Shown here: positions 1 through 64,000 of the stretch, piece by piece
How the letters are laid out: the number at the start of each line of letters is the position of its first letter
How positions within the stretch are numbered: the stretch's first letter is position 1
Assembly (NCBI GenBank): GCA_011742915.1
Contig: JAAQTN010000012.1
Coordinates: forward strand, 50,144-114,143
Source of the DNA: Billgrantia desiderata
GTDB lineage: Bacteria; Pseudomonadota; Gammaproteobacteria; Pseudomonadales; Halomonadaceae
Length of the DNA: 64,000 nt
Direction of reading: 5' to 3'
Position numbers and translations under genes: made by a program
The notes under the pieces: generated by a model
Told to the model about the DNA's origin: nothing
Databases searched by the model: none
The model's input: only the letters and a program-made list of their open reading frames with translations

Positions 1-962
1 ACTCATCGCAGAGCACCTACGGCCGCACCTTCGTGGTAGGCCTGCTCAATACCCTGCTGGTTTCCGCCCTGGGGGTCATTGCGGCCACCATCATCGGCTT
101 CATCGTCGGTATCGCCCGGCTCTCGCCCAACTGGCTCATTGCGCGGCTGGCCAGCGGTTACATCGAGATATTCCGCAACATTCCTCTGCTGCTGCAGATC
201 TTCTTCTGGTACTTCGCCGTGCTGCGCGCCATGCCTGCGGCGCGGGACAGTTACTCGCTCGGCGAGGTCATCTTTCTCAACGTGCGCGGCCTCTACCTGC
301 CGGAGCCGCTGTTCGAATCGGGTTTCGGGCTGATTCCATTGACCTTTGTCGTGGCCATCGTGGCCAGCATCGCCCTGGTCATCTGGAACAAGCGCCGTCA
401 CGAGGCCACCGGCAAGCGCCTGCCGGCCGGCTGGATCTCGCTGGCGTTGATTCTCGGCCTGCCCATGCTGGTGCTGGTGGCGACCGGCGTGCCCGTCACC
501 TGGGACGTACCGGAGCTGCGCGGTTTCAACTTCCGCGGCGGCATCACCATCATCCCCGAGTTCCTGGCGCTGTGGCTGGCACTCTCGATCTACACGGCGT
601 CGTTCATTGCCGAGATCGTGCGCTCAGGCATCCAGGCGATTCCCCATGGCCAGACCGAGGCGGCCCAGGCGCTGAGCCTGCCGCAGAAACTCGTGCTGCG
701 CCTGGTAGTGGTGCCGCAGGCGCTGCGCGTGATCATTCCGCCGCTGACCAGCCAGTATCTCAACCTGATCAAGAACTCCTCGCTGGCCACCGCCATCGGC
801 TATCCGGACCTTGTTTCGGTATTCGCCGGCACCACGCTCAACCAGACGGGTCAGGCGATCGAGGTGATCTCCATGACCATGGCGGTCTACCTGATCATCA
901 GTCTGCTGGTGTCGATGTTCATGAACTGGTTCAACGCCCGCGTGGCGCTGGTGGAACGCTAG
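1..962 (+). CDS. aapQ: General L-amino acid ABC transporter permease AapQ (5' truncated)
   Basis: Inner-membrane permease of the AapJQMP importer, which takes up a broad range of L-amino acids. The gene enters from before the window: the frame is open back to base 3 (visible start SSQSTYGRTF), so the GTG at 33 is not the real start. About 319 residues remain. The C-terminal half carries the polar amino-acid permease domain with the EAA loop (HGQTEAAQALSL near base 645) and several membrane segments; a long loop between the first helices and this core is typical of AapQ. It is followed after 10 bp by aapM and then aapP, so this is one operon. The binding protein AapJ would lie just outside. 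Family assignment is secure; Aap rather than a Bzt relative is inferred from the long loop and gene order. Confidence 0.9.
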   Translation, partial: SSQSTYGRTFVVGLLNTLLVSALGVIAATIIGFIVGIARLSPNWLIARLASGYIEIFRNIPLLLQIFFWYFAVLRAMPAARDSYSLGEVIFLNVRGLYLPEPLFESGFGLIPLTFVVAIVASIALVIWNKRRHEATGKRLPAGWISLALILGLPMLVLVATGVPVTWDVPELRGFNFRGGITIIPEFLALWLALSIYTASFIAEIVRSGIQAIPHGQTEAAQALSLPQKLVLRLVVVPQALRVIIPPLTSQYLNLIKNSSLATAIGYPDLVSVFAGTTLNQTGQAIEVISMTMAVYLIISLLVSMFMNWFNARVALVER

Positions 963-972
963 GAGAGGCGCC

Positions 973-2073
973 ATGACTGTTCAACACAAGATGATCGAGG
1001 CGCGTCCGGCGCCCGGCAATACGGTCGGGCCCATCGCCTGGCTGCGCATCAATCTGTTCAGCGGGCCGGTGAACACCGTCTTTACGCTGCTCGGGCTCTA
1101 CCTGCTGTACGTGCTGCTGACACCCACGATCCAGTGGGCCTTCATCAATGCCGACTGGGTCGGTACCAGCCGTGACGACTGCTCTCGCGAAGGGGCCTGC
1201 TGGGTGTTCGTCAACGCGCGTTTGACACAGTTCATCTATGGCCTGTATCCGCGTACTGAGCTGTGGCGGGTCAACATCGTGTTCGCGACTTTCGCGGTGC
1301 TGATCGCCTGGCTGGCCATCCCGCGCTTGCCCCTCAAGCGCTGGGTGGCCCTGGCGACGCTGGTGGCCTTCCCGGTGTTTGCCTTCTTCCTGCTCTACGG
1401 CGGCTACTTCGGGCTGCGTGTGGTGGAAACTCATCGCTGGGGCGGGCTGATGCTGACCCTTATCCTGGCGGTGGTGGGCATGGTGGCGGCCCTGCCGATC
1501 GGTATCCTGCTGGCCCTGGGGCGGCGCTCGCAGATGCCCATCGTCAAGAGCTTTTGCGTGGTGTTCATCGAGTTCTGGCGCGGCGTGCCGCTGATCACCA
1601 TCCTGTTCATGGCCTCGGTCATGCTGCCGCTGTTCCTGCCCACCGGCGTCAGCGTCGACCGTCTGGTGCGGGCGCTGATCGGGATCACCCTGTTCCAGAG
1701 CGCCTACATGGCCGAGGTCATCCGTGGCGGCCTGCAGGCGATTCCCCGCGGCCAGGAAGAGGCGGCGGCGGCGCTGGGCATGGGCTACTGGATGCGCATG
1801 GGCCTGATCGTGCTGCCTCAGGCGCTGAAGATGATGATCCCCGGCATCGTCAATACCTTCATCTCGCTGTTCAAGGACACCACCCTGGTCATGATCATCG
1901 GTCTGTTCGACCTGTTGGGCATCGTCCAGGCGGCGCTGTCGGATTCCCGCTGGCTGGGCTTCGCCCTGGAGGGCTACGTGTTCGCCGCGTTCATGTTCTG
2001 GATCTTCTGCTTCAGCATGTCGCGCTACAGCCAGTACCTGGAGCGGAAGCTGCACACCGGCCATAAGAGATAG
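973..2073 (+). CDS. aapM: General L-amino acid ABC transporter permease AapM
   Basis: Second inner-membrane permease of the Aap importer, 366 residues. It has an N-terminal helix pair, a periplasmic loop with cysteines ([12 protein letters not shown], about residues 73-84), then a permease core with the EAA loop ([13 protein letters not shown], about residues 259-271) where the ATPase docks. A GGAG-like ribosome site lies just before the ATG, and the gene starts 10 bp after aapQ. Aap/Bzt systems use two unlike permeases, both longer than simple HisQ/HisM proteins, which matches this pair. Nothing is truncated. Substrate range is inferred from the family. Confidence 0.92.
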
Positions 2074-2084
2074 GAATGAGAACA

Positions 2085-2829
2085 ATGACTGAACAAGCAA
2101 CCAAGGCCGGCAACGAGACCCCCATGGTCGAGATGCGCGGCGTCAACAAGTGGTACGGCGACTTCCATGTGCTGCGTGACATCGATCTCGAGGTCAAGCG
2201 CGGCGAGCGTATCGTCATCTGCGGCCCTTCGGGCTCGGGCAAGTCGACGCTGATCCGCTGCATCAACCACCTCGAGGAACATCAGGCCGGCGAGATCGTG
2301 GTCGGCGGCATTCCGCTGACCCAGGACGTCAAGCGCATCGAGCAGATCCGCCGCAACGTCGGCATGGTGTTCCAGCACTTCAACCTCTTCCCGCACCTCA
2401 CCGTGCTGGAAAACTGCTGCCTGGCGCCCATGTGGGTGCAGAAGAAACCGCGGCGCGAGGCCGAGGAGCAGGCCATGCGCTACCTGGAGCGGGTGCGTAT
2501 CGCCGAGCAGGCGCGCAAGTACCCGGGCCAGCTTTCCGGCGGCCAGCAGCAGCGCGTGGCGATTGCCCGCTCGCTGTGCATGCACCCCGAGGTGATGCTG
2601 TTCGACGAGCCCACCTCGGCGCTCGATCCGGAGATGATCAAGGAGGTGCTCGACGTCATGGTCGAGTTGGCCAACGAGGGCATGACCATGCTCTGCGTGA
2701 CCCACGAGATGGGCTTCGCCAAGACCGTGGCCGATCGCGTGATCTTCATGGACCAGGGGCAGATCATCGAGGAGAACGCGCCGGAGCCCTTCTTCAACAA
2801 TCCGCAGTCCGAGCGTACCCAGCTGTTCC

Positions 2830-2852
<23 letters not shown>
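2085..2852 (+). CDS. aapP: General L-amino acid ABC transporter ATP-binding protein AapP
   Basis: Cytoplasmic ATPase that powers the Aap importer, 255 residues from the chosen start. Walker A is GPSGSGKST (about residues 47-55), the signature is LSGGQQQR, and Walker B reads [13 protein letters not shown]. The sequence MNKWYG-type start ([14 protein letters not shown]) is typical of polar amino-acid ATPases. I chose ATG 2085 because AGGA at 2072-2075 is 9 bp upstream; an in-frame ATG at 2076 would add three residues. It follows aapM almost directly and is the last gene of the operon. Its 3' end overlaps the convergent GGDEF gene by 23 bp. Confidence 0.92.
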
Positions 2853-4377
<1,525 letters not shown>

Positions 4378-4470
4378 CCATCGGGCGGTAGACCGATCAT
4401 AACAGAGCCTTACATTGCGGTTACACCATGACGTGTTCGGTGGCAATGCCGAACCCTGGCCGGCTGGAGG

Positions 4471-4899
4471 TCAGATGCTGCCCTGAGGCTTGAGGGACTC
4501 GGCGGGGCGAGTCACTCGTGCACTGCCCAGCACGCTGGGTTCGATCTCGACCGAGCGTGCCTCGCTGGTCCAGGCGGCCTGGGCATCGTGCACTGCCGGG
4601 CGGCGCTCGAAGGAGCGCGTCACCACGTCGCCGGGCGCGAAGCCGGCACGAGCGGCGAGGTGATGAGGCAACAGGCAGAGCTCGACGAGCAGGCGCAGTG
4701 TGAACGCTGCGGCCAGCCACAGCCCGGCACCCGCCGCCAGCTCGGGCCAGGCCAGGTACCAGTCGGTGGCAGCGAACCAGGGGGTGCGTGGCAGCAGCCA
4801 TAGTGCGGCGGCTACGAGCAGCCCCATCTGCAACAGGAGATGGAAGAAGAGCAGAACGCCGCGGGACATGGGGCGGCGGGGAAACAGAAACTGACGCAT
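4471..4899 (-). CDS. Small membrane protein of unknown function
   Basis: 142 residues; I do not recognise a family. The N-terminal half holds two hydrophobic helices (about residues 13-36 and 47-72), preceded by a basic stretch (MRQFLFPRRPMSRG) that suggests the N-terminus is inside. The C-terminal half is polar, with many Arg and Glu. The start is supported by GGAGGA six bases before ATG. It lies 93 bp upstream of the GGDEF gene on the same strand, so they could be cotranscribed, but the gap allows a separate promoter. No function can be proposed from sequence. Confidence 0.7.
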   Translation of the reverse strand: MRQFLFPRRPMSRGVLLFFHLLLQMGLLVAAALWLLPRTPWFAATDWYLAWPELAAGAGLWLAAAFTLRLLVELCLLPHHLAARAGFAPGDVVTRSFERRPAVHDAQAAWTSEARSVEIEPSVLGSARVTRPAESLKPQGSI

Positions 4900-5018
4900 C
4901 GGGCTCCTCCCTAGGGCACATCGGCATACGATGAACGTGCCGACATCCCTGCCGGCGGTTCGATGCTACCCCAGATCGCGGCCGGCGTCAGCCGTCACGT
5001 CGGGAAACGTTTCACCGC

Positions 5019-5609
5019 TCAGTCAAGCAAGGTGATGCTGGCCGGTAGCAGCGCGTCACGGGCGCGATGCTCACCAAGCGGGCGGCCCTCGAGAGCGGTC
5101 AGCAGGATCTGCAGCGGATCGCCGTGGCTTACCAACAGCACGGTCTCCTGGCGCAGCGACTGCTCCAGCGAAGCGATCACCCCTTGCATGCGAGCGGCGA
5201 CGCTGGCGGCGCTCTCCACGCCATGCTCGCGATGCGCCGGGTCGTGAGCATCGAGCGCCCAGACGTCGGGATAGTGGCTGTCCGGTCCGCCTTCGAAATC
5301 GCCGAAGGCACGCTCGCGCAGGCGCGGTTCGGGTTGCAACGCGAGACCGAAGTGCATGGCCACTCGGGTGGCGGTTTCGGTGGTGCGCAGGAAGTCGGAG
5401 TGCAGGATGCGGGTCGGCGTCGGCCAGCGCCAGTCGGCGAGCAGCGCTTGCAGCTGTGCCTCTCCCCGGTGGGAGAGGCCGAACGCCGAGAGCCCCCTGG
5501 CCGGGGAGCTGATGATCAGGTGCCGCTCGTTGGCTTCACTATGACCATGCCGCATCAGCAGGTAGCGATTGTGGCGCGAACCCGAGGCGAGGTGAAATCG
5601 GTTTGACAT
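5019..5609 (-). CDS. Histidine phosphatase superfamily protein (phosphoglycerate-mutase-like)
   Basis: 196-residue member of the two-histidine phosphatase superfamily. The catalytic motif is LLMRHGHSEAN (about residues 17-27), where RHG carries the phosphorylated histidine; the second histidine is in VLLVSHGDPLQIL (about residues 159-171). A conserved ERAFGDFEGG follows the acid region. The size fits small broad-specificity members (GpmB/CobC/SixA relatives) rather than the 230-250-residue glycolytic mutase. The substrate is unknown. Its start codon overlaps the Pho-box-like repeat that precedes the divergent phn transporter, which may mean both are phosphate-related, but that is inference. 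Confidence 0.85.
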   Translation of the reverse strand: MSNRFHLASGSRHNRYLLMRHGHSEANERHLIISSPARGLSAFGLSHRGEAQLQALLADWRWPTPTRILHSDFLRTTETATRVAMHFGLALQPEPRLRERAFGDFEGGPDSHYPDVWALDAHDPAHREHGVESAASVAARMQGVIASLEQSLRQETVLLVSHGDPLQILLTALEGRPLGEHRARDALLPASITLLD

Positions 5610-5620
5610 CGTCTTGTCAT
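5603..5620 (+). promoter_or_regulatory. Putative Pho box upstream of phnD
   Basis: Two direct heptamers, TTGACAT (5603-5609) and TTGTCAT (5614-5620), are spaced 11 bp apart. PhoB sites are direct CTGTCAT repeats with this 11-bp period; the two copies match 5/7 and 6/7. A weak -10 (TAGATT, 5627-5632) lies downstream toward phnD, leaving a leader of about 160 nt. The site covers the start codon of the divergent phosphatase. Confidence 0.5.
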
Positions 5621-5797
5621 ACTACCTAGATTGAGAGTTAGTTTCGTTTGCGATCATGAAGGCTTTGGTATGTTCGCTTCCGAGCAGGATAGGCAGGAAA
5701 ATGCGTCAGGTCATCCCGCTGCCTTGTGTCAAGGTCTGCTTAGGCGTTACATACGGAATGTTGTACACATAACTACAGCGATTAGAGAGACACGCCA

Positions 5798-6799
5798 ATG
5801 ACAACCAGTAAATCCATCGTCCGCCCGCCCTTCGCCGCCCTCGCTCTCTCCAGCCTGCTGCCTCTGGCCCTGCTGATCTCGGCGCAGGCCCAGGCCGACT
5901 GCCCCCGGGGCGACCTGGACACTCTGTATTGCGATGAGGATGGCGACATGGTCGCCGATCTGCCCGCCGACGAATCCGAGTGGGCCAATCCCGATACGCT
6001 GATCTTCGCCTATACCCCGGTGGAGGATCCTGCCATCTACTCCGACATCTGGCAGCCCTTCATCGATCACCTCCAGGAGGTGACCGAGCGTAACGTACGC
6101 TTCTTTGCCGTGCAGTCCAACTCGGCTCAGGTCGAGGCCATGCGCAGCGGGCGGCTGCACATTGCCGGCTTCTCTACCGGCCCGACGCCGTTCGCGGTGA
6201 ACCTGGCCGGCGCGGTACCGTTCGCCCTGATGGGCTCCGACGACGGTCAGTTCGGTTACACCCTGCAGGTCTACACCCACGTCGATTCCGACATCGAAGA
6301 GATGGAGGATCTGCGTGGCAAGCGGGTGGCGCACACCTCGCCCACGTCGAACTCCGGCAATCTGGCACCTAGGGCCCTGTTCCCGGAGCTCGGCATCGTG
6401 CCCGACGAAGACTACGAGGTGGTCTACTCCGGCAGCCATGACCAGTCGATGCTGGGCGTGGTCGCCCGTGACTATGACGCCGCGCCGGTGGCCTCAGAAG
6501 TCATCGAGCGTATGGCGGCGCGAGGACTCTACGATGAAGAGGAGGTGCGCATGATCTACGAGTCCGACCGCTTCCCCACCACCTCCTATAACTATGCGCA
6601 TAATCTGCACCCTGACCTGGTCGAGAAGATCAAGGAAGCCTTCTTCAGCTTCGACTTCGCGGGCACGGCGTTGGGCGACGAGTTCGAAGGCGTAGAGAAG
6701 TTCATTCCCATCAATTACCAGGAGCACTGGGAGGTCATTCGCACCATCCAGGCCGCCAACGACGTGCGCTACACCCGCGAGGACCTGGAGCAGGAGTAA
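5798..6799 (+). CDS. phnD: Phosphonate/phosphite-type ABC transporter substrate-binding protein
   Basis: Periplasmic binding protein of a PhnD-family importer, 333 residues. A Sec signal peptide (hydrophobic core about residues 12-28, ending AQAQA before DCP) is clear. The mature protein has the family pattern: FAYTPVEDPAIYSDIWQPF, then QVEAMRSGRLHIAGFSTGP, then a GKRVAHTSPTSNSGN segment whose serines and threonines normally hold the phosphonate group. Between signal and fold is an acidic stretch (DEDGDMVAD, about residues 46-54) that is not part of the usual core. It heads phnD-C-E1-E2. The ligand could be a phosphonate, phosphite or phosphate ester; no catabolic gene is present to decide. 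Confidence 0.9.
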   Translation: MTTSKSIVRPPFAALALSSLLPLALLISAQAQADCPRGDLDTLYCDEDGDMVADLPADESEWANPDTLIFAYTPVEDPAIYSDIWQPFIDHLQEVTERNVRFFAVQSNSAQVEAMRSGRLHIAGFSTGPTPFAVNLAGAVPFALMGSDDGQFGYTLQVYTHVDSDIEEMEDLRGKRVAHTSPTSNSGNLAPRALFPELGIVPDEDYEVVYSGSHDQSMLGVVARDYDAAPVASEVIERMAARGLYDEEEVRMIYESDRFPTTSYNYAHNLHPDLVEKIKEAFFSFDFAGTALGDEFEGVEKFIPINYQEHWEVIRTIQAANDVRYTREDLEQE

Positions 6800-6820
6800 A
6801 CCTGGCAGCGAGCAGCCGGG

Positions 6821-6841
6821 GCCCTCGGCTTCGCCGGGGGC
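6821..6841 (+). terminator. GC-rich hairpin between phnD and phnC (attenuator-like)
   Basis: An 8-bp stem (6821-6828 with 6834-6841) closes a CTTCG loop just after the phnD stop. The T-run (TTTTTT, about 6853-6858) is about 12 bp further on, so it is probably a partial terminator or 3'-stabiliser. Such a structure would let the binding protein be made in excess over the membrane components. Confidence 0.5.
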
Positions 6842-6872
6842 GTCTCCGTTCCTTTTTTCGCGAGGTGGGTGA

Positions 6873-7682
6873 ATGCTGGAAATTTCAAAGCTGGTCAAGC
6901 GTTACGGCCGTGACGAGCCGGTGCTCAAGGAGCTGGATCTGACGGTCGAAGGCAGCAGCGTGGTCTCCATCGTCGGCGCCTCCGGGGCCGGCAAGAGCAC
7001 CATGCTGCGCTGTATCAACCGCCTGGTGGAGCCCACCTCGGGTTCGATCAAGCTCAACGGCAATGAACTGGTTCACCTGCGCGGGCGCGAACTACGCCGT
7101 GCCCGGCGCAAGATCGGCATGGTGTTTCAGGGCTTCAACCTGATCGACCGTCTCACGGTGATGGAGAACGTGCTGGCGGGGCGGCTCGGCTACGTCAATC
7201 TCTACCAGGCGATCACCCGCCGCTATCCCCAGAGCGATATCGAGCGTGCCTTCACGCTGATGGAGCGGGTGGGCATCGCCCACTACGCCAACAAGCGGGC
7301 CGACGAGCTTTCCGGCGGTGAGCGCCAGCGGGTCGGCGTGGTGCGAGCGCTGATGCAGGAACCGGAAATCCTGCTGGCCGACGAGCCCACGGCCTCGCTC
7401 GATCCGCGCACCTCCGAGCAGATCATGAAGCTGCTGCAGAGCCTGGCCAGCGAGCTCTCGCTGCCGGTGCTGATCAACATTCACAACGTGGCCCAGGCCA
7501 AGGCCTATACCGAACGCATCGTCGGCCTGCGCCACGGCCGGATGATCTTCGACGGCGCGCCGGCCGATTTCGGCAAGGAGGCGCTGGACGCCATCTACGG
7601 CGGCATCGAGACGGCCGAGGACGAGATCACCGAGGAGCCCGGCCGCCCGGCGCAGCAGGGGGTGGCCCATGACTCGACCTGA
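6873..7682 (+). CDS. phnC: Phosphonate-type ABC transporter ATP-binding protein
   Basis: Cytoplasmic ATPase of the Phn importer, 269 residues. Walker A GASGAGKST (about 35-43), Q-loop VFQGFNLIDRLTV, signature LSGGERQR and Walker B ILLADEPTASLDP are all intact. The insert NLYQAITRRYP after the Q-loop is characteristic of PhnC. GAGGTG lies 5-10 bases before the ATG. The gene overlaps phnE1 by 14 bp, so translation is probably coupled. It lies 73 bp after phnD with a hairpin between. Confidence 0.94.
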   Translation: MLEISKLVKRYGRDEPVLKELDLTVEGSSVVSIVGASGAGKSTMLRCINRLVEPTSGSIKLNGNELVHLRGRELRRARRKIGMVFQGFNLIDRLTVMENVLAGRLGYVNLYQAITRRYPQSDIERAFTLMERVGIAHYANKRADELSGGERQRVGVVRALMQEPEILLADEPTASLDPRTSEQIMKLLQSLASELSLPVLINIHNVAQAKAYTERIVGLRHGRMIFDGAPADFGKEALDAIYGGIETAEDEITEEPGRPAQQGVAHDST

Positions 7683-8478
7683 CCAGGCCGCCGTGCCACG
7701 CACCTGGCGCAAGCCACCCTTCATTGCCAACCCGCTGCTGCGCTATGGGCTGTGGTTGGTGGTGATCGTCTACCTGGTGTGGGCCTTCGGCTCGCTGCCG
7801 TTCAACTGGGCGCGCATCAGCGAGGGCCTGCCACGGGCGGCGCGTATCTTCGGCGGCGGCTTTCCGCCCAGCTTCGAGCGCAGCGGGCTGCTGATCACCG
7901 GCTTCAAGGAGAGTTTTCAGATCGCCATTCTGGCCACGCTGATGGGGGTGGCGCTGTCGATTCCCTTCGCCGTGATGGCGGCCAAGAACGTGGCGCCAAA
8001 GCCCATCTATCTGCTCGGGCGGGCGGTGATCATCGTCTCGCGCAGTTTCCATCCGGTGATCGTCGCCATCCTGTTCGTGGCCGCGGTGGGCTTCGGTCCG
8101 CTGGCCGGCATCCTCACCCTGACGATCTATTCGATCGGCTTCGTCGGCAAGCTGCTGGCGGAGGAGATCGAGGAGATCGACTGGGGTCAGGTCGAGGCGA
8201 TGAAAGCCGCCGGGGCGGGCTACCTGGCAACCCTGATCTATGCCGTGTTTCCGCAGATCCTGCCGCGCCAGGTGGGGCTCTCCATGTACCAGCTCGACAG
8301 CAACCTGCGCGCCTCGGCGGTGGTCGGCATCGTCGGCGCCGGCGGCATCGGCGGTACCCTGATGAATGCCTTCGGTCGCTATGACTACGATTTCGCCTTT
8401 GCCATCCTGCTCATGATCATCGCCGTGATTCTGGTCAGTGAAGGCATCAGCGGCTGGGTGAGGAAGAAGATATGGTAG
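7669..8478 (+). CDS. phnE: Phosphonate-type ABC transporter permease 1
   Basis: Inner-membrane permease, 269 residues, with about six membrane helices and the PhnE pattern: a conserved RSFHPVIVAILFVAAVGFGPLAG segment region (about 125-147), then the EAA-like loop (WGQVEAMKAAGAGYL, about 175-189), then VVGIVGAGGIGGTL near the C-terminus. It starts inside the end of phnC and its own end overlaps the next permease gene by 7 bp. The pair most likely forms a heterodimeric channel. Confidence 0.92.
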   Translation: MTRPDQAAVPRTWRKPPFIANPLLRYGLWLVVIVYLVWAFGSLPFNWARISEGLPRAARIFGGGFPPSFERSGLLITGFKESFQIAILATLMGVALSIPFAVMAAKNVAPKPIYLLGRAVIIVSRSFHPVIVAILFVAAVGFGPLAGILTLTIYSIGFVGKLLAEEIEEIDWGQVEAMKAAGAGYLATLIYAVFPQILPRQVGLSMYQLDSNLRASAVVGIVGAGGIGGTLMNAFGRYDYDFAFAILLMIIAVILVSEGISGWVRKKIW

Positions 8479-9281
8479 ATCATGCCGGAACCCTGGCCGA
8501 TCGCGTCTGGCGGCGCTACGACCGCAAGCAGCAACTGATCCGCTACGGCGTGCTGCTGGCCACCGTGATGGTGGTCTACTGGGCGATACGCGACATCGAC
8601 ATCTTCTGGCCCTGGGTGTGGGACGCCCCCAACCAGATCTCGAGCCTGGGCGCGCGCATGTGGCCGCCCGATCCCTCACGGCTTGCCGCGATCACCAATG
8701 CGCTGCTGGAGACGGTGCACATTGCCACCCTGGCGACCCTACTGACGATCTTCATCGCCCTGCCGGTCTCCTACATCGCCGCGCAGAACACCACCCCCAA
8801 CCGCGCCTGCCTGTGGCTGGGGCGCTTCATCCTGGTGGCCAGCCGTTCGGTGAACACCATCATCTGGGCGCTGCTGTTCGTGGCCATCTTTGGCCCCGGG
8901 GTGCTGGCCGGGATCCTCGCCATCATGTTTCGCTCCATCGGCTTCATCGGCAAGCTGATGGGCGAGGCGATCGAGGAGATCGACCGTCGCCCGGTGGAGG
9001 CCATGGAAGCCACCGGCGCCTCCAAGGCCAAAGTCATCGTCTACGCCGTCGTGCCTCAGGTGATGCCGGCCTTCTTCGCCATCGTCATCCTGCGCTGGGA
9101 CATCAACATCCGTGAATCGACGGTGCTGGGTCTGGTCGGCGCCGGCGGTATCGGGGTGATCCTGCAGGGCGCCATCGACACCTTCGCCTGGCCCACGGTG
9201 GCCACCATTCTGATCGCCATCATCGTGCTGGTGCTGATCGGCGAGGCGGTGACGGGGCTGCTGCGACGCAAGGTGCTCTAG
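8472..9281 (+). CDS. phnE: Phosphonate-type ABC transporter permease 2
   Basis: Second PhnE-family permease, 269 residues, paralogous to the gene before it (shared GFIGKL, AMEATGASKAKV and VLGLVGAGGIGV motifs). An AGGAAG ribosome site lies within the end of phnE1. Twin permeases are common in phosphonate/phosphite (Phn/Ptx-like) and hypophosphite importers. No C-P lyase, phosphonatase or phosphite dehydrogenase gene follows, so this is a transport-only cluster here. Confidence 0.92.
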   Translation: MVDHAGTLADRVWRRYDRKQQLIRYGVLLATVMVVYWAIRDIDIFWPWVWDAPNQISSLGARMWPPDPSRLAAITNALLETVHIATLATLLTIFIALPVSYIAAQNTTPNRACLWLGRFILVASRSVNTIIWALLFVAIFGPGVLAGILAIMFRSIGFIGKLMGEAIEEIDRRPVEAMEATGASKAKVIVYAVVPQVMPAFFAIVILRWDINIRESTVLGLVGAGGIGVILQGAIDTFAWPTVATILIAIIVLVLIGEAVTGLLRRKVL

Positions 9282-9372
9282 CGGGGTGACCGGTTGACCT
9301 TCCCGGCGGCCCTTGCCATGTTGAAATCGAAGGCCCGCAATGGGGCTCCATTCACTGCATCAAGGAGAGGCT

Positions 9373-9801
9373 ATGACAACGTATATCGTGGTGGCCGATG
9401 CGGCTAGGGCGCGCGTATTCACCCGCGACGCGCTGAAGCTGGAGGAGAAGGAGAGCCTGGTGCACGCCGAAGGGCGTCTGCACGAGGGAGACCTGGTCAC
9501 CGGCGAGACGGGAGCCGTCGACGAGTCGACCTCCCATACGCGGCGTTCCAGCCGCGGTGACAGCGTGGCGCTGGATCACGAGGCGGAGATCTTCGCCAAG
9601 CAGATTGCCGAACGCATCTACAAGGCTCGGGTCGACAACCATCTGGACAAGCTGATCCTCGTCGCGCCACCGCGTTTCCTGGGCGTGCTGCGTGACAAGA
9701 TCGACGGGCCGACCAGCAAGCTGATCATCCACACCCTGGACAAGGATCTCTCCAAGGCGCCGCTGAACGATATCCAGAAGGCCGTCAGCGACATGCGCTG
9801 A
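9373..9801 (+). CDS. Host-attachment-family protein
   Basis: 142-residue protein resembling the Host_attach family (PF10116), named for a plant-attachment factor but widespread in free-living bacteria. The pattern is MTTYIVVADAARARVFTRD at the start, an acidic/basic middle (ESTSHTRRSSRGD), then KLILVAPPRFLGVLRDKID and a C-terminal DLSKAPLNDIQKAV. The fold is thought to be like peptide-release-factor/Pelota domains; its biochemical role is unknown. AAGGAGAGG precedes ATG 9373 at good distance; an upstream in-frame ATG at 9340 lacks this. It stands alone between phn and the chemoreceptor. Confidence 0.82.
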   Translation: MTTYIVVADAARARVFTRDALKLEEKESLVHAEGRLHEGDLVTGETGAVDESTSHTRRSSRGDSVALDHEAEIFAKQIAERIYKARVDNHLDKLILVAPPRFLGVLRDKIDGPTSKLIIHTLDKDLSKAPLNDIQKAVSDMR

Positions 9802-9934
9802 AGCGATCTTAGCCTCGCACTCGAGCTTGGACTCAAGCGCGCATTCAAGATAGGGGCGTTCTTGCCGATAGAAGGAGCATGGCTGTGAAGTTTACTTCGC
9901 TGCAAACATGCTACCCACTTCAGCGAGAACGCCC

Positions 9935-11998
9935 ATGCACCTCAGATCGATCCGCCAATTCGTGGTCCTGCTGGCTGGGCCCTGCCTGTTGGCAGTGGTC
10001 GTGGCTCTGGTCGTCTATGCCCTGTTCTCCTCGGCACGTACCCAGCAGACCGTCGAGACCCACACCCGCGAACTGCTCGAAGGGGCCGTAGACGAGCGCC
10101 TGGCGGTGTTGGCGGACGCCGAGGCCGGCAGGATCCAGCGCGAACTCGAGCATGCCCTGACCCTGGCCACCCAACTGGCCGATACCAATGCGCTGATGGG
10201 GCAGCGGGACGGCAGCGGTCGCACCGCCCTTGGCCTGAGCCGCCGCGAGCTCTCCAACCTGGTGCGCGAGACGGTGGTGCAGAACCCCTCGCTGCTGGAC
10301 GCCTTCATCGGCTGGGAGCCCGATGCCTTCGGCCGCGATGCCCTGTATGCCGATCTTGGCGAAAGCGACGGCTACGACGGCAGCGGTCGCTTCATGCCCT
10401 GGTGGTATCGCACCGGGGAGGGCGGCGTCGAGGTGCTGCCGTTGGGTGAGACCATGGAGAGCACGGCGCAGCTCGCCAACGGCGTGCGTGAGGGCGAATA
10501 CTACCTCTGCCCGCGGGAGACCCTCGCCCCCTGCATCATCGACCCGGCGCCCTACGACTTCGCTGGCGAGACGCTGCTGGTGACCTCGTTCAACGTGCCG
10601 ATCCTGGTCGAGGGGGCGTTTCGCGGCGTGGCGGGAGTCGATCTCTCGCTGGACTTCATCCAGGAACTGCTGCTGCAGGCCAACGGCGAACTTTACGGCG
10701 GCGCGGGCGAGATGGCGCTGGTGGCGGGACGCGGGGGGCTGGTGGCCTACACCGCCAATGCCGAGCGGCTGGGCGATGCCGCAAGCGAAGCCTTCGACGC
10801 TCAGGTGCTGTCGGCCCTCGAGCAGGCTCAGGCGGAGGGCACCAGCGTGAGCCTGGTACGCGACGGCATGCTGGAGCGCTATCAGCCCTTTACCATCGGT
10901 GCCAGCGAGCAGCCCTGGACGCTGATGATCCGGCTACCCGAAGCGGCGGTGATGGCAGAGCTCACGGCGCTGCAGACGATGATGAACGAGCAGCGCCGGG
11001 CCGATACCCTGGGCATGACCCTGGTCGGCCTGCTGCTGGCGGCGTTGGGGCTCGCCGCGCTGTGGTGGGTCGGCACCCGCGTGTCGCGCCCGCTGCGGCT
11101 GTTGGCCGACCGCATGCGCGACATCGCCTCCGGCGACGGCGACCTGACCCAGCGCCTGCCGGTGCGGGGGCGCGACGAGAGTGCCGAGCTCGCCATCCAG
11201 TTCAACGCCTTCGTCGACAAGATCCACGACGTGCTGCTCGACGTGCGCGCCAGCAGCGAATCGGTACGTATAGCGGCCAGCGAGATCGCCAGCGGCGGCG
11301 AGGATCTGTCGCGGCGTACCGAGCAGGCCGCTGCCAGCCTGCAGCAGACCTCCGCCTCCATGGAGCAGATCTCGGCCACGGTGGAGCACACCTCGGCCTC
11401 CTCGCGAGAAGCCAATGGCCTGTCGAAGTCGGCCGCCGAGGTCGCCCAGCGCTCCGGCGACACGGTCGGCCAGGTGGTGGACACCATGCAGGAGATCAGC
11501 CGTTCGTCGAAGCAGATCGGTGAGATCGTCAAGGTCATCGACGGCATCGCCTTCCAGACTAACCTGCTGGCGCTCAACGCTTCGGTCGAAGCCGCCCGGG
11601 CCGGCGAGCACGGCCGCGGCTTCGCCGTGGTCGCCGGCGAGGTGCGCCAGCTCGCCACCCGCAGTGCCGAAGCCTCGCGCGACATCCGGGCACTGATCGA
11701 GGCCTCCAGCCAGCGCGTCATCACCGGCACCGAGCTGGTGGGGCGCGCCGGCGAGAGCATGGGCGAGCTGATGGCCAGCGTGAACCGGGTAGCCAACATG
11801 CTGGGCGAGATCAGCATGGCCGCCGGCGAGCAGAGCGACGGCATCGGCCAGGTCAGCGTGGCCGTGGCCGATCTGGACCGCACGATCCAGCAGAATGCCG
11901 CGCTGGTGGAGGAGTCGACCACCGCCGCCGAGCAGCTCAGCGAGCAGGCCGACCGTCTGGCGCAAGTCGTCGGCGGCTTCCGTCTGCGCGATCGCTGA
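9935..11998 (+). CDS. Methyl-accepting chemotaxis protein (dCache-like sensor)
   Basis: Transmembrane chemoreceptor, about 687 residues. The order is TM1 (about 10-33), a roughly 320-residue periplasmic sensor of double-Cache type (with [11 protein letters not shown] and [16 protein letters not shown]), TM2 (about 360-382), HAMP, then a long signalling coiled coil. The tip that binds CheA/CheW reads [20 protein letters not shown]. Glu/Gln-rich flanks carry likely methylation sites. The ligand is unknown; dCache sensors often bind amino acids or carboxylates. The start is uncertain: ATG 9935 precedes the membrane helix directly, ATG 9908 would add nine residues, and neither has a strong ribosome site. 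No che genes are nearby. Confidence 0.9.
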
Positions 11999-12017
11999 CG
12001 GGCAGAGGGTGGGAGGG

Positions 12018-12944
12018 TCAGGAGACCGGCGGCAGATCGATCTCGTCGCTGCGCCTGGCCCCCTCGGTCATCTGCCGGCACAGGCGCAGGAACTCGCGCA
12101 TGCCGGTAGCCAGGTACTTGTGACGATGCCAGATGAAGGCGAACTGGCGGCTCAGGTCGAGTTCGGGAGTGGGAATCGGCACCAGGCTGCCGCGGCGGAA
12201 GGCGTCGCGCAGCGCCAGCTTCGACACGCAGCCGATGCCGAGCCCCGACTCCACCGCGCGCTTGATGCCTTCGGTATGCTCCAGTTCCAACAGCGTATTG
12301 AAGCGCCCGCGACGGTGCCTCGCGGCCTGCTCCAGCGTCATGCGGGTGCCCGAACCCTGCTCGCGCATGATCCAGGCCTCGCGCAGTAGGCGCTCCAGCT
12401 CCACCGGACCCTGGCCGGCCAACGGATGGCGCGGTGAGCAGAACACCGACAGCTCGTCCTCCACCCAGGGTTGGGTGATCACGTCCTCTTCCTCGCAGTG
12501 TCCTTCGATGAGCCCCAGGTCGAGCTCGTGCTGACGCACGCGGTCGATGATCTCCCGCGTGTTGCGTACCGCCAGCCGCACCCGGCTGCCCGGATGGCGC
12601 TGCATGAAATCGCTGATCAGCAGCGTCGCCAGGTAGTTGCCGATGGTCAGGGTGGCGCCCACGTCGAGCGAACCGATGCCCTGCTGACCGTGCAGGATCT
12701 CCTCGATCTCCTCGGCGCGGTCGAGCAGGGCCACCGCCTTGGGCAGCAGCTGAAAGCCCAGGGCATTGAGCCGCAGCCGCTTGCCGATGCGGTCGAGCAG
12801 CTGGCAGTCGAACTGGCGCTCGAGCTCGGCCAGGGCGGTACTGGTGGCCGACTGCGACAGGGAGAGCGCCCGCGCGGCGCGTGAGACGCTCTCATGCTGG
12901 GCGACGGCGACGAAGACCTCGAGTTGGCGCAGGGTGAAGTGCAT
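12018..12944 (-). CDS. finR: LysR-family regulator, FinR-like
   Basis: 308-residue LysR-type activator: N-terminal winged helix (about 1-65, SVSRAARALSLSQSATSTAL as recognition helix), then a periplasmic-binding-like effector domain. It is divergent from ferredoxin-NADP reductase with 146 bp between. In Pseudomonas, FinR is divergently encoded from fpr and activates it under redox stress, and the gene order here is the same; the symbol rests on that context as well as the family. The effector is unknown; several cysteines (12-CQLLDR, GHCEEED, GIGCVSK) could be redox-relevant, but this is speculation. Confidence 0.75.
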   Translation of the reverse strand: MHFTLRQLEVFVAVAQHESVSRAARALSLSQSATSTALAELERQFDCQLLDRIGKRLRLNALGFQLLPKAVALLDRAEEIEEILHGQQGIGSLDVGATLTIGNYLATLLISDFMQRHPGSRVRLAVRNTREIIDRVRQHELDLGLIEGHCEEEDVITQPWVEDELSVFCSPRHPLAGQGPVELERLLREAWIMREQGSGTRMTLEQAARHRRGRFNTLLELEHTEGIKRAVESGLGIGCVSKLALRDAFRRGSLVPIPTPELDLSRQFAFIWHRHKYLATGMREFLRLCRQMTEGARRSDEIDLPPVS

Positions 12945-13004
12945 GAAACGGCTCGATGTTGATCTATATCAGGAATCTGGATAAAGGATATCCATACAAT
13001 CCAA

Positions 13005-13033
13005 TTAACAGATAAACCTTGCGCTCTTATAAT
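13005..13033 (+). promoter_or_regulatory. Sigma-70 promoter of fpr
   Basis: TTAACA (13005-13010) and a perfect TATAAT (13028-13033) are separated by 17 bp, about 58 bp before the fpr ATG. Just upstream, the AT-rich stretch with GGATATCC (12987-12994 region) is a plausible site for the divergent LysR regulator. Confidence 0.7.
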
Positions 13034-13090
13034 GCAAGCAAATCGTATAGCCCAATGCTTTATTCGATATAGGAATATCTAGGAGCCGGC

Positions 13091-13867
13091 ATGAGCAAGT
13101 TTGCGTTGGAAGAGGTTCTCAGTGTCCACCACTGGAACGACACCCTGTTCAGCTTCCGCACCACCCGCGAGCGCAGCCTGCGCTTCAAGAACGGTCAGTT
13201 CGTGATGATCGGTCTCGAAGTGAACGGCAAACCGCTGATGCGTGCCTACTCCATCGCCAGCCCCAACTACGAGGATCACCTCGAGTTCTTCAGCATCAAG
13301 GTGCCCGACGGCCCGCTGACCTCGCGCCTGCAGCACCTCAAGGTCGGCGACCAGATCATGGTCAGCCGCAAGCCCACCGGCACCCTGGTCACCGACGACC
13401 TGCTGCCGGGGCGCAATCTCTACTTCCTCTCCACCGGTACCGGCCTGGCCCCGTTCATGAGCCTGATCCAGGACCCGGAGGTGTACGAGCGCTACGAGAA
13501 GGTGATCCTGGTGCACGGCGTGCGCAGCGTCAGCGAGCTGGCCTATGCCGACTTCATCCAGCAGGAGCTGCCGGCTCACGAATACCTGGGCGACGAGATC
13601 CGCGAGAAGCTGGTCTACTACCCCACGGTGACCCGCGAGGAGTTCCACACCATGGGCCGCCTCACCGATCATATCCGCAGCGGCAAGCTGTTCGAGGACA
13701 CCGGCATTGCGCCGATGGATCCCAAGCAGGACCGCGCCATGATCTGCGGCAGCCCGGCGATGCTCGACGAGACCAGCGCTCTGCTGGACGACCTGGGCTT
13801 CAACATCTCGCCGCGCATGGGCGAACCCGGCGATTACGTCATCGAGCGTGCCTTCGTCGAGAAGTAA
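13091..13867 (+). CDS. fpr: Ferredoxin--NADP reductase
   Basis: 258-residue FAD enzyme exchanging electrons between NADPH and ferredoxin or flavodoxin; in gammaproteobacteria it helps reset Fe-S clusters and oxidative-stress regulators. FAD-binding RAYSIASP (about residues 51-58), NADP-binding STGTGLAPFMS (about 116-126) and the C-terminal GDYVIERAFVEK, which stacks on the flavin, are all present. Length fits bacterial class I FNRs. GGAGCC lies before the ATG. It is transcribed away from the FinR-like regulator and ends at a strong terminator shared with glnK. Confidence 0.95.
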   Translation: MSKFALEEVLSVHHWNDTLFSFRTTRERSLRFKNGQFVMIGLEVNGKPLMRAYSIASPNYEDHLEFFSIKVPDGPLTSRLQHLKVGDQIMVSRKPTGTLVTDDLLPGRNLYFLSTGTGLAPFMSLIQDPEVYERYEKVILVHGVRSVSELAYADFIQQELPAHEYLGDEIREKLVYYPTVTREEFHTMGRLTDHIRSGKLFEDTGIAPMDPKQDRAMICGSPAMLDETSALLDDLGFNISPRMGEPGDYVIERAFVEK

Positions 13868-13908
13868 AAAGGAACGCTCGCTCACGTTTCGGTGCTTGCC
13901 GAGCTTCA

Positions 13909-13938
13909 AAAACCCACGGCGTTACGGTCGTGGGTTTT
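13909..13938. terminator. Bidirectional intrinsic terminator between fpr and glnK
   Basis: A 10-bp stem AAAACCCACG / CGTGGGTTTT (13909-13918 with 13929-13938) encloses a 10-nt loop. The A/T arms give a T-tract in both directions, so it can end fpr (+) and glnK (-). Confidence 0.85.
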
Positions 13939-13950
13939 GTATGTCTGGGC

Positions 13951-14355
<405 letters not shown>

Positions 14356-14389
14356 TCAAGCATACACCGCCCTTGGCAGGAAGAAAAAA

Positions 14390-14407
14390 GGCTCCCCGCA
14401 GGGAGCC
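14390..14407 (-). terminator. Intrinsic terminator after amtB
   Basis: A 7-bp stem (GGCTCCC, 14390-14396, with GGGAGCC, 14401-14407) closes a 4-base loop; on the minus strand it is followed by TTTTTTCTTCC. It should separate glnK2-amtB from the downstream glnK1 at least partly. Confidence 0.85.
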
Positions 14408-14423
14408 CGGAAGGGGTAAGCGT

Positions 14424-15749
14424 TTATTCTGGGCGGGGCTGACCGACCGGTGCACCGGCTGCGTAGCCTCCGGACTGCGGACGTCCACCGCTGCCGCCGT
14501 AGACACGGGCGACACTGAACTCGGGGTAGGCTTCCATGCCGCACTCGGCCAGGTCGACCCCCTCGTACTCTTCCTCTTCGCTGACGCGTACGCCCATGAT
14601 CGCCTTGATGATCAGCCACACGGCCAGGCTGGCGACGAAGACCCAGGCGAAGATCGCCAGGCCGCCGATGATCTGTGCACCGAAGGTGGCGTCACCGTTG
14701 GAGAGCGGCACCGCCAGCAGACCCCAGATGCCGACCACACCGTGCACCGAGATGGCGCCGACCGGATCGTCGATCTTCAGCTTGTCGAGGGTGACGATGG
14801 CGGCCACCACGATGAGGCCGCCCACGGCACCGATCAGGGTCGCGCCCAGCGCCGTGGGCTCCAGCGGCTCGGCGGTGATCGCCACCAGGCCGGCCAGGGC
14901 GCCGTTCAGGGCCATGGTCAGGTCGGCCTTGCGGAACCACAGCTTGGCCAGGATCAGCGCGGCGATGACGCCACCGGCCGCCGCGGCATTGGTATTGACC
15001 AGCACCTGGGCCACGTTGTTGGCCGAGGCCACGTCGGAGAGCTTGAGCTCCGAGCCGCCGTTGAAGCCGAACCAGCCCATCCACAGGATGAAGGTACCCA
15101 GGGTGGCCAGCGGCAGGTTGGCACCCGGGATGGCGTGAATGCTGCCGTCCTTGCCGTACTTGCCCTTGCGCGGGCCGAGGATCAGCACGCCGGCCAGTGC
15201 CGCGGCCGCACCGGCCATGTGCACGATGCCGGAGCCGGCGAAGTCGGAGAAGCCCAGCTCGTCGAGCCAGCCCTCGCCCCAGGTCCAGTAGCCGGATACC
15301 GGGTAGATGAAGCCGGTCATGACCACGGCGAAGGCGAGGAAGGCCCACAGCTTCATGCGCTCGGCCACGGCACCGGAGACGATCGACATGGCGGTGGCGA
15401 CGAACACCACCTGGAAGAAGAAGTCGGCGCGCATGGAGTAGTAGGGGGCATCTTCACCACCGGCAGTGACTGCGTCGACGCTGTTCTCGCCGCCGATCAG
15501 TACGCCCAGGTTGGGCAGGATGCCGCCGGCATCGCTCGAGTACATGATCGAGTAGCCCACCAGCAGATACATGGTGCAGGCGATGGCGAACAGGGCGATG
15601 TTCTTGGTCAGGATCTCGGCGGTGTTCTTGGCGCGCACCATGCCGGCTTCCAGCATCGAGAAGCCGGCGGCCATCCACATCACCAGCACACCGCAGATCA
15701 GGAAATAGAAGGTGTCGAGCGCATAGCTCAACTCGGCAAGTTCACTCAT
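14424..15749 (-). CDS. amtB: Ammonium transporter
   Basis: Inner-membrane ammonium channel, 441 residues, eleven predicted helices. It begins MSELAELSYALDTFYFLICG with no long cleavable leader. The family signatures are present: FSMLEAGMVRAKN, GSGIVHMAGAAAAL (the pore histidine region), LWMGWFGFNGGSE, and ISVHGVVGIWGLLAV (second pore histidine). A cytoplasmic tail of about 55 residues, Gly/Pro-rich at the end, follows the last helix; this is where GlnK docks nearby. GGAGAACACTC precedes the ATG. It lies between two glnK genes on the same strand; the sigma-54 promoter upstream of the first should drive it under nitrogen limitation. Confidence 0.95.
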   Translation of the reverse strand: MSELAELSYALDTFYFLICGVLVMWMAAGFSMLEAGMVRAKNTAEILTKNIALFAIACTMYLLVGYSIMYSSDAGGILPNLGVLIGGENSVDAVTAGGEDAPYYSMRADFFFQVVFVATAMSIVSGAVAERMKLWAFLAFAVVMTGFIYPVSGYWTWGEGWLDELGFSDFAGSGIVHMAGAAAALAGVLILGPRKGKYGKDGSIHAIPGANLPLATLGTFILWMGWFGFNGGSELKLSDVASANNVAQVLVNTNAAAAGGVIAALILAKLWFRKADLTMALNGALAGLVAITAEPLEPTALGATLIGAVGGLIVVAAIVTLDKLKIDDPVGAISVHGVVGIWGLLAVPLSNGDATFGAQIIGGLAIFAWVFVASLAVWLIIKAIMGVRVSEEEEYEGVDLAECGMEAYPEFSVARVYGGSGGRPQSGGYAAGAPVGQPRPE

Positions 15750-15779
15750 GAGTGTTCTCCGTTGTTCTCGTTATGACGA

Positions 15780-16751
<972 letters not shown>

Positions 16752-16789
16752 CTACAGCACAGTGCTAGTATCTAGCCCTTACGCTAATA

Positions 16790-16927
16790 AAACACTGCAT
16801 AAATGTCTGCGCGAGCGAATCGCTGCGTTGCGCGGTGCTCAGAATCCTCACCTATACCCCATAGGCTCCGGTTCCTGTGCTCCGTGCGCCTTGCGCTTCA
16901 TCTCGCTCGCCAATTTATTCAGCGTTT
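16790..16927. repeat. 138-bp imperfect palindromic element upstream of yifB
   Basis: The outer arms AAACACTGCATAAAT (16790-16804) and ATTTATTCAGCGTTT (16913-16927) are inverted copies matching 13/15. Inside, GCGAGCGA (16811-16818) pairs with TCGCTCGC (16903-16910), and CCTAT/ATAGG (16851-16855, 16861-16865) form the central hairpin. All three pairs share the same centre (about 16858). It has no coding content and sits just before yifB. It looks like a non-autonomous dispersed palindrome; only one copy is in this window. Confidence 0.75.
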
Positions 16928-16954
16928 CTCAAATGGAAAGCGAGGGACCGCAAG

Positions 16955-18460
16955 ATGCTGGCGATCGTTGCCACACGGGCCGGCCTGGGGCTGGAAGCGC
17001 CCGAGGTGCAGGTCGAGGTACATCTGGCCAACGGCCTGCCGGGAATGACCCTGGTGGGTCTGCCCGAGGCCGCCGTCAAGGAGAGCCGCGAACGGGTGCG
17101 CAGCGCCCTGGTCAACGCCGGTTTCGACTTCCCCAACACGCGCAGAATCGTGCTCAACCTGGCGCCCGCCGACCTGCCCAAGGTCGGCGGGCGCTTCGAC
17201 CTGCCCATCGCGCTGGGCATTCTGGTGGCTTCCGGCCAGCTTCCCGGCGAGGCGCTCGAGGGTATCGAGAGCGTCGGCGAGCTGGCGCTGGACGGCCGGC
17301 TGCGCCCCATCAGCGGTGTGCTGCCGCTGGCGCTGGCGGCACGCAAGGCCGGACGCAAGCTGATCGTGCCCAAGGAAAATGCCGACGAGGCGGCGCTGGC
17401 CGGCGATCTGCAGGTGCTGCCGGCGGAGCACCTGCTCGACGTCATGGCGCATTTGCTGGGCCAGCAGCCCATCGCCGCGCACCGCCTCGAGGCGCCGCCG
17501 GTGGCCGCCACCCGCGAGGGCGACCTGGCCGAGGTGCGCGGCCAGCACCAGGCGCGCCGTGCGCTGGAGATCGCCGCGGCGGGTTCGCACAACCTGCTGT
17601 TCGCCGGCCCGCCCGGTACCGGCAAGACCATGCTGGCGAGCCGCCTGCCCGGCATCCTGCCCGAGCTCACCGAGGAGGAGGCGCTGGAGGTCGCCGCCAT
17701 CCGTTCGGTGTGCGGCCTGCCGCTGGCCGAGCAGTGGGGGCGCCGTCCGTTTCGCGCGCCGCACCACACCGCAAGCGCCGTGGCTCTGGTCGGTGGCGGC
17801 TCCTGGCCGCGCCCGGGGGAGATCTCCCTGGCTCATCACGGCGTGCTGTTTCTCGACGAGTTGCCCGAGTTCAGTCGCCACGTGCTGGAGGTGATGCGCG
17901 AGCCGATGGAGTCGGGGCGCATTCATATCGCCCGGGCCAACCACGAACGTAAGTTTCCCGCTAGATTTCAACTGGTTGCAGCGATGAATCCGTGCCCCTG
18001 CGGCCATTTGGGCGACCCGCGCCAGGCCTGCCAATGCACTGCGGCGCAGATCCAGCGCTACCAGTCGCGGCTCTCGGGGCCGCTGCTCGACCGCATCGAC
18101 CTGCAGATCGAGGTGCCGGCGCTGCCTCCGGAACAGCTGACTTCACGCGAGGTGGGTGAAAGCTCCGCCGTGGTGCGTGCTCGGGTGATGGCCGCCCGCG
18201 AACGCCAGTACGCCCGCGGCGCACTCAACGCTCATCTGGGCGGGCGCGAGCTGGAGGCGGCCTGTGCGCTCTCCACCGCCGACCGCGCCTGGCTGGCCGG
18301 GGTGCTCGAACGCCTGCGCCTCTCGGCGCGGGCCTACCACCGGGTGCTGCGGGTGGCGCTGACCCTGGCCGATCTGGCCGAAAAGCCGCACCCGGAGCGC
18401 GGCGAGCTGATGGAGGCGATTGGGTATCGGCAGCTAGATCGCCAATTGCGCCAGGGTTGA
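16955..18460 (+). CDS. YifB-family Mg-chelatase-like AAA+ ATPase (ComM)
   Basis: 501-residue AAA+ protein. Order: N-terminal ChlI-like domain (about 1-170, RAGLGLEAPEVQVEVHLANG), then the ATPase with Walker A GPPGTGKTM (about residues 214-222), Walker B VLFLDELPEF, and a C-terminal Mg-chelatase domain (LSARAYHRVLRVALTLADL). A zinc-like cysteine group NPCPCGHLGDPRQACQC is present. ComM homologues promote branch migration of integrating DNA in natural transformation. GAGGGA precedes ATG 16955; longer frames upstream run into the palindromic repeat. Like most YifB genes it is monocistronic. Confidence 0.92.
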   Translation: MLAIVATRAGLGLEAPEVQVEVHLANGLPGMTLVGLPEAAVKESRERVRSALVNAGFDFPNTRRIVLNLAPADLPKVGGRFDLPIALGILVASGQLPGEALEGIESVGELALDGRLRPISGVLPLALAARKAGRKLIVPKENADEAALAGDLQVLPAEHLLDVMAHLLGQQPIAAHRLEAPPVAATREGDLAEVRGQHQARRALEIAAAGSHNLLFAGPPGTGKTMLASRLPGILPELTEEEALEVAAIRSVCGLPLAEQWGRRPFRAPHHTASAVALVGGGSWPRPGEISLAHHGVLFLDELPEFSRHVLEVMREPMESGRIHIARANHERKFPARFQLVAAMNPCPCGHLGDPRQACQCTAAQIQRYQSRLSGPLLDRIDLQIEVPALPPEQLTSREVGESSAVVRARVMAARERQYARGALNAHLGGRELEAACALSTADRAWLAGVLERLRLSARAYHRVLRVALTLADLAEKPHPERGELMEAIGYRQLDRQLRQG

Positions 18461-18468
18461 GAGGCTGC

Positions 18469-18595
18469 TTACACGCTACTGCGCTAGGCCATGCTGTGTG
18501 TTGAAATCAATCTCAAATTGCTCATTTACAAACCAGTAAACTCCGCTTTTTCGATTGATTTCGCCTTGCCTGGCCGTCGCTCGTAACGCGTGTAA
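18469..18595. repeat. 127-bp imperfect palindromic element downstream of yifB
   Basis: Nested inverted pairs share one centre (about 18532): TTACACGC/GCGTGTAA (18469-18476, 18588-18595), GAAATCAATC/GATTGATTTC (18503-18512, 18553-18562) and TTTAC/GTAAA (18525-18529, 18536-18540). It fills the gap between the convergent yifB and lipoprotein genes. The sequence is AT-richer than its surroundings. It is different from the element at 16.8 kb. Confidence 0.75.
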
Positions 18596-18633
18596 ACACC
18601 CTCTCCTAATGAGCCAATACTTGCTGATGATCT

Positions 18634-19113
18634 TTACAGCGCCGTGGCGTCGAAGGCGCCTTCGACCTCGGTCTGCCACAGGGCGCCGTCGTTGTCGGGG
18701 CGGTGCAGCGACAGCGTGAGGCGGTAGGGCAGCAGGTCGCGGTCGGTCAGGCGCAGGCGCGGTGCGGTGGCTTCCAGCCGGCTCTCCATGCGCCACTGGT
18801 GAGCGCCACCCTCTCCGGCCATCGCCGGGCGCCAGTCGAGCACCTGAGGGCCGTCGCTCACGCCCAACAGGGCGCGGGTGAGGCTTTCGAGGAAGCGGTC
18901 GCTGTCGATCTCGAGGCTATCGTCCACCTGGGGGGAGACCAGCAGCAGCACCTGGTCGGCAGGGGGCTGCAGGGCATCCACCTGGATCACCCGGTCGACG
19001 GCGCGGTCGCTCAGGTTCTGCAGGGCGCGGCGAATGGGATCGGGCTCGGGAGGCTGGGCGGCACAGCCCGCCAGCAACATGAGAAGAGCGAGCAGCGCGA
19101 TGTGTCTCAGCAT
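18634..19113 (-). CDS. Putative lipoprotein of unknown function
   Basis: 159 residues with a clear lipoprotein signal: basic start, hydrophobic core and lipobox LAGC (Cys at about residue 16), so the mature protein should be lipid-anchored, probably in the outer membrane (residue +2 is Ala, not Asp). The remainder has alternating strands (RVIQVDALQPPADQVLLLVSP) and mentions no family I recognise. A conserved DRFLESLTRALLG helix and paired strands near the end suggest a small alpha/beta fold like LpoB, but similarity is too weak to claim. It overlaps the upstream hydrolase gene by 7 bp, so they are cotranscribed. Confidence 0.7.
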   Translation of the reverse strand: MLRHIALLALLMLLAGCAAQPPEPDPIRRALQNLSDRAVDRVIQVDALQPPADQVLLLVSPQVDDSLEIDSDRFLESLTRALLGVSDGPQVLDWRPAMAGEGGAHQWRMESRLEATAPRLRLTDRDLLPYRLTLSLHRPDNDGALWQTEVEGAFDATAL

Positions 19114-20090
19114 CGAATGTTAGGCTCCTGAGCGGCCGGTGCCAGGCGCTGCTCCAGCTCTTCGACGAAGCCGTCGAGTGATCTGAACAGAGCGTCGCGG
19201 ATGGGTTCGGCTTCGTTGACCAGATGATGGCGCGCTTCCGGATGACGCTCGATGCGGGCCTTGGGAAATTTTCGCTCCAATACCGCCAGATTCCACTCCC
19301 AGTCGACGGTAACGTCCTGCTCCCCTTGAAGGATCAGGGTGGGGAGGTCACGCGGGGGCAGGGCGAGCAGCTGAGGCATCCAGCGGCGCATGGCGCTGAC
19401 CCAGTTGAGCGAAAGGTGCTCCGGCTGCAGGGGGTCGTGTTCGCGCAGGAAGGCGGCAAACTCGGCGTCGGTGGAGTTGGCGCCGAAGCGACGCGGCAGG
19501 GACTCGACGAAGGGGCCCACCAGGCTGTGCAGCCACCCCGCCTGGGGCCAGCCGAAGGGGCGCACCAGGGGCGCGAGCAGTGCAAGGCCGGCCCAGCGAT
19601 CCTCGTCGGGGTGGCTCAGGGCGTCGGTGGCGAGAATGGCGGCCCCGGTACTCTGGCCGACTCCGAGCCAGGGTCGGGGGGCCAGCCCGCTACCTTCCAG
19701 CTGTTCCTGCAAGGCATTCAGACACTCCCCATAGTGGGCGAAGTCGTCGATGCAGGCGCGTTTGCCGCTGGACAGGCCGTGTCCCGGCAGGTCCCACATC
19801 ACCACCCGCCAACGCCGCTCCAGCAGCCGCTGCAGCAGGTGGCGGTAGAGACCGAGGTGATCGTAGTAGCCGTGCACCACGAAGGCCGTGCCGATGGGCT
19901 CCGCGGGGCTCCATACCTGGGTCCACAGCTGATAGCGCTGGGTGCCGGTATAGCCAACGTAGAGTCCGACGTGCTCGGTGAGCAGCGGCGCCAGGCCGTA
20001 ATGCGCCAAGTAGTCCGCCAGCGAAGGCTCGCCTTCGGCACGGAAGGGCGCCACCGGTCCCAGCGCCTGCAGGGGCGTAAAGTCGGTCAT
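19107..20090 (-). CDS. Alpha/beta hydrolase, lysophospholipase-like (PldB family)
   Basis: 327-residue cytoplasmic or peripheral hydrolase of the serine-aminopeptidase-S33/lysophospholipase group. The nucleophile elbow is GVGQSTGAA (Ser in GQSTG, about residue 146). The oxyanion region is FVVHGYYDHLGLYRHL, followed by WDLPGHGLSSG, the usual PldB pattern. The acid is likely in LILQGEQDVTVD and the histidine in ARHHLVNE. Lipid or monoglyceride esters are the likely substrates; exact specificity is unknown. It starts an operon with the lipoprotein gene. The divergent promoter space with glcB is 305 bp. Confidence 0.85.
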   Translation of the reverse strand: MTDFTPLQALGPVAPFRAEGEPSLADYLAHYGLAPLLTEHVGLYVGYTGTQRYQLWTQVWSPAEPIGTAFVVHGYYDHLGLYRHLLQRLLERRWRVVMWDLPGHGLSSGKRACIDDFAHYGECLNALQEQLEGSGLAPRPWLGVGQSTGAAILATDALSHPDEDRWAGLALLAPLVRPFGWPQAGWLHSLVGPFVESLPRRFGANSTDAEFAAFLREHDPLQPEHLSLNWVSAMRRWMPQLLALPPRDLPTLILQGEQDVTVDWEWNLAVLERKFPKARIERHPEARHHLVNEAEPIRDALFRSLDGFVEELEQRLAPAAQEPNIRC

Positions 20091-20395
20091 GACGTGCTCC
20101 AGCGTATCAAGACACTTTCCCTTCGATTCCTTTCATCTGTCGCGACACCGAGCGTGCAGTGAGTATAACTTCCGGCCATGCTGTCGAGGAGAGAATCGCT
20201 GCGGTAGCCGATATTTGTTGACCATTTGGTCAGAAAAACGACTCTTAACCCTATGTCTAGTAGGGTAGCCCTTCCTTCGGGTTTACATATGGAACAGTTT
20301 TCCACAAAATTGGCGCCTCGCAGTGGTATCACCCCCACGAATTGCGGCGAGCCGAGAGCAGGATAGTCGGCCGCCACGCAGGAGGAGACTCTTCC
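20091..20395. other. 305-bp divergent intergenic region before glcB
   Basis: Between the hydrolase and glcB. It contains the 14-bp palindrome at 20219-20232, an AT-rich stretch (20233-20320) and no credible gene. A -35-like TTGACC (20218-20223) overlaps the palindrome, but I found no convincing -10 at 16-18 bp. A good ribosome site (AGGAGGAG) ends the region. Confidence 0.6.
20219..20232. promoter_or_regulatory. Perfect 14-bp palindrome, operator-like
   Basis: TGACCATTTGGTCA consists of TGACCA and its exact inverse around TT. It overlaps a TTGACC -35-like element, as expected for a repressor site. The shape suits a TetR- or GntR-type dimer. The cognate regulator is not in this window. Confidence 0.5.
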
Positions 20396-22582
20396 ATGTC
20401 CGAACGCGTCACTCGCCATCGTCTCCAGGTGGCCGCTGAACTGGACCGTTTCATCAACGACCAGGCCCTGCCGGGTACCGGCATCGATGCCGAGAGCTTC
20501 TGGGCCGGGGTCGACGCCATCTTTCATGATCTGACACCGAAAAATCGTGAATTGCTCGCCGAGCGCGAGCGGCTGCAGGCGCAACTGGATACCTGGCACC
20601 GTGAGAACCCCGGTCCGGTGCGCGACATGAGCGTCTATCGCGCCTTTCTCGAGGAGATCGGCTACCTGGTGGACGCCCCCGCACAGGTGACGGTCTCCAC
20701 GGCCAACGTCGACCGCGAAGTGGCCATTCAGGCCGGCCCGCAGCTGGTGGTGCCGGTGAGCAATGCGCGCTATGCGCTCAACGCCGCCAATGCACGCTGG
20801 GGTAGCCTCTACGATGCGCTCTACGGCACCGACGCCATCTCCGAAGAGGGCGGCGCCGAGAAGGGCTCGGGCTACAATCCCAAGCGCGGCGAGAAGGTCA
20901 TTGCCTACGCCCGCGGCGTGCTCGACCTGGCCGCACCGCTGGCTACCGGCTCCCACCGCGATGCCGTCAAGTACGTGCTGCGCGACGGCCGCTTGGTGGT
21001 GAGCCTCGAAGGCGGCCGCGAGACCGGCCTCAAGGAGCCGGGCAAGCTGGTCGGCTACAGCGGCGATGCGGCAAACCCGGAGTCGATTCTGCTCTCCAAC
21101 CACGGCCTGCATCTGGAAATCCAGATCGATCCCAGCCACCCCATCGGCAAGACCGACCCGGCCGGCGTCAAGGATCTGCTGGTCGAGGCTGCGCTGACCG
21201 CCATCATGGACTGCGAAGACTCCGTGGCGGCGGTCGACGCCGAGGACAAGGTCGGCGTCTACGCCAACTGGCTGGGCCTGATGAAAGGCGATCTCGAAGA
21301 GGCGATCGAGAAGGGCGGCAAGACCTTCACCCGTCGCCTGCACGCCGATCGCAGCTACACCACCCCGGAAGGCGGCAGCCTGACCCTGCCCGGCCGTTCG
21401 CTGATGTTCGTGCGCAACGTCGGCCACCTGATGACCACCCCGGCGGTGCTCGACGCCGACGGCAACGAGCTGCCCGAGGGCATCCTCGACGGCATCGTGA
21501 CCAGCCTGCTGGCCCTGCACGATCTCAAGAAGGGCGAGAACGACCCGCGCAACTCCCGCAGCGGCTCGGTCTACATCGTCAAGCCGAAGATGCACGGGCC
21601 GAAGGAAGTCGCCTTCTCCAACGAGCTGTTCGGTCGCGTCGAGGACCTGCTGGGCCTGGCCCGTGACACCCTCAAGATGGGCATCATGGACGAGGAGCGG
21701 CGCACCTCGGTCAACCTCAAGGCGTGTATCGCCGAGGCCGCCTCGCGCGTGGTGTTCATCAACACCGGCTTCCTCGACCGTACCGGCGACGAGATGCACA
21801 CCGCCATGGAAGCGGGCCCGATGATCCGCAAGGGCGACATGAAGAATGCTGCCTGGATCGGCGCCTACGAGCGCAACAACGTGCTGGTCGGTCTGGCCTG
21901 CGGCCTGCGCGGCCGGGCCCAGATCGGCAAGGGCATGTGGGCCATGCCGGACCTGATGGCGGCCATGCTGGAACAGAAGATCGGCCATCCCAAGGCCGGC
22001 GCCAACACCGCCTGGGTGCCGTCGCCCACCGCCGCCACCCTGCATGCGCTGCACTACCACCAGATCGACGTCGCCGAGATCCAGCGCGAGCTCGAGGCCC
22101 AGGGCGAGCCTGCCCTGCTGGAAGAGCTGCTCGACAAGCTGCTCACCGTGCCGGTGGCCGAGCGAGTGGAGTGGAGCGACGAGGCGATCCAGCAGGAGCT
22201 CGACAACAACTGCCAGGGCATCCTCGGCTACGTGGTGCGCTGGGTCGAGCACGGCGTGGGCTGCTCCAAGGTGCCGGACATCCACGACGTGGGCCTGATG
22301 GAGGATCGTGCCACGCTGCGCATCTCCAGCCAGCACATCGCCAACTGGCTGCACCACGGCGTGGTCGACGCCGAGCGCGTGCAGAAGACCCTGGAGCGCA
22401 TGGCCAAGGTGGTCGACGAGCAGAACGCCGGCGACCCGGCCTACACCGCGATGAGCGCCGACTTTGCGGCCTCCACCGCGTTCAAGGCGGCCAGCGACCT
22501 GATCTTCAAGGGCCGCGTGCAGCCGTCCGGCTACACCGAGCCGCTGTTGCACCACTGGCGGGCGGTGCACAAGGCGCGCTGA
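20396..22582 (+). CDS. glcB: Malate synthase G
   Basis: Cytoplasmic enzyme condensing glyoxylate with acetyl-CoA to malate in the glyoxylate and glycolate pathways, 728 residues, the size of isoform G (isoform A is about 530). Signature segments: [15 protein letters not shown] (Mg/glyoxylate site, about residues 270-284), [40 protein letters not shown] (catalytic Glu region) and [21 protein letters not shown] lies 8-14 bases before ATG 20396; the in-frame ATG at 20342 lacks one. It is monocistronic, with a strong hairpin after the stop and an operator-like palindrome upstream. Isocitrate lyase and glc genes are not nearby. Confidence 0.97.
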
Positions 22583-22621
22583 TCCTCGAGGTCTCATCCT
22601 CGGGCCAACGCCTGATCCACT

Positions 22622-22647
22622 GCGCCCCGGGTACCCGCCCGGGGCGC
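22622..22647 (+). terminator. Intrinsic terminator after glcB
   Basis: A perfect 10-bp stem GCGCCCCGGG / CCCGGGGCGC (22622-22631, 22638-22647) with loop TACCCG, followed by TTTGGGTT. The T-tract is short, but the stem is very strong. Confidence 0.75.
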
Positions 22648-22714
22648 TTTGGGTTATGTTGGGCTCCACGATCACCACCGCTATCCGCGATCACAACCAG
22701 CAGGGAGCCCGACG

Positions 22715-23128
22715 ATGACCGTGATGACTGCCGCCGCCATCGAGGATTTTCTCGACGAGGTCTTCCCCCAGCGCGCCGGCACCATCGAGGCGGTCGATCA
22801 CATGCGGGCGACCATGAGCCTGGCCATCGAGGACGAGCACCTGCGGCCCGGTTCCAGTGTCTCCGGGCCCACCATGATGGGGCTGGCCGACGTCTGCCTC
22901 TACGTGGCCATCCTGGCCCAGATCGGCCCCGAGCCGATGGCCGTGACCACCGATCTCAACTGCCATTTCCTGCGTCGCGCCCGCGGCGACCGCGACCTCA
23001 TCGCCAACGCCCGCGTGATCAAACTGGGCCGGCGCCTGGCGGTGGGCGAGGTGCAGCTCTTCTCTGCCGGCGACGAGCGCCCGGTAGCCCACGTCACCGC
23101 CACCTACGCCATTCCCGACTCCGACTGA
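22715..23128 (+). CDS. Hotdog-fold thioesterase (PaaI family)
   Basis: 137-residue acyl-CoA thioesterase of the PaaI/YbgC-like hotdog group. The central helix carries SVSGPTMMGLADVCLY with the expected acidic residue (Asp in GLAD), and the strands TTDLNCHFLRRA and GEVQLFSAG follow the family layout. The substrate is unknown. AGGGAGCCCGACG precedes ATG 22715. It comes 67 bp after the glcB hairpin and its end overlaps the convergent DUF423 gene by 25 bp. Oligomers act in the cytoplasm. Confidence 0.82.
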   Translation: MTVMTAAAIEDFLDEVFPQRAGTIEAVDHMRATMSLAIEDEHLRPGSSVSGPTMMGLADVCLYVAILAQIGPEPMAVTTDLNCHFLRRARGDRDLIANARVIKLGRRLAVGEVQLFSAGDERPVAHVTATYAIPDSD

Positions 23129-23508
23129 GCGTCGCGCCCCGCGCGCAAGGCGCCCACGGCCAGCGTCAGCCAGCCGGCAATCATCAGCACGCCGCCGAAC
23201 GGGGTAACCATGCCCAGGCCGCGCAGCCCGGTCAGCGCCATGGCATACAGCGAGCCGGAGAACAGCAGCACCCCCGCGGCCCACAGGCCCAGCACGATGC
23301 CGAACCCGCGCCGCGGATGCGAGGCGCGCCAGGCGAGCACGCCGAGCATCGCCAGGGTGTGCCACATCTGATAGCGCACGCCGGTCTCGAAGGCGGCCAG
23401 CAGCCGCTCGGGCAATTGGCCCTGCAGGGCATGGGCGGCAAAGGCGCCGGCCATGACCGCCACTCCGCCCGACAGCGCTGCCAGGCACCACCATCCGCGA
23501 TCGCGCAT
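23104..23508 (-). CDS. DUF423 membrane protein (YgdD family)
   Basis: 134-residue inner-membrane protein with four predicted helices. The family markers are clear: GAFAAHAL near residues 21-28, FETGVRYQMWHTLAMLGV, and TPFGGVLMIAGWLTLAVGAL at the end. The function of DUF423 proteins is unknown. It overlaps the thioesterase gene 3' to 3' by 25 bp and is divergent from thiS (104 bp between starts). Confidence 0.9.
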   Translation of the reverse strand: MRDRGWWCLAALSGGVAVMAGAFAAHALQGQLPERLLAAFETGVRYQMWHTLAMLGVLAWRASHPRRGFGIVLGLWAAGVLLFSGSLYAMALTGLRGLGMVTPFGGVLMIAGWLTLAVGALRAGRDAQSESGMA

Positions 23509-23612
23509 CTCTTTCTCCTTCGGGGGATTGGGATTGCCGCCTACCGTACCCCGGGAGGCGTTAAGGGGCTACAATATGGGCCCGCGACACTCGTCAACTG
23601 GAGAGGGACGCC

Positions 23613-23813
23613 ATGCAGATCCAGCTCAACGGTGAGCCCCGCGACCTTGCCCCCGACCTTACGGTGGCGCAGTTGGTCGACGACCTTGGCCTGACCGGTC
23701 GGCGCATCGCCGTCGAACGCAACGAGGAGATCGTGCCGAAGAGCGAGCACGGTGCCACGCGCCTGGCCGACGGCGATCGCATCGAGATCGTTCACGCCAT
23801 CGGCGGCGGCTGA
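23613..23813 (+). CDS. thiS: Sulfur carrier protein ThiS
   Basis: 66-residue ubiquitin-like sulfur carrier for the thiazole half of thiamine. It ends in the obligatory Gly-Gly (HAIGGG), which is adenylated by ThiF and converted to thiocarboxylate. [22 protein letters not shown] is the family's beta-grasp start. GGAGAGGGACGCC precedes the ATG. It is followed by thiG after 56 bp. No ThiF/ThiH/ThiO gene is adjacent, so those lie elsewhere. I found no TPP riboswitch in the 104 bp upstream. Confidence 0.95.
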
Positions 23814-23869
23814 TTGCCGCCCGCCGACGGTTCCCGCTACAAGACCCGCTACAACTACAGGCCCACGCG

Positions 23870-24664
23870 ATGACAGACTTCTTCCAGGATCAGCCGCTGC
23901 GGATTGCCGGCCACGCCTTCACCTCACGCCTGCTGGTCGGTACCGGCAAGTACAAGGACTTCGACGAGACCGCCGAGGCCATCGCCGCCTCGGGCGCCGA
24001 GGTCGTCACCTTCGCCGTGCGCCGTACCAATCTGGGCCAGGAGGCCGGCCCCAACCTGCTCGACGTGGTGCCGCCGGAGCGTTTCACCCTGCTGCCCAAC
24101 ACCGCCGGCTGCTACACCGCCAAGGACGCCGTGCGCACCTGCAAGCTGGCGCGTGAGCTGCTCGACGGTCACAAGCTGGTCAAGCTCGAGGTGCTCGGCG
24201 ACGACTCGACCCTCTACCCCAACGTGGTCGAGACCCTCAAGGCGGCGGAGGAGCTGATCCGCGACGGTTTCGACGTGATGGTCTACACCAGCGACGATCC
24301 CATCGTGGCCCAGGAGCTCGAACGCCTGGGCTGCTGCGCGATCATGCCGCTGGGCTCGCTGATCGGCTCCGGCCACGGCATTCAGAACCCGCACAACATC
24401 CGCCTGATCATCGAGCAGGCCAGCGTGCCGGTGCTGGTGGATGCCGGCATCGGCACCGCCTCCGACGCCGCCATGGCCATGGAGCTGGGCTGCGACGGCG
24501 TGCTGATGAACTCTGCCATCGCCCACGCCCGCCAGCCGGTGCTGATGGCCAGCGCCATGAAGAAGGCCGTCGAGGCCGGGCGCGAGGCGTTCCTCGCCGG
24601 ACGCATGCCGCGCCGTCAGAGCGCCGATCCCTCCTCTCCCTTTGCCGGCCGCATCAACGGCTGA
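23870..24664 (+). CDS. thiG: Thiazole synthase
   Basis: 264-residue TIM-barrel enzyme joining deoxyxylulose phosphate, dehydroglycine and the ThiS sulfur into thiazole phosphate. The Schiff-base lysine lies in [10 protein letters not shown] (about residue 103), and the phosphate site includes [12 protein letters not shown] and [14 protein letters not shown]. The motif [12 protein letters not shown] is typical. Length is normal. It is cotranscribed with thiS; trmB follows after 24 bp on the same strand, a common arrangement in gammaproteobacteria. Confidence 0.96.
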
Positions 24665-24688
24665 ATTCACCGGAGCCGCAACGAATCC

Positions 24689-25429
24689 ATGAGTGACCCG
24701 CAACGCGACCCCTCGACCACCGGCCCGGAAGGGCCGGACGCCCCGCTGCATCGTCGCGGCATCAAGAGCTACGTGCTGCGCGCCGGCCGCATGACCCAGG
24801 CCCAGACCCGCGGCCTGGAAGAGGTCTGGCCGCGGCTGGGCCTGACCCTGGCCGAGGGGCGGCAGGATCTCGACGCCCTGTTCGGACGCCGGGCGCCGCG
24901 GGTGGTGGAGATCGGCTTCGGTATGGGCGCCTCGCTGATCGAGCAGGCCGAGGCCCACCCCGATACCGACTTCATCGGTATCGAGGTGCACGCTCCGGGC
25001 GTGGGCAAGCTGCTCGACGAGGCCGACAAGCGCGGCCTGACCAACATCCGCGTCTACCGTGAGGATGCCCTGGCGGTGCTCGAGCAGTGCCTGCCTGAGG
25101 CCAGCATCAGCACTCTGCAGCTGTTCTTCCCCGACCCCTGGCCGAAGAAGAAGCACCACAAGCGGCGCATCGTCCAACCCGCCTTCGTCGAGCTGATTCG
25201 CACCCGACTCGAGCTGGGCGGCAAGCTGCACATGGCCACCGACTGGCAGGCCTACGCCGAGTGGATGGCCGAGGTGATGGAAGCCGCGCCGGGCTACGTC
25301 AATACGGCGACGCCCGCGACGGCGCCCTATGTGCCGCGTCCCGAGTTTCGTCCGCTGACCAAGTTCGAGGCCCGCGGCGAGCGTCTGGGCCACGGCGTGT
25401 GGGACCTGATCTTCGAGCGCTGCGAATAG
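24689..25429 (+). CDS. trmB: tRNA (guanine-N7)-methyltransferase
   Basis: 246-residue SAM-dependent enzyme making m7G46 in the variable loop of tRNAs. The SAM motif is [14 protein letters not shown] (about residues 71-84); the family signature [17 protein letters not shown] (about 148-164) is complete, and the start [12 protein letters not shown] is diagnostic. It shares the thiS-thiG strand with 24 bp spacing. Its last 131 bp are antisense to the end of the EamA gene. Confidence 0.96.
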
Positions 25430-26294
25430 CCAGGCCGGCGCCCGCCCCGGCGAGCGCCATGCCTGCCAGGCCGGTGGGGCCGAGGCGTTCGCCGAACATC
25501 GCCGCGGCCCACAGCAGCGTCACTCCCGGGGTCAGATGCACCAGCGCCGAGGTCAGGGTGACGCCCAGCCGGCGCAGGCTGGCGACGAAGAAGCCGTAGC
25601 CGCCCAGGCTCGACAGCACCACCAGCCAGCTCATGGCCACCAGCACGGCAGGTTCGAAGCCGGGGGCGGTCAGCTTGCCGCCCCCCATCACCCAGGCGGC
25701 CACCAGGAAGATGCCGCCGGCCGCGAGCAGCTGGGCCAGCAGCGCCGTCGGCAGCGGCAGTACCGAGGGCTGGCGCACCGCCAGCAGGCTGCCGAGCGTC
25801 ACTGCTGCGACCGACAGCAGCGGCAGCAGATAGGCCCACCCCGGCGCAGCCAGCGATCGCTGCATGTCGTCGCCCACGCACAGCGCCACGCCCAGGGTGG
25901 CCAGCACCATCCCCAGCCAGCCGTATGCGCCCAGGCGCTCGCCCAGCCAGCGTCCGGCCAGGGCTGCCGCCAGCAGCGGCTGCAGGGCCGCGATCAGCGC
26001 CGTGATGCCGGCGCTGACGCCGAGATCGATGGCCACGATCACTCCCAGCAGATAGCCGCCCATGGTCAGGCTGCCCACGAGCATCTCGCGCCTCATGTCG
26101 CGTATTGCCGGAAGCGCGCCAAGCGTCAGACGACACCACAGCGCCACCAGCAGCGCAGCGAGCAGGAAGCGCCAGGCGAACAGGTCGAGCACCGGCGTGT
26201 CGAGCTCGCTGGCCAGCCGACCGCCGACGAAGCCCGAACTCCAGCACACCACGAAGCCGATGGCGATCAGTAGCGCAGGAACCTGTGCTGGCAT
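25299..26294 (-). CDS. EamA/DMT-family transporter
   Basis: 331-residue inner-membrane protein with ten predicted helices in two EamA repeats (first repeat starts [15 protein letters not shown]; second has [16 protein letters not shown] and the [18 protein letters not shown] motif). Such proteins usually export amino acids or other metabolites; the substrate is unknown. After the last helix ([11 protein letters not shown]) comes a polar Arg-rich tail of about 40 residues encoded antisense to trmB, which is longer than usual for the family. GGGAGC precedes the ATG. It is divergent from a LysR regulator, its probable controller. Confidence 0.85.
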
Positions 26295-26382
26295 CGTCGT
26301 GCTCCCTCATTGATAACGATGCTTGAGCTTGACGGTCATCCCGGCTTCAATGAAGCGATATATTTTGTAGGCAGGATTCAAT

Positions 26383-27285
26383 ATGGCTGAAGTCTCGTCG
26401 GCAACGCTGGATCTCGAACTGCTGCGCAGTTTTCAGGCTGCGGCCCAGCTCGGTTCGCTGGCGGCGGCGGCCGAGCAGCGGCACCGCACCGTCAGCGCCA
26501 TCAGCATGCAGATCAAGCGCCTGGAGGCGTTGCTCGACGTCCGCCTGCTGGAGCGTGACCCGCGTGGCGTGGTGCCCACTACCGCCGGGGCGGCACTGCT
26601 GCAGGAGGCGCGGGAGCTGTTGCGCATGCACGACGGAATCCTGGCCCGCTATGCCGGGCGCGGGCTGCGGGGCAAGGTGCGCTTCGGCCTGCCCGAGGAT
26701 TATGCCCGCGAGCTGCTCGGCGACGTGCTGCCCGAGTTCACCTCGCACCACCCCGAGGTGCTGCTGCAGGCGGTGACGGCCACCAGCGGCGAGCTGGTGC
26801 GGCAACTGGAGCGCTCGCGGCTGGACCTGGCAGTGGTGCTGGACCGGCCCATCGCACTGCCCGGCGGCGAGCCGCTGTGGCGCACCACACCGGTATGGGC
26901 CGCGCCGCGTGCCGCCAACCTGACCGAGCGGGACAGCCTGCCGCTGGCCCTGCACGAGGTCGACTGCCCCTACCGGGCGTTGGCCACCGAAGCCCTGGAG
27001 CGGCTCGGCAGGCCCTGGCACGCGCTGTTCACCAGCACCAGCATCCACACCATCGAGCGCGCGGTGGAGACGGGGCTGGCGATCAGCGTGCTCGACCGCG
27101 AACGCCTGACCCCTGCCATGCGCGAGCTGGGCGAGGCCGAAGGCCTGCCCGCTCTCGGCCGCTGCGAAGCGCAGCTGCATTTCGCCCGCGCCATTGCACC
27201 CGCCTCGCAGCCTGCCGCCCAGGCCCTGGCCGAGCTGCTGCGCGAGCGTCTGCGAGGACGCGGCCCCTGGCGCGGAGCCGGATGA
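26383..27285 (+). CDS. LysR-family transcriptional regulator
   Basis: 300-residue LysR-type regulator. The winged-helix domain occupies about residues 8-66 (ELLRSFQAAAQLGSLAAAAE, then TVSAISMQIKRLEALL), followed by an effector domain with LVRQLERSRLDLAVVLD. It is divergent from the EamA exporter with 88 bp between starts, the usual position for a regulator of its neighbour. AGGA lies 7-10 bases before the ATG. The inducer is unknown. It ends 10 bp before the tandem repeat at 27.3 kb. Confidence 0.88.
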   Translation: MAEVSSATLDLELLRSFQAAAQLGSLAAAAEQRHRTVSAISMQIKRLEALLDVRLLERDPRGVVPTTAGAALLQEARELLRMHDGILARYAGRGLRGKVRFGLPEDYARELLGDVLPEFTSHHPEVLLQAVTATSGELVRQLERSRLDLAVVLDRPIALPGGEPLWRTTPVWAAPRAANLTERDSLPLALHEVDCPYRALATEALERLGRPWHALFTSTSIHTIERAVETGLAISVLDRERLTPAMRELGEAEGLPALGRCEAQLHFARAIAPASQPAAQALAELLRERLRGRGPWRGAG

Positions 27286-27347
27286 GTCGGGAGTAGGCGC
27301 AGGCAAGAACCCTGACCCGGTAAAGAGCAGCGATGAGGGGGCTGAAC

Positions 27348-27373
27348 AAAAAAGGCGCCGCCAGAGGAGGCAC
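27348..27373 (-). terminator. Second (imperfect) terminator of the duplicated module
   Basis: On the minus strand, stem arms 27366-27373 and 27355-27362 pair with two mismatches around an AGA/TCT loop, followed by TTTTTT. It is the duplicate of the stronger terminator at 27421-27447. Confidence 0.65.
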
Positions 27374-27420
27374 AGGCAAGACCCTGACCCGGTAAAGAGC
27401 AGCAATGAGGGGGGCTGAAC

Positions 27421-27447
27421 AAAAAAAGGCGCCTCCAGAGGAGGCGC
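27421..27447 (-). terminator. Strong intrinsic terminator of the sRNA candidate
   Basis: A perfect 8-bp stem (27440-27447 with 27429-27436, GCGCCTCC / GGAGGCGC) with a 3-base loop, followed on the minus strand by a run of seven T. It could also stop any transcript running on from the AEC gene. Confidence 0.88.
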
Positions 27448-27536
27448 AGGCAAGACCGTGACTAGCAATGAGGGGGAGAAACCATAGCGGGAAACTGGCG
27501 GTTCCCCTAATGGCCGTGGTGCCTCATCAACACCAC
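27421..27536 (-). ncRNA. Candidate Fur-regulated small RNA (RyhB/PrrF-like)
   Basis: Predicted transcript of about 116 nt on the minus strand from a Fur-box promoter to a strong terminator. It would fold a 5' hairpin (GTGGTG ... CACCAC), a second hairpin (GGGGAAC ... GTTTCCC), then a C/U-rich single-stranded stretch with CUCAUUGCU, then the terminator. CAUUGCU is the RyhB core that pairs with AGCAAUG at the sodB start. The same core-terminator module repeats just downstream (core at 27401-27407; degenerate copy at 27329-27335). A six-codon frame (MRHHGH) lies in the first hairpin but lacks a ribosome site. The start site is inferred. Confidence 0.6.
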
Positions 27537-27542
27537 GCACTC

Positions 27543-27572
27543 AATGTAAGTCATTCTCATTCTCTCTGTCAA
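27543..27572 (-). promoter_or_regulatory. Sigma-70 promoter with overlapping Fur box
   Basis: On the minus strand, TTGACA (27572-27567) and TACATT (27548-27543) are 18 bp apart. The plus-strand sequence AATGTAAGTCATTCTCATT (27543-27561) matches a typical Fur box (AATGATAATCATTCTCATT) at 16/19 positions and covers the spacer and -10. Iron-loaded Fur should repress it. Confidence 0.7.
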
Positions 27573-27595
27573 CGCGAATGCGAATGTTTTTTATT

Positions 27596-28513
27596 TCAGC
27601 TTCCTGCCAGATGCAGCCACAGGGGCAGCGTGGCCATGGCCAGCAGCGTCTGGCCGGTGATCAGGGCGGCCATCAGCTCGGCGTCGCCGCCCAGCTGGCG
27701 GGCTAGGATGTAGGCCGAGGTGGCGGTGGGCAGGGCGGCGAACAGCAGCGCCACGTCGCGGCTCACCGCGTCCAGCCCCAGCAGCAGCGCCAGACCGAAC
27801 ACCAGCGCCGGCATCAGCATCAGCTTGACGAGGTTGGAGGTCCACACCCCGCGGTCCAGGCGCAGCAGCGCCTGAGGGCGCAGGGCCACACCCACCGCCA
27901 CCAGCCCCAGCGGCAGGGCGGCACGACCCAGCAGCTCCACGGCCGAACCGCTCCAGCCGGGCAGGCCGATACCGGTGAGATTGAGGCCGATACCGGCCAG
28001 GCAGGCCAGGATCAGCGGGTTGCGCACCAGGGCCGCCAGGCTCTTGCCCAGGCTCGAGGGGCCCAGAGTGCCGGCGGCGATGAAGCTGGCCACGCACAGC
28101 ACGTTGACCACCGGGACCATCAGCGCCACGGCGACCGCCGCCACCGTGGCGCCGGCCGAGCCATGCAGGGCAGCCGCTCCGGCAACCCCCACGTAGGTAT
28201 TGAAGCGCAGCGCACCCTGGAATACCGAGGTGAAGGCCGCCGGCGCCAGGCCCAGCCGCCGCTGTGCCGCCCACAGCAGCCCGGCGAAGGCCAGCATGCC
28301 GCCGAGCAGGGCGATGGCCAGGCGTATCACCGGCACCTCGCCCACGTTGGCGGTGGCCAGCGTGGCGACCAGCATGGCGGGAAAGAGCAGGAAATAGATG
28401 ACCTTCTCGAGCTGTACCCAGAAGTCGTCGCTCGGCTGGCGCAATCGGCCGAGTGCGGCGCCTAGCAGAATCAGCAGGAACAGGGGGCCCAGCGCATTGG
28501 TAACGCCTTCCAT
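27596..28513 (-). CDS. AEC (auxin efflux carrier) family transporter
   Basis: 305-residue inner-membrane transporter with about ten helices in two repeats (first helix ALGPLFLLILLGAALG; later LARQLGGDAELMAALITGQTLLAM, the conserved C-terminal AEC segment). Bacterial members move malate, malonate or other small acids; the substrate here is unknown. AAGGAT lies before the ATG. It is divergent from the 28.6-kb gene, and its stop codon is 24 bp before the -35 of the Fur-box promoter that points the same way. Confidence 0.87.
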   Translation of the reverse strand: MEGVTNALGPLFLLILLGAALGRLRQPSDDFWVQLEKVIYFLLFPAMLVATLATANVGEVPVIRLAIALLGGMLAFAGLLWAAQRRLGLAPAAFTSVFQGALRFNTYVGVAGAAALHGSAGATVAAVAVALMVPVVNVLCVASFIAAGTLGPSSLGKSLAALVRNPLILACLAGIGLNLTGIGLPGWSGSAVELLGRAALPLGLVAVGVALRPQALLRLDRGVWTSNLVKLMLMPALVFGLALLLGLDAVSRDVALLFAALPTATSAYILARQLGGDAELMAALITGQTLLAMATLPLWLHLAGS

Positions 28514-28647
28514 CTCGATATCCTTGTCGTCTTGGGTTGAGCCGCCGGACCGTTAAACCCTGCGACAACGGTACACGCCAGACCCGTAAACAAATGCTGT
28601 TAAGCTTATCCTCTACCGCCGTTTCGTGAAGTGCTGCTTTCGCTGCC

Positions 28648-29160
28648 ATGTCCTCGCCCACCCTGCCTAACGTCGGCAAGTCCCGCTTTCCGGGGCTCCG
28701 CCTGCTGATCCTGGCCACGCTGCTCACGCTTTGCGTGGCGCTGTGGTATCTGGCTGCGCACCTGCTGCGTGGCGGCGCCGACGTCGACTGGCATCTCGCC
28801 ACGCTGCCCTGCGAGCTTCAGCGCGGTGAGTGCAGTGCCACCCTGGGCGAGGGGCGCAGGCTGACCCTCGATGTCGACGCGCCCGGGAGCATTCGGGCGC
28901 TGGAGCTGCTGCCGCTGAAAGTCCAGGTGGATGGCATCGAAGCGCAGTCGGTCAGAGTCGACTTCGTTGGCAGCGACATGGATATGGGCTTGCATCGTTT
29001 CCCCCTGAGCAAGCAGGATAGAGGACATTTCGAAGGTGTCGGCCAGGTGCCGATCTGTACCGAATCGGTCATGCGCTGGCAGGCTCAGGTGGTGGTGGAG
29101 ACGCCTGAGGGTCGGCTGGGGAGTCGATTCGATTTCACCGTGGAGCGGAGTTTGCCATGA
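28648..29160 (+). CDS. Membrane-anchored protein of unknown function, upstream of SCO
   Basis: 170 residues: one N-terminal membrane helix (about 20-42, LLILATLLTLCVALWYLAAH), then a periplasmic beta-rich domain with cysteines in LPCELQRGEC and PICTES. I do not recognise a Pfam family. It overlaps the SCO copper-chaperone gene by 4 bp (ATGA), so the two are translationally coupled. A role in copper delivery or cytochrome oxidase assembly is therefore plausible but rests on context only. No strong ribosome site precedes the ATG. Confidence 0.75.
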   Translation: MSSPTLPNVGKSRFPGLRLLILATLLTLCVALWYLAAHLLRGGADVDWHLATLPCELQRGECSATLGEGRRLTLDVDAPGSIRALELLPLKVQVDGIEAQSVRVDFVGSDMDMGLHRFPLSKQDRGHFEGVGQVPICTESVMRWQAQVVVETPEGRLGSRFDFTVERSLP

Positions 29161-29750
29161 AACGGCAACGTATGTGGATGGCGCTGGGGGCGCTGATCGT
29201 CGTGGTGGGCCTGGGGGGGCTGTTCGGTTACCAGCAGTTCCAGGACGACGACGACGGCAGTCCGCGGGGCGGCCCGGTGGAGCTGCCTTCTACCCAGGGC
29301 GACTTCTCGCTGACCCAGCTCGAGGACGACCAGCTGGCGGTGCTGTTCTTCGGTTACACCTACTGTCCCGACGTGTGTCCGATGAGCATGGCGGTGATGC
29401 GCCAGGTGATGCAGGGGCTGGATGACGAGCAGCGGCGCCGGGTGGTGCCGGTGCTGATCTCGGTGGATCCCGAGCGCGACACCATCGAGCGGCTCACCGA
29501 ATACGTCGGCTACTTCGGCGACGACTTCATCGGCGCCACCGGCAGCCAGGAGCAGCTCGAGGAGCTGGCCGCACGCTATGGCGTGGTCTGGCGTCGGGTG
29601 GAAACGCCCGAGTCGGCGATGGAGTACACCGTCGACCACAGCTCTTCGCTCTATCTGGTCGATCGCGAGGGCACCATCCGTCAGCGCGTTCTCTACTCGC
29701 CGGCGCCGCATGCCCTGCGCTCGGCGCTGGAGCAGGAGCTCGGCGGCTGA
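29157..29750 (+). CDS. SCO1/SenC family copper-binding protein
   Basis: 197-residue thioredoxin-fold protein anchored by an N-terminal helix (about 5-24) with its domain in the periplasm. The copper-binding cysteines lie in TYCPDVCPMSM (CxxxC), and the distal histidine is probably that of YTVDHSSSLYLV. SCO proteins insert or reduce copper in the CuA centre of cytochrome c oxidase, or act as thiol reductases. The start is set by GGAG ten bases upstream and by the ATGA overlap. No oxidase genes are adjacent. Confidence 0.92.
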   Translation: MKRQRMWMALGALIVVVGLGGLFGYQQFQDDDDGSPRGGPVELPSTQGDFSLTQLEDDQLAVLFFGYTYCPDVCPMSMAVMRQVMQGLDDEQRRRVVPVLISVDPERDTIERLTEYVGYFGDDFIGATGSQEQLEELAARYGVVWRRVETPESAMEYTVDHSSSLYLVDREGTIRQRVLYSPAPHALRSALEQELGG

Positions 29751-29798
29751 GACCGCCGAGCGTCTACTTCTCTCCAGAGCCCTGTCTTCAGGGCTCTG

Positions 29799-30830
29799 TC
29801 ATTCAGGGCTCTGTCCGAGCCGCTCGAGCATGCTCATCAGCGCCTTGACCTGTACGCCTTCCCGGGTGTCGTGCAGCGGGTCGAGCTGCCAGGTGCTTTC
29901 GGTGAAGCCCCACCAGTCCCAGCAGCCCTGGGGGTTGGCCAGGCTGGTGGTGGCCTGAGGGTAGAGCACGACGCGCTGGTTGGCCTCGGCCCACTCGTTG
30001 AGTCCGCTGTGCTCCACGAAGGCACGGTCGATCTGCTCCTCGGTCATGCCGCAGCCGTGCAGGGCAATCGTCAACTCGCAGCCGCCCGATTCGCAGCCTT
30101 CAGGAATCAGCACGTAGCCGGCCTTGCCCAGGCCGCGAGCGGCGAACGGTGCCTGATCGAAGCGCAGTAGCTCACTGGCGGTGCCCTGCTGGGGGGGCGT
30201 CAGTGTGCCGTGCAGCCAGCCCAGCGCCTCGCCGGCAATGTCGAGATCGCAGGCCAGCATATGGGTTCCACCGCCGAGTCGACACTGCGCCAGCTGGCTC
30301 GGTGGGACCTGCTCGTCGGCCTGGACGGGCCAGCCATGACCGACACCGGGTGAGCGCACGACCCTGAGTTGCTCGTCGGGGCTGGCCAACCAGCCGGCGA
30401 GCTGCTCTGCCAACGCCTCGCCCAGAGAGGGATTCACCACGCCGTCCTCTTCACCGTGCCAGACGAAGGCCCGCAGCTCGGCCAGGGCTTCCGCCTCTCC
30501 CACCAGGCCGCGGGCCTGATAGTCCCGCAGGCGCGCGTCCAGTACGCTGAGGTCGGGCGGTCCGCGACGCGTGGCCATGCACTGGCCCAGCGCCTGGCCG
30601 AGGCCGCCCTGAGCGCAGCTCCAGGGGCCGGCCGCCAGTACGGCCAGGCCGGCGAAGCGCTCCGGCCAGGCAACGGCCAGTTGGGTGGCCATGTAGCCAC
30701 CCGAGGAGACGCCGATCACGCTGATTCCCTCAGGCTCGATGCCGAGCCGGGGCAGTTCCGGCAGGCGCTCGGCGGCCTGTGCACCGGTCGCCAGCAGCAG
30801 GCCGACGACCAGGAGTGACGAGGCTCTCAT
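29799..30830 (-). CDS. Secreted PHA/PHB-depolymerase-like esterase
   Basis: 343-residue exported esterase. A signal peptide (about 1-19, cleavage after AQA) precedes an alpha/beta hydrolase domain with the lipase box IGVSSGGYMA (Ser about residue 43). GLAVLAAGPWSCA and the C-terminal SGLNEWAEANQRVVLYPQAT are typical of the extracellular type-2 short-chain PHA depolymerases, which look like feruloyl-esterase/PHB-depolymerase hybrids. Six or more cysteines suggest disulfides. It follows fkpA by 9 bp, so a periplasmic foldase is cotranscribed with a secreted enzyme. Polymer hydrolysis itself is unproven; smaller esters are possible. Confidence 0.8.
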   Translation of the reverse strand: MRASSLLVVGLLLATGAQAAERLPELPRLGIEPEGISVIGVSSGGYMATQLAVAWPERFAGLAVLAAGPWSCAQGGLGQALGQCMATRRGPPDLSVLDARLRDYQARGLVGEAEALAELRAFVWHGEEDGVVNPSLGEALAEQLAGWLASPDEQLRVVRSPGVGHGWPVQADEQVPPSQLAQCRLGGGTHMLACDLDIAGEALGWLHGTLTPPQQGTASELLRFDQAPFAARGLGKAGYVLIPEGCESGGCELTIALHGCGMTEEQIDRAFVEHSGLNEWAEANQRVVLYPQATTSLANPQGCWDWWGFTESTWQLDPLHDTREGVQVKALMSMLERLGQSPE

Positions 30831-30839
30831 GGCGTCGCG

Positions 30840-31523
30840 TCACTCCATGACGTCGAGCAGCTCGACGCGGAAGATCAGCGTCTCGTTGGGGCCGATGGGG
30901 CCCTGGCCCTGGGCGCCGTAGCCCAGCTCCGGGGGAATGAACAGCATCCAGGTATCGCCCACGCTCATCAGCTGCAGGGCCTCCTGCCAGCCCTCGATCA
31001 CCTGATCGACGCGGAAGCTGAGTGGCTGGCCGCGCTCCAGGGAGCTGTCGAATACCGTGCCGTCGACCAGGGTGCCTTCGTAGTGCACTTCCACATGGGA
31101 ACTCGGCCCCGGGCTTTCGCCATCGCCGCTCTCCAGCACCTCGTACTGTAGGCCCGAGTCGGTCGTCGTGACCTCCTCGCGCTCGCCGTTCTCGGCCAGA
31201 AAGGCCTGGCCTTCGGCGAGATTGAGTTCGGCCAGCTGCTCGGCCTCCGCCTGGCGGGCCGCCAGCGCGTCCTGCTGGAACTGGCTCAGGGTCTCGGCCA
31301 TCTCCTCGGCGCTCATGGCCGGGTCGTTACCCTCGATGATGTCGCGGATGGCAGCGCTGAAGGCGTCGACATCGAGCTCGGGATACTCCTGGGCGATGCT
31401 CTGGCCGTAGGCGATGCCGAGGCTGTAGCTGAGACGCTCATCCTCTGTCTCCGGCGCAGCCAGGGCGAAAGGCGCCGCGGCCACCAGGGCAGCCAGGGAG
31501 GCGGAAGTCAGCAGTGTCTTCAT
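30840..31523 (-). CDS. fkpA: FKBP-type peptidyl-prolyl isomerase (FkpA/Mip family)
   Basis: 227-residue periplasmic foldase. Order: signal peptide (about 1-22), N-terminal dimerisation helices (about 27-115, rich in Glu/Ala/Gln), then the FKBP domain with VEVHYEGTLVDGTVFDSS and LFIPPELGYG. It isomerises X-Pro bonds and acts as a chaperone. AGGACTCTGC lies before the ATG. The esterase gene follows 9 bp downstream. Mip homologues of pathogens share this layout; nothing here points to virulence. Confidence 0.93.
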   Translation of the reverse strand: MKTLLTSASLAALVAAAPFALAAPETEDERLSYSLGIAYGQSIAQEYPELDVDAFSAAIRDIIEGNDPAMSAEEMAETLSQFQQDALAARQAEAEQLAELNLAEGQAFLAENGEREEVTTTDSGLQYEVLESGDGESPGPSSHVEVHYEGTLVDGTVFDSSLERGQPLSFRVDQVIEGWQEALQLMSVGDTWMLFIPPELGYGAQGQGPIGPNETLIFRVELLDVME

Positions 31524-31634
31524 GCAGAGTCCTGTCGATTGGTCTTGGGGCGATTTGTACGGCGCTCCCGGGGGAGCGGTCGGCTCGATACCAGTACTCG
31601 GACTCTATCAGGGCAGGGCCGGTTCCGCACATGC

Positions 31635-31662
31635 ATGGTGCATGACGAATGGTGCATGACGA
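31635..31662. repeat. 14-bp perfect tandem duplication
   Basis: ATGGTGCATGACGA occurs twice in direct succession (31635-31648, 31649-31662) in the gap between teaD and fkpA. It is probably a replication-slippage duplication. It lies just before the end of teaD on the downstream side. Confidence 0.85.
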
Positions 31663-31676
31663 ACCCGGCCTGCCGC

Positions 31677-32120
31677 TCACACCACCAGTGTGGGGCAGTG
31701 GGCGGCTCCCGCCACCCGCTGCGCCACGCTGCCCAGTAGCAGGCTCTTCTCGCCGTTGGTGCCCTGGGCGCCCACCACGATCAGGTCGCACTCACGCTTG
31801 CGCGCGAAGCGCACGATGGTGCGCGAAGGCTGGCCGCCCTTGACGAAGGCACGCAGCTTGTCGGGGTCGGCCCCCAGCCCCGCCGCCTCGCTCTTGGCCT
31901 GTACGGCGATTTCGGTGGCGTACTCCTTGAGCGCATCGTCGGGGATGTCGAGCCTTGCCGGGCGCACCATGGAGAGCGAGGCCTCCAGCAGGCTGTGGTG
32001 CTTGAACACGCACAGCACGTAGAGCTCGGCGCCGGTCAGCAGGTGCAGGCCCACGGCCTTCTGCAGCGCCTTCAGGGCGCCCTTCGAGCCGTCCACCGGT
32101 ACCAGTATGCGATTGAACAT
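31677..32120 (-). CDS. teaD: TeaD, universal stress protein regulator of ectoine transport
   Basis: 147-residue UspA-family protein. The ATP-binding pattern G-x2-G-x9-G-S is exact in [15 protein letters not shown] (about residues 117-131), and the N-terminal ILVPVDGS is typical. In H. elongata TeaD binds ATP and down-regulates the TeaABC transporter; position and order here are the same (teaA-B-C-D). AGGAGACGCTGAG precedes the ATG, 26 bp after teaC. A GCTCCC/GGGAGC hairpin (31566-31580 region) downstream may weakly terminate the operon. Confidence 0.92.
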
Positions 32121-32146
32121 CTCAGCGTCTCCTCAGCATCGGGCCG

Positions 32147-33430
32147 CTAGCGGAAGGCCATGTCGCGCAGGAACAGGGCGATCTGCGGGAACATGATGAT
32201 CAGCGCTGCCGACAGGATCAGCATGAAGACGAAGGGCGGCGTGCCGCGTATCACCTCCCAGTAGGGGCGCTTGAAGATGGCAATGGCGGTGAAGATGTCG
32301 CAGCCGAAGGGTGGCGTTGCCGAGCCTATCGCCACCTGCAGGGTGATCAACACGCCCACCAGCACCGGGTCGAGACCGGAGGCGGCGATGGCCGGGGCGA
32401 AGATCGGCGTCAGCACCAGGATCACCACGATCGGATCGACGAACATGCAGGCGATGAAGAAGGCCACGCAGATGGCGATCAGCACGCCGACCGGCCCCGC
32501 CTCGTTGATGCCGAACGCCTCGAGCAGGGTCTGGGGGATCTGGGCGAAGGAGATGATCCAGGAAAAGCCGTTGCCCACCGCCACCAGGATGAACACCACC
32601 GCGGTGATCAACCCGGTGGATTTGGCGATGGCGTACATGTCCGGCAGCTTCAACGAGCGGAAAATCACGAACTCGAGCAGCACGGCATACAGCACGCAGG
32701 CCGCGGCCGCCTCGGTGGGGCTGAAGATGCCGCCGTAGATACCGCCCACGATCAGCACCGGGAAGCCCAACGGCCATAGCGCCTTCTGCACCGCGGTGAG
32801 GCGCTCGCGCCAGGTGGACTTGGGCTCGGTGGGTACGTCCTTGATGATGGCGTAGGCCACGCAGTAGAGCGAGAACATCAGCAGGATCAGCAGACCGGGA
32901 CCGATACCGGCGATGAACAGCTCGCCGATGGAGGTGCCCGAGATGACGCCGTAGATGATCATGCCGATGCTCGGCGGGATCAGAAAGGCAATGTCGCTGG
33001 AGTTGATGATCAGCGCCAGGGTGAAGGGGTCCTTGTAGCCGGCCTTGAGCATGCGCGGGCGCAGCGGCGACCCCACCGCCACCACGGTGGCCTGGGTCGA
33101 ACCCGAGACCGCGCCGAACAGGGTGCAGGAGGCAGCGGTGCTGACGGCAAGGCCGCCCTTGATGTGGCCGACGAAGCTCATGACCATGTCGATCAGGCGG
33201 TGAGCCGACTGGCCGCGGGTCATGATGTCGGCGGCGAGGATAAACATCGGCACGGCGATCAGCGCCGTGGGCCGGATGCCGCCCATCATCTGCTGGATGA
33301 GGGTTTCCATCTGACCCATGCCGCCGAAGGTCATGTAGAAACCGACGAAGGCCGCCGTGGCCAGGGGAATCATCATCGGAAACCCCAGCAGCAGCAGCAC
33401 GATCATGATGGAGAGAATGATGGCTGTCAT
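32147..33430 (-). CDS. teaC: Ectoine TRAP transporter large permease TeaC
   Basis: 427-residue DctM-type permease with twelve or more helices that carries out Na+-coupled transport. The family pattern is seen: PMFILAADIMTRG, SGSTQATVVAVGS, then SSDIAFLIPPSIGMIIYG and IATPPFGC-like IGSATPPFGCDIF near the C-terminus. The start MTAIILSIM has AAGGAACAATAACC before it; a longer frame upstream overlaps teaB and lacks support. It lies 25 bp after teaB. It imports ectoine and hydroxyectoine with TeaA and TeaB. Confidence 0.94.
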   Translation of the reverse strand: MTAIILSIMIVLLLLGFPMMIPLATAAFVGFYMTFGGMGQMETLIQQMMGGIRPTALIAVPMFILAADIMTRGQSAHRLIDMVMSFVGHIKGGLAVSTAASCTLFGAVSGSTQATVVAVGSPLRPRMLKAGYKDPFTLALIINSSDIAFLIPPSIGMIIYGVISGTSIGELFIAGIGPGLLILLMFSLYCVAYAIIKDVPTEPKSTWRERLTAVQKALWPLGFPVLIVGGIYGGIFSPTEAAAACVLYAVLLEFVIFRSLKLPDMYAIAKSTGLITAVVFILVAVGNGFSWIISFAQIPQTLLEAFGINEAGPVGVLIAICVAFFIACMFVDPIVVILVLTPIFAPAIAASGLDPVLVGVLITLQVAIGSATPPFGCDIFTAIAIFKRPYWEVIRGTPPFVFMLILSAALIIMFPQIALFLRDMAFR

Positions 33431-33455
33431 GGTTATTGTTCCTTGTCGCCCTGCG

Positions 33456-34034
33456 TCAGACTTCCGTCTCGGTATCCTTGTAGCCGTCGACCACATGAGT
33501 CGACAGATAGACATCGTGTGAAGTGAGGTTCTTGAACGCGGTGAGCAGGTACTGGATGCCGGTGATAGTGAAGCCGATGGGTACCCAGAGATAGATCGTC
33601 CACACCGGAATGCTCAGCGAGGGCAGTACCCGGCCGCGTCCGTAGAGGGTCTGGATGTAACCGATGGAGAAGTAGCAGAGCACGAACATCACCAGCGCGG
33701 TGAACAGGCAGATGAAGATCATCAGGGCGCGCCGGCCCCCGGTGGGGAGAATGTCGTAGAACGCGGACATACGGATGTGGCGGCCGTGGCGCGCCGCATA
33801 GCCGATGCCGGCGAAGGTGATCATGACGATCAGGATGCGATTGACCTCCTCGGCGAAGTGCAGGCTCTCGCCGAAGGCAAAACGGCTGATGACGTTGGCA
33901 ACGGTATTGATCGCCATCAGGATCACCCCCACGGCGAGGATGACGGCCTCGGCGCGGCTGATCCAGGTATCGACGACGCCGAGGGGGCCGGGGAGCGTGG
34001 AACGGTAGTTCTTTTCGGACTCTTCTTCTGTCAT
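33456..34034 (-). CDS. teaB: Ectoine TRAP transporter small permease TeaB
   Basis: 192-residue DctQ-type subunit with four membrane helices (about 27-50, 62-84, 103-125, 146-168). The DctQ signature FAEEVNRILIVMITFAGIGYAARHGRHIRM is present (shown in part: ARHGRHIRMSAF). It has a slightly longer acidic N-terminus (MTEEESEKN) than generic DctQ. The gap before it, after teaA, is 182 bp and holds three hairpins. Identity as TeaB comes from the neighbouring TeaA. Confidence 0.93.
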   Translation of the reverse strand: MTEEESEKNYRSTLPGPLGVVDTWISRAEAVILAVGVILMAINTVANVISRFAFGESLHFAEEVNRILIVMITFAGIGYAARHGRHIRMSAFYDILPTGGRRALMIFICLFTALVMFVLCYFSIGYIQTLYGRGRVLPSLSIPVWTIYLWVPIGFTITGIQYLLTAFKNLTSHDVYLSTHVVDGYKDTETEV

Positions 34035-34099
34035 GCGACCGGTCTCCTGAAGGCTGTCCTGCGAGGTTCGAAGCGTCAGCCTTTAAGGTAAGTAACGTA

Positions 34100-34185
34100 A
34101 GCCGGCAGGAACAGGCCGGCTGCAACGCTGTTTGGCCGGGTGGCGCTGGCCCGGAAACACGAAGGGGCAGCCGACCGGCTACCCC
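34100..34185 (-). promoter_or_regulatory. Three hairpins in the teaA-teaB gap
   Basis: Stems at 34100-34121 (AGCCGGC/GCCGGCT), 34136-34154 (CCGGG/CCCGG) and 34164-34185 (GGGG-AGCC/GGCT-CCCC) follow each other between teaA and teaB. None has a good T-run. They probably stabilise the teaA message or partly stop transcription, giving more binding protein than permease. Confidence 0.55.
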
Positions 34186-34216
34186 CTCGATGCTTGCACG
34201 TCGAATCGCTCGCGGC

Positions 34217-35236
34217 TTACTCGTCGCCGGTGACGGCTTCGAGGTCTGCCTTGAACTGCTCGAGGAGTTCGCGGCCGCGGTCGCCGGTCATCTCGATGAA
34301 GCGTTCCTCGACCCGCGGGGCACGCTCACGGAAGGCCTCGATTTCGTCCTCGTCGAGACGGGTCACGGTGACCTCGTCGGAGGCTTCCTGGATCTTCTCC
34401 AGCGACTCGTCGGCCAGGCCGGAGATGTGCTCCATGGTGTGCTCGTAGGCGGCCTCGGCGGCATCACGCACCAGCTGCTGCTCCTCCTCGGAGAGGCCGT
34501 CGAAGAAGTCCTGGTTGGCCATCATCGCGGTGGTGAACCAGCCGTGGCCGGTGAAGACCAGGTGCGGGGAAACCTCGTAGAGGCCGCCGGACTCGATCCA
34601 GAAGATCGGGTTCTCCTGACCCTGGATGATGCCGGTCTGCAGGCCGCCGTAGACCTCACCCCAGGGCAGCGGGGTCGGCGTGGCACCGAAGGCACGATAG
34701 GTCTCGGAGAGCAGCGGGTTGGTCATGGTACGGATGTTCTTGCCGCGCAGATCCTCCGGGCGGCGGATCGGCTCGTCCACGGTGATGACCATCTCGCCTT
34801 CGGGGTACATCTTGAGCAGCTCGAGGCCCTGTTCGGCATAGAGCTCCGGGAACATCTCGTTGATCGCCACGCTCTCGTCGAAGAACCGCAGAACGGTCTC
34901 TTCGTCGGTGGGCAGCAGATAGGGGATGAAGAAGATCTGGGCTTCGGGAATCAGAGCGCCGGTGAAGCCGGGCGACTGGTTGACGAACTGCAGGATGCCG
35001 GCCTGGGTCTGCTCCATGATATCGTCGGATTCACCCAGCTCGCCGAAGCGATAAATCTGGACGGTATTATCGGAGTTTTCCTCGATGTACTCCTTGAAGG
35101 CGACGGCGAACACGTCCTGAACGTCACCTTCGAATTCCTCATGCGCATAGCGCCAGTTGGCGGAATGGGCGGCAGCCGACATGCCGAACAGCAGTGCGCC
35201 GATACTGGCAGTGGTCAACAGCTTGGTTGCCTTCAT
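34217..35236 (-). CDS. teaA: Ectoine/hydroxyectoine-binding protein TeaA
   Basis: 339-residue periplasmic DctP-type binding protein. The signal peptide (about 1-24) precedes NWRYAHEEFEGDVQDVF. The whole sequence is very like H. elongata TeaA as I recall it, including RFGELGESDDIMEQTQ, QFVNQSPGFTG, TPTPLPWGEVYGGLQTG and ENPIFWIESGGLYEVSP. Aromatic residues of the ectoine pocket (Phe in PGFTG, Trp in PLPWGE, and FWIES) are kept. AAGGAGAACATAATA precedes ATG 35236. A TTGACC -35-like element (about 35346-35351) with a poor -10 fits an osmoregulated promoter. The protein supplies the main compatible solute and recovers leaked ectoine. Confidence 0.95.
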   Translation of the reverse strand: MKATKLLTTASIGALLFGMSAAAHSANWRYAHEEFEGDVQDVFAVAFKEYIEENSDNTVQIYRFGELGESDDIMEQTQAGILQFVNQSPGFTGALIPEAQIFFIPYLLPTDEETVLRFFDESVAINEMFPELYAEQGLELLKMYPEGEMVITVDEPIRRPEDLRGKNIRTMTNPLLSETYRAFGATPTPLPWGEVYGGLQTGIIQGQENPIFWIESGGLYEVSPHLVFTGHGWFTTAMMANQDFFDGLSEEEQQLVRDAAEAAYEHTMEHISGLADESLEKIQEASDEVTVTRLDEDEIEAFRERAPRVEERFIEMTGDRGRELLEQFKADLEAVTGDE

Positions 35237-35337
35237 TATTATGTTCTCCTTGCAGGTTTGGCCCGTGAAATAAGAGGCATCGACAGGCATTGGTAGCCAC
35301 AAAACGCTACACATGTTTTTTCAGGCTAGCGTGCCGC

Positions 35338-35862
35338 CTACAGAGGGTCAAGCTGGCATTCGAGGGTTTGAACCGCCAAAAGTTGCTCTTTTTTCTGTAA
35401 TTTCCAGCGACTTGCAAGGGAATTTTCGAGGTTGGGAATGGGGCTGGATAACGCCTCCAGTGGCATCGTTCGCAGGGCCAGATGCTGCAGTCGCAGCAAC
35501 GTTTCGCGTTCGGCCGCCAGTTCGGCCTGCTGAATGCGGCGGCGCACCTCGGCGGTGCCGGGATCGTGGGCGGCCTGGGCCTTCAACCGTCGACGCAGCG
35601 TCCGCAACGGCACCGTCACTTCCTCCTGCCAGCGGTGAATCGCTGCCAGTTCGGCGGGCGCCTCGGCAGGCGTCAAGCCGTGACGATGCAGCCAGCAGCG
35701 CCACAGCAGCTCGCAGACATCGACACCGGCGTCGTCCTGCAGCAGCAGGCAGGCCGACTCCACCCCGGGGCGAGCATAGAAGGAGAGGGCGAAATCCCAC
35801 AGCGGGTCGGCGGCAAGCCCGGCCCGCAGAGATGCCATGGTTGCGGTAGAATCGTCGCTCAT
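35338..35862 (-). CDS. TIGR02444 family protein (DUF2390)
   Basis: 174-residue cytoplasmic protein of the TIGR02444 family, seen only in gammaproteobacteria and of unknown function. It starts near LWDFALSFYARPGVESACLLLQD, the family's hallmark, then CELLWRCWLHRHG and a Gln/Arg-rich helical C-terminal half. The gene is divergent from the ABC-F ATPase (78 bp), an arrangement common in Pseudomonas. It converges with nothing; teaA follows on the same strand after 101 bp. Confidence 0.85.
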   Translation of the reverse strand: MSDDSTATMASLRAGLAADPLWDFALSFYARPGVESACLLLQDDAGVDVCELLWRCWLHRHGLTPAEAPAELAAIHRWQEEVTVPLRTLRRRLKAQAAHDPGTAEVRRRIQQAELAAERETLLRLQHLALRTMPLEALSSPIPNLENSLASRWKLQKKEQLLAVQTLECQLDPL

Positions 35863-35940
35863 GATCTAGAAGTCGCCGCCGTGGTCTCGCGAGCGAACAC
35901 CCGGCCGCGACCGTACCCTGTATCGCCAGTTGGAGCCTGC

Positions 35941-37893
<1,953 letters not shown>

Positions 37894-37945
37894 CATGCCC
37901 GGAACAACGACATCACGATGCTGATGGTAGCTTACGCTAGCGGCG

Positions 37946-38040
37946 CCGGGGACAGGTCGAAGAGGAGGTCATTTGCCATGGATGGCAAATGTAGCGCCCA
38001 GGGATGGGTTCACAGCGCCTCCTCGCAGGCCTGTCCCCGG
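37946..38040. repeat. 95-bp nested inverted repeat between abcF and dtd
   Basis: Outer arms CCGGGGACAGG and CCTGTCCCCGG (37946-37956, 38030-38040) are a perfect 11-bp match. Inner pairs are GAGGAGG/CCTCCTC (37962-37968, 38018-38024) and an off-centre CATTTGCCAT/ATGGCAAATG (37970-37979, 37982-37991). It separates convergent genes and may act as a transcription stop. Its nested layout suggests a dispersed element. Confidence 0.8.
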
Positions 38041-38073
38041 ATCAGCCGCGGAATGCGGCCAGCAATGGTGCCT

Positions 38074-38511
38074 TCAACTCTCCAGCAGAAACGTCACCGG
38101 CCCGTCGTTGATCAGCTCGACCTGCATGTTGGCGGCGAATTCGCCGCTCTCGACCCGGGGCCAGGCCGCCCGGGCGCGGTCGAGCAGGTAGTGGAACAGC
38201 CGCTCGCCGTCGGCCGGCGGCGCGGCGCTGGAGAAGCTCGGGCGCAGCCCCTTGCGGGTATCGGCGGCCAGGGTGAACTGAGAGACCAGCAGCAACCCGC
38301 CTTCGACCTGCTGCAGGTCGAGGTTCATCTTGCCCGCCTCGTCGCTGAACACCCGGTAGTGCAGCAGCTTGTGCAGCAGGCGCTCGGCGGCGGTCTCGTC
38401 GTCGCCCTTCTCCACCCCCACCAGGGCCAGCAGGCCGTGATCGATGGCCCCCACCGTTCGCTCGTCCACCGTCACGCTGGCGCGTCGCACACGCTGTATC
38501 AAGGCTTTCAT
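38074..38511 (-). CDS. dtd: D-aminoacyl-tRNA deacylase
   Basis: 145-residue cytoplasmic enzyme hydrolysing D-Tyr and other D-aminoacyl-tRNAs. Catalytic and chirality motifs are present: [11 protein letters not shown] (SQxTL, about residues 75-85) and [15 protein letters not shown] (NxGPxT) at the C-terminus. [16 protein letters not shown] is the family start; an upstream in-frame ATG is not supported. AAGGGGATATCGGCGC lies before the ATG. It lies 75 bp before the USP gene's end on the same strand. Confidence 0.95.
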
Positions 38512-38586
38512 GCGCCGATATCCCCTTTCTGAGCATGAGTTTGCCGAAAGGGTATCACGCAACTTCAGCTTGGTGCGGAGAGGGTG

Positions 38587-39432
38587 TTACCAAGCGCGGC
38601 ACAGCATGATGTCGCAATGCGGCTCGGCCAGCAGCGCCTCGGTGATGGGGCTCTGGCGTCCCAACTGACCGCGGCTGCTCAGCGCCAGCAGGTCGGGTGG
38701 CTGGCGCCGCAGCCGGGTGACCAGCACCTCCAGCGGGTCGCCCTGTTCCAGTACCAGGTCGACGTCGGGCACGCTGTCGAGCTCGCCCATCAACTGGTCG
38801 GTCTCGCGCTCTAGCTGGCAGCGCAGGCGCTCCACCTCGCGGTCGCGCCAGCGGGCATAGTCGCTGTCGGAGCCCATCTCGCGTTCGCCGGGGATGTCCC
38901 AGGCGTGGAGCAGGGTCAGGTGGCTTTCGGGGAAACGCTTGAGCACCTCGCGCAGGGTATTGCGGCTGGCCAGCGAGAAGTCCACGGGCAGCAGGATTTC
39001 CTGCCAGTCGCGGTTTGCCGGCTGGATCACCGACAGCACCGGACAGGGCGCGCTGCGTAGCACGCGAGCCAGGGTGGTGCCGATGATCAGGTCGTTCTGC
39101 CCGCGCTTGCGGTGGGAGCCCAGCACGATCATGTCCACCTCGCGGTCGTGGGCTTCGCGGACGATCTCGGCATAGGTGGCACCGGCCACGGTCTGCAGCA
39201 TGACGCTGGGCTCCGGCAGGGCATAGTCCTCACGGATGTCCGTCATGATGGCCTGCATGTCGTCGACCACGGCGGCTTCGAGATCGTGTAGCACGCGGCG
39301 CGGCAGGTAGGGGTCGAGCACGTGGATGACGTCCAGGCGTGCACCGCTCTCCGTGGCCAGGCGAATGGCCCGGGCAAAGGCGGCGCGGTTCTCGGCCGAA
39401 AGGTCGCAGGCGAACAGCAGGGTCTGGGTCAT
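38587..39432 (-). CDS. Tandem-domain universal stress protein (UspE-like)
   Basis: 281 residues with two Usp domains (about 1-140 and 145-281). The first domain has VLGSHRKRGQNDLIIGTT, close to the ATP-binding G-x2-G-x9-G pattern; the second is degenerate (LSSRGQLGRQSPITEALL), as in UspE. Such proteins are induced in stress and stationary phase. The start MTQTLLFACDLS follows GGAGAGACGCC. It is a separate gene from teaD and not related to the ectoine cluster. Confidence 0.88.
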   Translation of the reverse strand: MTQTLLFACDLSAENRAAFARAIRLATESGARLDVIHVLDPYLPRRVLHDLEAAVVDDMQAIMTDIREDYALPEPSVMLQTVAGATYAEIVREAHDREVDMIVLGSHRKRGQNDLIIGTTLARVLRSAPCPVLSVIQPANRDWQEILLPVDFSLASRNTLREVLKRFPESHLTLLHAWDIPGEREMGSDSDYARWRDREVERLRCQLERETDQLMGELDSVPDVDLVLEQGDPLEVLVTRLRRQPPDLLALSSRGQLGRQSPITEALLAEPHCDIMLCRAW

Positions 39433-39511
39433 GGCGTCTCTCCGATGCGATGAGCCTGGCGAGGCAGACTTCAGCATGGGCGCCAGTCGGCGAGGCTGCA
39501 AGGCCGTTTCG

Positions 39512-40324
39512 TTACCACCAGCGATGGAAGTGGTGCACCGGCCCGTGGCCCTGGCCCACCGCGAGCCGCCGGCTCTCGGTCAGCGCCGTTTCGAGCCACT
39601 GCTTGGCCGCGGCGATGGCGGTGGGCAGCTCGTCGCCCAGGGCGAGGCGGGCGGCGATGGCGGAAGAGAGCGAACAGCCGGTGCCGTGCAGGTTGGAGGT
39701 GGCGATCCGGGTGCCCTCGATCCAGCGGCTCTCGCCGTCAGCGATCAGTAGATCGGGGCAGCTCTCGTCGCGCAGATGGCCGCCCTTGAGCAGTACGGCG
39801 CCGGCGCCCAGGCCGGCCAGCGCCGGCGCCATGGCCAGCATCTCGTCGCGGCTGGTCGGCGCCGGGCGCCCCAGCAGCACCGCGGCCTCGGGCAGGTTGG
39901 GGGTGATCAGGTCGGCCAGCGGCACCAGCACCTCGCGCACCGCAGCGATGCCCACGTCGTCGACCAGGATGTCGCCGCTCTTGGCTACCATCACCGGATC
40001 CAGCACGACCCAGCGGGGGCGCCTGGCCTCGAGCGCGTCGCGGATGGTCTCGGCGACCTCGCGGCTGGCGACCATGCCGATCTTCACCGCATCGAGCGCC
40101 ACGTCATCGAGCAGCGTGTCGAGCTGCAGGCGGATGAACTCCACCGGAATCGGGTGGACGCCGCGCACGCCGCGGGTGTTCTGGGCGGTCAGTGCGGTGA
40201 TGATGCTGGTACCATAGGCGCCCAGCGCCGAGAAGCTCTTGAGATCGGCCTGAATGCCGGCTCCCCCGCTGGGATCGGAGCCGGCGATGGTGAGCGCATT
40301 GGGAACGGGGCGGTGGGTCGTCAT
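39512..40324 (-). CDS. thiD: Hydroxymethylpyrimidine/phosphomethylpyrimidine kinase
   Basis: 270-residue ribokinase-fold enzyme phosphorylating HMP and HMP-P for thiamine synthesis. IAGSDPSGGAGIQADLKSF at the start, DPVMVAKSGD in the middle and LHGTGCSLSSAIAA (anion hole and catalytic base) at about residue 208-221 are diagnostic. The start ATG 40324 is preceded by AGAGGACGCC. It is not joined to thiE or thiS-thiG. No TPP riboswitch is visible upstream. A pyridoxine-kinase reading (PdxK) is less likely given the motif set. Confidence 0.92.
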   Translation of the reverse strand: MTTHRPVPNALTIAGSDPSGGAGIQADLKSFSALGAYGTSIITALTAQNTRGVRGVHPIPVEFIRLQLDTLLDDVALDAVKIGMVASREVAETIRDALEARRPRWVVLDPVMVAKSGDILVDDVGIAAVREVLVPLADLITPNLPEAAVLLGRPAPTSRDEMLAMAPALAGLGAGAVLLKGGHLRDESCPDLLIADGESRWIEGTRIATSNLHGTGCSLSSAIAARLALGDELPTAIAAAKQWLETALTESRRLAVGQGHGPVHHFHRWW

Positions 40325-40365
40325 GGCGTCCTCTCGCAAACAGAATGGCGGTGTAGGGAGGCTGG

Positions 40366-40797
40366 ATGCTGAGTCTTTTCGTGGTGGCGTTCGTCAGCGC
40401 CACCCTGTTGCCGGGTGGCTCCGAGGTGTGGCTGGCGCGCCAGTGGTGCCTGGGACAGCCGGTGCTGGCGCTGTGGCTGGTGGCCACCTCGGGCAACACC
40501 CTGGGCAGTCTGGTCAATGTCTGGATGGGGCGCTATGCGCGCCGTTTCCAGAATCGCCGCTGGTTTCCCGCCTCGCCCCAGGGTCTGGCCCGGGCCGAGG
40601 GCTGGTATCACCGCTTCGGCGAGTGGAGCCTGCTGCTCTCCTGGGCGCCGGTGATCGGCGATCCGCTCACCGTGCTGGCCGGCATCTTCCGCCTGCCATG
40701 GTGGCGGGCCATTTTGCTGATCACCGTGGCCAAGGGGACACGCTACGCCGTGGTGCTTTATCTCGCCCAGGCCTGGCTGGCCCCGCTCTGCCAGTAA
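40366..40797 (+). CDS. YqaA-family membrane protein
   Basis: 143-residue inner-membrane protein of the DedA-related YqaA group. It has the family pattern FVSATLLPGGSEVWL, ATSGNTLGSLVNVWMGRY (about 41-58), then GEWSLLLSWAPVIGDPLTVLAGIFR. Four or five helices are predicted. The role is uncertain; DedA relatives act in lipid-carrier recycling or membrane homeostasis. It is divergent from thiD. Confidence 0.87.
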   Translation: MLSLFVVAFVSATLLPGGSEVWLARQWCLGQPVLALWLVATSGNTLGSLVNVWMGRYARRFQNRRWFPASPQGLARAEGWYHRFGEWSLLLSWAPVIGDPLTVLAGIFRLPWWRAILLITVAKGTRYAVVLYLAQAWLAPLCQ

Positions 40798-40832
40798 CGT
40801 CAGGCCAAGCCAGGCTCAAGACCAGGCCAGAC

Positions 40833-42248
40833 TCATCTCAACACCGAAGGCAACCAAGTGGCCAGCCCCGGGAACAGTGCCAGCGCCCCCAGCATGCCGA
40901 GCTGCATCAGGATGAAGGGCACCACGCCGCGGTAGATGGCGGAGGTCGGCACCGACTCCGGCGTCACTCCGCGCAGGTAGAACAGCGCGAAGCCGAACGG
41001 CGGCGTCAGGAACGATGTCTGCAGGTTCACCGCGATCATGATGCCGAGCCAGATCGGGTCGAGGCCCATCATCAGCAGCACCGGGCCGACGATCGGCACC
41101 ACCACGAAGGTGATCTCGATGAAGTCGAGAATGAAGCCGAGCAGGAAGATCACCAGCATCACCACCAGGGTGGCACCGACCACGCCGCCGGGCAGCGCCT
41201 CGAACATCTCCTTGACCAGCTCCTCGCCGCCGTAGGCGCGGAACACCAGCGAGAACAGCGCGGCGCCGATCAGGATCAGGAACACCATGCTGGTGACCTT
41301 GGTGGTGGTGAACACCACCTCGCGCAGCATCGGCAGGTTCATGCGGCGGTTGACCAGCGCCAGCAGGAAGGCGCCGGTGGCGCCCACCGCCGAGGCTTCG
41401 GTGGGGGTGGCGAAGCCGCCCAGGATCGAGCCCAGCACGGCGACGATCAGCAGCACCGGCGGAATCAGCCCCTTGATCAGCAGCGGCAGGATGCTGCCGC
41501 TGTGGCCCAGCTCCTGTTTCAGCACGTCCCGATCTGCAGCCGGTGCGCTTTCCGGCTTCAGCCAAGCAACGACCATCATGTAGACGATATAAGCCACCAC
41601 CAACAGCAGGCCGGGAATCAGGGCGCCGACGAACAGATCGCCCACCGAGACGGTCTTGGGGCTCCACACGCCCATGGCCAGCTGGGCGCGCTGATAGGCG
41701 TTGGAGAGCACGTCGCCCAGCAGCACCAGGGCGATGGAGGGCGGGATGATCTGGCCCAGGGTGCCGGTGGCGCAGATGCTGCCGGTGGCCAGCGCCGGCG
41801 AATAGCCGCGCTTGAGCATGGTCGGCAGCGACAGCAGACCCATGGTGACCACGGTGGCGCCGACGATGCCGGTGGAGGCGGCCAGCAGCATGCCGACCAG
41901 GATCACCGAGATGCCGAGCCCGCCGCGCAGGGTGCCGAACAGCAGCGCCATGGCGTCGAGCAGGGTCTCGGCCACGCGGGACTTCTCCAGCAGCACCCCC
42001 ATCAGCACGAACAGCGGCACCGCCAGCAGGGTCTGGTTGGTCATGATGCCGTAGAGGCGGTTGGGCATGGCGCCCATCATGCGCGCCTCGAAGGGCACCG
42101 GCACGCCCATCTGCAGCAGCAGATGGCCCAGGCCGGCGAAGATCAGCGCGGTGCCGGCCAGCGCCAGGGCCACCGGATAGCCCAGCATCAGCACGGCGCA
42201 GACGGTGAGGAACAGGAACAGCGGCATGAATTCGAGCAGGGCTTCCAC
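40833..42248 (-). CDS. TRAP transporter large permease (DctM family)
   Basis: 471-residue permease, longer than TeaC, with the DctM pattern: PVALALAGTALIF, VPLFVLMGVLLEKS, TGIVGATVVTMG, TGTLGQIIPPSIALVLLGD, and LQTSFLTPPFGFALFYLRG. Extra length lies in a loop with a charged ADRDVLKQELGHSG segment (about 235-250), common in the long-form DctM group that handles 2-oxoacids, mannitol or unsaturated sugar acids. It pairs with the small permease next to it (1-bp gap). No DctP binding protein is in the cluster. The substrate is unknown. Confidence 0.9.
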   Translation of the reverse strand: MEALLEFMPLFLFLTVCAVLMLGYPVALALAGTALIFAGLGHLLLQMGVPVPFEARMMGAMPNRLYGIMTNQTLLAVPLFVLMGVLLEKSRVAETLLDAMALLFGTLRGGLGISVILVGMLLAASTGIVGATVVTMGLLSLPTMLKRGYSPALATGSICATGTLGQIIPPSIALVLLGDVLSNAYQRAQLAMGVWSPKTVSVGDLFVGALIPGLLLVVAYIVYMMVVAWLKPESAPAADRDVLKQELGHSGSILPLLIKGLIPPVLLIVAVLGSILGGFATPTEASAVGATGAFLLALVNRRMNLPMLREVVFTTTKVTSMVFLILIGAALFSLVFRAYGGEELVKEMFEALPGGVVGATLVVMLVIFLLGFILDFIEITFVVVPIVGPVLLMMGLDPIWLGIMIAVNLQTSFLTPPFGFALFYLRGVTPESVPTSAIYRGVVPFILMQLGMLGALALFPGLATWLPSVLR

Positions 42249-42249
42249 G

Positions 42250-42798
42250 TCAGACTACCTCGTCGTGGTCGGGAGTATTGCCCGGCGCCTTGCCGCGCAG
42301 GATCAGTATCTGGCGCATTACCTGGGCCACGCCCTGCACCAGCAGCAGCGCCATCATCACCAGAATCAGCGTCTTGAGCAGGTAGACGCCGGGGATGCCG
42401 CCGTCGGGCGAGCGCTCGAGGATCGCCCAGCTGCTGCGCACGTAGCCATAGCTCGACCAGGCGATGAACAGCACCACCGGGAACAGCAGGAACAGGGTAC
42501 CGCCGAGATCGATCCAGGCCCGCCCGCGGGCGGAGAGCTTGCGGTAGAAGATGTCGACGCGTACATGGCCATCGTGGCGCAGGGTCCAGGCCGCCCCCAG
42601 CATGAACACCATGGCGTGCATGTACATGACCGACTCCTGCATCACCACGCTGTGGATGCTGAAGACGTAGCGCATCACCACGATGGCGAACTGTACCGCC
42701 ATCATGATGATCACCAGCCAGGCGATGGAGCGGCCCACGACCTCGGTAAAGCCGTCGAGCCATGCGAGCAGGACCGGATCACGGTTCGCGGTAGGCAT
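42250..42798 (-). CDS. TRAP transporter small permease (DctQ family)
   Basis: 182-residue four-helix subunit. The core pattern is RYVFSIHSVVMQESVMYMHA then AWTLRHDGHVRVDIFYRKLS, as in DctQ of the long-DctM group. It lies immediately upstream of the large permease. The 140 bp further upstream hold the end of the endonuclease-family gene on the same strand but no binding protein. Its partner DctP must be encoded elsewhere or be lost. Confidence 0.9.
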   Translation of the reverse strand: MPTANRDPVLLAWLDGFTEVVGRSIAWLVIIMMAVQFAIVVMRYVFSIHSVVMQESVMYMHAMVFMLGAAWTLRHDGHVRVDIFYRKLSARGRAWIDLGGTLFLLFPVVLFIAWSSYGYVRSSWAILERSPDGGIPGVYLLKTLILVMMALLLVQGVAQVMRQILILRGKAPGNTPDHDEVV

Positions 42799-42939
42799 GG
42801 GAGGGTCTCGTGTCGAAGCGAATCAGGGACCGCATCATCGCCGATTCCGCCGCGGGCGTCATCCCTGGTCCTCAACGCCCGGCCCGACGTCTCATGTTCG
42901 ACGTCGTACGACCAGGCGCAGACGGTTTTCCGGTATGGC

Positions 42940-43776
42940 CTAGAGGCTCTGCTTCTTGTGCAGCGCTTCCAGCACCGCCTGGCAGGATGTCGGCAGGGCG
43001 ACATCGACGGCAATCGGCAGGTGGTCGGAGAAGAGGTGATCGAGCACGCGCACGTCCCGGGCCTCCAGGGAGTCGGAGAGCAGGATGTGGTCCAGTGCGC
43101 GGCGCGGCTGCCAGGAGGGATAGCTGAGCAGCGGACGCACGGGGTGCAGCGGCAGCGAGGCGCAGAAGCGCGAATGTGCATGCAGCTGATCCGGCGTGCA
43201 GTTGAGATCGCCCATCACCACCACGTGGCGCAGCGGCTGAATGATCTCGCTGAGATAGTCGAACTGGCGCATCCGCGCACGATGGCTCAGCGCCAGGTGG
43301 GCGACGAACAGATGCAGAGCGTCCGGGCCGTCGCCGTAGCGGGCGTGGATGGCGCCGCGGCCCGGCAACGTGCCGGGCAGGCGGTGCTCCTCGACCAGCG
43401 TCGGGGCGAGGCGCGACAGCAGACCGTTGCTGTGCTGGGCGAAGCGTCCCAGGTTGCGGTTGAGCTGCTGGTAGTGGTGGGGAAAGCCGCCCCGGGTGGC
43501 CAGGTATTCGACCTGGTTGACGTTGCTCGAGCGAAAGCTGCCGCCGTCGACCTCCTGCAGGCCGACGATGTCGAAGCGGCTCAGCACGCTGCTGACCATG
43601 TCGAGCCGCCGCGCCCGCTGCGGGTGCGGCAGCAGGTGTTGCCAACTACGGGTGAGGTAATGGTGATAGGCCGACGTCTGGATACCGACCTGCATGTTGA
43701 AGGTGAGCAGCTTGAGGTGCCCACCTTCGAGGGTCGGGGTCCTGGCCTCGGCCAGATGCGAGTTCTCGGCAGTCAC
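42940..43776 (-). CDS. Endonuclease/exonuclease/phosphatase family protein
   Basis: 278 residues, EEP superfamily (PF03372). Metal and catalytic motifs are in order: LTFNMQ (Asn), GLQEVDGG (Glu), HLFVAHLALSH (His), VVMGDLNCTPD (Asp, Asn) and FSDHLPIAV (Asp-His). No signal peptide is clear. Substrate could be DNA, a sugar phosphate or a lipid. It follows dsbA by 2 bp and its homologue sits next to dsbA in Pseudomonas (EEP-dsbA-cytochrome c4), so the linkage is old. Confidence 0.88.
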   Translation of the reverse strand: MTAENSHLAEARTPTLEGGHLKLLTFNMQVGIQTSAYHHYLTRSWQHLLPHPQRARRLDMVSSVLSRFDIVGLQEVDGGSFRSSNVNQVEYLATRGGFPHHYQQLNRNLGRFAQHSNGLLSRLAPTLVEEHRLPGTLPGRGAIHARYGDGPDALHLFVAHLALSHRARMRQFDYLSEIIQPLRHVVVMGDLNCTPDQLHAHSRFCASLPLHPVRPLLSYPSWQPRRALDHILLSDSLEARDVRVLDHLFSDHLPIAVDVALPTSCQAVLEALHKKQSL

Positions 43777-43778
43777 GG

Positions 43779-44426
43779 TCAGTCTTCGCGCTCCTGACGC
43801 ACGCGCTCGATCAAGGCATCGGCCACTTGCGGCATGTTCTCCAGGCTGCCGGCGCTGCTGGGGGTGACCAGATAGCGGCCGTCGATGATCAGCGCTGGTA
43901 CGCCCATCAGACGCATGCTGCGCATGCGCGCATGGGCCTGGTTGACCTGCGATTTGACGCCGAAGGAGTCGAGCGCCTTACGAGCCTCCTCCTCGCTGAC
44001 ACCGTATTCGCTGAAGAAGGCGGCAATGCTATCGGCATCGGTCAGCCGGCGTCCCTCTTGATGAATGGCGTTGAAGATGTCTGCGTGGGCCTCTTCGCGG
44101 ATGCCCAGTTCCTCGGCGGCATAGAACACCACGGCGTGGGTGTTCCAGTCGCCGCCCATGGTGGCGGGCAGGTGCTCCACGCTGACGTCGTCGCCCAGGG
44201 TCTCGTACCACGCCTTCACGCTGCTTTGCAGGTTGTAGCAGTGCGGACAGCCGTACCAGAACGCCTCGACGACCTCGATCTGGCCCTCCTCGACGCGGGT
44301 CTCGACGGGCTCGGGCAGGCGCTCGTAGTGCTGGCCCTCGACCACATTGGCCGAGGCGAGCGATGCCAGACCGAGGCCGGCCACGGCAATCACGGCTGAC
44401 TGGAGAAGGCGGAAAGGTTTGAACAT
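43779..44426 (-). CDS. dsbA: Thiol:disulfide interchange protein DsbA
   Basis: 215-residue periplasmic oxidase introducing disulfides. Signal peptide about 1-26 (cleavage after ASA). The active site is FWYGCPHCYNLQ (CPHC, about residues 59-62), and the cis-proline loop is MGVPALIIDG. Length and helical insert match DsbA. It lies 185 bp after the cytochrome c4 gene; terminator hairpins between suggest an independent promoter. The EEP gene follows 2 bp downstream. Confidence 0.95.
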   Translation of the reverse strand: MFKPFRLLQSAVIAVAGLGLASLASANVVEGQHYERLPEPVETRVEEGQIEVVEAFWYGCPHCYNLQSSVKAWYETLGDDVSVEHLPATMGGDWNTHAVVFYAAEELGIREEAHADIFNAIHQEGRRLTDADSIAAFFSEYGVSEEEARKALDSFGVKSQVNQAHARMRSMRLMGVPALIIDGRYLVTPSSAGSLENMPQVADALIERVRQERED

Positions 44427-44548
44427 GGATTGAGCTCCTTGAGAAGCCGCAGGTTAGGGCGGCAATGTCAGCATAGCGAATTTGCTGCTCACTTTGAGGG
44501 CTGGAGTCGGTTACGGTTCCCCGTGCACCTTATGCCGCTGCATACGGA

Positions 44549-44570
44549 GAAGGCGGCCTAAGCCGCCTTC
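44549..44570 (-). terminator. Hairpin after the cytochrome c4 gene
   Basis: A perfect 9-bp stem GAAGGCGGC / GCCGCCTTC (44549-44557, 44562-44570) with loop CTAA. A second stem GCCGGC/GCCGGC (44575-44580, 44586-44591) lies between it and the gene's stop. T-runs are lacking. Confidence 0.6.
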
Positions 44571-44611
44571 CGCTGCCGGCTCGTGGCCGGCGAATGCCTG
44601 TCGGCAGTGAC

Positions 44612-45232
44612 TCAGTGCAGGCCGTAGATGTAGTTGGCCACCGCCTGCATGTCGGCATCGCTCATCTTGGCGGCGATGTCGGCCATCATGTTGTTCGGGT
44701 CGTTGGCCCGCTCGCCGCTGGCGAAATCCTGCAGCGTGGAGACGGTGTACGACGGGAACTGGCCGGAGAGCGCCGGGTAGACGGCAGTGTTGATGCCGGC
44801 GCCGGTGGGGCCGTGGCAGGCCGCACAGGCGGGGATGCCCTTGGTCATGTCGCCGGCACGGTAGAGCTCCTGGCCGCGCATCAGCGCTTCCTCGGCGGCA
44901 TCGGCCTGGCCGACGTGGGGGTCCTGCTCGGCATAGAAGGCGGCCACGTCCCAGGCATCCTCGTCGGAGAAGTCGTCGACCTGGCCGACCATCTCCGGCA
45001 CCACGCGGTTGCCGTCGCGGATGTCCATGATCTGCTTGGCCGTATAGGTCATGTTCTGACCGGCGAGATGCGGGAAGGAAGAAGCGGAGCTGATGCCGTT
45101 CTGACCGTGACAGGCGGCACAGGGCTGTGCCAGCTCACGTCCGGCGGCAGGATCGGCGTCTGCTTCCAGGTCGGCGTGGGCGACGCCAACGGCGCCGATG
45201 GTAAATGCCAGGCTTGCCAGTAACTTTCTCAT
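44612..45232 (-). CDS. Cytochrome c4 (di-heme)
   Basis: 206-residue periplasmic c-type cytochrome. Signal peptide about 1-20. Two heme motifs, CAACHGQNG and CAACHGPTG, sit in homologous halves, with methionine ligands expected in the later loops (MTYTAKQIMD; MADIAAKMSD). It donates electrons to terminal oxidases. Gene order with dsbA and engB follows Pseudomonas cc4. A perfect TATAAT at 45407-45412 on this strand, without a good -35, may be its promoter (leader about 170 nt). Confidence 0.94.
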   Translation of the reverse strand: MRKLLASLAFTIGAVGVAHADLEADADPAAGRELAQPCAACHGQNGISSASSFPHLAGQNMTYTAKQIMDIRDGNRVVPEMVGQVDDFSDEDAWDVAAFYAEQDPHVGQADAAEEALMRGQELYRAGDMTKGIPACAACHGPTGAGINTAVYPALSGQFPSYTVSTLQDFASGERANDPNNMMADIAAKMSDADMQAVANYIYGLH

Positions 45233-45406
45233 CGCTGTTTCACTATGCCGTTATGGGTTGTACCGGTACGCATCCTGGGAGCTGCCCGAGCCTCTCACGA
45301 GCCAGGCCGGGCTCAACCTGCCGAAGCGAGCGCCGCGTGCGCGGTCGCTGCCGGCAAGAGCACGGTGGTACACTAGCGCGCCCAGGTCGCAGACAAAAGA
45401 CACCGC

Positions 45407-45412
45407 ATTATA
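45407..45412 (-). promoter_or_regulatory. Possible -10 element for cytochrome c4
   Basis: On the minus strand TATAAT is perfect, but no clear -35 lies 17 bp upstream. The 261-bp gap between the c4 gene and engB must hold promoters in both directions; nothing else is recognisable there. Confidence 0.35.
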
Positions 45413-45493
45413 ACGAAACAAGCCGGCATCGGGAATGCAGGTCAAGAACCCGGCGCTGTCCTCCTGATGCCCATGCCGTAGGAAGTCGAGGTC

Positions 45494-46138
<645 letters not shown>

Positions 46139-46881
46139 CCCAGCCGGCGCAGCAGCGCAGGCAACTCGCGTACGTGGTCGAGGCGATGCACGCCGGGCGG
46201 CAGGGGCAAGCTATCCACCTGCGGTGAGATCCACACCGCGCGCATGCCCAGGCGTCTGGCCGGCTCGACGTCCTCGCGCCAGGAGTCGCCCACGTGCATG
46301 GCGCGGGTCGGCGTCACTCCCAGGCGCCCCAGGGCCGCCAGGAACGGCCGCGGGTCCGGCTTGGGGGCGAACATCTCGCCGGCGGCAATGGCCACCGGGA
46401 AGTGCCGGCCCAGGGCCAGGCGCTGCACCGCCACGTTGCCGTTGGTGATGCTGGCCAGGCGGTAGTGCCGGCTCAGCCCGGCCAGCAGCGGTTCCACCTC
46501 GGGGTGCGGCTCGACCTGATGACGCAGCTCCATGAAGCGCTCCATGGCCGCCCCGGCCCACAGCCGGGCGGCGGCCGGGTCGAGGCCGAACTCCGCCAGC
46601 ATCTCGCGCAGGGCTCTCTCGCGCAGCCAGGTGAAGTCGCCGCGGCGCAGCGGATGGGCGCGCGCCAGGGCGCGGCGGCGCTGCTCGAAGGCTTCCAGCG
46701 GGAAGCGCTCGGCGAACGAGGGCGAGCCCTGCTGCCCACGCATGCTCAGGCAGGCGCCGAGCTCGCGGTCGAGCCAGGCGTAGTGGCCGGTTTCGGTGGC
46801 CACCATCACGCCGTGGTTGTCCCACAGGGTGTCGTCGAGGTCAAAGGTGATGGCCTGGAGCGGCGTGGTTCGCAGCATGGT

Positions 46882-47796
46882 TCAGGTGCCCGGAGAGTCG
46901 TCGCGGCGCCGCCGCGCGCGGGGGTGTGCGGCGTCGTAGCTGGCCGCCAGGTGCTGCCAGTCGAGCTTGGTGTAGACCTGGGTGGTGGAGAGGTTGGCGT
47001 GACCCAGCAGCTCCTGCACCGCGCGCAGGTCCTGGCTCGACTCCAGCAGGTGGCTGGCGAAGGAGTGGCGCAGCCGGTGCGGATGCAGGTGCTCGGGCAG
47101 GCCGCGCTGGCGGGCCACCTCGGCCAGGCGTTTCTGTATCGCCCGATGGCCGAGCCGGCTGCCGCCGCGGCCGACGAACAGCGCTGTTTCCCCATCGCCG
47201 GCCAGGGTGCCGCGCACGGCAAGCCATGCTTCCAGGGCACGCCGTGCGCTGCGGCCGACCGGTACCTGACGCGGCTTGCTGCCCTTGCCTATGACCCGAA
47301 CGCGGCGGCTGGTGACGTCGCCCAGGTCGAGGCCGGCCAGCTCCGCCAGGCGCAGGCCGCTGGAGTAGAACAGCTCCAGCATCGCCTGGTCGCGCAGCGC
47401 CAGCGGCGAGCCGTCGTGGGGCGTATCGAGCAGCCGGGCGAGCTGATCGGCATCCAGCGGCTTGGGCAGATGAGCGCCCTGGCGCGGCGTCGGCACCAGT
47501 TCGGCCGGGTTGTGGCCGAGCACGCCGGCGTTCACCAGGAAGGCGCCGAAGTGCGACACGGCGGCACGGCGACGCGCCAGGCTGCGCGGGGCCAGGCCGC
47601 GGCTGCGCTCGGCGCCGAGAAAGCGACGCACCAGGCTCAGCTCTAGGCGCGCGGCGTCATGGATGTCGCGCGCCTCGAGGAATTCCGCCAGTGCCTCGAG
47701 ATCGCGGCGATAGGCGCTCAGCGTGGCCGGACTGGCACTGCGTGACAGCCGCTCCAGGCAGGCGCCCAGCTGCTGTCGCAGCGCGCTCTCAGCCAT
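46882..47796 (-). CDS. xerC: Site-specific tyrosine recombinase XerC
   Basis: 304-residue recombinase resolving chromosome dimers at dif with XerD. An N-terminal SAM-like DNA-binding domain (about 1-95) precedes the catalytic domain with Arg in [12 protein letters not shown], Lys in [23 protein letters not shown] (His-x-x-Arg), [12 protein letters not shown] (His and nucleophile Tyr). The start is uncertain: ATG 47796 overlaps the DUF484 stop by 8 bp; ATG 47814 and 47829 are also possible. Gene order DUF484-xerC-HAD is as in E. coli yigA-xerC-yigB. Confidence 0.94.
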
Positions 47797-48526
47797 GCGC
47801 CGGGGGGCTGTCATGCACGCTGGGCGCATGGCGCAGCAGCAGCCGGGCCAGCACGTCGCCCAGGTATTCGGTGAACAGGGTGTCCATGCTGGCGCGGAAA
47901 TGGTCCGGGTCGGGGCTGGCCAGCACCAGGTAGCCCATCGGCTCGCCCAGGGTCAGCCGGGTCAGGGCGCAGGAGCCGGCCTGGCGCGGCGGCTTGGCGT
48001 GGGGCAGCAGGCGCCCCCAGTCGGTGGGGGTGAGCCGGGTGCAGCGGCTGGTGCGTCCGTCGAGCAGCGCGGCCAGGCGTACGCCGGCGTGTTCGTCGAG
48101 CACGTGGCGCGGCGGCTGCGGTGGCAGCGGCTCGTGATTGGTGAGCTGAGCGGGGCACCACAGGGCCACGGCGGGGATCTGGAAGCGCTCGGCGATCTGC
48201 GTGGCCAGTGCCTGGCCCAGGGCATCGGCATCCTCGGCTTCCAGCAGTGCCAGCACAAGCTCGCGGGTGCGGCGATACTGCACCTCGTTGTGACGCGCCG
48301 ACTCCAGCAGCTGCTCCAGCCGCCACTCGGCCTGTTCGGCGCGGCGGCGCAGGTCGTGAACCAGACGCTCCAGCAGCGAGGTGGTGCCGTGGGCCTCCGG
48401 GTGGGGCACCTTGAGTTGCTGCAGCAGCCCCTCGCGGCCGACGAAGAAGTCCGGATGGCGGGCCAGCCACTCGGCCACCCGGTCCGGATCGAGGGTCTTG
48501 CGCGGTTCGGGAACGGCTCGGGTCAT
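47789..48526 (-). CDS. DUF484 family protein (YigA family)
   Basis: 245 residues. An N-terminal part (about 1-45, VAEWLARHPDFFVGREGLL) is the DUF484 signature, followed by a coiled-coil segment (LVHDLRRRAEQAEWRLEQLLESAR, shown in part) and a GAF-like C-terminal domain (LVLALLEAEDADALG onward). The function is unknown; the gene travels with dapF and xerC. It lies 36 bp after dapF on the same strand. Confidence 0.88.
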   Translation of the reverse strand: MTRAVPEPRKTLDPDRVAEWLARHPDFFVGREGLLQQLKVPHPEAHGTTSLLERLVHDLRRRAEQAEWRLEQLLESARHNEVQYRRTRELVLALLEAEDADALGQALATQIAERFQIPAVALWCPAQLTNHEPLPPQPPRHVLDEHAGVRLAALLDGRTSRCTRLTPTDWGRLLPHAKPPRQAGSCALTRLTLGEPMGYLVLASPDPDHFRASMDTLFTEYLGDVLARLLLRHAPSVHDSPPAHG

Positions 48527-48562
48527 GCAGTGACTCCTACGGTTCGGGGTGGGCCCGTCACA

Positions 48563-49396
48563 TCAGGCCAGGGCGATACGCCCTTCGAAGACGCGTTCTG
48601 CCGGGCCGGTCATGAGCAGTGGCGCCTCGTCGCCGGACCACTCGATGCGCAGGTCGCCGCCGCGCAGATGGACCGTGACCGGGCTCTCCAGCAGACCCTG
48701 GCGGATGCCGCTGGCCACTGCGGCACAGGCGCCGGTGCCGCAGGCCAGGGTCTCGCCGGTGCCGCGCTCGAACACCCGCAGGCGGATCTCATGGGGCGAT
48801 ACCACCTGCATGAAGCCGGCGTTGACCCGGCGCGGAAAGCGCGGGTGGCGCTCGATCAGCGGGCCGAGGCGTTCGACGGGGGCGGTGTCGACATCGTCGA
48901 CGCGCAGCACGGCGTGGGGATTGCCCATGGAGACGGCGCCGATCTCGTAGCGCTCGCCGTCGACCTCGAGCGCATGCAGCGGGCGATCCTCGGTGGCATC
49001 GAAGGGTAGGGCCGCGGGTTCGAAGCGCGGGGTGCCCATGTCCACCGTGACCTGATCGTCGTCATTGACCACCAGCGTCAGTGGCCCGCCGGCGGTCTCC
49101 ACGTGGATCTCGCGCTTGTGGGTCAGGCGCTGATCGCGCACGAAACGGGCGAAGCAGCGAGCGCCGTTGCCGCAGTTCTCCACCTCGCTGCCATCGGCAT
49201 TGAAGATCCGGTAGCGGAAGTCCATGTCGGGGCTGCGCGGCGGCTCGACCACCAGCAGCTGGTCGAAGCCGATGCCGAAGCGGCGGTCGGCGAGCTTGCG
49301 GATCTGCTCGTCGCGCAGCCGCGCCCGCTGGGTGATCAGATCGATCACCATGAAGTCGTTGCCGAGGCCATGCATCTTGGTGAAGTGCAGCAGCAT
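48563..49396 (-). CDS. dapF: Diaminopimelate epimerase
   Basis: 277-residue cofactor-free epimerase turning LL-DAP into meso-DAP for lysine and peptidoglycan. The two catalytic cysteines lie in [10 protein letters not shown] (about residues 72-81) and LACGTGACA (about 219-227). The start [14 protein letters not shown] is typical. It overlaps the end of lysA by 1-4 bp, so the enzyme making meso-DAP is coupled to the one using it. Confidence 0.97.
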
Positions 49397-50688
49397 CAGC
49401 GCTCGCCTCCCTCACCGGGCGCCGCCCCACGGGGCAGCAGCGATTCGCCGGCCCACAGCGACTCGACGCTCTCGCGCTGGCGCACCACGTGGTAGGCGTC
49501 GCCGTCGACCATGACCTCGGCGGGACGCGGGCGGCTGTTGTAGTTCGAGGCCATGACGAAGCCGTAGGCGCCGGCGGAGCGCACTGCCAGCAGGTCGCCG
49601 GCGCCGATCGCCAGCTCACGCTCCTTGCCGAGGAAATCGCCGGTTTCGCACACCGGGCCGACCACGTCGTAGACGGCGCTCTCGCGTACGTGGCGGGTGT
49701 CCACCGGAATGATCGCCTGCCACGCCTGATACAGCGAGGGGCGGATCAGGTCGTTCATGCCGGCATCGACGATGGCGAAGTTCTTGGTCTCGCCGGGCTT
49801 GAGGAACTCGACCCGGGTCAGCAGCACGCCGGCATTGGCGGCGATCGAACGGCCCGGCTCGAACAGCAGGGTCAGGTTCTCGCCGTGCTTCCACTGGGCC
49901 AGGCGCTCGAGCAGCGAGGCGGCATAGTCGAAGGGCTGGGGCGGACGCTCGCCGCGGTAGGGCACGCCGAGACCGCCGCCGAGATCCAGGTGTTCCACGC
50001 TGATGCCGCGCTCGTGCAGGCGCTCGAGCAGCACCAGCAGGCGGTCCAGGGCGTCGAGGAAGGGCGCCAGCTCGGTGAGCTGCGAGCCGATGTGGCAGTC
50101 GATGCCGACGACCTTCAGCCCCGGCAGGCGGGCGGCCAGCTCGTACACCTCGAGCGCCTCGCCCACCGCGATGCCGAACTTGTTGTCCTTGAGCCCGGTG
50201 GAGATATAGGGGTGAGTGCCGGCGTCGACGTCGGGATTGACCCGCAGCGACACCGGCGCCACCTTGCCCAGCCGCTCGGCCACGGCGGACAGGCGCTCGA
50301 GCTCCGGGCGCGACTCGACGTTGAAGCACTTGATGCCCACCTCGAGGGCACGGGCCATCTCGTGCTCCTGCTTGGCCACGCCGGAGAACACCACCTTGGC
50401 CGGGTCGCCGCCGGCAGCCAGCACACGCTCCAGCTCGCCCAGCGAGACGATGTCGAAACCGGCGCCCAGGCGTGCCAGCAGGTTCAGCACCGCCAGGTTG
50501 GAGTTGGCCTTCACCGCGTAGCAGATCAGGTGAGGGTGGCTGCCCAGCGCCTCGGTGTAGGCCCGGTAGTGGCGGGTCAGGGTGGCACGAGAGTAGACGT
50601 AGCAAGGCGTGCCGATCTCGTCGGCCACCTGGGTCAGCGGGACCTCCTCGCCGTAGAGTACGCCGTCGCGGTATTCGAAGTGATCCAT
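49396..50688 (-). CDS. lysA: Diaminopimelate decarboxylase
   Basis: 430-residue PLP enzyme converting meso-DAP to lysine. The PLP lysine is in [13 protein letters not shown] (about residue 57), phosphate binding in [11 protein letters not shown], and the substrate cysteine in [10 protein letters not shown]. Length is normal (about 415-420); it carries a short Gly/Glu-rich tail ([10 protein letters not shown]). It lies 9 bp after lptM and overlaps dapF. Lysine-riboswitch features are not seen upstream. Confidence 0.96.
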
Positions 50689-50697
50689 GTTGGTCCG

Positions 50698-50850
50698 TTA
50701 ACTCTCGTCGTCGTTGGGAGCGGCAGCGCCCGTGCCGTAGCGTTCGGCGGCGGCCTCGTCGTCGGGCAGATAGAGCGGCCCCTTCTGGCCGCAGCCGGCC
50801 AGCAGCAGGCTGGCCGCCAGCGTCAGCGCGGCCAGGGCGAGGCGGTTCAT
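50698..50850 (-). CDS. lptM: LPS-assembly lipoprotein LptM (YifL)
   Basis: 50-residue lipoprotein: signal with lipobox LAGC (Cys20), followed by GQKGPLYLP, the conserved LptM motif. LptM helps the LptD-LptE translocon mature in the outer membrane, and its cysteine-anchored peptide sits in the LptD barrel. The ATG overlaps the argH stop by 4 bp (ATGA). GAGGCAGCC precedes it. Gene order lptM-lysA-dapF is widespread in gammaproteobacteria. Confidence 0.92.
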
Positions 50851-52280
50851 GGGCGGCTGCCTCGCAGGGCGGTCAAGGCCTCGCGGGCGCGGCTTGCCGC
50901 GGCGCGCACCTGGTCCGGGGCGGTGCCGCCGATGTGGTTGCGTGCCGCTACCGAGCCCTCCAGGGTCAGTACCTCGAACACGTCGCTCTCGATCACGTCG
51001 GAGAACTGGCGCAGCTCGTCGAGGCTCATCTCGGAGAGATCCTTCTTCTCGCGAATGCCGAAGGCCACCGACTGGCCGACGATCTCGTGGGCGTCGCGGA
51101 AGGCCACGCCGCGGCGCACCAGGTAGTCGGCCAGGTCGGTGGCGGTGGAGAAGCCGCGGCGGGCAGCCTCGTACATGCTCTCCTTGCGCGCTTCGATGGC
51201 CGGCACCATGTCGGCGAACGCCTTGAGGCAGTCGCGCACCGTGTCGAGGGTGTCGAACAGCGGCTCCTTGTCCTCCTGGTTGTCCTTGTTGTAGGCCAGC
51301 GGCTGCGACTTCATCAGCGTCAGCAGGCCCATCAGGTGGCCGTAGACGCGCCCGGTCTTGCCGCGCACCAGCTCGGGCACGTCGGGGTTCTTCTTCTGCG
51401 GCATGATCGAGCTGCCGGTGCAGAAGCGGTCGGGCAGGTCGATGAAGTCGAACTGGGCGCTGGTCCACAGCACCAGCTCCTCGCTCATGCGCGACAGGTG
51501 CATCAGCAGGATGCTGGCGAAGCTGGCGAACTCGATGGCGAAGTCGCGATCGCTCACCGCGTCGAGCGAGTTCTCGGCCGGGCGCTCGAAACCCAGCAGC
51601 TCGGCGGTGACGTGGCGGTCGATGGGATAGGTGGTGCCGGCCAGCGCGGCGGCGCCCAGCGGCATCACGTTGACCCGCTTGCGGCAGTCGAGCAGGCGCT
51701 CGTGGTCGCGGGCGAGCATCTCCTGCCACGCCAGCAGGTGGTGGCCGAAGGTCACCGGCTGGGCGGTCTGCAGGTGGGTGAAGCCGGGCATGATGGTGTC
51801 GGCCTCGCGCTCGGCCAGTGCGATCAGCCCCTCGCGCAGGCGGCCGAGCTCGGCTTCCACCACGTCGATCTCGTCGCGCAGGAACAGGCGGATGTCGGTG
51901 GCCACCTGGTCGTTGCGCGAGCGGCCGGTGTGCAGCTTCTTGCCGGTGATGCCGATCTTGTCGGTGAGGCGCGCCTCGACGTTCATGTGCACGTCTTCGA
52001 GCTTCACCGACCACTGGAATTCGCCGCGCTCGATCTCGCCGCGGATCTCCGTCAGTCCGGCGACGATGGCGTCGCGCTCGTCGTCGGTCAGTACGCCGAC
52101 CCGGGCCAGCATGGTGGCATGGGCGATGGAGCCCTGGATGTCCTGTAGCGCCAGGCGCTGGTCGAAACCGACCGAGGCGGTGAAACGTTCGACGAAGGCA
52201 TCGGTGGGTTCGCTGAAGCGACCGCCCCAGGACTGGTTGGTGCCGGGGGTTGTGGGACTAGAGCTCATCGGCGTGGACAT
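50847..52280 (-). CDS. argH: Argininosuccinate lyase
   Basis: 477-residue fumarase-superfamily enzyme splitting argininosuccinate to arginine and fumarate. Signature [12 protein letters not shown] (about residues 291-302) carries the flexible active-site serine; other motifs are [12 protein letters not shown] and [11 protein letters not shown]. The start is uncertain by four residues (52280 or 52268). It is followed by lptM with a 4-bp overlap, and is divergent from hemC (246-bp gap), an arrangement shared with Pseudomonas. Confidence 0.96.
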
Positions 52281-52526
52281 CCTGCGCGTTGCATGCTGTG
52301 GCGTTCATCGGGAAGCCGCCTGCGGCGGCGGCAGTCAGGTCTTGCAGTGTACCAGAGTCGGCGCGGGTGGCGAGGGCCGGCGACCATGCTCGGGGCGCTC
52401 GATTTTTCCTGCCTCGCCCGGTGCTTTATGATGAACGTCAATGACCGACTGCCGACCGTGACCGATAATGTTGCGGCAATCATCGTTGAGCAGGGCCGCC
52501 GGGGCCCGCTGCCTGGGGAGAACCAC

Positions 52527-53465
52527 GTGCGATCCATCAACACGCTGCGCATTGCCACCCGCAAGAGTCTACTGGCCATGTGGCAGGCCGAACACGTTCG
52601 CGATCTGCTGATGGCCGAACACCCGGGGCTCGAGGTCGAGCTGGTGGCGCTCTCCACCCGCGGCGACAAGATTCTCGACACGCCGCTGGCGAAGATCGGC
52701 GGCAAGGGGCTGTTCGTCAAGGAGCTCGAAGAGGCGATTCTGGACGGCCGCGCCGATATCGCCGTGCACTCGATGAAGGACGTGCCCATGCACTTCCCCG
52801 AGGGTCTCGGCCTGTCGGTGATCTTCGCCGGTGCCGAGCCTACCGATGCCTTCGTCTCCAACGACTATGGCTCGCTCGACGAGCTGCCCGAGGGCGCCCG
52901 CATCGGCACTTCCAGCCTGCGTCGCGGGCTGCAGATGCGCGAGCAGCGCCCCGACCTGGAGATCCTGACCCTGCGCGGCAATGTCCAGACCCGTCTGGCC
53001 AAGCTCGATGCCGGCGAGTTCGACGCCATCATCCTGGCGACCTCCGGCCTCAAGCGGCTGGGGCTCGGCGAGCGTATCGCCCAGGAGCTGTCGCCGGAGG
53101 TGTGCCTGCCGGCCTGCGGCCAGGGGGCGCTGGGAATCGAATGTCGTATCAACGACCCTGAGCTGATCTCGCTGCTGGCGCCGCTGGACGACCCCATCAC
53201 CGCCACCCGGGTACGTGCCGAGCGGGCCATGAACACTCGTCTCGAGGGCGGCTGCCAGGTGCCCATCGGCGGTTATGCCACCTTCGAGAACGACGGTCAG
53301 ACGCTGTGGCTGCGCGCGCTGGTGGGCAACCCCGAGGGCACCCAGGTGCTGCGCGCCGAGGGGCGCGGCTCGATTCACGAGCCGGAGGCGCTGGGCGTTC
53401 GGGTGGCCGAAGAGCTGCTGGAGCAGGGCGCCGGCGAAATCCTGGCGCAGGTCTACGGCGCCTGA
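52527..53465 (+). CDS. hemC: Hydroxymethylbilane synthase
   Basis: 312-residue enzyme polymerising four porphobilinogens into hydroxymethylbilane. The dipyrromethane cofactor cysteine is in [13 protein letters not shown] (about residue 248). [13 protein letters not shown] and [16 protein letters not shown] are typical. I chose GTG 52527 because GGGGAG lies six bases before it and the conserved start begins six residues later; a longer in-frame reading is possible but unsupported. A TATGAT -10 near 52426 may be its promoter. It starts the hemCDXY operon. Confidence 0.95.
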
Positions 53466-54263
53466 ATGGCTGCCGGGCCCGCCGTTCTCATCTGCCGCCC
53501 GGGTGAGCGCGCCGCCGCGCTGACGGCGGCCATCGAGGCCGTGGGCTATGCAGCGCTCAATCTCGAGGCGATGGCGCTGGAAGCGCTGCCGGAGGAACCG
53601 GCAGTGCGCCAGGCGTGGCTCGACTTCGACCATTTCCACAAGGTCGTGGTGGTCAGCCCTTTCGCCGCCGAATGCCTCTACCGCGCCCTGGATCGCTACT
53701 GGCCGCAGCTGCCCCTGGGCACCCAGTGGTACGCGGTGGGCGCGGCCACCGCCGAGGCTCTCCACGAGCGCCTCGGCGTACGGGTGCACCTGCCCCCTGC
53801 CGCTGTCGGCGAGGACACCAGCGAGGCGCTGCTCGAACTCGCCTCGCTGCGCTCGCTGAACGGTCAGCGCGTGCTGCTGGTGGCTGGCGAAGGCGGGCGT
53901 ACGCTGCTGGCCGATACCCTGGCGGCGCGCGGGGCCAGGGTCACGCGGGTGGCGCTGTACCGCCGGCGGCTGCAGGCGCCGCCGCCGGAGCTTCAGCAGC
54001 GCCTGGCCCGCGGCGAGTTTCGGGCGCTGGTGGTCAGCAGCGGCGAACTGCTCGAACATCTGGCAAGATGGAGCACCAGGGTCACCTTGAACCAACCGCT
54101 AATCGTGTCCAGTCGCCGTTTGGCTACACTGGCCAGCAACTTGGGTTTTCGCACTCCCGTGGTGGCGGCGGGTGCCACGCCGGCGGCTCTCGCCAGTGCC
54201 GTGGCCGCAGCCTGTAACCAGGAGGATGCCGATGTCGATCAAGACGATCTCGAAAAGGGCTAG
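53466..54263 (+). CDS. hemD: Uroporphyrinogen-III synthase
   Basis: 265-residue two-lobed enzyme cyclising hydroxymethylbilane with D-ring inversion. Family sequence is weak, as usual; supporting features are FDHFHKVVVVSPFAAECL, WYAVGAATAEAL, RVLLVAGEGGRTLLADTL and VVSSGELLEHL, all at expected spacing. It starts immediately after the hemC stop. The C-terminus has an extra acidic tail (EDADVDQDDLEKG). Position between hemC and hemX makes the call firm. Confidence 0.92.
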   Translation: MAAGPAVLICRPGERAAALTAAIEAVGYAALNLEAMALEALPEEPAVRQAWLDFDHFHKVVVVSPFAAECLYRALDRYWPQLPLGTQWYAVGAATAEALHERLGVRVHLPPAAVGEDTSEALLELASLRSLNGQRVLLVAGEGGRTLLADTLAARGARVTRVALYRRRLQAPPPELQQRLARGEFRALVVSSGELLEHLARWSTRVTLNQPLIVSSRRLATLASNLGFRTPVVAAGATPAALASAVAAACNQEDADVDQDDLEKG

Positions 54264-54269
54264 CGACAG

Positions 54270-55805
54270 ATGAGCAAGCAGACCAACGATCAGGATGAAC
54301 GGAAGGCCTCTTCCGGCAAGGGACAGGACGGCAAGGGCCGCGAGGCGGAGGCAAAGTCGAAGCCCGCCGGCGACAGCGGCAAGAGTGCGGCGTCTTCGCC
54401 AGCGCCGGGCAGCGACGCCAAGAGCGGCGAGAAGCCCGCCGCCGCACCTGCGGACAAGAAGGATGCCGGCCCTGCTGCTGCCAAAAGCGCTCCCGCCGGC
54501 TCCGACAAGCCAGCTCAGCCTGTCGCTCCAGCCCCTGCCGAGACCAAGGCCGCTCAGGAAAAGGGTGGCGACAAGCCCGCTGCGGCCAAGCCCGAACCCG
54601 CCAGCAGCGACAAGACCACCGACAAGCCGGCTGCAGCGGGCAAGCCTGCGGCCAGCGATAGCAAGAGTGGCGGCAAGAGCGACGGCGATACTGCCAAGGC
54701 GGCACCGGTCGGCGGCGCGGCGACCCCGCCGCCTGCATCTGCTGCCAGTGGCGGCGGCCAGGGTGGCGGCCGTGCCGCCGGTGTTCTGGCTCTGATCCTG
54801 GTGCTGTTCCTGGGCATCGGCGCCGGCCTCTTCGCCTGGAACGCCTGGGAGCGCCTCGACGAACAGCAGCAGCGCCTGGCCGAACTCGAGCAGCGCGCCG
54901 AAGGCGCGGCGTCCGCCGACGAGGTCGCCACCCTGCGCGAGGAGCTGGAGCGTGCCGACGAGACCCGCGACGCCGAGGTGGCCGAAGCTATCGAAACCAT
55001 GCGCAGCGAATTCGCCAGCTACCGCAGCGAAGTCGACGGCGCCCTGGACCAGGTGCTGGCCGAGCTCTCCCGCGAGCAGGATGCCGACGAGCGCGAATGG
55101 CTCCACGCCGAAGCCGCCTACCTGCTGCGCCTGGCCAACCAGCGGCTGCAGCTCGAGCGTGACGTGGAAGGGGCCGCGGCGCTGCTGCGTACCGCCGATG
55201 CCCGCCTCAACGAGGCCGACAACCCGGCGCTGCTCTCCGTGCGTCGCGCCATTGCCGCCGAGCTTTCGGTACTCGACGGCGTGCCCCGCGTCGACCGCAC
55301 CGGCCTCTATCTGGCGCTCAACGCTCAGCAGCAGCGTCTGGCACAGCTGCCGCTTTCCCGCGAGCTGGAGGAGATCCCGGCACGCCCCGGCATCGAGGAA
55401 GCGCCCACCGGCGGCTGGCAGGATCAGCTCTCCCGCTTCGGTCAGGAGCTGCGCGAACTGGTGGTGATCCGTCATCACGACGAGGCGCTCGAGGCGCTGG
55501 TCACGCCGGAGCAGGAGGCCTACCTGCGCCAGAGCGCCCGGCTGATTCTCGAGCAGGCCCAGCTGGCGCTGCTCAAGGAGGAGCAGGAGCTGTACGAGGC
55601 CAGCCTCGACAAGGCCCTGGCCATGATCGAAGGCTACTACGACACCGAGCGCAACGAAGTCCAGGCCGTCATCGCACGGCTCCAGGAGCTCAGGGGCGAG
55701 AACATCCAACCCGAGCTGCCCGACATCAGCGGCTCCCAGCAGGCGCTGGCCGAGTTCATCGAGCGTCGTTTCGGTTCGCGCGGCGAGCGGGGAGATGAGG
55801 CATGA
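54270..55805 (+). CDS. hemX: HemX family protein
   Basis: 511-residue membrane protein encoded in the heme operon. The first about 170 residues are a cytoplasmic Lys/Ala/Pro/Ser-rich low-complexity segment; one helix follows (about 172-192, GVLALILVLFLGIGAGLFAW), then a periplasmic coiled coil and a helical domain (DEREWLHAEAAYLLRLANQR is the HemX core). It was once called uroporphyrinogen methyltransferase, but it lacks that domain; its role is unproven. The low-complexity arm is longer than in E. coli. It overlaps hemY by 4 bp. Confidence 0.9.
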   Translation: MSKQTNDQDERKASSGKGQDGKGREAEAKSKPAGDSGKSAASSPAPGSDAKSGEKPAAAPADKKDAGPAAAKSAPAGSDKPAQPVAPAPAETKAAQEKGGDKPAAAKPEPASSDKTTDKPAAAGKPAASDSKSGGKSDGDTAKAAPVGGAATPPPASAASGGGQGGGRAAGVLALILVLFLGIGAGLFAWNAWERLDEQQQRLAELEQRAEGAASADEVATLREELERADETRDAEVAEAIETMRSEFASYRSEVDGALDQVLAELSREQDADEREWLHAEAAYLLRLANQRLQLERDVEGAAALLRTADARLNEADNPALLSVRRAIAAELSVLDGVPRVDRTGLYLALNAQQQRLAQLPLSRELEEIPARPGIEEAPTGGWQDQLSRFGQELRELVVIRHHDEALEALVTPEQEAYLRQSARLILEQAQLALLKEEQELYEASLDKALAMIEGYYDTERNEVQAVIARLQELRGENIQPELPDISGSQQALAEFIERRFGSRGERGDEA

Positions 55806-57061
55806 GAAAGCTGCTGCTGATCGTTCTCTTCGGCCTGGCGCTGGGAGCGCTGCTCGGCCAGCTGATGGTCTCGGTGCCGGGCTACTGGCTGGTGCGCGTA
55901 GGCGATACCTCCTACCAGACCTCGTTCTGGTTCGGCCTGGTGCTGTTGCTGGCTGCCTTCCTCGTGCTGCACTTCGTGCTGCGCCTGCTGATGCGCATGA
56001 GCCACCCCGTCAGCCGGCTCAAGGTGTGGAATCGCCGCACGCGCCACCGCAATGCCATGAAGCGCACCGTGCGCGGCCTGGTGGCGCTGGCCGAAGGGCG
56101 CTGGAAGCGCGCCGAGAAGTCGCTGGTCAAGGCCGCCGACGACTCCAGCACGCCGCTGGTCAACTATCTTTCCGCCGCCCTGGCGGCCCACTACCAGGGT
56201 CGCTACGAGCAGGCCGACACGCTGCTCAAGCGCGCCCACCTCTCCACCGAGGGCGCCGACACCGCCGTCGGGCTGATGCAGGTCCAGCTGATGCTGGACC
56301 GTCAGCAGTACGAGGAGGCGCTGGCCATCCTGACCCGCCTCGACCGTCAGCTGCCCAACCACCCTCAGGTTCTCAAGCAGCTCAAGCAGGCCTATCTCAG
56401 CGTCAACGACTGGGAGGGCCTGCGCCGACTGATGCCGCGTCTGGCCTCGCGCCAGCTGATTTCGCCCCAGGAGCGCGGCCAACTGGAGCTGCGCGCCTAC
56501 AAGGAGCTGCTGGTACACGAGTCGCGCGACCCGGGGAACGTCGAGCGCATTCGCAACCTGTGGGCCGATATGCCGGACTCGCTGCGCGGCAACGTCGAGT
56601 TGATCGTGCTGTATGCCGAAGCGCTGGTGCGGGGCGACGAGGAGGGTATTGCCGAGCGTCTGCTGCGCCATTCGCTCAAGGAGCACTGGGACAGTCGCCT
56701 GGTGCTGCGCTACGGGCTGCTCAACGTCGACCCGGCGCGTCAACTGGTGCATGCCGAGAAGTGGCTGCAGGAGCGGCCCAACGACCCCGACCTGCTGCTG
56801 ACCCTGGGCCGTCTGGCGCTGCGCAACGCCTACTGGGGCAAGGCGCAGGAGTACTTCGAGGCGAGCCAGCGCCAGCGCCCCAGCGGGCTGGTCTGCGCCG
56901 AGCTGGCGCGGCTCTATGCCAACCTGGGCGAGCACAACAAGAGCCAGCTCTACTACCGCCAGAGCGTCGAACTGCTCGACAAGTCGCTGCCCTCGCTGCC
57001 GCAGCCGGCCGAACCCGCCGGGGCAACGGATGCGGAGCCGGCCTCTCCCAAGGCGAGCTGA
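55802..57061 (+). CDS. hemY: HemY family protein (TPR)
   Basis: 419-residue inner-membrane protein with two N-terminal helices (about 2-21 and 41-62) and a tail of TPR repeats (for example EALAILTRLDRQLPNHPQ, EYFEASQRQRPSGLV). The gammaproteobacterial HemY of this type is not the flavin protoporphyrinogen oxidase of Bacillus; it is thought to scaffold or regulate late heme enzymes. It overlaps hemX by 4 bp and ends at a terminator. Confidence 0.92.
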   Translation: MRKLLLIVLFGLALGALLGQLMVSVPGYWLVRVGDTSYQTSFWFGLVLLLAAFLVLHFVLRLLMRMSHPVSRLKVWNRRTRHRNAMKRTVRGLVALAEGRWKRAEKSLVKAADDSSTPLVNYLSAALAAHYQGRYEQADTLLKRAHLSTEGADTAVGLMQVQLMLDRQQYEEALAILTRLDRQLPNHPQVLKQLKQAYLSVNDWEGLRRLMPRLASRQLISPQERGQLELRAYKELLVHESRDPGNVERIRNLWADMPDSLRGNVELIVLYAEALVRGDEEGIAERLLRHSLKEHWDSRLVLRYGLLNVDPARQLVHAEKWLQERPNDPDLLLTLGRLALRNAYWGKAQEYFEASQRQRPSGLVCAELARLYANLGEHNKSQLYYRQSVELLDKSLPSLPQPAEPAGATDAEPASPKAS

Positions 57062-57091
57062 GTCGGCTTCAAACCATCGCAAGGCAACGCA

Positions 57092-57111
57092 AGGGGCGCC
57101 TCGGCGCCCCT
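57092..57111 (+). terminator. Intrinsic terminator of hemCDXY
   Basis: A perfect 8-bp stem AGGGGCGC / GCGCCCCT with loop CTCG (57092-57111), followed by TTCCC. It separates the heme operon from the AI-2E family gene. Confidence 0.75.
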
Positions 57112-57134
57112 TTCCCGTGTCGCAGGAGGACACC

Positions 57135-58205
57135 GTGGCACTCAAGCAGGTCTGGCAGCGCTGGACGTCCCGATATTTTTCCGACGAACAGGCGGTGATC
57201 CTGCTCGTCCTGCTCATTGCCGGCTTTGCCGCCGTGCTCTGGCTGGGGCGCATGCTGGCACCTTTCCTCACGGCACTGGTGCTCGCCTTTCTGCTGCAGG
57301 GGGCGGTAACGCGGCTGACGCAACGGGGCGTGTCGCACCTGACGGCGGTGATCACGGTCTTCGTGGTGTTCGTCGGGCTGCTGCTCAAGGTCGTGCTGTT
57401 GCTGATTCCGCTGGTGTGGTCACAGCTGACCGGCCTGGTGCAGGAGATTCCTTACATCGTCGGTCAGGGCCAGGAGCTGCTGGGGCAACTGGAGACGCGC
57501 TTCCCCAACCTGGTGAGCCCCGAGCAGATGCAGGCGTGGACCGCCATGGCCGGACGTGAGGCCACCCAGCTCGGCCAGCGGCTGCTGGCGCTGTCGCTGG
57601 CTTCGCTGGGTAATGTCATGGCGCTCATCATCTACTTGGTGCTGGTACCGATCCTGGTGTTCTTCCTGCTCAAGGATCGTGCCTTGCTGCTGGGCTTCTT
57701 CCTGCCCTTCCTGCCGGAGAAGCGCACGTTGATGAGTCAGGTCTGGGCGGAAATGGAGGTGCAGCTGAGCAACTACGTGCGCGGCAAGGCGCTCGAAATC
57801 CTCATCGTCGGCACGGTCAGCTACGTCACCTTTGCTCTGTTCGGGCTGCCCTATGCGCTGCTGCTGGGCATCCTGGTCGGGCTCTCGACGCTGCTCCCCT
57901 ATATCGGGGCTGCCGTCGTCACGTTGCCCGTGGCTGCCGTGGCGGGCTTCCACTTCGGTCTCACCCAACCCTTTCTCTACGTGATCCTGGCCTACGGCGT
58001 GATCCAGGCGCTGGACGGCAACGTGCTGGCGCCGCTGCTGTTCGCCGAGGCGGTCAACCTGCATCCCGTGACGATCATCGTGGCGGTGCTGTTCTTCGGC
58101 GGCATCTGGGGCTTCTGGGGGCTGTTCTTCTCGATCCCCCTGGCCACTCTGGTGAAGGCGCTGTGGCTGGCCTGGCCCAGGCAGGAAACGCGACGTCTCA
58201 CATAA
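57135..58205 (+). CDS. AI-2E family transporter (PerM-like)
   Basis: 356-residue inner-membrane protein with about eight helices. The family pattern is clear: LAPFLTALVLAFLLQGAVTRL, then LVPILVFFLLKDRALLLGF and the C-terminal DGNVLAPLLFAEAVNLHPV. The start is GTG 57135, placed by AGGAGGACACC. The group includes TqsA (AI-2 export) and PerM; this one is closer to PerM-type proteins of unknown substrate. It stands alone after the heme terminator and converges on mscS. Confidence 0.88.
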   Translation: MALKQVWQRWTSRYFSDEQAVILLVLLIAGFAAVLWLGRMLAPFLTALVLAFLLQGAVTRLTQRGVSHLTAVITVFVVFVGLLLKVVLLLIPLVWSQLTGLVQEIPYIVGQGQELLGQLETRFPNLVSPEQMQAWTAMAGREATQLGQRLLALSLASLGNVMALIIYLVLVPILVFFLLKDRALLLGFFLPFLPEKRTLMSQVWAEMEVQLSNYVRGKALEILIVGTVSYVTFALFGLPYALLLGILVGLSTLLPYIGAAVVTLPVAAVAGFHFGLTQPFLYVILAYGVIQALDGNVLAPLLFAEAVNLHPVTIIVAVLFFGGIWGFWGLFFSIPLATLVKALWLAWPRQETRRLT

Positions 58206-58208
58206 AGC

Positions 58209-58233
58209 GGGGGCTGCCATGCCGGCAGCCCCC
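58209..58233. terminator. Bidirectional hairpin between the AI-2E gene and mscS
   Basis: A perfect 10-bp stem GGGGGCTGCC / GGCAGCCCCC (58209-58218, 58224-58233) with loop ATGCC lies between the two convergent stops. Short T-tracts follow on each side. Confidence 0.75.
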
Positions 58234-58265
58234 ATGCGCTTTCCTCTCGTTTCCGTGTCGGGCGG

Positions 58266-60575
58266 TCAGTCCTTCTCTTCGTAGTCGCCCTTGAACTCCG
58301 GGTTGGGCCTGGAGCGCGGGTCGTCCTCGCCCTCGCGGCTGCTCTCGCCGGAGCGGGGTTGGCCGCCCGGACGGCCGTCGATGTCGAAGTTCTGCTGCAT
58401 GAGACGCACGTTGGCGGGCGGTGCTTCGCCCTCCTTGCCCACGCCGAAGTAGAGCGTGGTGTGCGGGAAGGGGATCTCGATGCCCTTGGCGTCGAAGTGC
58501 AGCTTGACCAGGCGGTTGTAGGCACGGCCGATGCCCCACTGGGTGCCGGGCGTGGTCTTGATGCGCACGCGGATGTTCACCGAGCTGTTGGCCAGTGCCG
58601 TGACCCCGGCCACTTCCAGCGGGGCGACGATGTTCATCTTGTGGGTCTCGTCGGCGGCCAGCTCGTCGAAGGCCTCGCGCAGGGCGACGATCGCCTCGTC
58701 GATGCTCTCGCGGTAGGCGATGCCGTACTCACCCACGTGATAGCCGAACTCGCGCATGAAGTTGGAGACGGTATCGACGCTGGAGAAGGGCACGATGTGG
58801 TAGGTGCCCGAGAGGTCGCGGATACCCACCGAGCGGATGCTGAGCCGCTCGGCGGTACCGGTGATGCCGCCCACCGAGACCACGTCGCCGGTGTTCATGG
58901 CGTTCTCCACCTGGATGAAGATGCCGGTGATGATGTCCTGCACCAGCTTCTGGGCGCCGAAGCCGATGGCCAGGCCCAGCACGCCGGCACCGGCGATCAG
59001 CGGGCCGATGTTGATGCCGATCTCCGACAGCACGATCATTGCGGTCATGGTGATCAGCGCAATGGCCAGGGCGTTGCGAAACAGGGTCAGCAGCGTCTTG
59101 GCGCGGGCATCGGGCTCCCCGGTGCCGGTTTCGGGGTTGAGCTTGTGCTCGATCAGGCTGGCCAGCCCCAGCCATACGCCGATGGCGAGCAGCAGGATCA
59201 CCGCCACGCTGACCAGCGTACCGACCAGGCCGCGACCGGGTTCGGAGGCATACCAGGCCGCCAGGTCGAAGGCGCCCCAGGCGTCCAGTACCAGCAGTAC
59301 CACGGCGGCCAGAATTACCGTGCGGATGACCCGCAGGGCGTTGGGCACGTAGCTGTTGAGCCGCGGCTCGAGCAGCGGCAGCTTGCGACGCATGTCGTCG
59401 GAAAGGCGAATACGCCGGCCGATGGAGTGGGTCAGCAGGCTCGACAGCAGCATGCCCACCACCACCACGACCACCGTCTTGAGTGTCGCCATCAGCACGA
59501 AGGGCAGGGCGTCCGCCGGGCGCGTCAGGGTCAGTACCAGCACCATCAGGAAATAAGCCAGGGCGAACAGGTGCCAGGTGCGCGCGAACAGCTGCAGTGA
59601 GATGCGGGTGGCGGTGAAGTCGGAGCGGGCCGCCATGGCGTTCAGCTCATCGCGGATGCGCAGGCGGTTCTTCAGCACCACCGCCACGGCATAGATGAAG
59701 GCGCCGAACATGATCAGCGCGCCGACCGCCTGACCCATGGTCGGGGCCAGGTAGACGCTGGTCAGCGGCGCCACCACCAGCAGGCCGTAACCCACCAGAC
59801 CGATCAGCCGGGCCAGCCAGCGGTTCCAGTAGGAGGCCTCGGCGGCCGAGATGGGCAGCAGCCTCAGCCCCTCGTAGCGTGAGGCGAACAGCATGCGAAT
59901 GGCCGCCTTGATCAGCTCGATGATCAAGAAGGCGTTGAGGAACAGCGAGGCGCGGGTCGAGAGCTCGCCGGTCTCGCCCACGGCGAAGGTGGCGATCAGG
60001 TTGCCACCCACGTAGGAGAGCGCCACCACCAGCACGTCGATCACGGCGGCGATGAGGACGCACAGCACGAGCAGGATGATCGGGTTGAGTCCGCCGCCCT
60101 GCTTCGACCATTGGCTCAGCCGGGTGAAAAGCGGTCGCGACAGCCGGCGAAAGAACAGGAACAGGGCGAAGGTGGCAGCGATGACCAGCCCCAGGTTGAT
60201 CGCCGCAGTGAGAAAGCCGCCCCAGTCGATGGCGGCAGTATCGGTCTCGGCGGTGAACAGGCCTGCCACCACGGCGAACAGGTTGCGCACCTCGCCACCG
60301 ATATCGCTGACGACGCGGCTGGTCATTTCGGCCAGCTGCCTGGGCAGCGATATCGCGCCATCCGGCTCGGCAGCCAGCGCCGGGTCGGCGGCGGCCTGAC
60401 GACGCAGATGCTCGATCAACTGCTGACGGGTCTGCTCGTTCTCGAGCAGCTCGGCCAGCACTTCGGGGGCCGGCGCGGCGCCGGTGTCGGCGGGTTGTGC
60501 CAGAGCCGGTGAAGACGCCAGCAGGGCGATGGATAGCCAGACAAGCAGGCAGGCAAGAATCCGTTGGGCAATCAC
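58266..60575 (-). CDS. Large MscS-family mechanosensitive channel
   Basis: 769-residue inner-membrane channel. A signal peptide (about 1-27, ASSPALAQ) starts it, then a periplasmic helical segment, about eight to ten membrane helices, and the MscS core with AIGFGAQKLVQDIITGIFI (pore helix, about residues 545-563). A charged cytoplasmic tail (GQPRSGESSREGEDDPRSRP, in part) ends it. The start is GTG 60575 with GGAGGA six bases upstream; upstream in-frame codons lack one. Such large MscS relatives (YbdG/MscM/YnaI group) protect from hypo-osmotic shock, useful in a halophile. Confidence 0.9.
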   Translation of the reverse strand: MIAQRILACLLVWLSIALLASSPALAQPADTGAAPAPEVLAELLENEQTRQQLIEHLRRQAAADPALAAEPDGAISLPRQLAEMTSRVVSDIGGEVRNLFAVVAGLFTAETDTAAIDWGGFLTAAINLGLVIAATFALFLFFRRLSRPLFTRLSQWSKQGGGLNPIILLVLCVLIAAVIDVLVVALSYVGGNLIATFAVGETGELSTRASLFLNAFLIIELIKAAIRMLFASRYEGLRLLPISAAEASYWNRWLARLIGLVGYGLLVVAPLTSVYLAPTMGQAVGALIMFGAFIYAVAVVLKNRLRIRDELNAMAARSDFTATRISLQLFARTWHLFALAYFLMVLVLTLTRPADALPFVLMATLKTVVVVVVGMLLSSLLTHSIGRRIRLSDDMRRKLPLLEPRLNSYVPNALRVIRTVILAAVVLLVLDAWGAFDLAAWYASEPGRGLVGTLVSVAVILLLAIGVWLGLASLIEHKLNPETGTGEPDARAKTLLTLFRNALAIALITMTAMIVLSEIGINIGPLIAGAGVLGLAIGFGAQKLVQDIITGIFIQVENAMNTGDVVSVGGITGTAERLSIRSVGIRDLSGTYHIVPFSSVDTVSNFMREFGYHVGEYGIAYRESIDEAIVALREAFDELAADETHKMNIVAPLEVAGVTALANSSVNIRVRIKTTPGTQWGIGRAYNRLVKLHFDAKGIEIPFPHTTLYFGVGKEGEAPPANVRLMQQNFDIDGRPGGQPRSGESSREGEDDPRSRPNPEFKGDYEEKD

Positions 60576-60691
60576 GCAGGTCCTCCATTTCGGGCGTGTC
60601 GGCGGGCAGCGAAGCGTACTGAGCCAATCATACGGGTTCAAGGCGTGAGGAACGAATGGTTGTGCTGCACGCCCAGTTTCTTGTTCATACA

Positions 60692-60720
60692 TTGTACATC
60701 ATTATGGTTTTGTGTAATAT
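60692..60720 (+). promoter_or_regulatory. Candidate promoter upstream of a small RNA
   Basis: TTGTAC (60692-60697) and TAATAT (60715-60720) are 17 bp apart in an AT-rich stretch unlike the surrounding GC-rich DNA. It lies 58 bp before a strong terminator, with no gene between. Confidence 0.45.
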
Positions 60721-60726
60721 TCAGCC

Positions 60727-60809
60727 TGCGCCATCCCCCTTATGGCGTGATTCCCTGCACCAAGTTCGACATCCCTCTTGCCATCCGCCCCCCGGATGGC
60801 TTTCTTTTT
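60727..60809 (+). ncRNA. Candidate small RNA before crcB
   Basis: From the predicted start near 60727 to the terminator T-run at 60801-60809 gives about 83 nt. A 5' hairpin (CGCCAT ... ATGGCG, 60729-60747 region) and a terminator hairpin (GCCATCCG/CGGATGGC, 60780-60787 with 60793-60800, loop CCCCC) flank a C/U-rich single-stranded part. No open frame is present. It could instead be a leader with an attenuator for crcB, though crcB starts 56 bp after the terminator. Confidence 0.45.
60780..60809 (+). terminator. Strong intrinsic terminator without an upstream gene
   Basis: An 8-bp stem GCCATCCG/CGGATGGC with loop CCCCC is followed by TTTCTTTTT. The nearest upstream plus-strand gene ends 2.6 kb away (58205), so it must serve an untranslated RNA or be an attenuator. 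Confidence 0.85.
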
Positions 60810-60864
60810 GTCTCGGCCACCCGACTCGGCTAGCATCGGCTGGCGGCAGCGACGAGTGAAGCGC

Positions 60865-61257
60865 ATGAATGCGAGCGTGGGGCTAGTGCTAATGGTAGCA
60901 GCGGGCGGTGCCTTGGGCGGCATGGCGCGCCTGGCGGTCTCCAACCTGTTTGCCAGGCGGTGGGGTACCGCCTTTCCCTGGGGCACGCTGGTGGTCAATC
61001 TCAGCGGGGCGCTGCTGGCCGGTGCGCTGGCCGGCTGGTTCGGCCTGGCCCGAGGGGGCGAGGTGACGGGTGGCTGGCTGTTTCTGGTCGTCGGCCTGCT
61101 GGGCGGCTATACCACCGTCTCCTCGCTGAGCCTGCAGAGCCTGACCCTGTGGCAGAGCGGCCGCCGGCGTGCTGCGGTCGGTAACGTCGCCGTCACCCTG
61201 ACGGCGGGCCTGGCGCTTGCCGCTCTGGGCTGGTGGCTGACGGGGCGACTGACATGA
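60865..61257 (+). CDS. crcB: Fluoride efflux channel CrcB/Fluc subunit 1
   Basis: 130-residue membrane protein with four helices. Fluc motifs: GGALGGMARLAVS (about 15-27), WGTLVVNLSGALLAGALAG (about 42-60, with the key Asn) and GGYTTVSSLSLQS (about 77-89, with the Phe-box changed to TVSS). Single-gene Flucs form homodimers; two adjacent genes usually form a heterodimer. It overlaps the next crcB by 4 bp. I see no fluoride riboswitch upstream. Confidence 0.9.
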   Translation: MNASVGLVLMVAAGGALGGMARLAVSNLFARRWGTAFPWGTLVVNLSGALLAGALAGWFGLARGGEVTGGWLFLVVGLLGGYTTVSSLSLQSLTLWQSGRRRAAVGNVAVTLTAGLALAALGWWLTGRLT

Positions 61258-61646
61258 ACGGCTGGCGCGCCTACGCGGCGGTGGGGCTGGGCAGCGCCCT
61301 GGGCAGCGCGCTGCGCTATCTGGTGTCGCTGGCCAGCTATGCCACGCTCGGCCCGGCCTTCCCCTGGGGCACGCTGGTGGTCAACCTGCTGGGTTCGTGG
61401 CTGATCGCCGCCTTCGCCGCGCATGCTGCCCTGGGCGTCGGCGGTCGCGTGGCGCGCTGGCAGCCGTTCCTGGTGGCCGGCTTCTGCGGCGGCTTCACCA
61501 CCTTCTCGCTGTTCGGCTTGGAAACGCTCTTCCTGCTCGAGCGCGGCCGCCCTGGCCTGGCGCTGCTCTATGTCGCGCTCAGCGTGCCGCTGTGGCTGGC
61601 GGCGGCCTGGTGGGGTGATCGCTTCGTGCGGGCCCGTCACGGCTGA
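61254..61646 (+). CDS. crcB: Fluoride efflux channel CrcB/Fluc subunit 2
   Basis: 130 residues, four helices. Motifs: GSALGSALRYLVSL, WGTLVVNLLGSWLIAAFAA and FCGGFTTFSLFGLET, the last being the canonical fluoride-pathway stretch, which is better kept than in subunit 1. The ATG overlaps the stop of subunit 1 (ATGA), so both are translated together, as expected for a heterodimer. A long hairpin spans its stop codon. Confidence 0.92.
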   Translation: MNGWRAYAAVGLGSALGSALRYLVSLASYATLGPAFPWGTLVVNLLGSWLIAAFAAHAALGVGGRVARWQPFLVAGFCGGFTTFSLFGLETLFLLERGRPGLALLYVALSVPLWLAAAWWGDRFVRARHG

Positions 61647-61655
61647 CGGGCCCGC
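61628..61655 (+). terminator. 12-bp stem hairpin over the crcB2 stop
   Basis: GCGGGCCCGTCA (61628-61639) pairs perfectly with TGACGGGCCCGC (61644-61655), loop CGGC. It includes the TGA stop of the second crcB and lies before the convergent pgi end. There is no T-run. Confidence 0.6.
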
Positions 61656-61681
61656 GTCTGGCTCACTTCCTCACAGGCCGG

Positions 61682-63337
61682 TCAGCGCCTGGCCTTGGCC
61701 GCCTTCTTTTCCGCTTTGCCGGCCTTGGCCGGCTCCTCCGTCTCGGGGGCGGAGCGGAAGTGTTCGCGCACCAGCGCCAGCAGGCCCTGGGTCGAGGCAT
61801 CGAACTCCTGGCTGCGCTCGTCGATGCGCTCGCTGATCTCCCCGGCGATGCGCTTACCGAGCTGAACCCCCCACTGATCGAAGGAGTTGATGTTCCAGAT
61901 CACCCCCTGCACGAACACCTTGTGCTCGTAGAGCGCGATCAACGCGCCGAGGTTGCGCGGCGTCAGCTCGTCGAGCAGCAGCACGCTGGAGGGGCGGTTG
62001 CCGGGGCAGCTGTAGGGGTCGAGCTGGCTGCCCTCCTGGCTGCCCATCATGAAGGCGTTGGCCTGGGCCAGCATGTTGGTGAGCAGGGCGAAGTGGTGCT
62101 CCTCGACGCCGGGCTCGGGCTTGAGCGAGGCGATGAAGTCGATGGGCACGTAGCGGGTGCCCTGGTGCAGCAGCTGGAAGAAGGCGTGCTGGCCGTTGGA
62201 GCCGGTCTGGCCCCAGACGATGGGCCCGGTCTTGTAGTTCACCGGATGGCCGAAGATGTCCACCGACTTGCCGTTGGACTCCATGTCGAGCTGCTGCAGG
62301 AAGGCCGGCAGCTGATGCAGCGCCTGGTCGTAGGGCACGATGGCCTGGGTCTCGGCGCCGAGGAAGTTGATGTACCAGATGCCGATCAGCGCCATCAGTA
62401 CCGGCATGTTGCGGGCGTTGGGGGCCTCGATGAAGTGCTGGTCCATGGCATAGGCGCCCTCGAGCATCTCCATGAAGCCGTCGAAGCCGATGGAGAGCGC
62501 GATGGGCAGGCCGATGGAAGACCACATCGAGTAGCGCCCGCCGACCCAGGCCCAGAACTCGAACACGTTCTCCTCGCGGATGCCGAACTCCATGGCCGCC
62601 TTGCGGTTGGTCGAGGCGGCGATGAAGTGAGCGCCCACGTCGGCGCCCTCGCCGGCATTGTCGAGGAACCAGCGGCGGGCGGTCTTGGCGTTGAGCAGCG
62701 TCTCCTGGGTGGAGAAGGTCTTGGTCGAGACGATGAACAGCGTGGTGGCCGGATCGAGTCGCTTGAGCACCTTCTGGATGTGGGTGCCGTCGACGTTGGA
62801 GACGAAGTGGAAGTTGAGCTCGGCGTGGCGGTACTTGAGCAGCGCCCGGCAGGCCATGTTGGGGCCGAGGTCCGAGCCGCCGATGCCGATGTTGACCACG
62901 TCCTTGATGCGCTCGCCGCTGTAGCCGCGCCACTCGCCGCTGCGCACCGCCTCGGAGAACTGGCGGATCTGTTCGCGGGTGCGCTGGATCTCGGGCATCA
63001 CGTCCTTGCCGTCGACCATCAGCGGGCCCTCGCCGAGGTTGCGCAGCGCGGTGTGCAGTACCGGACGGTCCTCGGTGACGTTGATGATGTCGCCGGAGAA
63101 CATCTGGGCGCGGCGCTGCACCAGCGCCGAGTGGTCGGCCAGCTCGAGCAGCTTGGCCAGCACCGCCTCGGAGACGTGATGCTTGGAGTAGTCGAGGAAC
63201 AGCCCGCCGACGCGCAGGCTCATCTTGTCGAAGCGCTGCGGGTCGGCGGCGAAATAGTCGCTGATGCGGTCTTGGGCGGTGGCCTGCTGCAGCCGCTGGA
63301 GTGCCTGCCAGGTGACGCTGCGGGTCAGATGAAACAT
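61682..63337 (-). CDS. pgi: Glucose-6-phosphate isomerase
   Basis: 551-residue glycolytic enzyme interconverting glucose-6-P and fructose-6-P. Motifs: NIGIGGSDLGPNMA (about 150-163, phosphate site), TKTFSTQETLLNA, GGRYSMWSSIGLP (family signature), and ESNGKSVDIFG near the substrate glutamate. GAGGAAACC precedes ATG 63337; a longer reading frame upstream is unsupported. A charged Lys/Ala tail (KAGKAEKKAAKARR) is an addition to the usual C-terminus. mgsA and pyruvate kinase lie upstream on the same strand. Confidence 0.96.
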   Translation of the reverse strand: MFHLTRSVTWQALQRLQQATAQDRISDYFAADPQRFDKMSLRVGGLFLDYSKHHVSEAVLAKLLELADHSALVQRRAQMFSGDIINVTEDRPVLHTALRNLGEGPLMVDGKDVMPEIQRTREQIRQFSEAVRSGEWRGYSGERIKDVVNIGIGGSDLGPNMACRALLKYRHAELNFHFVSNVDGTHIQKVLKRLDPATTLFIVSTKTFSTQETLLNAKTARRWFLDNAGEGADVGAHFIAASTNRKAAMEFGIREENVFEFWAWVGGRYSMWSSIGLPIALSIGFDGFMEMLEGAYAMDQHFIEAPNARNMPVLMALIGIWYINFLGAETQAIVPYDQALHQLPAFLQQLDMESNGKSVDIFGHPVNYKTGPIVWGQTGSNGQHAFFQLLHQGTRYVPIDFIASLKPEPGVEEHHFALLTNMLAQANAFMMGSQEGSQLDPYSCPGNRPSSVLLLDELTPRNLGALIALYEHKVFVQGVIWNINSFDQWGVQLGKRIAGEISERIDERSQEFDASTQGLLALVREHFRSAPETEEPAKAGKAEKKAAKARR

Positions 63338-63377
63338 GGTTTCCTCGCACGTGCGGGCGCGGCCCGTCATCTCGTTA

Positions 63378-63854
63378 TCAAGGGTTGCGTGAGGCCACCC
63401 AGGCCTCGGCGTCGGGAATGGCCATCTCGTAGGGTTGGTCGAGCCAGGGCGAGCTGACCAGGAAGTCGGCGCTGGCCGCATTGCACGCCACCGGCACGTT
63501 CCACAGCGCCGCCAGACGCAGCAGCGCCTTGACGTCCGGGTCGTGGGGCTGAGGTGCAAAGGGGTCCCAGAAGAAGATCAGCAGGTCGAGGCGCTGCTCG
63601 GTGATACGCGCGCCGATCTGCTGGTCGCCCCCCAACGGGCCGCTCATCAGGCCTTCCACCGCCAGTTCCAGGCTGGCCGAGAGGCGCCCCGCCGTGGTGC
63701 CGGTGCCGACCAGCTCGTGCCTGGCCAGCGTGTCGCGCCAGCGTGTGGCCCACTCCAGCAGTTCGGCCTTCTTGCCGTCGTGGGCGATCAGGGCGATGCG
63801 CTTGCGTGCCGGCAGGGTGCGGCGCACGCTGCGTTGGGGGCGGCTGTCGGTCAT
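63378..63854 (-). CDS. mgsA: Methylglyoxal synthase
   Basis: 158-residue enzyme turning dihydroxyacetone phosphate into methylglyoxal, a bypass of lower glycolysis under phosphate limitation. IALIAHDGKKAEL (about 20-32), GTGTTAG, SGPLGGDQQIGA (catalytic Asp, about 71-82) and FFWDPFAPQPHDPDVKALLR are all present. The ATG overlaps the pyruvate kinase stop by 4 bp. pgi follows 41 bp downstream. Gene order puts two glycolytic steps around the bypass. Confidence 0.95.
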   Translation of the reverse strand: MTDSRPQRSVRRTLPARKRIALIAHDGKKAELLEWATRWRDTLARHELVGTGTTAGRLSASLELAVEGLMSGPLGGDQQIGARITEQRLDLLIFFWDPFAPQPHDPDVKALLRLAALWNVPVACNAASADFLVSSPWLDQPYEMAIPDAEAWVASRNP

Positions 63855-64000
63855 GGCTGGCCTACCTCGAGAATCTTCAGGGTATTGGTTCCACCGTGGG
63901 CGTTCATGTGATCGCCTCGGGTTAGGATGACATGATCCCCCGGTTCGGCAATCCCCTGTTGCACCAGCAGCGCCAGCGCCCGGTCGTTGAGCTCGCTGGC
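63851..64000 (-). CDS. pyk: Pyruvate kinase, C-terminal end (5' part beyond window)
   Basis: Only the last about 49 codons are visible, reading in from the right edge. The protein ends with GDHVILTRGDHMNAHGGTN and LKILEVGQP, which is the pyruvate kinase C-terminal domain. Its stop (63851-63853) overlaps the mgsA start. Type I versus II cannot be told from this part. Confidence 0.85.
   Translation of the reverse strand, partial: ASELNDRALALLVQQGIAEPGDHVILTRGDHMNAHGGTNTLKILEVGQP

Follow-up and report, generated by a model that had tools for sequence, protein, structure and literature searches.

Iron-sparing small RNAs (sRNAs) are a textbook system, and RyhB of E. coli (RF00057) combines a CAUUGCU seed with Fur control and an iron-sparing logic. 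The locus described here, on the minus strand at 27572-27421 of a 64-kb stretch of DNA (hereafter the window, meaning the whole stretch analysed) from a Billgrantia species (Halomonadaceae), carries the same seed behind a predicted Fur-type promoter, and further copies of the seed follow its terminator. Two questions arise: to which family this sRNA belongs, and what the additional seeds, which lack a recognisable promoter, may be for.

The Locus and Its Predicted Promoter

The locus is bounded by an upstream gene encoding an AEC-type transporter (27596-28513, minus strand; TIGR00946 with an E-value of 1.9e-19, under that model's cut-off) and a convergent LysR-type regulator gene (26383-27285, plus strand; LysR models, the best being LrhA with 122 bits, under the cut-off). 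It is thus flanked by two 3' ends, at 27596 and 27285, as stated in an earlier reading of this DNA made from the letters alone (the sequence-only reading), all of whose coordinates were reproduced on checking the sequence. That reading had also tied its case to conservation in relatives; of 201 Halomonadaceae genomes sampled, 153 contain similar DNA, and a chance origin of the locus is therefore unlikely.

The promoter scan placed a -35 element TTGACA at 27567-27572 and a -10 element TACATT at 27543-27548 (both on the minus strand), confirming the promoter read earlier, with TTGACA starting at 27572, TACATT ending at 27543 and an 18-bp spacer. With 10/12 matches it is the sole promoter-like site in 26900-27900 (mean of 0.0 in shuffled sequences). 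Overlapping the -10 element is a predicted Fur box, AATGTAAGTCATTCTCATT (27543-27561, minus strand). Fur sites are described by the consensus strings AATGATAATNATTATCATT and GATAATGATAATCATTATC. Against AATGATAATNATTATCATT the box matches at 14/18 and is the only site in the 64-kb window to reach that score (30 simulated windows average 0.13 matches with at least 13/18), and against GATAATGATAATCATTATC it matches at 13/19, a score also reached at four other places in the window. The box is therefore the best site in the window by AATGATAATNATTATCATT, while the 16/19 given previously depends on the consensus used. A second, weaker predicted Fur-like site (27577-27595, minus strand; 13/18 to AATGATAATNATTATCATT) lies upstream of the -35 element, and its sequence suggests an extended Fur operator. 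Fur-like sites occur at the same position in most of the related copies that were read.

Relationship to PrrF and RyhB

No Rfam family reached its gathering score in the 64-kb window. Under permissive settings, in a 551-base search against all Rfam families, the PrrF model (RF00444) aligned over positions 1-150 of its 150, including the -35 element, to 27572-27421 with 36.9 bits and an E-value of 1.2e-4, below the Rfam gathering cut-off of 90 bits; in a whole-genome scan of the same genome (G000) with stricter filters this match was not recovered. The RyhB model (RF00057) gave 14.4 bits and an E-value of 7.6 at the locus, against a gathering score of 55, and the label "RyhB-like" attached to the locus by the sequence-only reading does not hold up beside the PrrF score. 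A Fur box and a promoter directly upstream, as expected of a PrrF member, are both present.

The covariance search across Halomonadaceae suggested by that reading was run, and at E<=1 RF00444 matched 144 of the 201 sampled genomes with up to 75 bits, a threshold at which 2 of 14 control genomes also match; none of the 201 exceeded the 90-bit cut-off. Across the order, 36 of 194 genomes matched at E<=0.01 (controls, 0 of 14), and the seven that exceed 90 bits all belong to one family, taken to be the Pseudomonadaceae. A graded series of genera and families joins the sRNA to Pseudomonas-like PrrF. The core reads CTCATCAGGCTAATCACGG in Pseudomonas-like genomes, CTCATCAAGCTAGTCACGG in most other Halomonadaceae genera read, and CTCATTGCTAGTCACGG, with a few one-base variants, in Billgrantia and genus g11; the position of CAUUGCU is occupied by CUCAUCAAGCUAGUCACGG in other Halomonadaceae genera and by CUCAUCAGGCUAAUCACGG in Pseudomonas-like genomes. 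Compared with the PrrF core CUCAUC(A/G)GGCUAAUCACGG, GCUA.UCACGG is retained and the middle is altered to CUCAUUGCUA.

Judged by these sequence comparisons, the sRNA is almost certainly a PrrF homologue, and it is one that stands outside the family as curated by Rfam (36.9 vs. 90 bits). Its CAUUGCU seed looks like a local change in the PrrF core, and its likeness to RyhB looks like convergence because neighbouring genera have PrrF-like cores instead of CAUUGCU. A true RyhB orthologue, which the seed and Fur control would fit, is extremely unlikely in view of the scores of the two models and those neighbouring cores. The sRNA would thus act like RyhB but descend from PrrF, and the broader proposal of an iron-starvation sRNA of Halomonadaceae with a Fur-type promoter is supported as a prediction. 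PrrF homologues appear to be widespread in Halomonadaceae and missed by the 90-bit cut-off, which amounts to an annotation gap.

Structure of the Predicted sRNA

The predicted primary sRNA would be ~116 nt long (27421-27536, minus strand) and folds better than dinucleotide shuffles (z of -2.8; 2 of 200 equally good). A first 5' hairpin, SL1 (27516-27536), is backed by covariation: among 35 aligned copies from Billgrantia and genus g11, 96.9% of cells are paired and both sides change in four of six pairs. The second hairpin, SL2 (27482-27513), comes from fold prediction and is less well supported in the same alignment (70 to 87.5% of cells paired). Next is the PrrF-type core CCTCATTGCTAGTCACGGTC (27454-27473), recognised by Rfam alignment, conservation and target complementarity, which consists of the seed and a second box, TCACGGT. 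The terminator scan then finds terminator 1 (27421-27447), with a stem at 27447-27429 whose eight pairs, followed by seven T, agree with the earlier description. All four features are on the minus strand.

Taken as a whole (33 pairs, including the loop-seed pairing discussed below), the structure has 50 cells with both-side changes vs. 19 in shuffles. Further pair types, one of five covariation measures, were not above shuffles (129 of 500 reach the value), and the terminator columns were judged to be misaligned between sequence types (outer stem 65.7% paired). The sequence of the SL1 loop, UGAUGAGG, complements CCUCAUUG within the seed (27465-27473), and it is possible from sequence that the loop masks the seed in this way. 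The columns of this putative pseudoknot are 96.4% paired yet nearly invariant, and the sole varying pair can also be read as an extension of SL1. An ATGAG loop is present in 34 of the 35 aligned copies, and other genera have loops such as TCGCCA.

Predicted Targets

Two targets, sodB and sdhC, were chosen beforehand and compared with a background of 303 starts computed from ~10% of the sRNA's own genome. Ranking by duplex energy with a longer core proved weak in this GC-rich genome (sodB 164 and gbcA 16 of 303), after which a complementarity score on the 20-nt core was adopted. By this score one of the 303 background starts equals or exceeds sodB, and likewise one does so for sdhC, and none of 1000 permuted cores reached both scores; the MnSOD start is not complementary to the core (261 of 303). 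Duplex energy with the 20-nt core gave 15 for sodB, 18 for sdhC, 0 for gbcA and 102 for acnB (of 303), again a poor discrimination of sodB. Starts of sodB, acnB and sdh had been proposed for target prediction by the sequence-only reading, and of these acnB of the window genome failed (238 of 303 by complementarity score), which leaves sodB, as a candidate by sequence, and sdhC.

The sodB site, which includes the ribosome-binding site, is complementary to two stretches of the core, UCACGGU and UUGCU. Within the genus, 19 of 90 genomes contain the pattern ACCGTGAN{0,4}AGCAAGGAG a single time (reversed pattern, 0), in all 19 just before the start of an Fe-type SOD, 16 assigned by script and three by eye (LPF for LPY twice, a second ATG once). 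It is absent from the other 71 genomes, including five (G111, G161, G203, G202, and G208) of the 15 that carry the downstream arrays described below, and present in the remaining 10 array genomes. The sodB product of the window genome scored 342.7 bits with the FeSOD model (cut-off 348), the query being slightly short of the stop. At the GTG start of sdhC, GCCGTGAATAGCAAA is complementary to UUGCUA.UCACGG in 14 of 14 genomes read, a conservation that coding constraint also preserves. Predicted pairing with sodB and sdhC is supported by both computation and conservation, and iron-sparing regulation of the two genes by this sRNA is very likely.

A separate observation concerns acnB of G203 (L293), where ACTAGCAATGAGG, a 13-nt perfect complement, lies just before the gene (0 of 303). 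No such complement is present at the other 13 acnB starts read, and the sodB start of G203 is ordinary (114 of 303).

In the window genome the seed match AGCAATGAG occurs at 19 places, two of which belong to the sRNA locus, and its reversed control at 9. At start codons the seed match hit gbcA, a Usp-like gene and an MFS gene, neither of the latter two encoding an obvious iron protein. The gbcA gene encodes the oxygenase subunit of glycine betaine monooxygenase (NF058607, above cut-off), presumably a Rieske-type protein, and has AGCAATGAGG just before its ATG. Because gbcA was found through its seed match, its complementarity rank of 0 of 303 is ascertained and not independent. Among 21 orthologues with 5' ends read, nine have the exact site and four more differ from it by one base. 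If gbcA is a target, it would link glycine betaine breakdown in halophiles to iron shortage. In G010 (L201, L205), two adjacent matches in different reading frames correspond to gbcA, which may be frameshifted.

Promoterless Modules behind the First Terminator

The tandem core module reported earlier is present, with seed copies at 27464 and 27401 and the degenerate CTCATCGCT at 27329. Module 2 (27348-27420, minus strand) consists of a seed, CTCATTGCT (27401-27409), the motif CAGGGTCTTGCC (27375-27386) and a weak terminator stem (27355-27373). Module 3 (27302-27347, minus strand) has the degenerate seed at 27329-27337 and CAGGGTTCTTGCC at 27302-27314, and is decayed. Both lack a promoter. The claim that core and terminator are repeated together therefore stands for the seeds and not for the terminators: the stem of module 2 has one mismatch (-8.5 vs. 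-15.7 kcal/mol for terminator 1) and was not picked up by the initial terminator scan, and module 3 has no terminator.

Nor is the duplication merely local. The two downstream modules were searched in 90 genus genomes, and the 22 with a match were then read individually. At least one downstream module is present in 15 of the 90, with one to six extra modules each; G225, G211, G169, and G173 match through the first copy only. No downstream module was found in the other 75; in three of these (G149, G216, and G119) a seed remnant survives directly after the terminator, the remainder having been lost. Total seeds number seven in G153, six in G145 (B. lactosivorans), five in G111, G155, and G239, four in G147, three in G000 (the window genome), G063 (B. 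aerodenitrificans), G203, and G202, and two in G130 (Billgrantia ethanolica), G161, G204, G209, and G208, the totals of G000, G161, and G209 including a variant seed.

The first downstream seed begins 63-75 nt after the first seed in these 15 genomes. Modules share CCTCATTGCTGCTYTTYAC..CAGGGTCTTGCC with small variations, and have neither the TCACGGT box nor the two 5' hairpins. A simple scan found no internal promoter-like site in any of the 15 Billgrantia arrays, while as a control it found the upstream promoter in 13 of the 15 genomes (not in G203 and G208). Fur matches are 8 to 10/19 inside the arrays vs. 11 to 13 before the first copy, a modest contrast. Terminator 1 is predicted to be strong in all 15 (-15.2 to -17.3 kcal/mol), and later terminators are often weak or missing: the last module has none in 12 of 15 genomes, and none was found by the scan in the four modules of G111. 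Strong downstream stems are kept in three of five modules in G145 and in both modules of G203. In G145 (L004/L079), the linkers TCGAGACAACACTC and TTCAGAAAACACCC alternate between modules; judging by this pattern, a two-module unit was probably duplicated as the array grew.

Possible Roles of the Array

Across the 15 genomes, the seed of the first downstream module has 13 columns, of which 11 do not vary and two differ in a single genome each. As a neutral yardstick, the AEC-type transporter gene of the same genomes has 13 of 125 fourfold-degenerate columns invariant, at a pooled pairwise identity of 0.647. Pairwise identity across modules is highest in the 12-nt seed block (0.978) and the CAGGGTCTTGCC block (0.847) and lower in the intervening spacer (0.538), the terminator region (0.513) and the linker (0.342); the units were selected with a seed-like pattern, a choice that biases the figures towards the seed, and alignment without homology lowers the linker value. 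When units were found by CAGGGTCTTGCC instead, 37 modules were recovered, 34 with the exact CCTCATTGCTGCT and three near it; this list holds 37 of the 39 seed-pattern units and misses the module of G204 and the last of G153, both without the motif. As far as these sequences tell, it is the seed, not the terminator, that persists in the arrays.

We consider it likely that the locus encodes a Fur-repressed, iron-sparing PrrF homologue and that read-through into the promoterless array gives RNAs with at least two seeds. The homology, the promoter and Fur-box anatomy, the lack of recognisable internal promoters and the seed conservation that enter this model are computed; iron control, pairing, translational block, read-through and the use of array seeds are steps that we infer. 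At low iron, Fur would leave the promoter and the ~116-nt RNA would be made, whose CCUCAUUGCUAGUCACGGU would base-pair at the translation starts of mRNAs for iron enzymes and block translation of sodB, sdhC, probably gbcA, and, in some species, acnB. Behind terminator 1, the modules would offer the seed CCUCAUUGCUGCU without the UCACGGU box, 5' hairpins or a promoter of their own, and polymerase running past terminator 1 would enter the array, as for PrrH, yielding RNAs with two or more seeds. That the array is transcribed by read-through with working seeds seems to us somewhat probable. Such read-through may be small, because terminator 1 is predicted to be strong in all 15 array genomes.

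Alternatively, cleavage of the read-through RNA would yield extra short sRNAs, with RNase E releasing each module as a separate Hfq-bound sRNA, like CcsR1-4, rather than one multi-seed RNA. Many modules carry their own stem and U-tract, and CcsR1-4 provide a precedent for RNase E processing (excerpts of PMC8625941 and PMC10253847), but the modules without a terminator (those of G111 and most last units) would be left with unprotected 3' ends. We regard this route as possible, although we lean against it.

The array might further be a separate regulatory layer, in which read-through turns a masked single-seed sRNA into a multivalent RNA with unmasked seeds, an idea that we put forward tentatively and with some doubt. 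Folding of five genomes gives an unpaired probability of 0.24-0.44 for the first seed and 0.32-0.83 for downstream seeds, the latter above the first in 16 of 18 cases, which suggests, at the level of predicted folds, that the 5' loop masks the first seed more than those 16. If such a layer exists, array RNAs would favour mRNAs that match the seed half (e.g., gbcA), several mRNAs could be held at once, and the module copy number would set the dose. The CAGCAAUGAGG before the gbcA start codon is an 11-nt match to array modules. When the module core was used instead of the first copy, the ranks were 113 for sodB, 8 for sdhC and 4 for gbcA (of 303), and the complementarity score of gbcA was 28.5 vs. 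36.5 with the first copy. A split of targets between the first copy and the modules, as read from these scores, would be at most partial.

Two other readings of the array, as neutral repeats or as spare terminators, are disfavoured because linkers, spacers and terminators drift around a seed that hardly changes. Selfish or neutral tandem repeats, spread by slippage and unequal crossing-over and with seeds kept alike by gene conversion from the first copy, would explain the near-identical copies in G153, the alternating two-unit repeat in G145 and the range of two to seven seeds. The module body (GCTYTTYAC..CAGGGTCTTGCC), however, is absent from the first copy, and the modules were therefore not recently copied from it; moreover, with identities of 0.54 in the body spacer vs. 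0.98 in the 12-nt seed block, conversion would have to be confined to ~13 nt, which is hard to envisage, and we find this reading unlikely. Still less likely are fail-safe terminators, repeats that would stop the transcript before the convergent LysR gene with the seeds as passengers: the position between convergent genes and the strong stems of G145 and G203 would suit them, but terminator identity is 0.51 vs. 0.98 for the seed block (in seed-pattern units), G111 and most last modules have no terminator, and near-bare seed remnants persist in G149, G216, and G119. Seed number ranges from two to seven among sister species, and other arrays occur in another genus (see below); together they form a natural series for testing seed copy number against sRNA dose, whether a leaky terminator can act as a regulatory switch, as it does for PrrH, and the division of sRNA targets between two core halves.

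Comparison with Known Systems

Like PrrF1 and PrrF2 of Pseudomonas (RF00444), the Billgrantia sRNA has a Fur-box promoter, a predicted ~116-nt RNA (116 nt for PrrF1 in an excerpt of PMC2851614), two 5' hairpins, an intrinsic terminator, a core with GCUA.UCACGG and complementarity to sodB and sdhC starts. It differs in having CAUUG for CAUCAGG in the core, another 5' hairpin sequence and a score below the gathering cut-off. With RyhB it has in common the CAUUGCU seed, Fur control and iron-sparing logic, but no homology by covariance model.

According to excerpts of PMC2851614 and PMC10597452, PrrH of P. aeruginosa starts at prrF1 and reads through its terminator. A single Fur promoter, and transcription past the first terminator into a further copy, would be common to both systems. 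The second unit in P. aeruginosa is an entire prrF gene that has a Fur site of its own, whereas the Billgrantia units are headless, promoterless, up to six in number and devoid of the second core half. A second complete copy with its own Fur promoter is found in none of the 15 arrays (Fur matches of at most 10/19).

In arrangement, the array resembles the CcsR1-4 or cuckoo RNAs of Rhodobacter, a row of homologous sRNAs served by a single upstream promoter (excerpts of PMC8625941 and PMC10253847). CcsR1-4 differ in belonging to a protein-sRNA operon with ccaF1, with an RpoHI/RpoHII promoter, a terminator at the 3' end and RNase E processing; no such operon with a DUF1127 gene is found at our locus, where the gene directly upstream encodes the AEC-type transporter. 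NsiR1 of Nostoc likewise forms a tandem array, of 12 copies, but each copy has its own promoter (excerpt of PMC9045159). The tandem sRNA pairs covered in the excerpt of a review (PMC4211561) also differ from the Billgrantia array. In the CC-licensed PMC literature we found no single promoter feeding a row of headless seed modules for iron-sparing sRNAs, no sRNA work on Billgrantia, and, by title or abstract start, no such PrrF locus in Halomonas.

Arrays and Tandem Copies Elsewhere

Promoterless arrays with a full core occur in two genomes of genus g11. That of G174 has a 135-nt period and four units plus a decayed one, the first included, with a weak 9/12 promoter-like site recurring between units; that of G140 has a 183-nt period and four units, the last with a TTCATTGCT seed. 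Other tandem copies in Billgrantia and g11 (L063-L068, L072-L075) have a Fur-like site (12 to 14/19) before each copy. Overall, 31 of 72 copies are followed by another CTCATTGC (reversed control 0, reverse complement 1), a count in which promoterless modules and complete tandem copies are mixed.

Besides close tandem copies and promoterless arrays there is a third arrangement, in G080 (L069), which has three PrrF-like copies ~1.3 kb apart, each with its own Fur-like site. Finally, G162 of genus g11 (L018) has TTCATTGCTACGG just behind the terminator, a seed-like remnant that is perhaps of independent origin.
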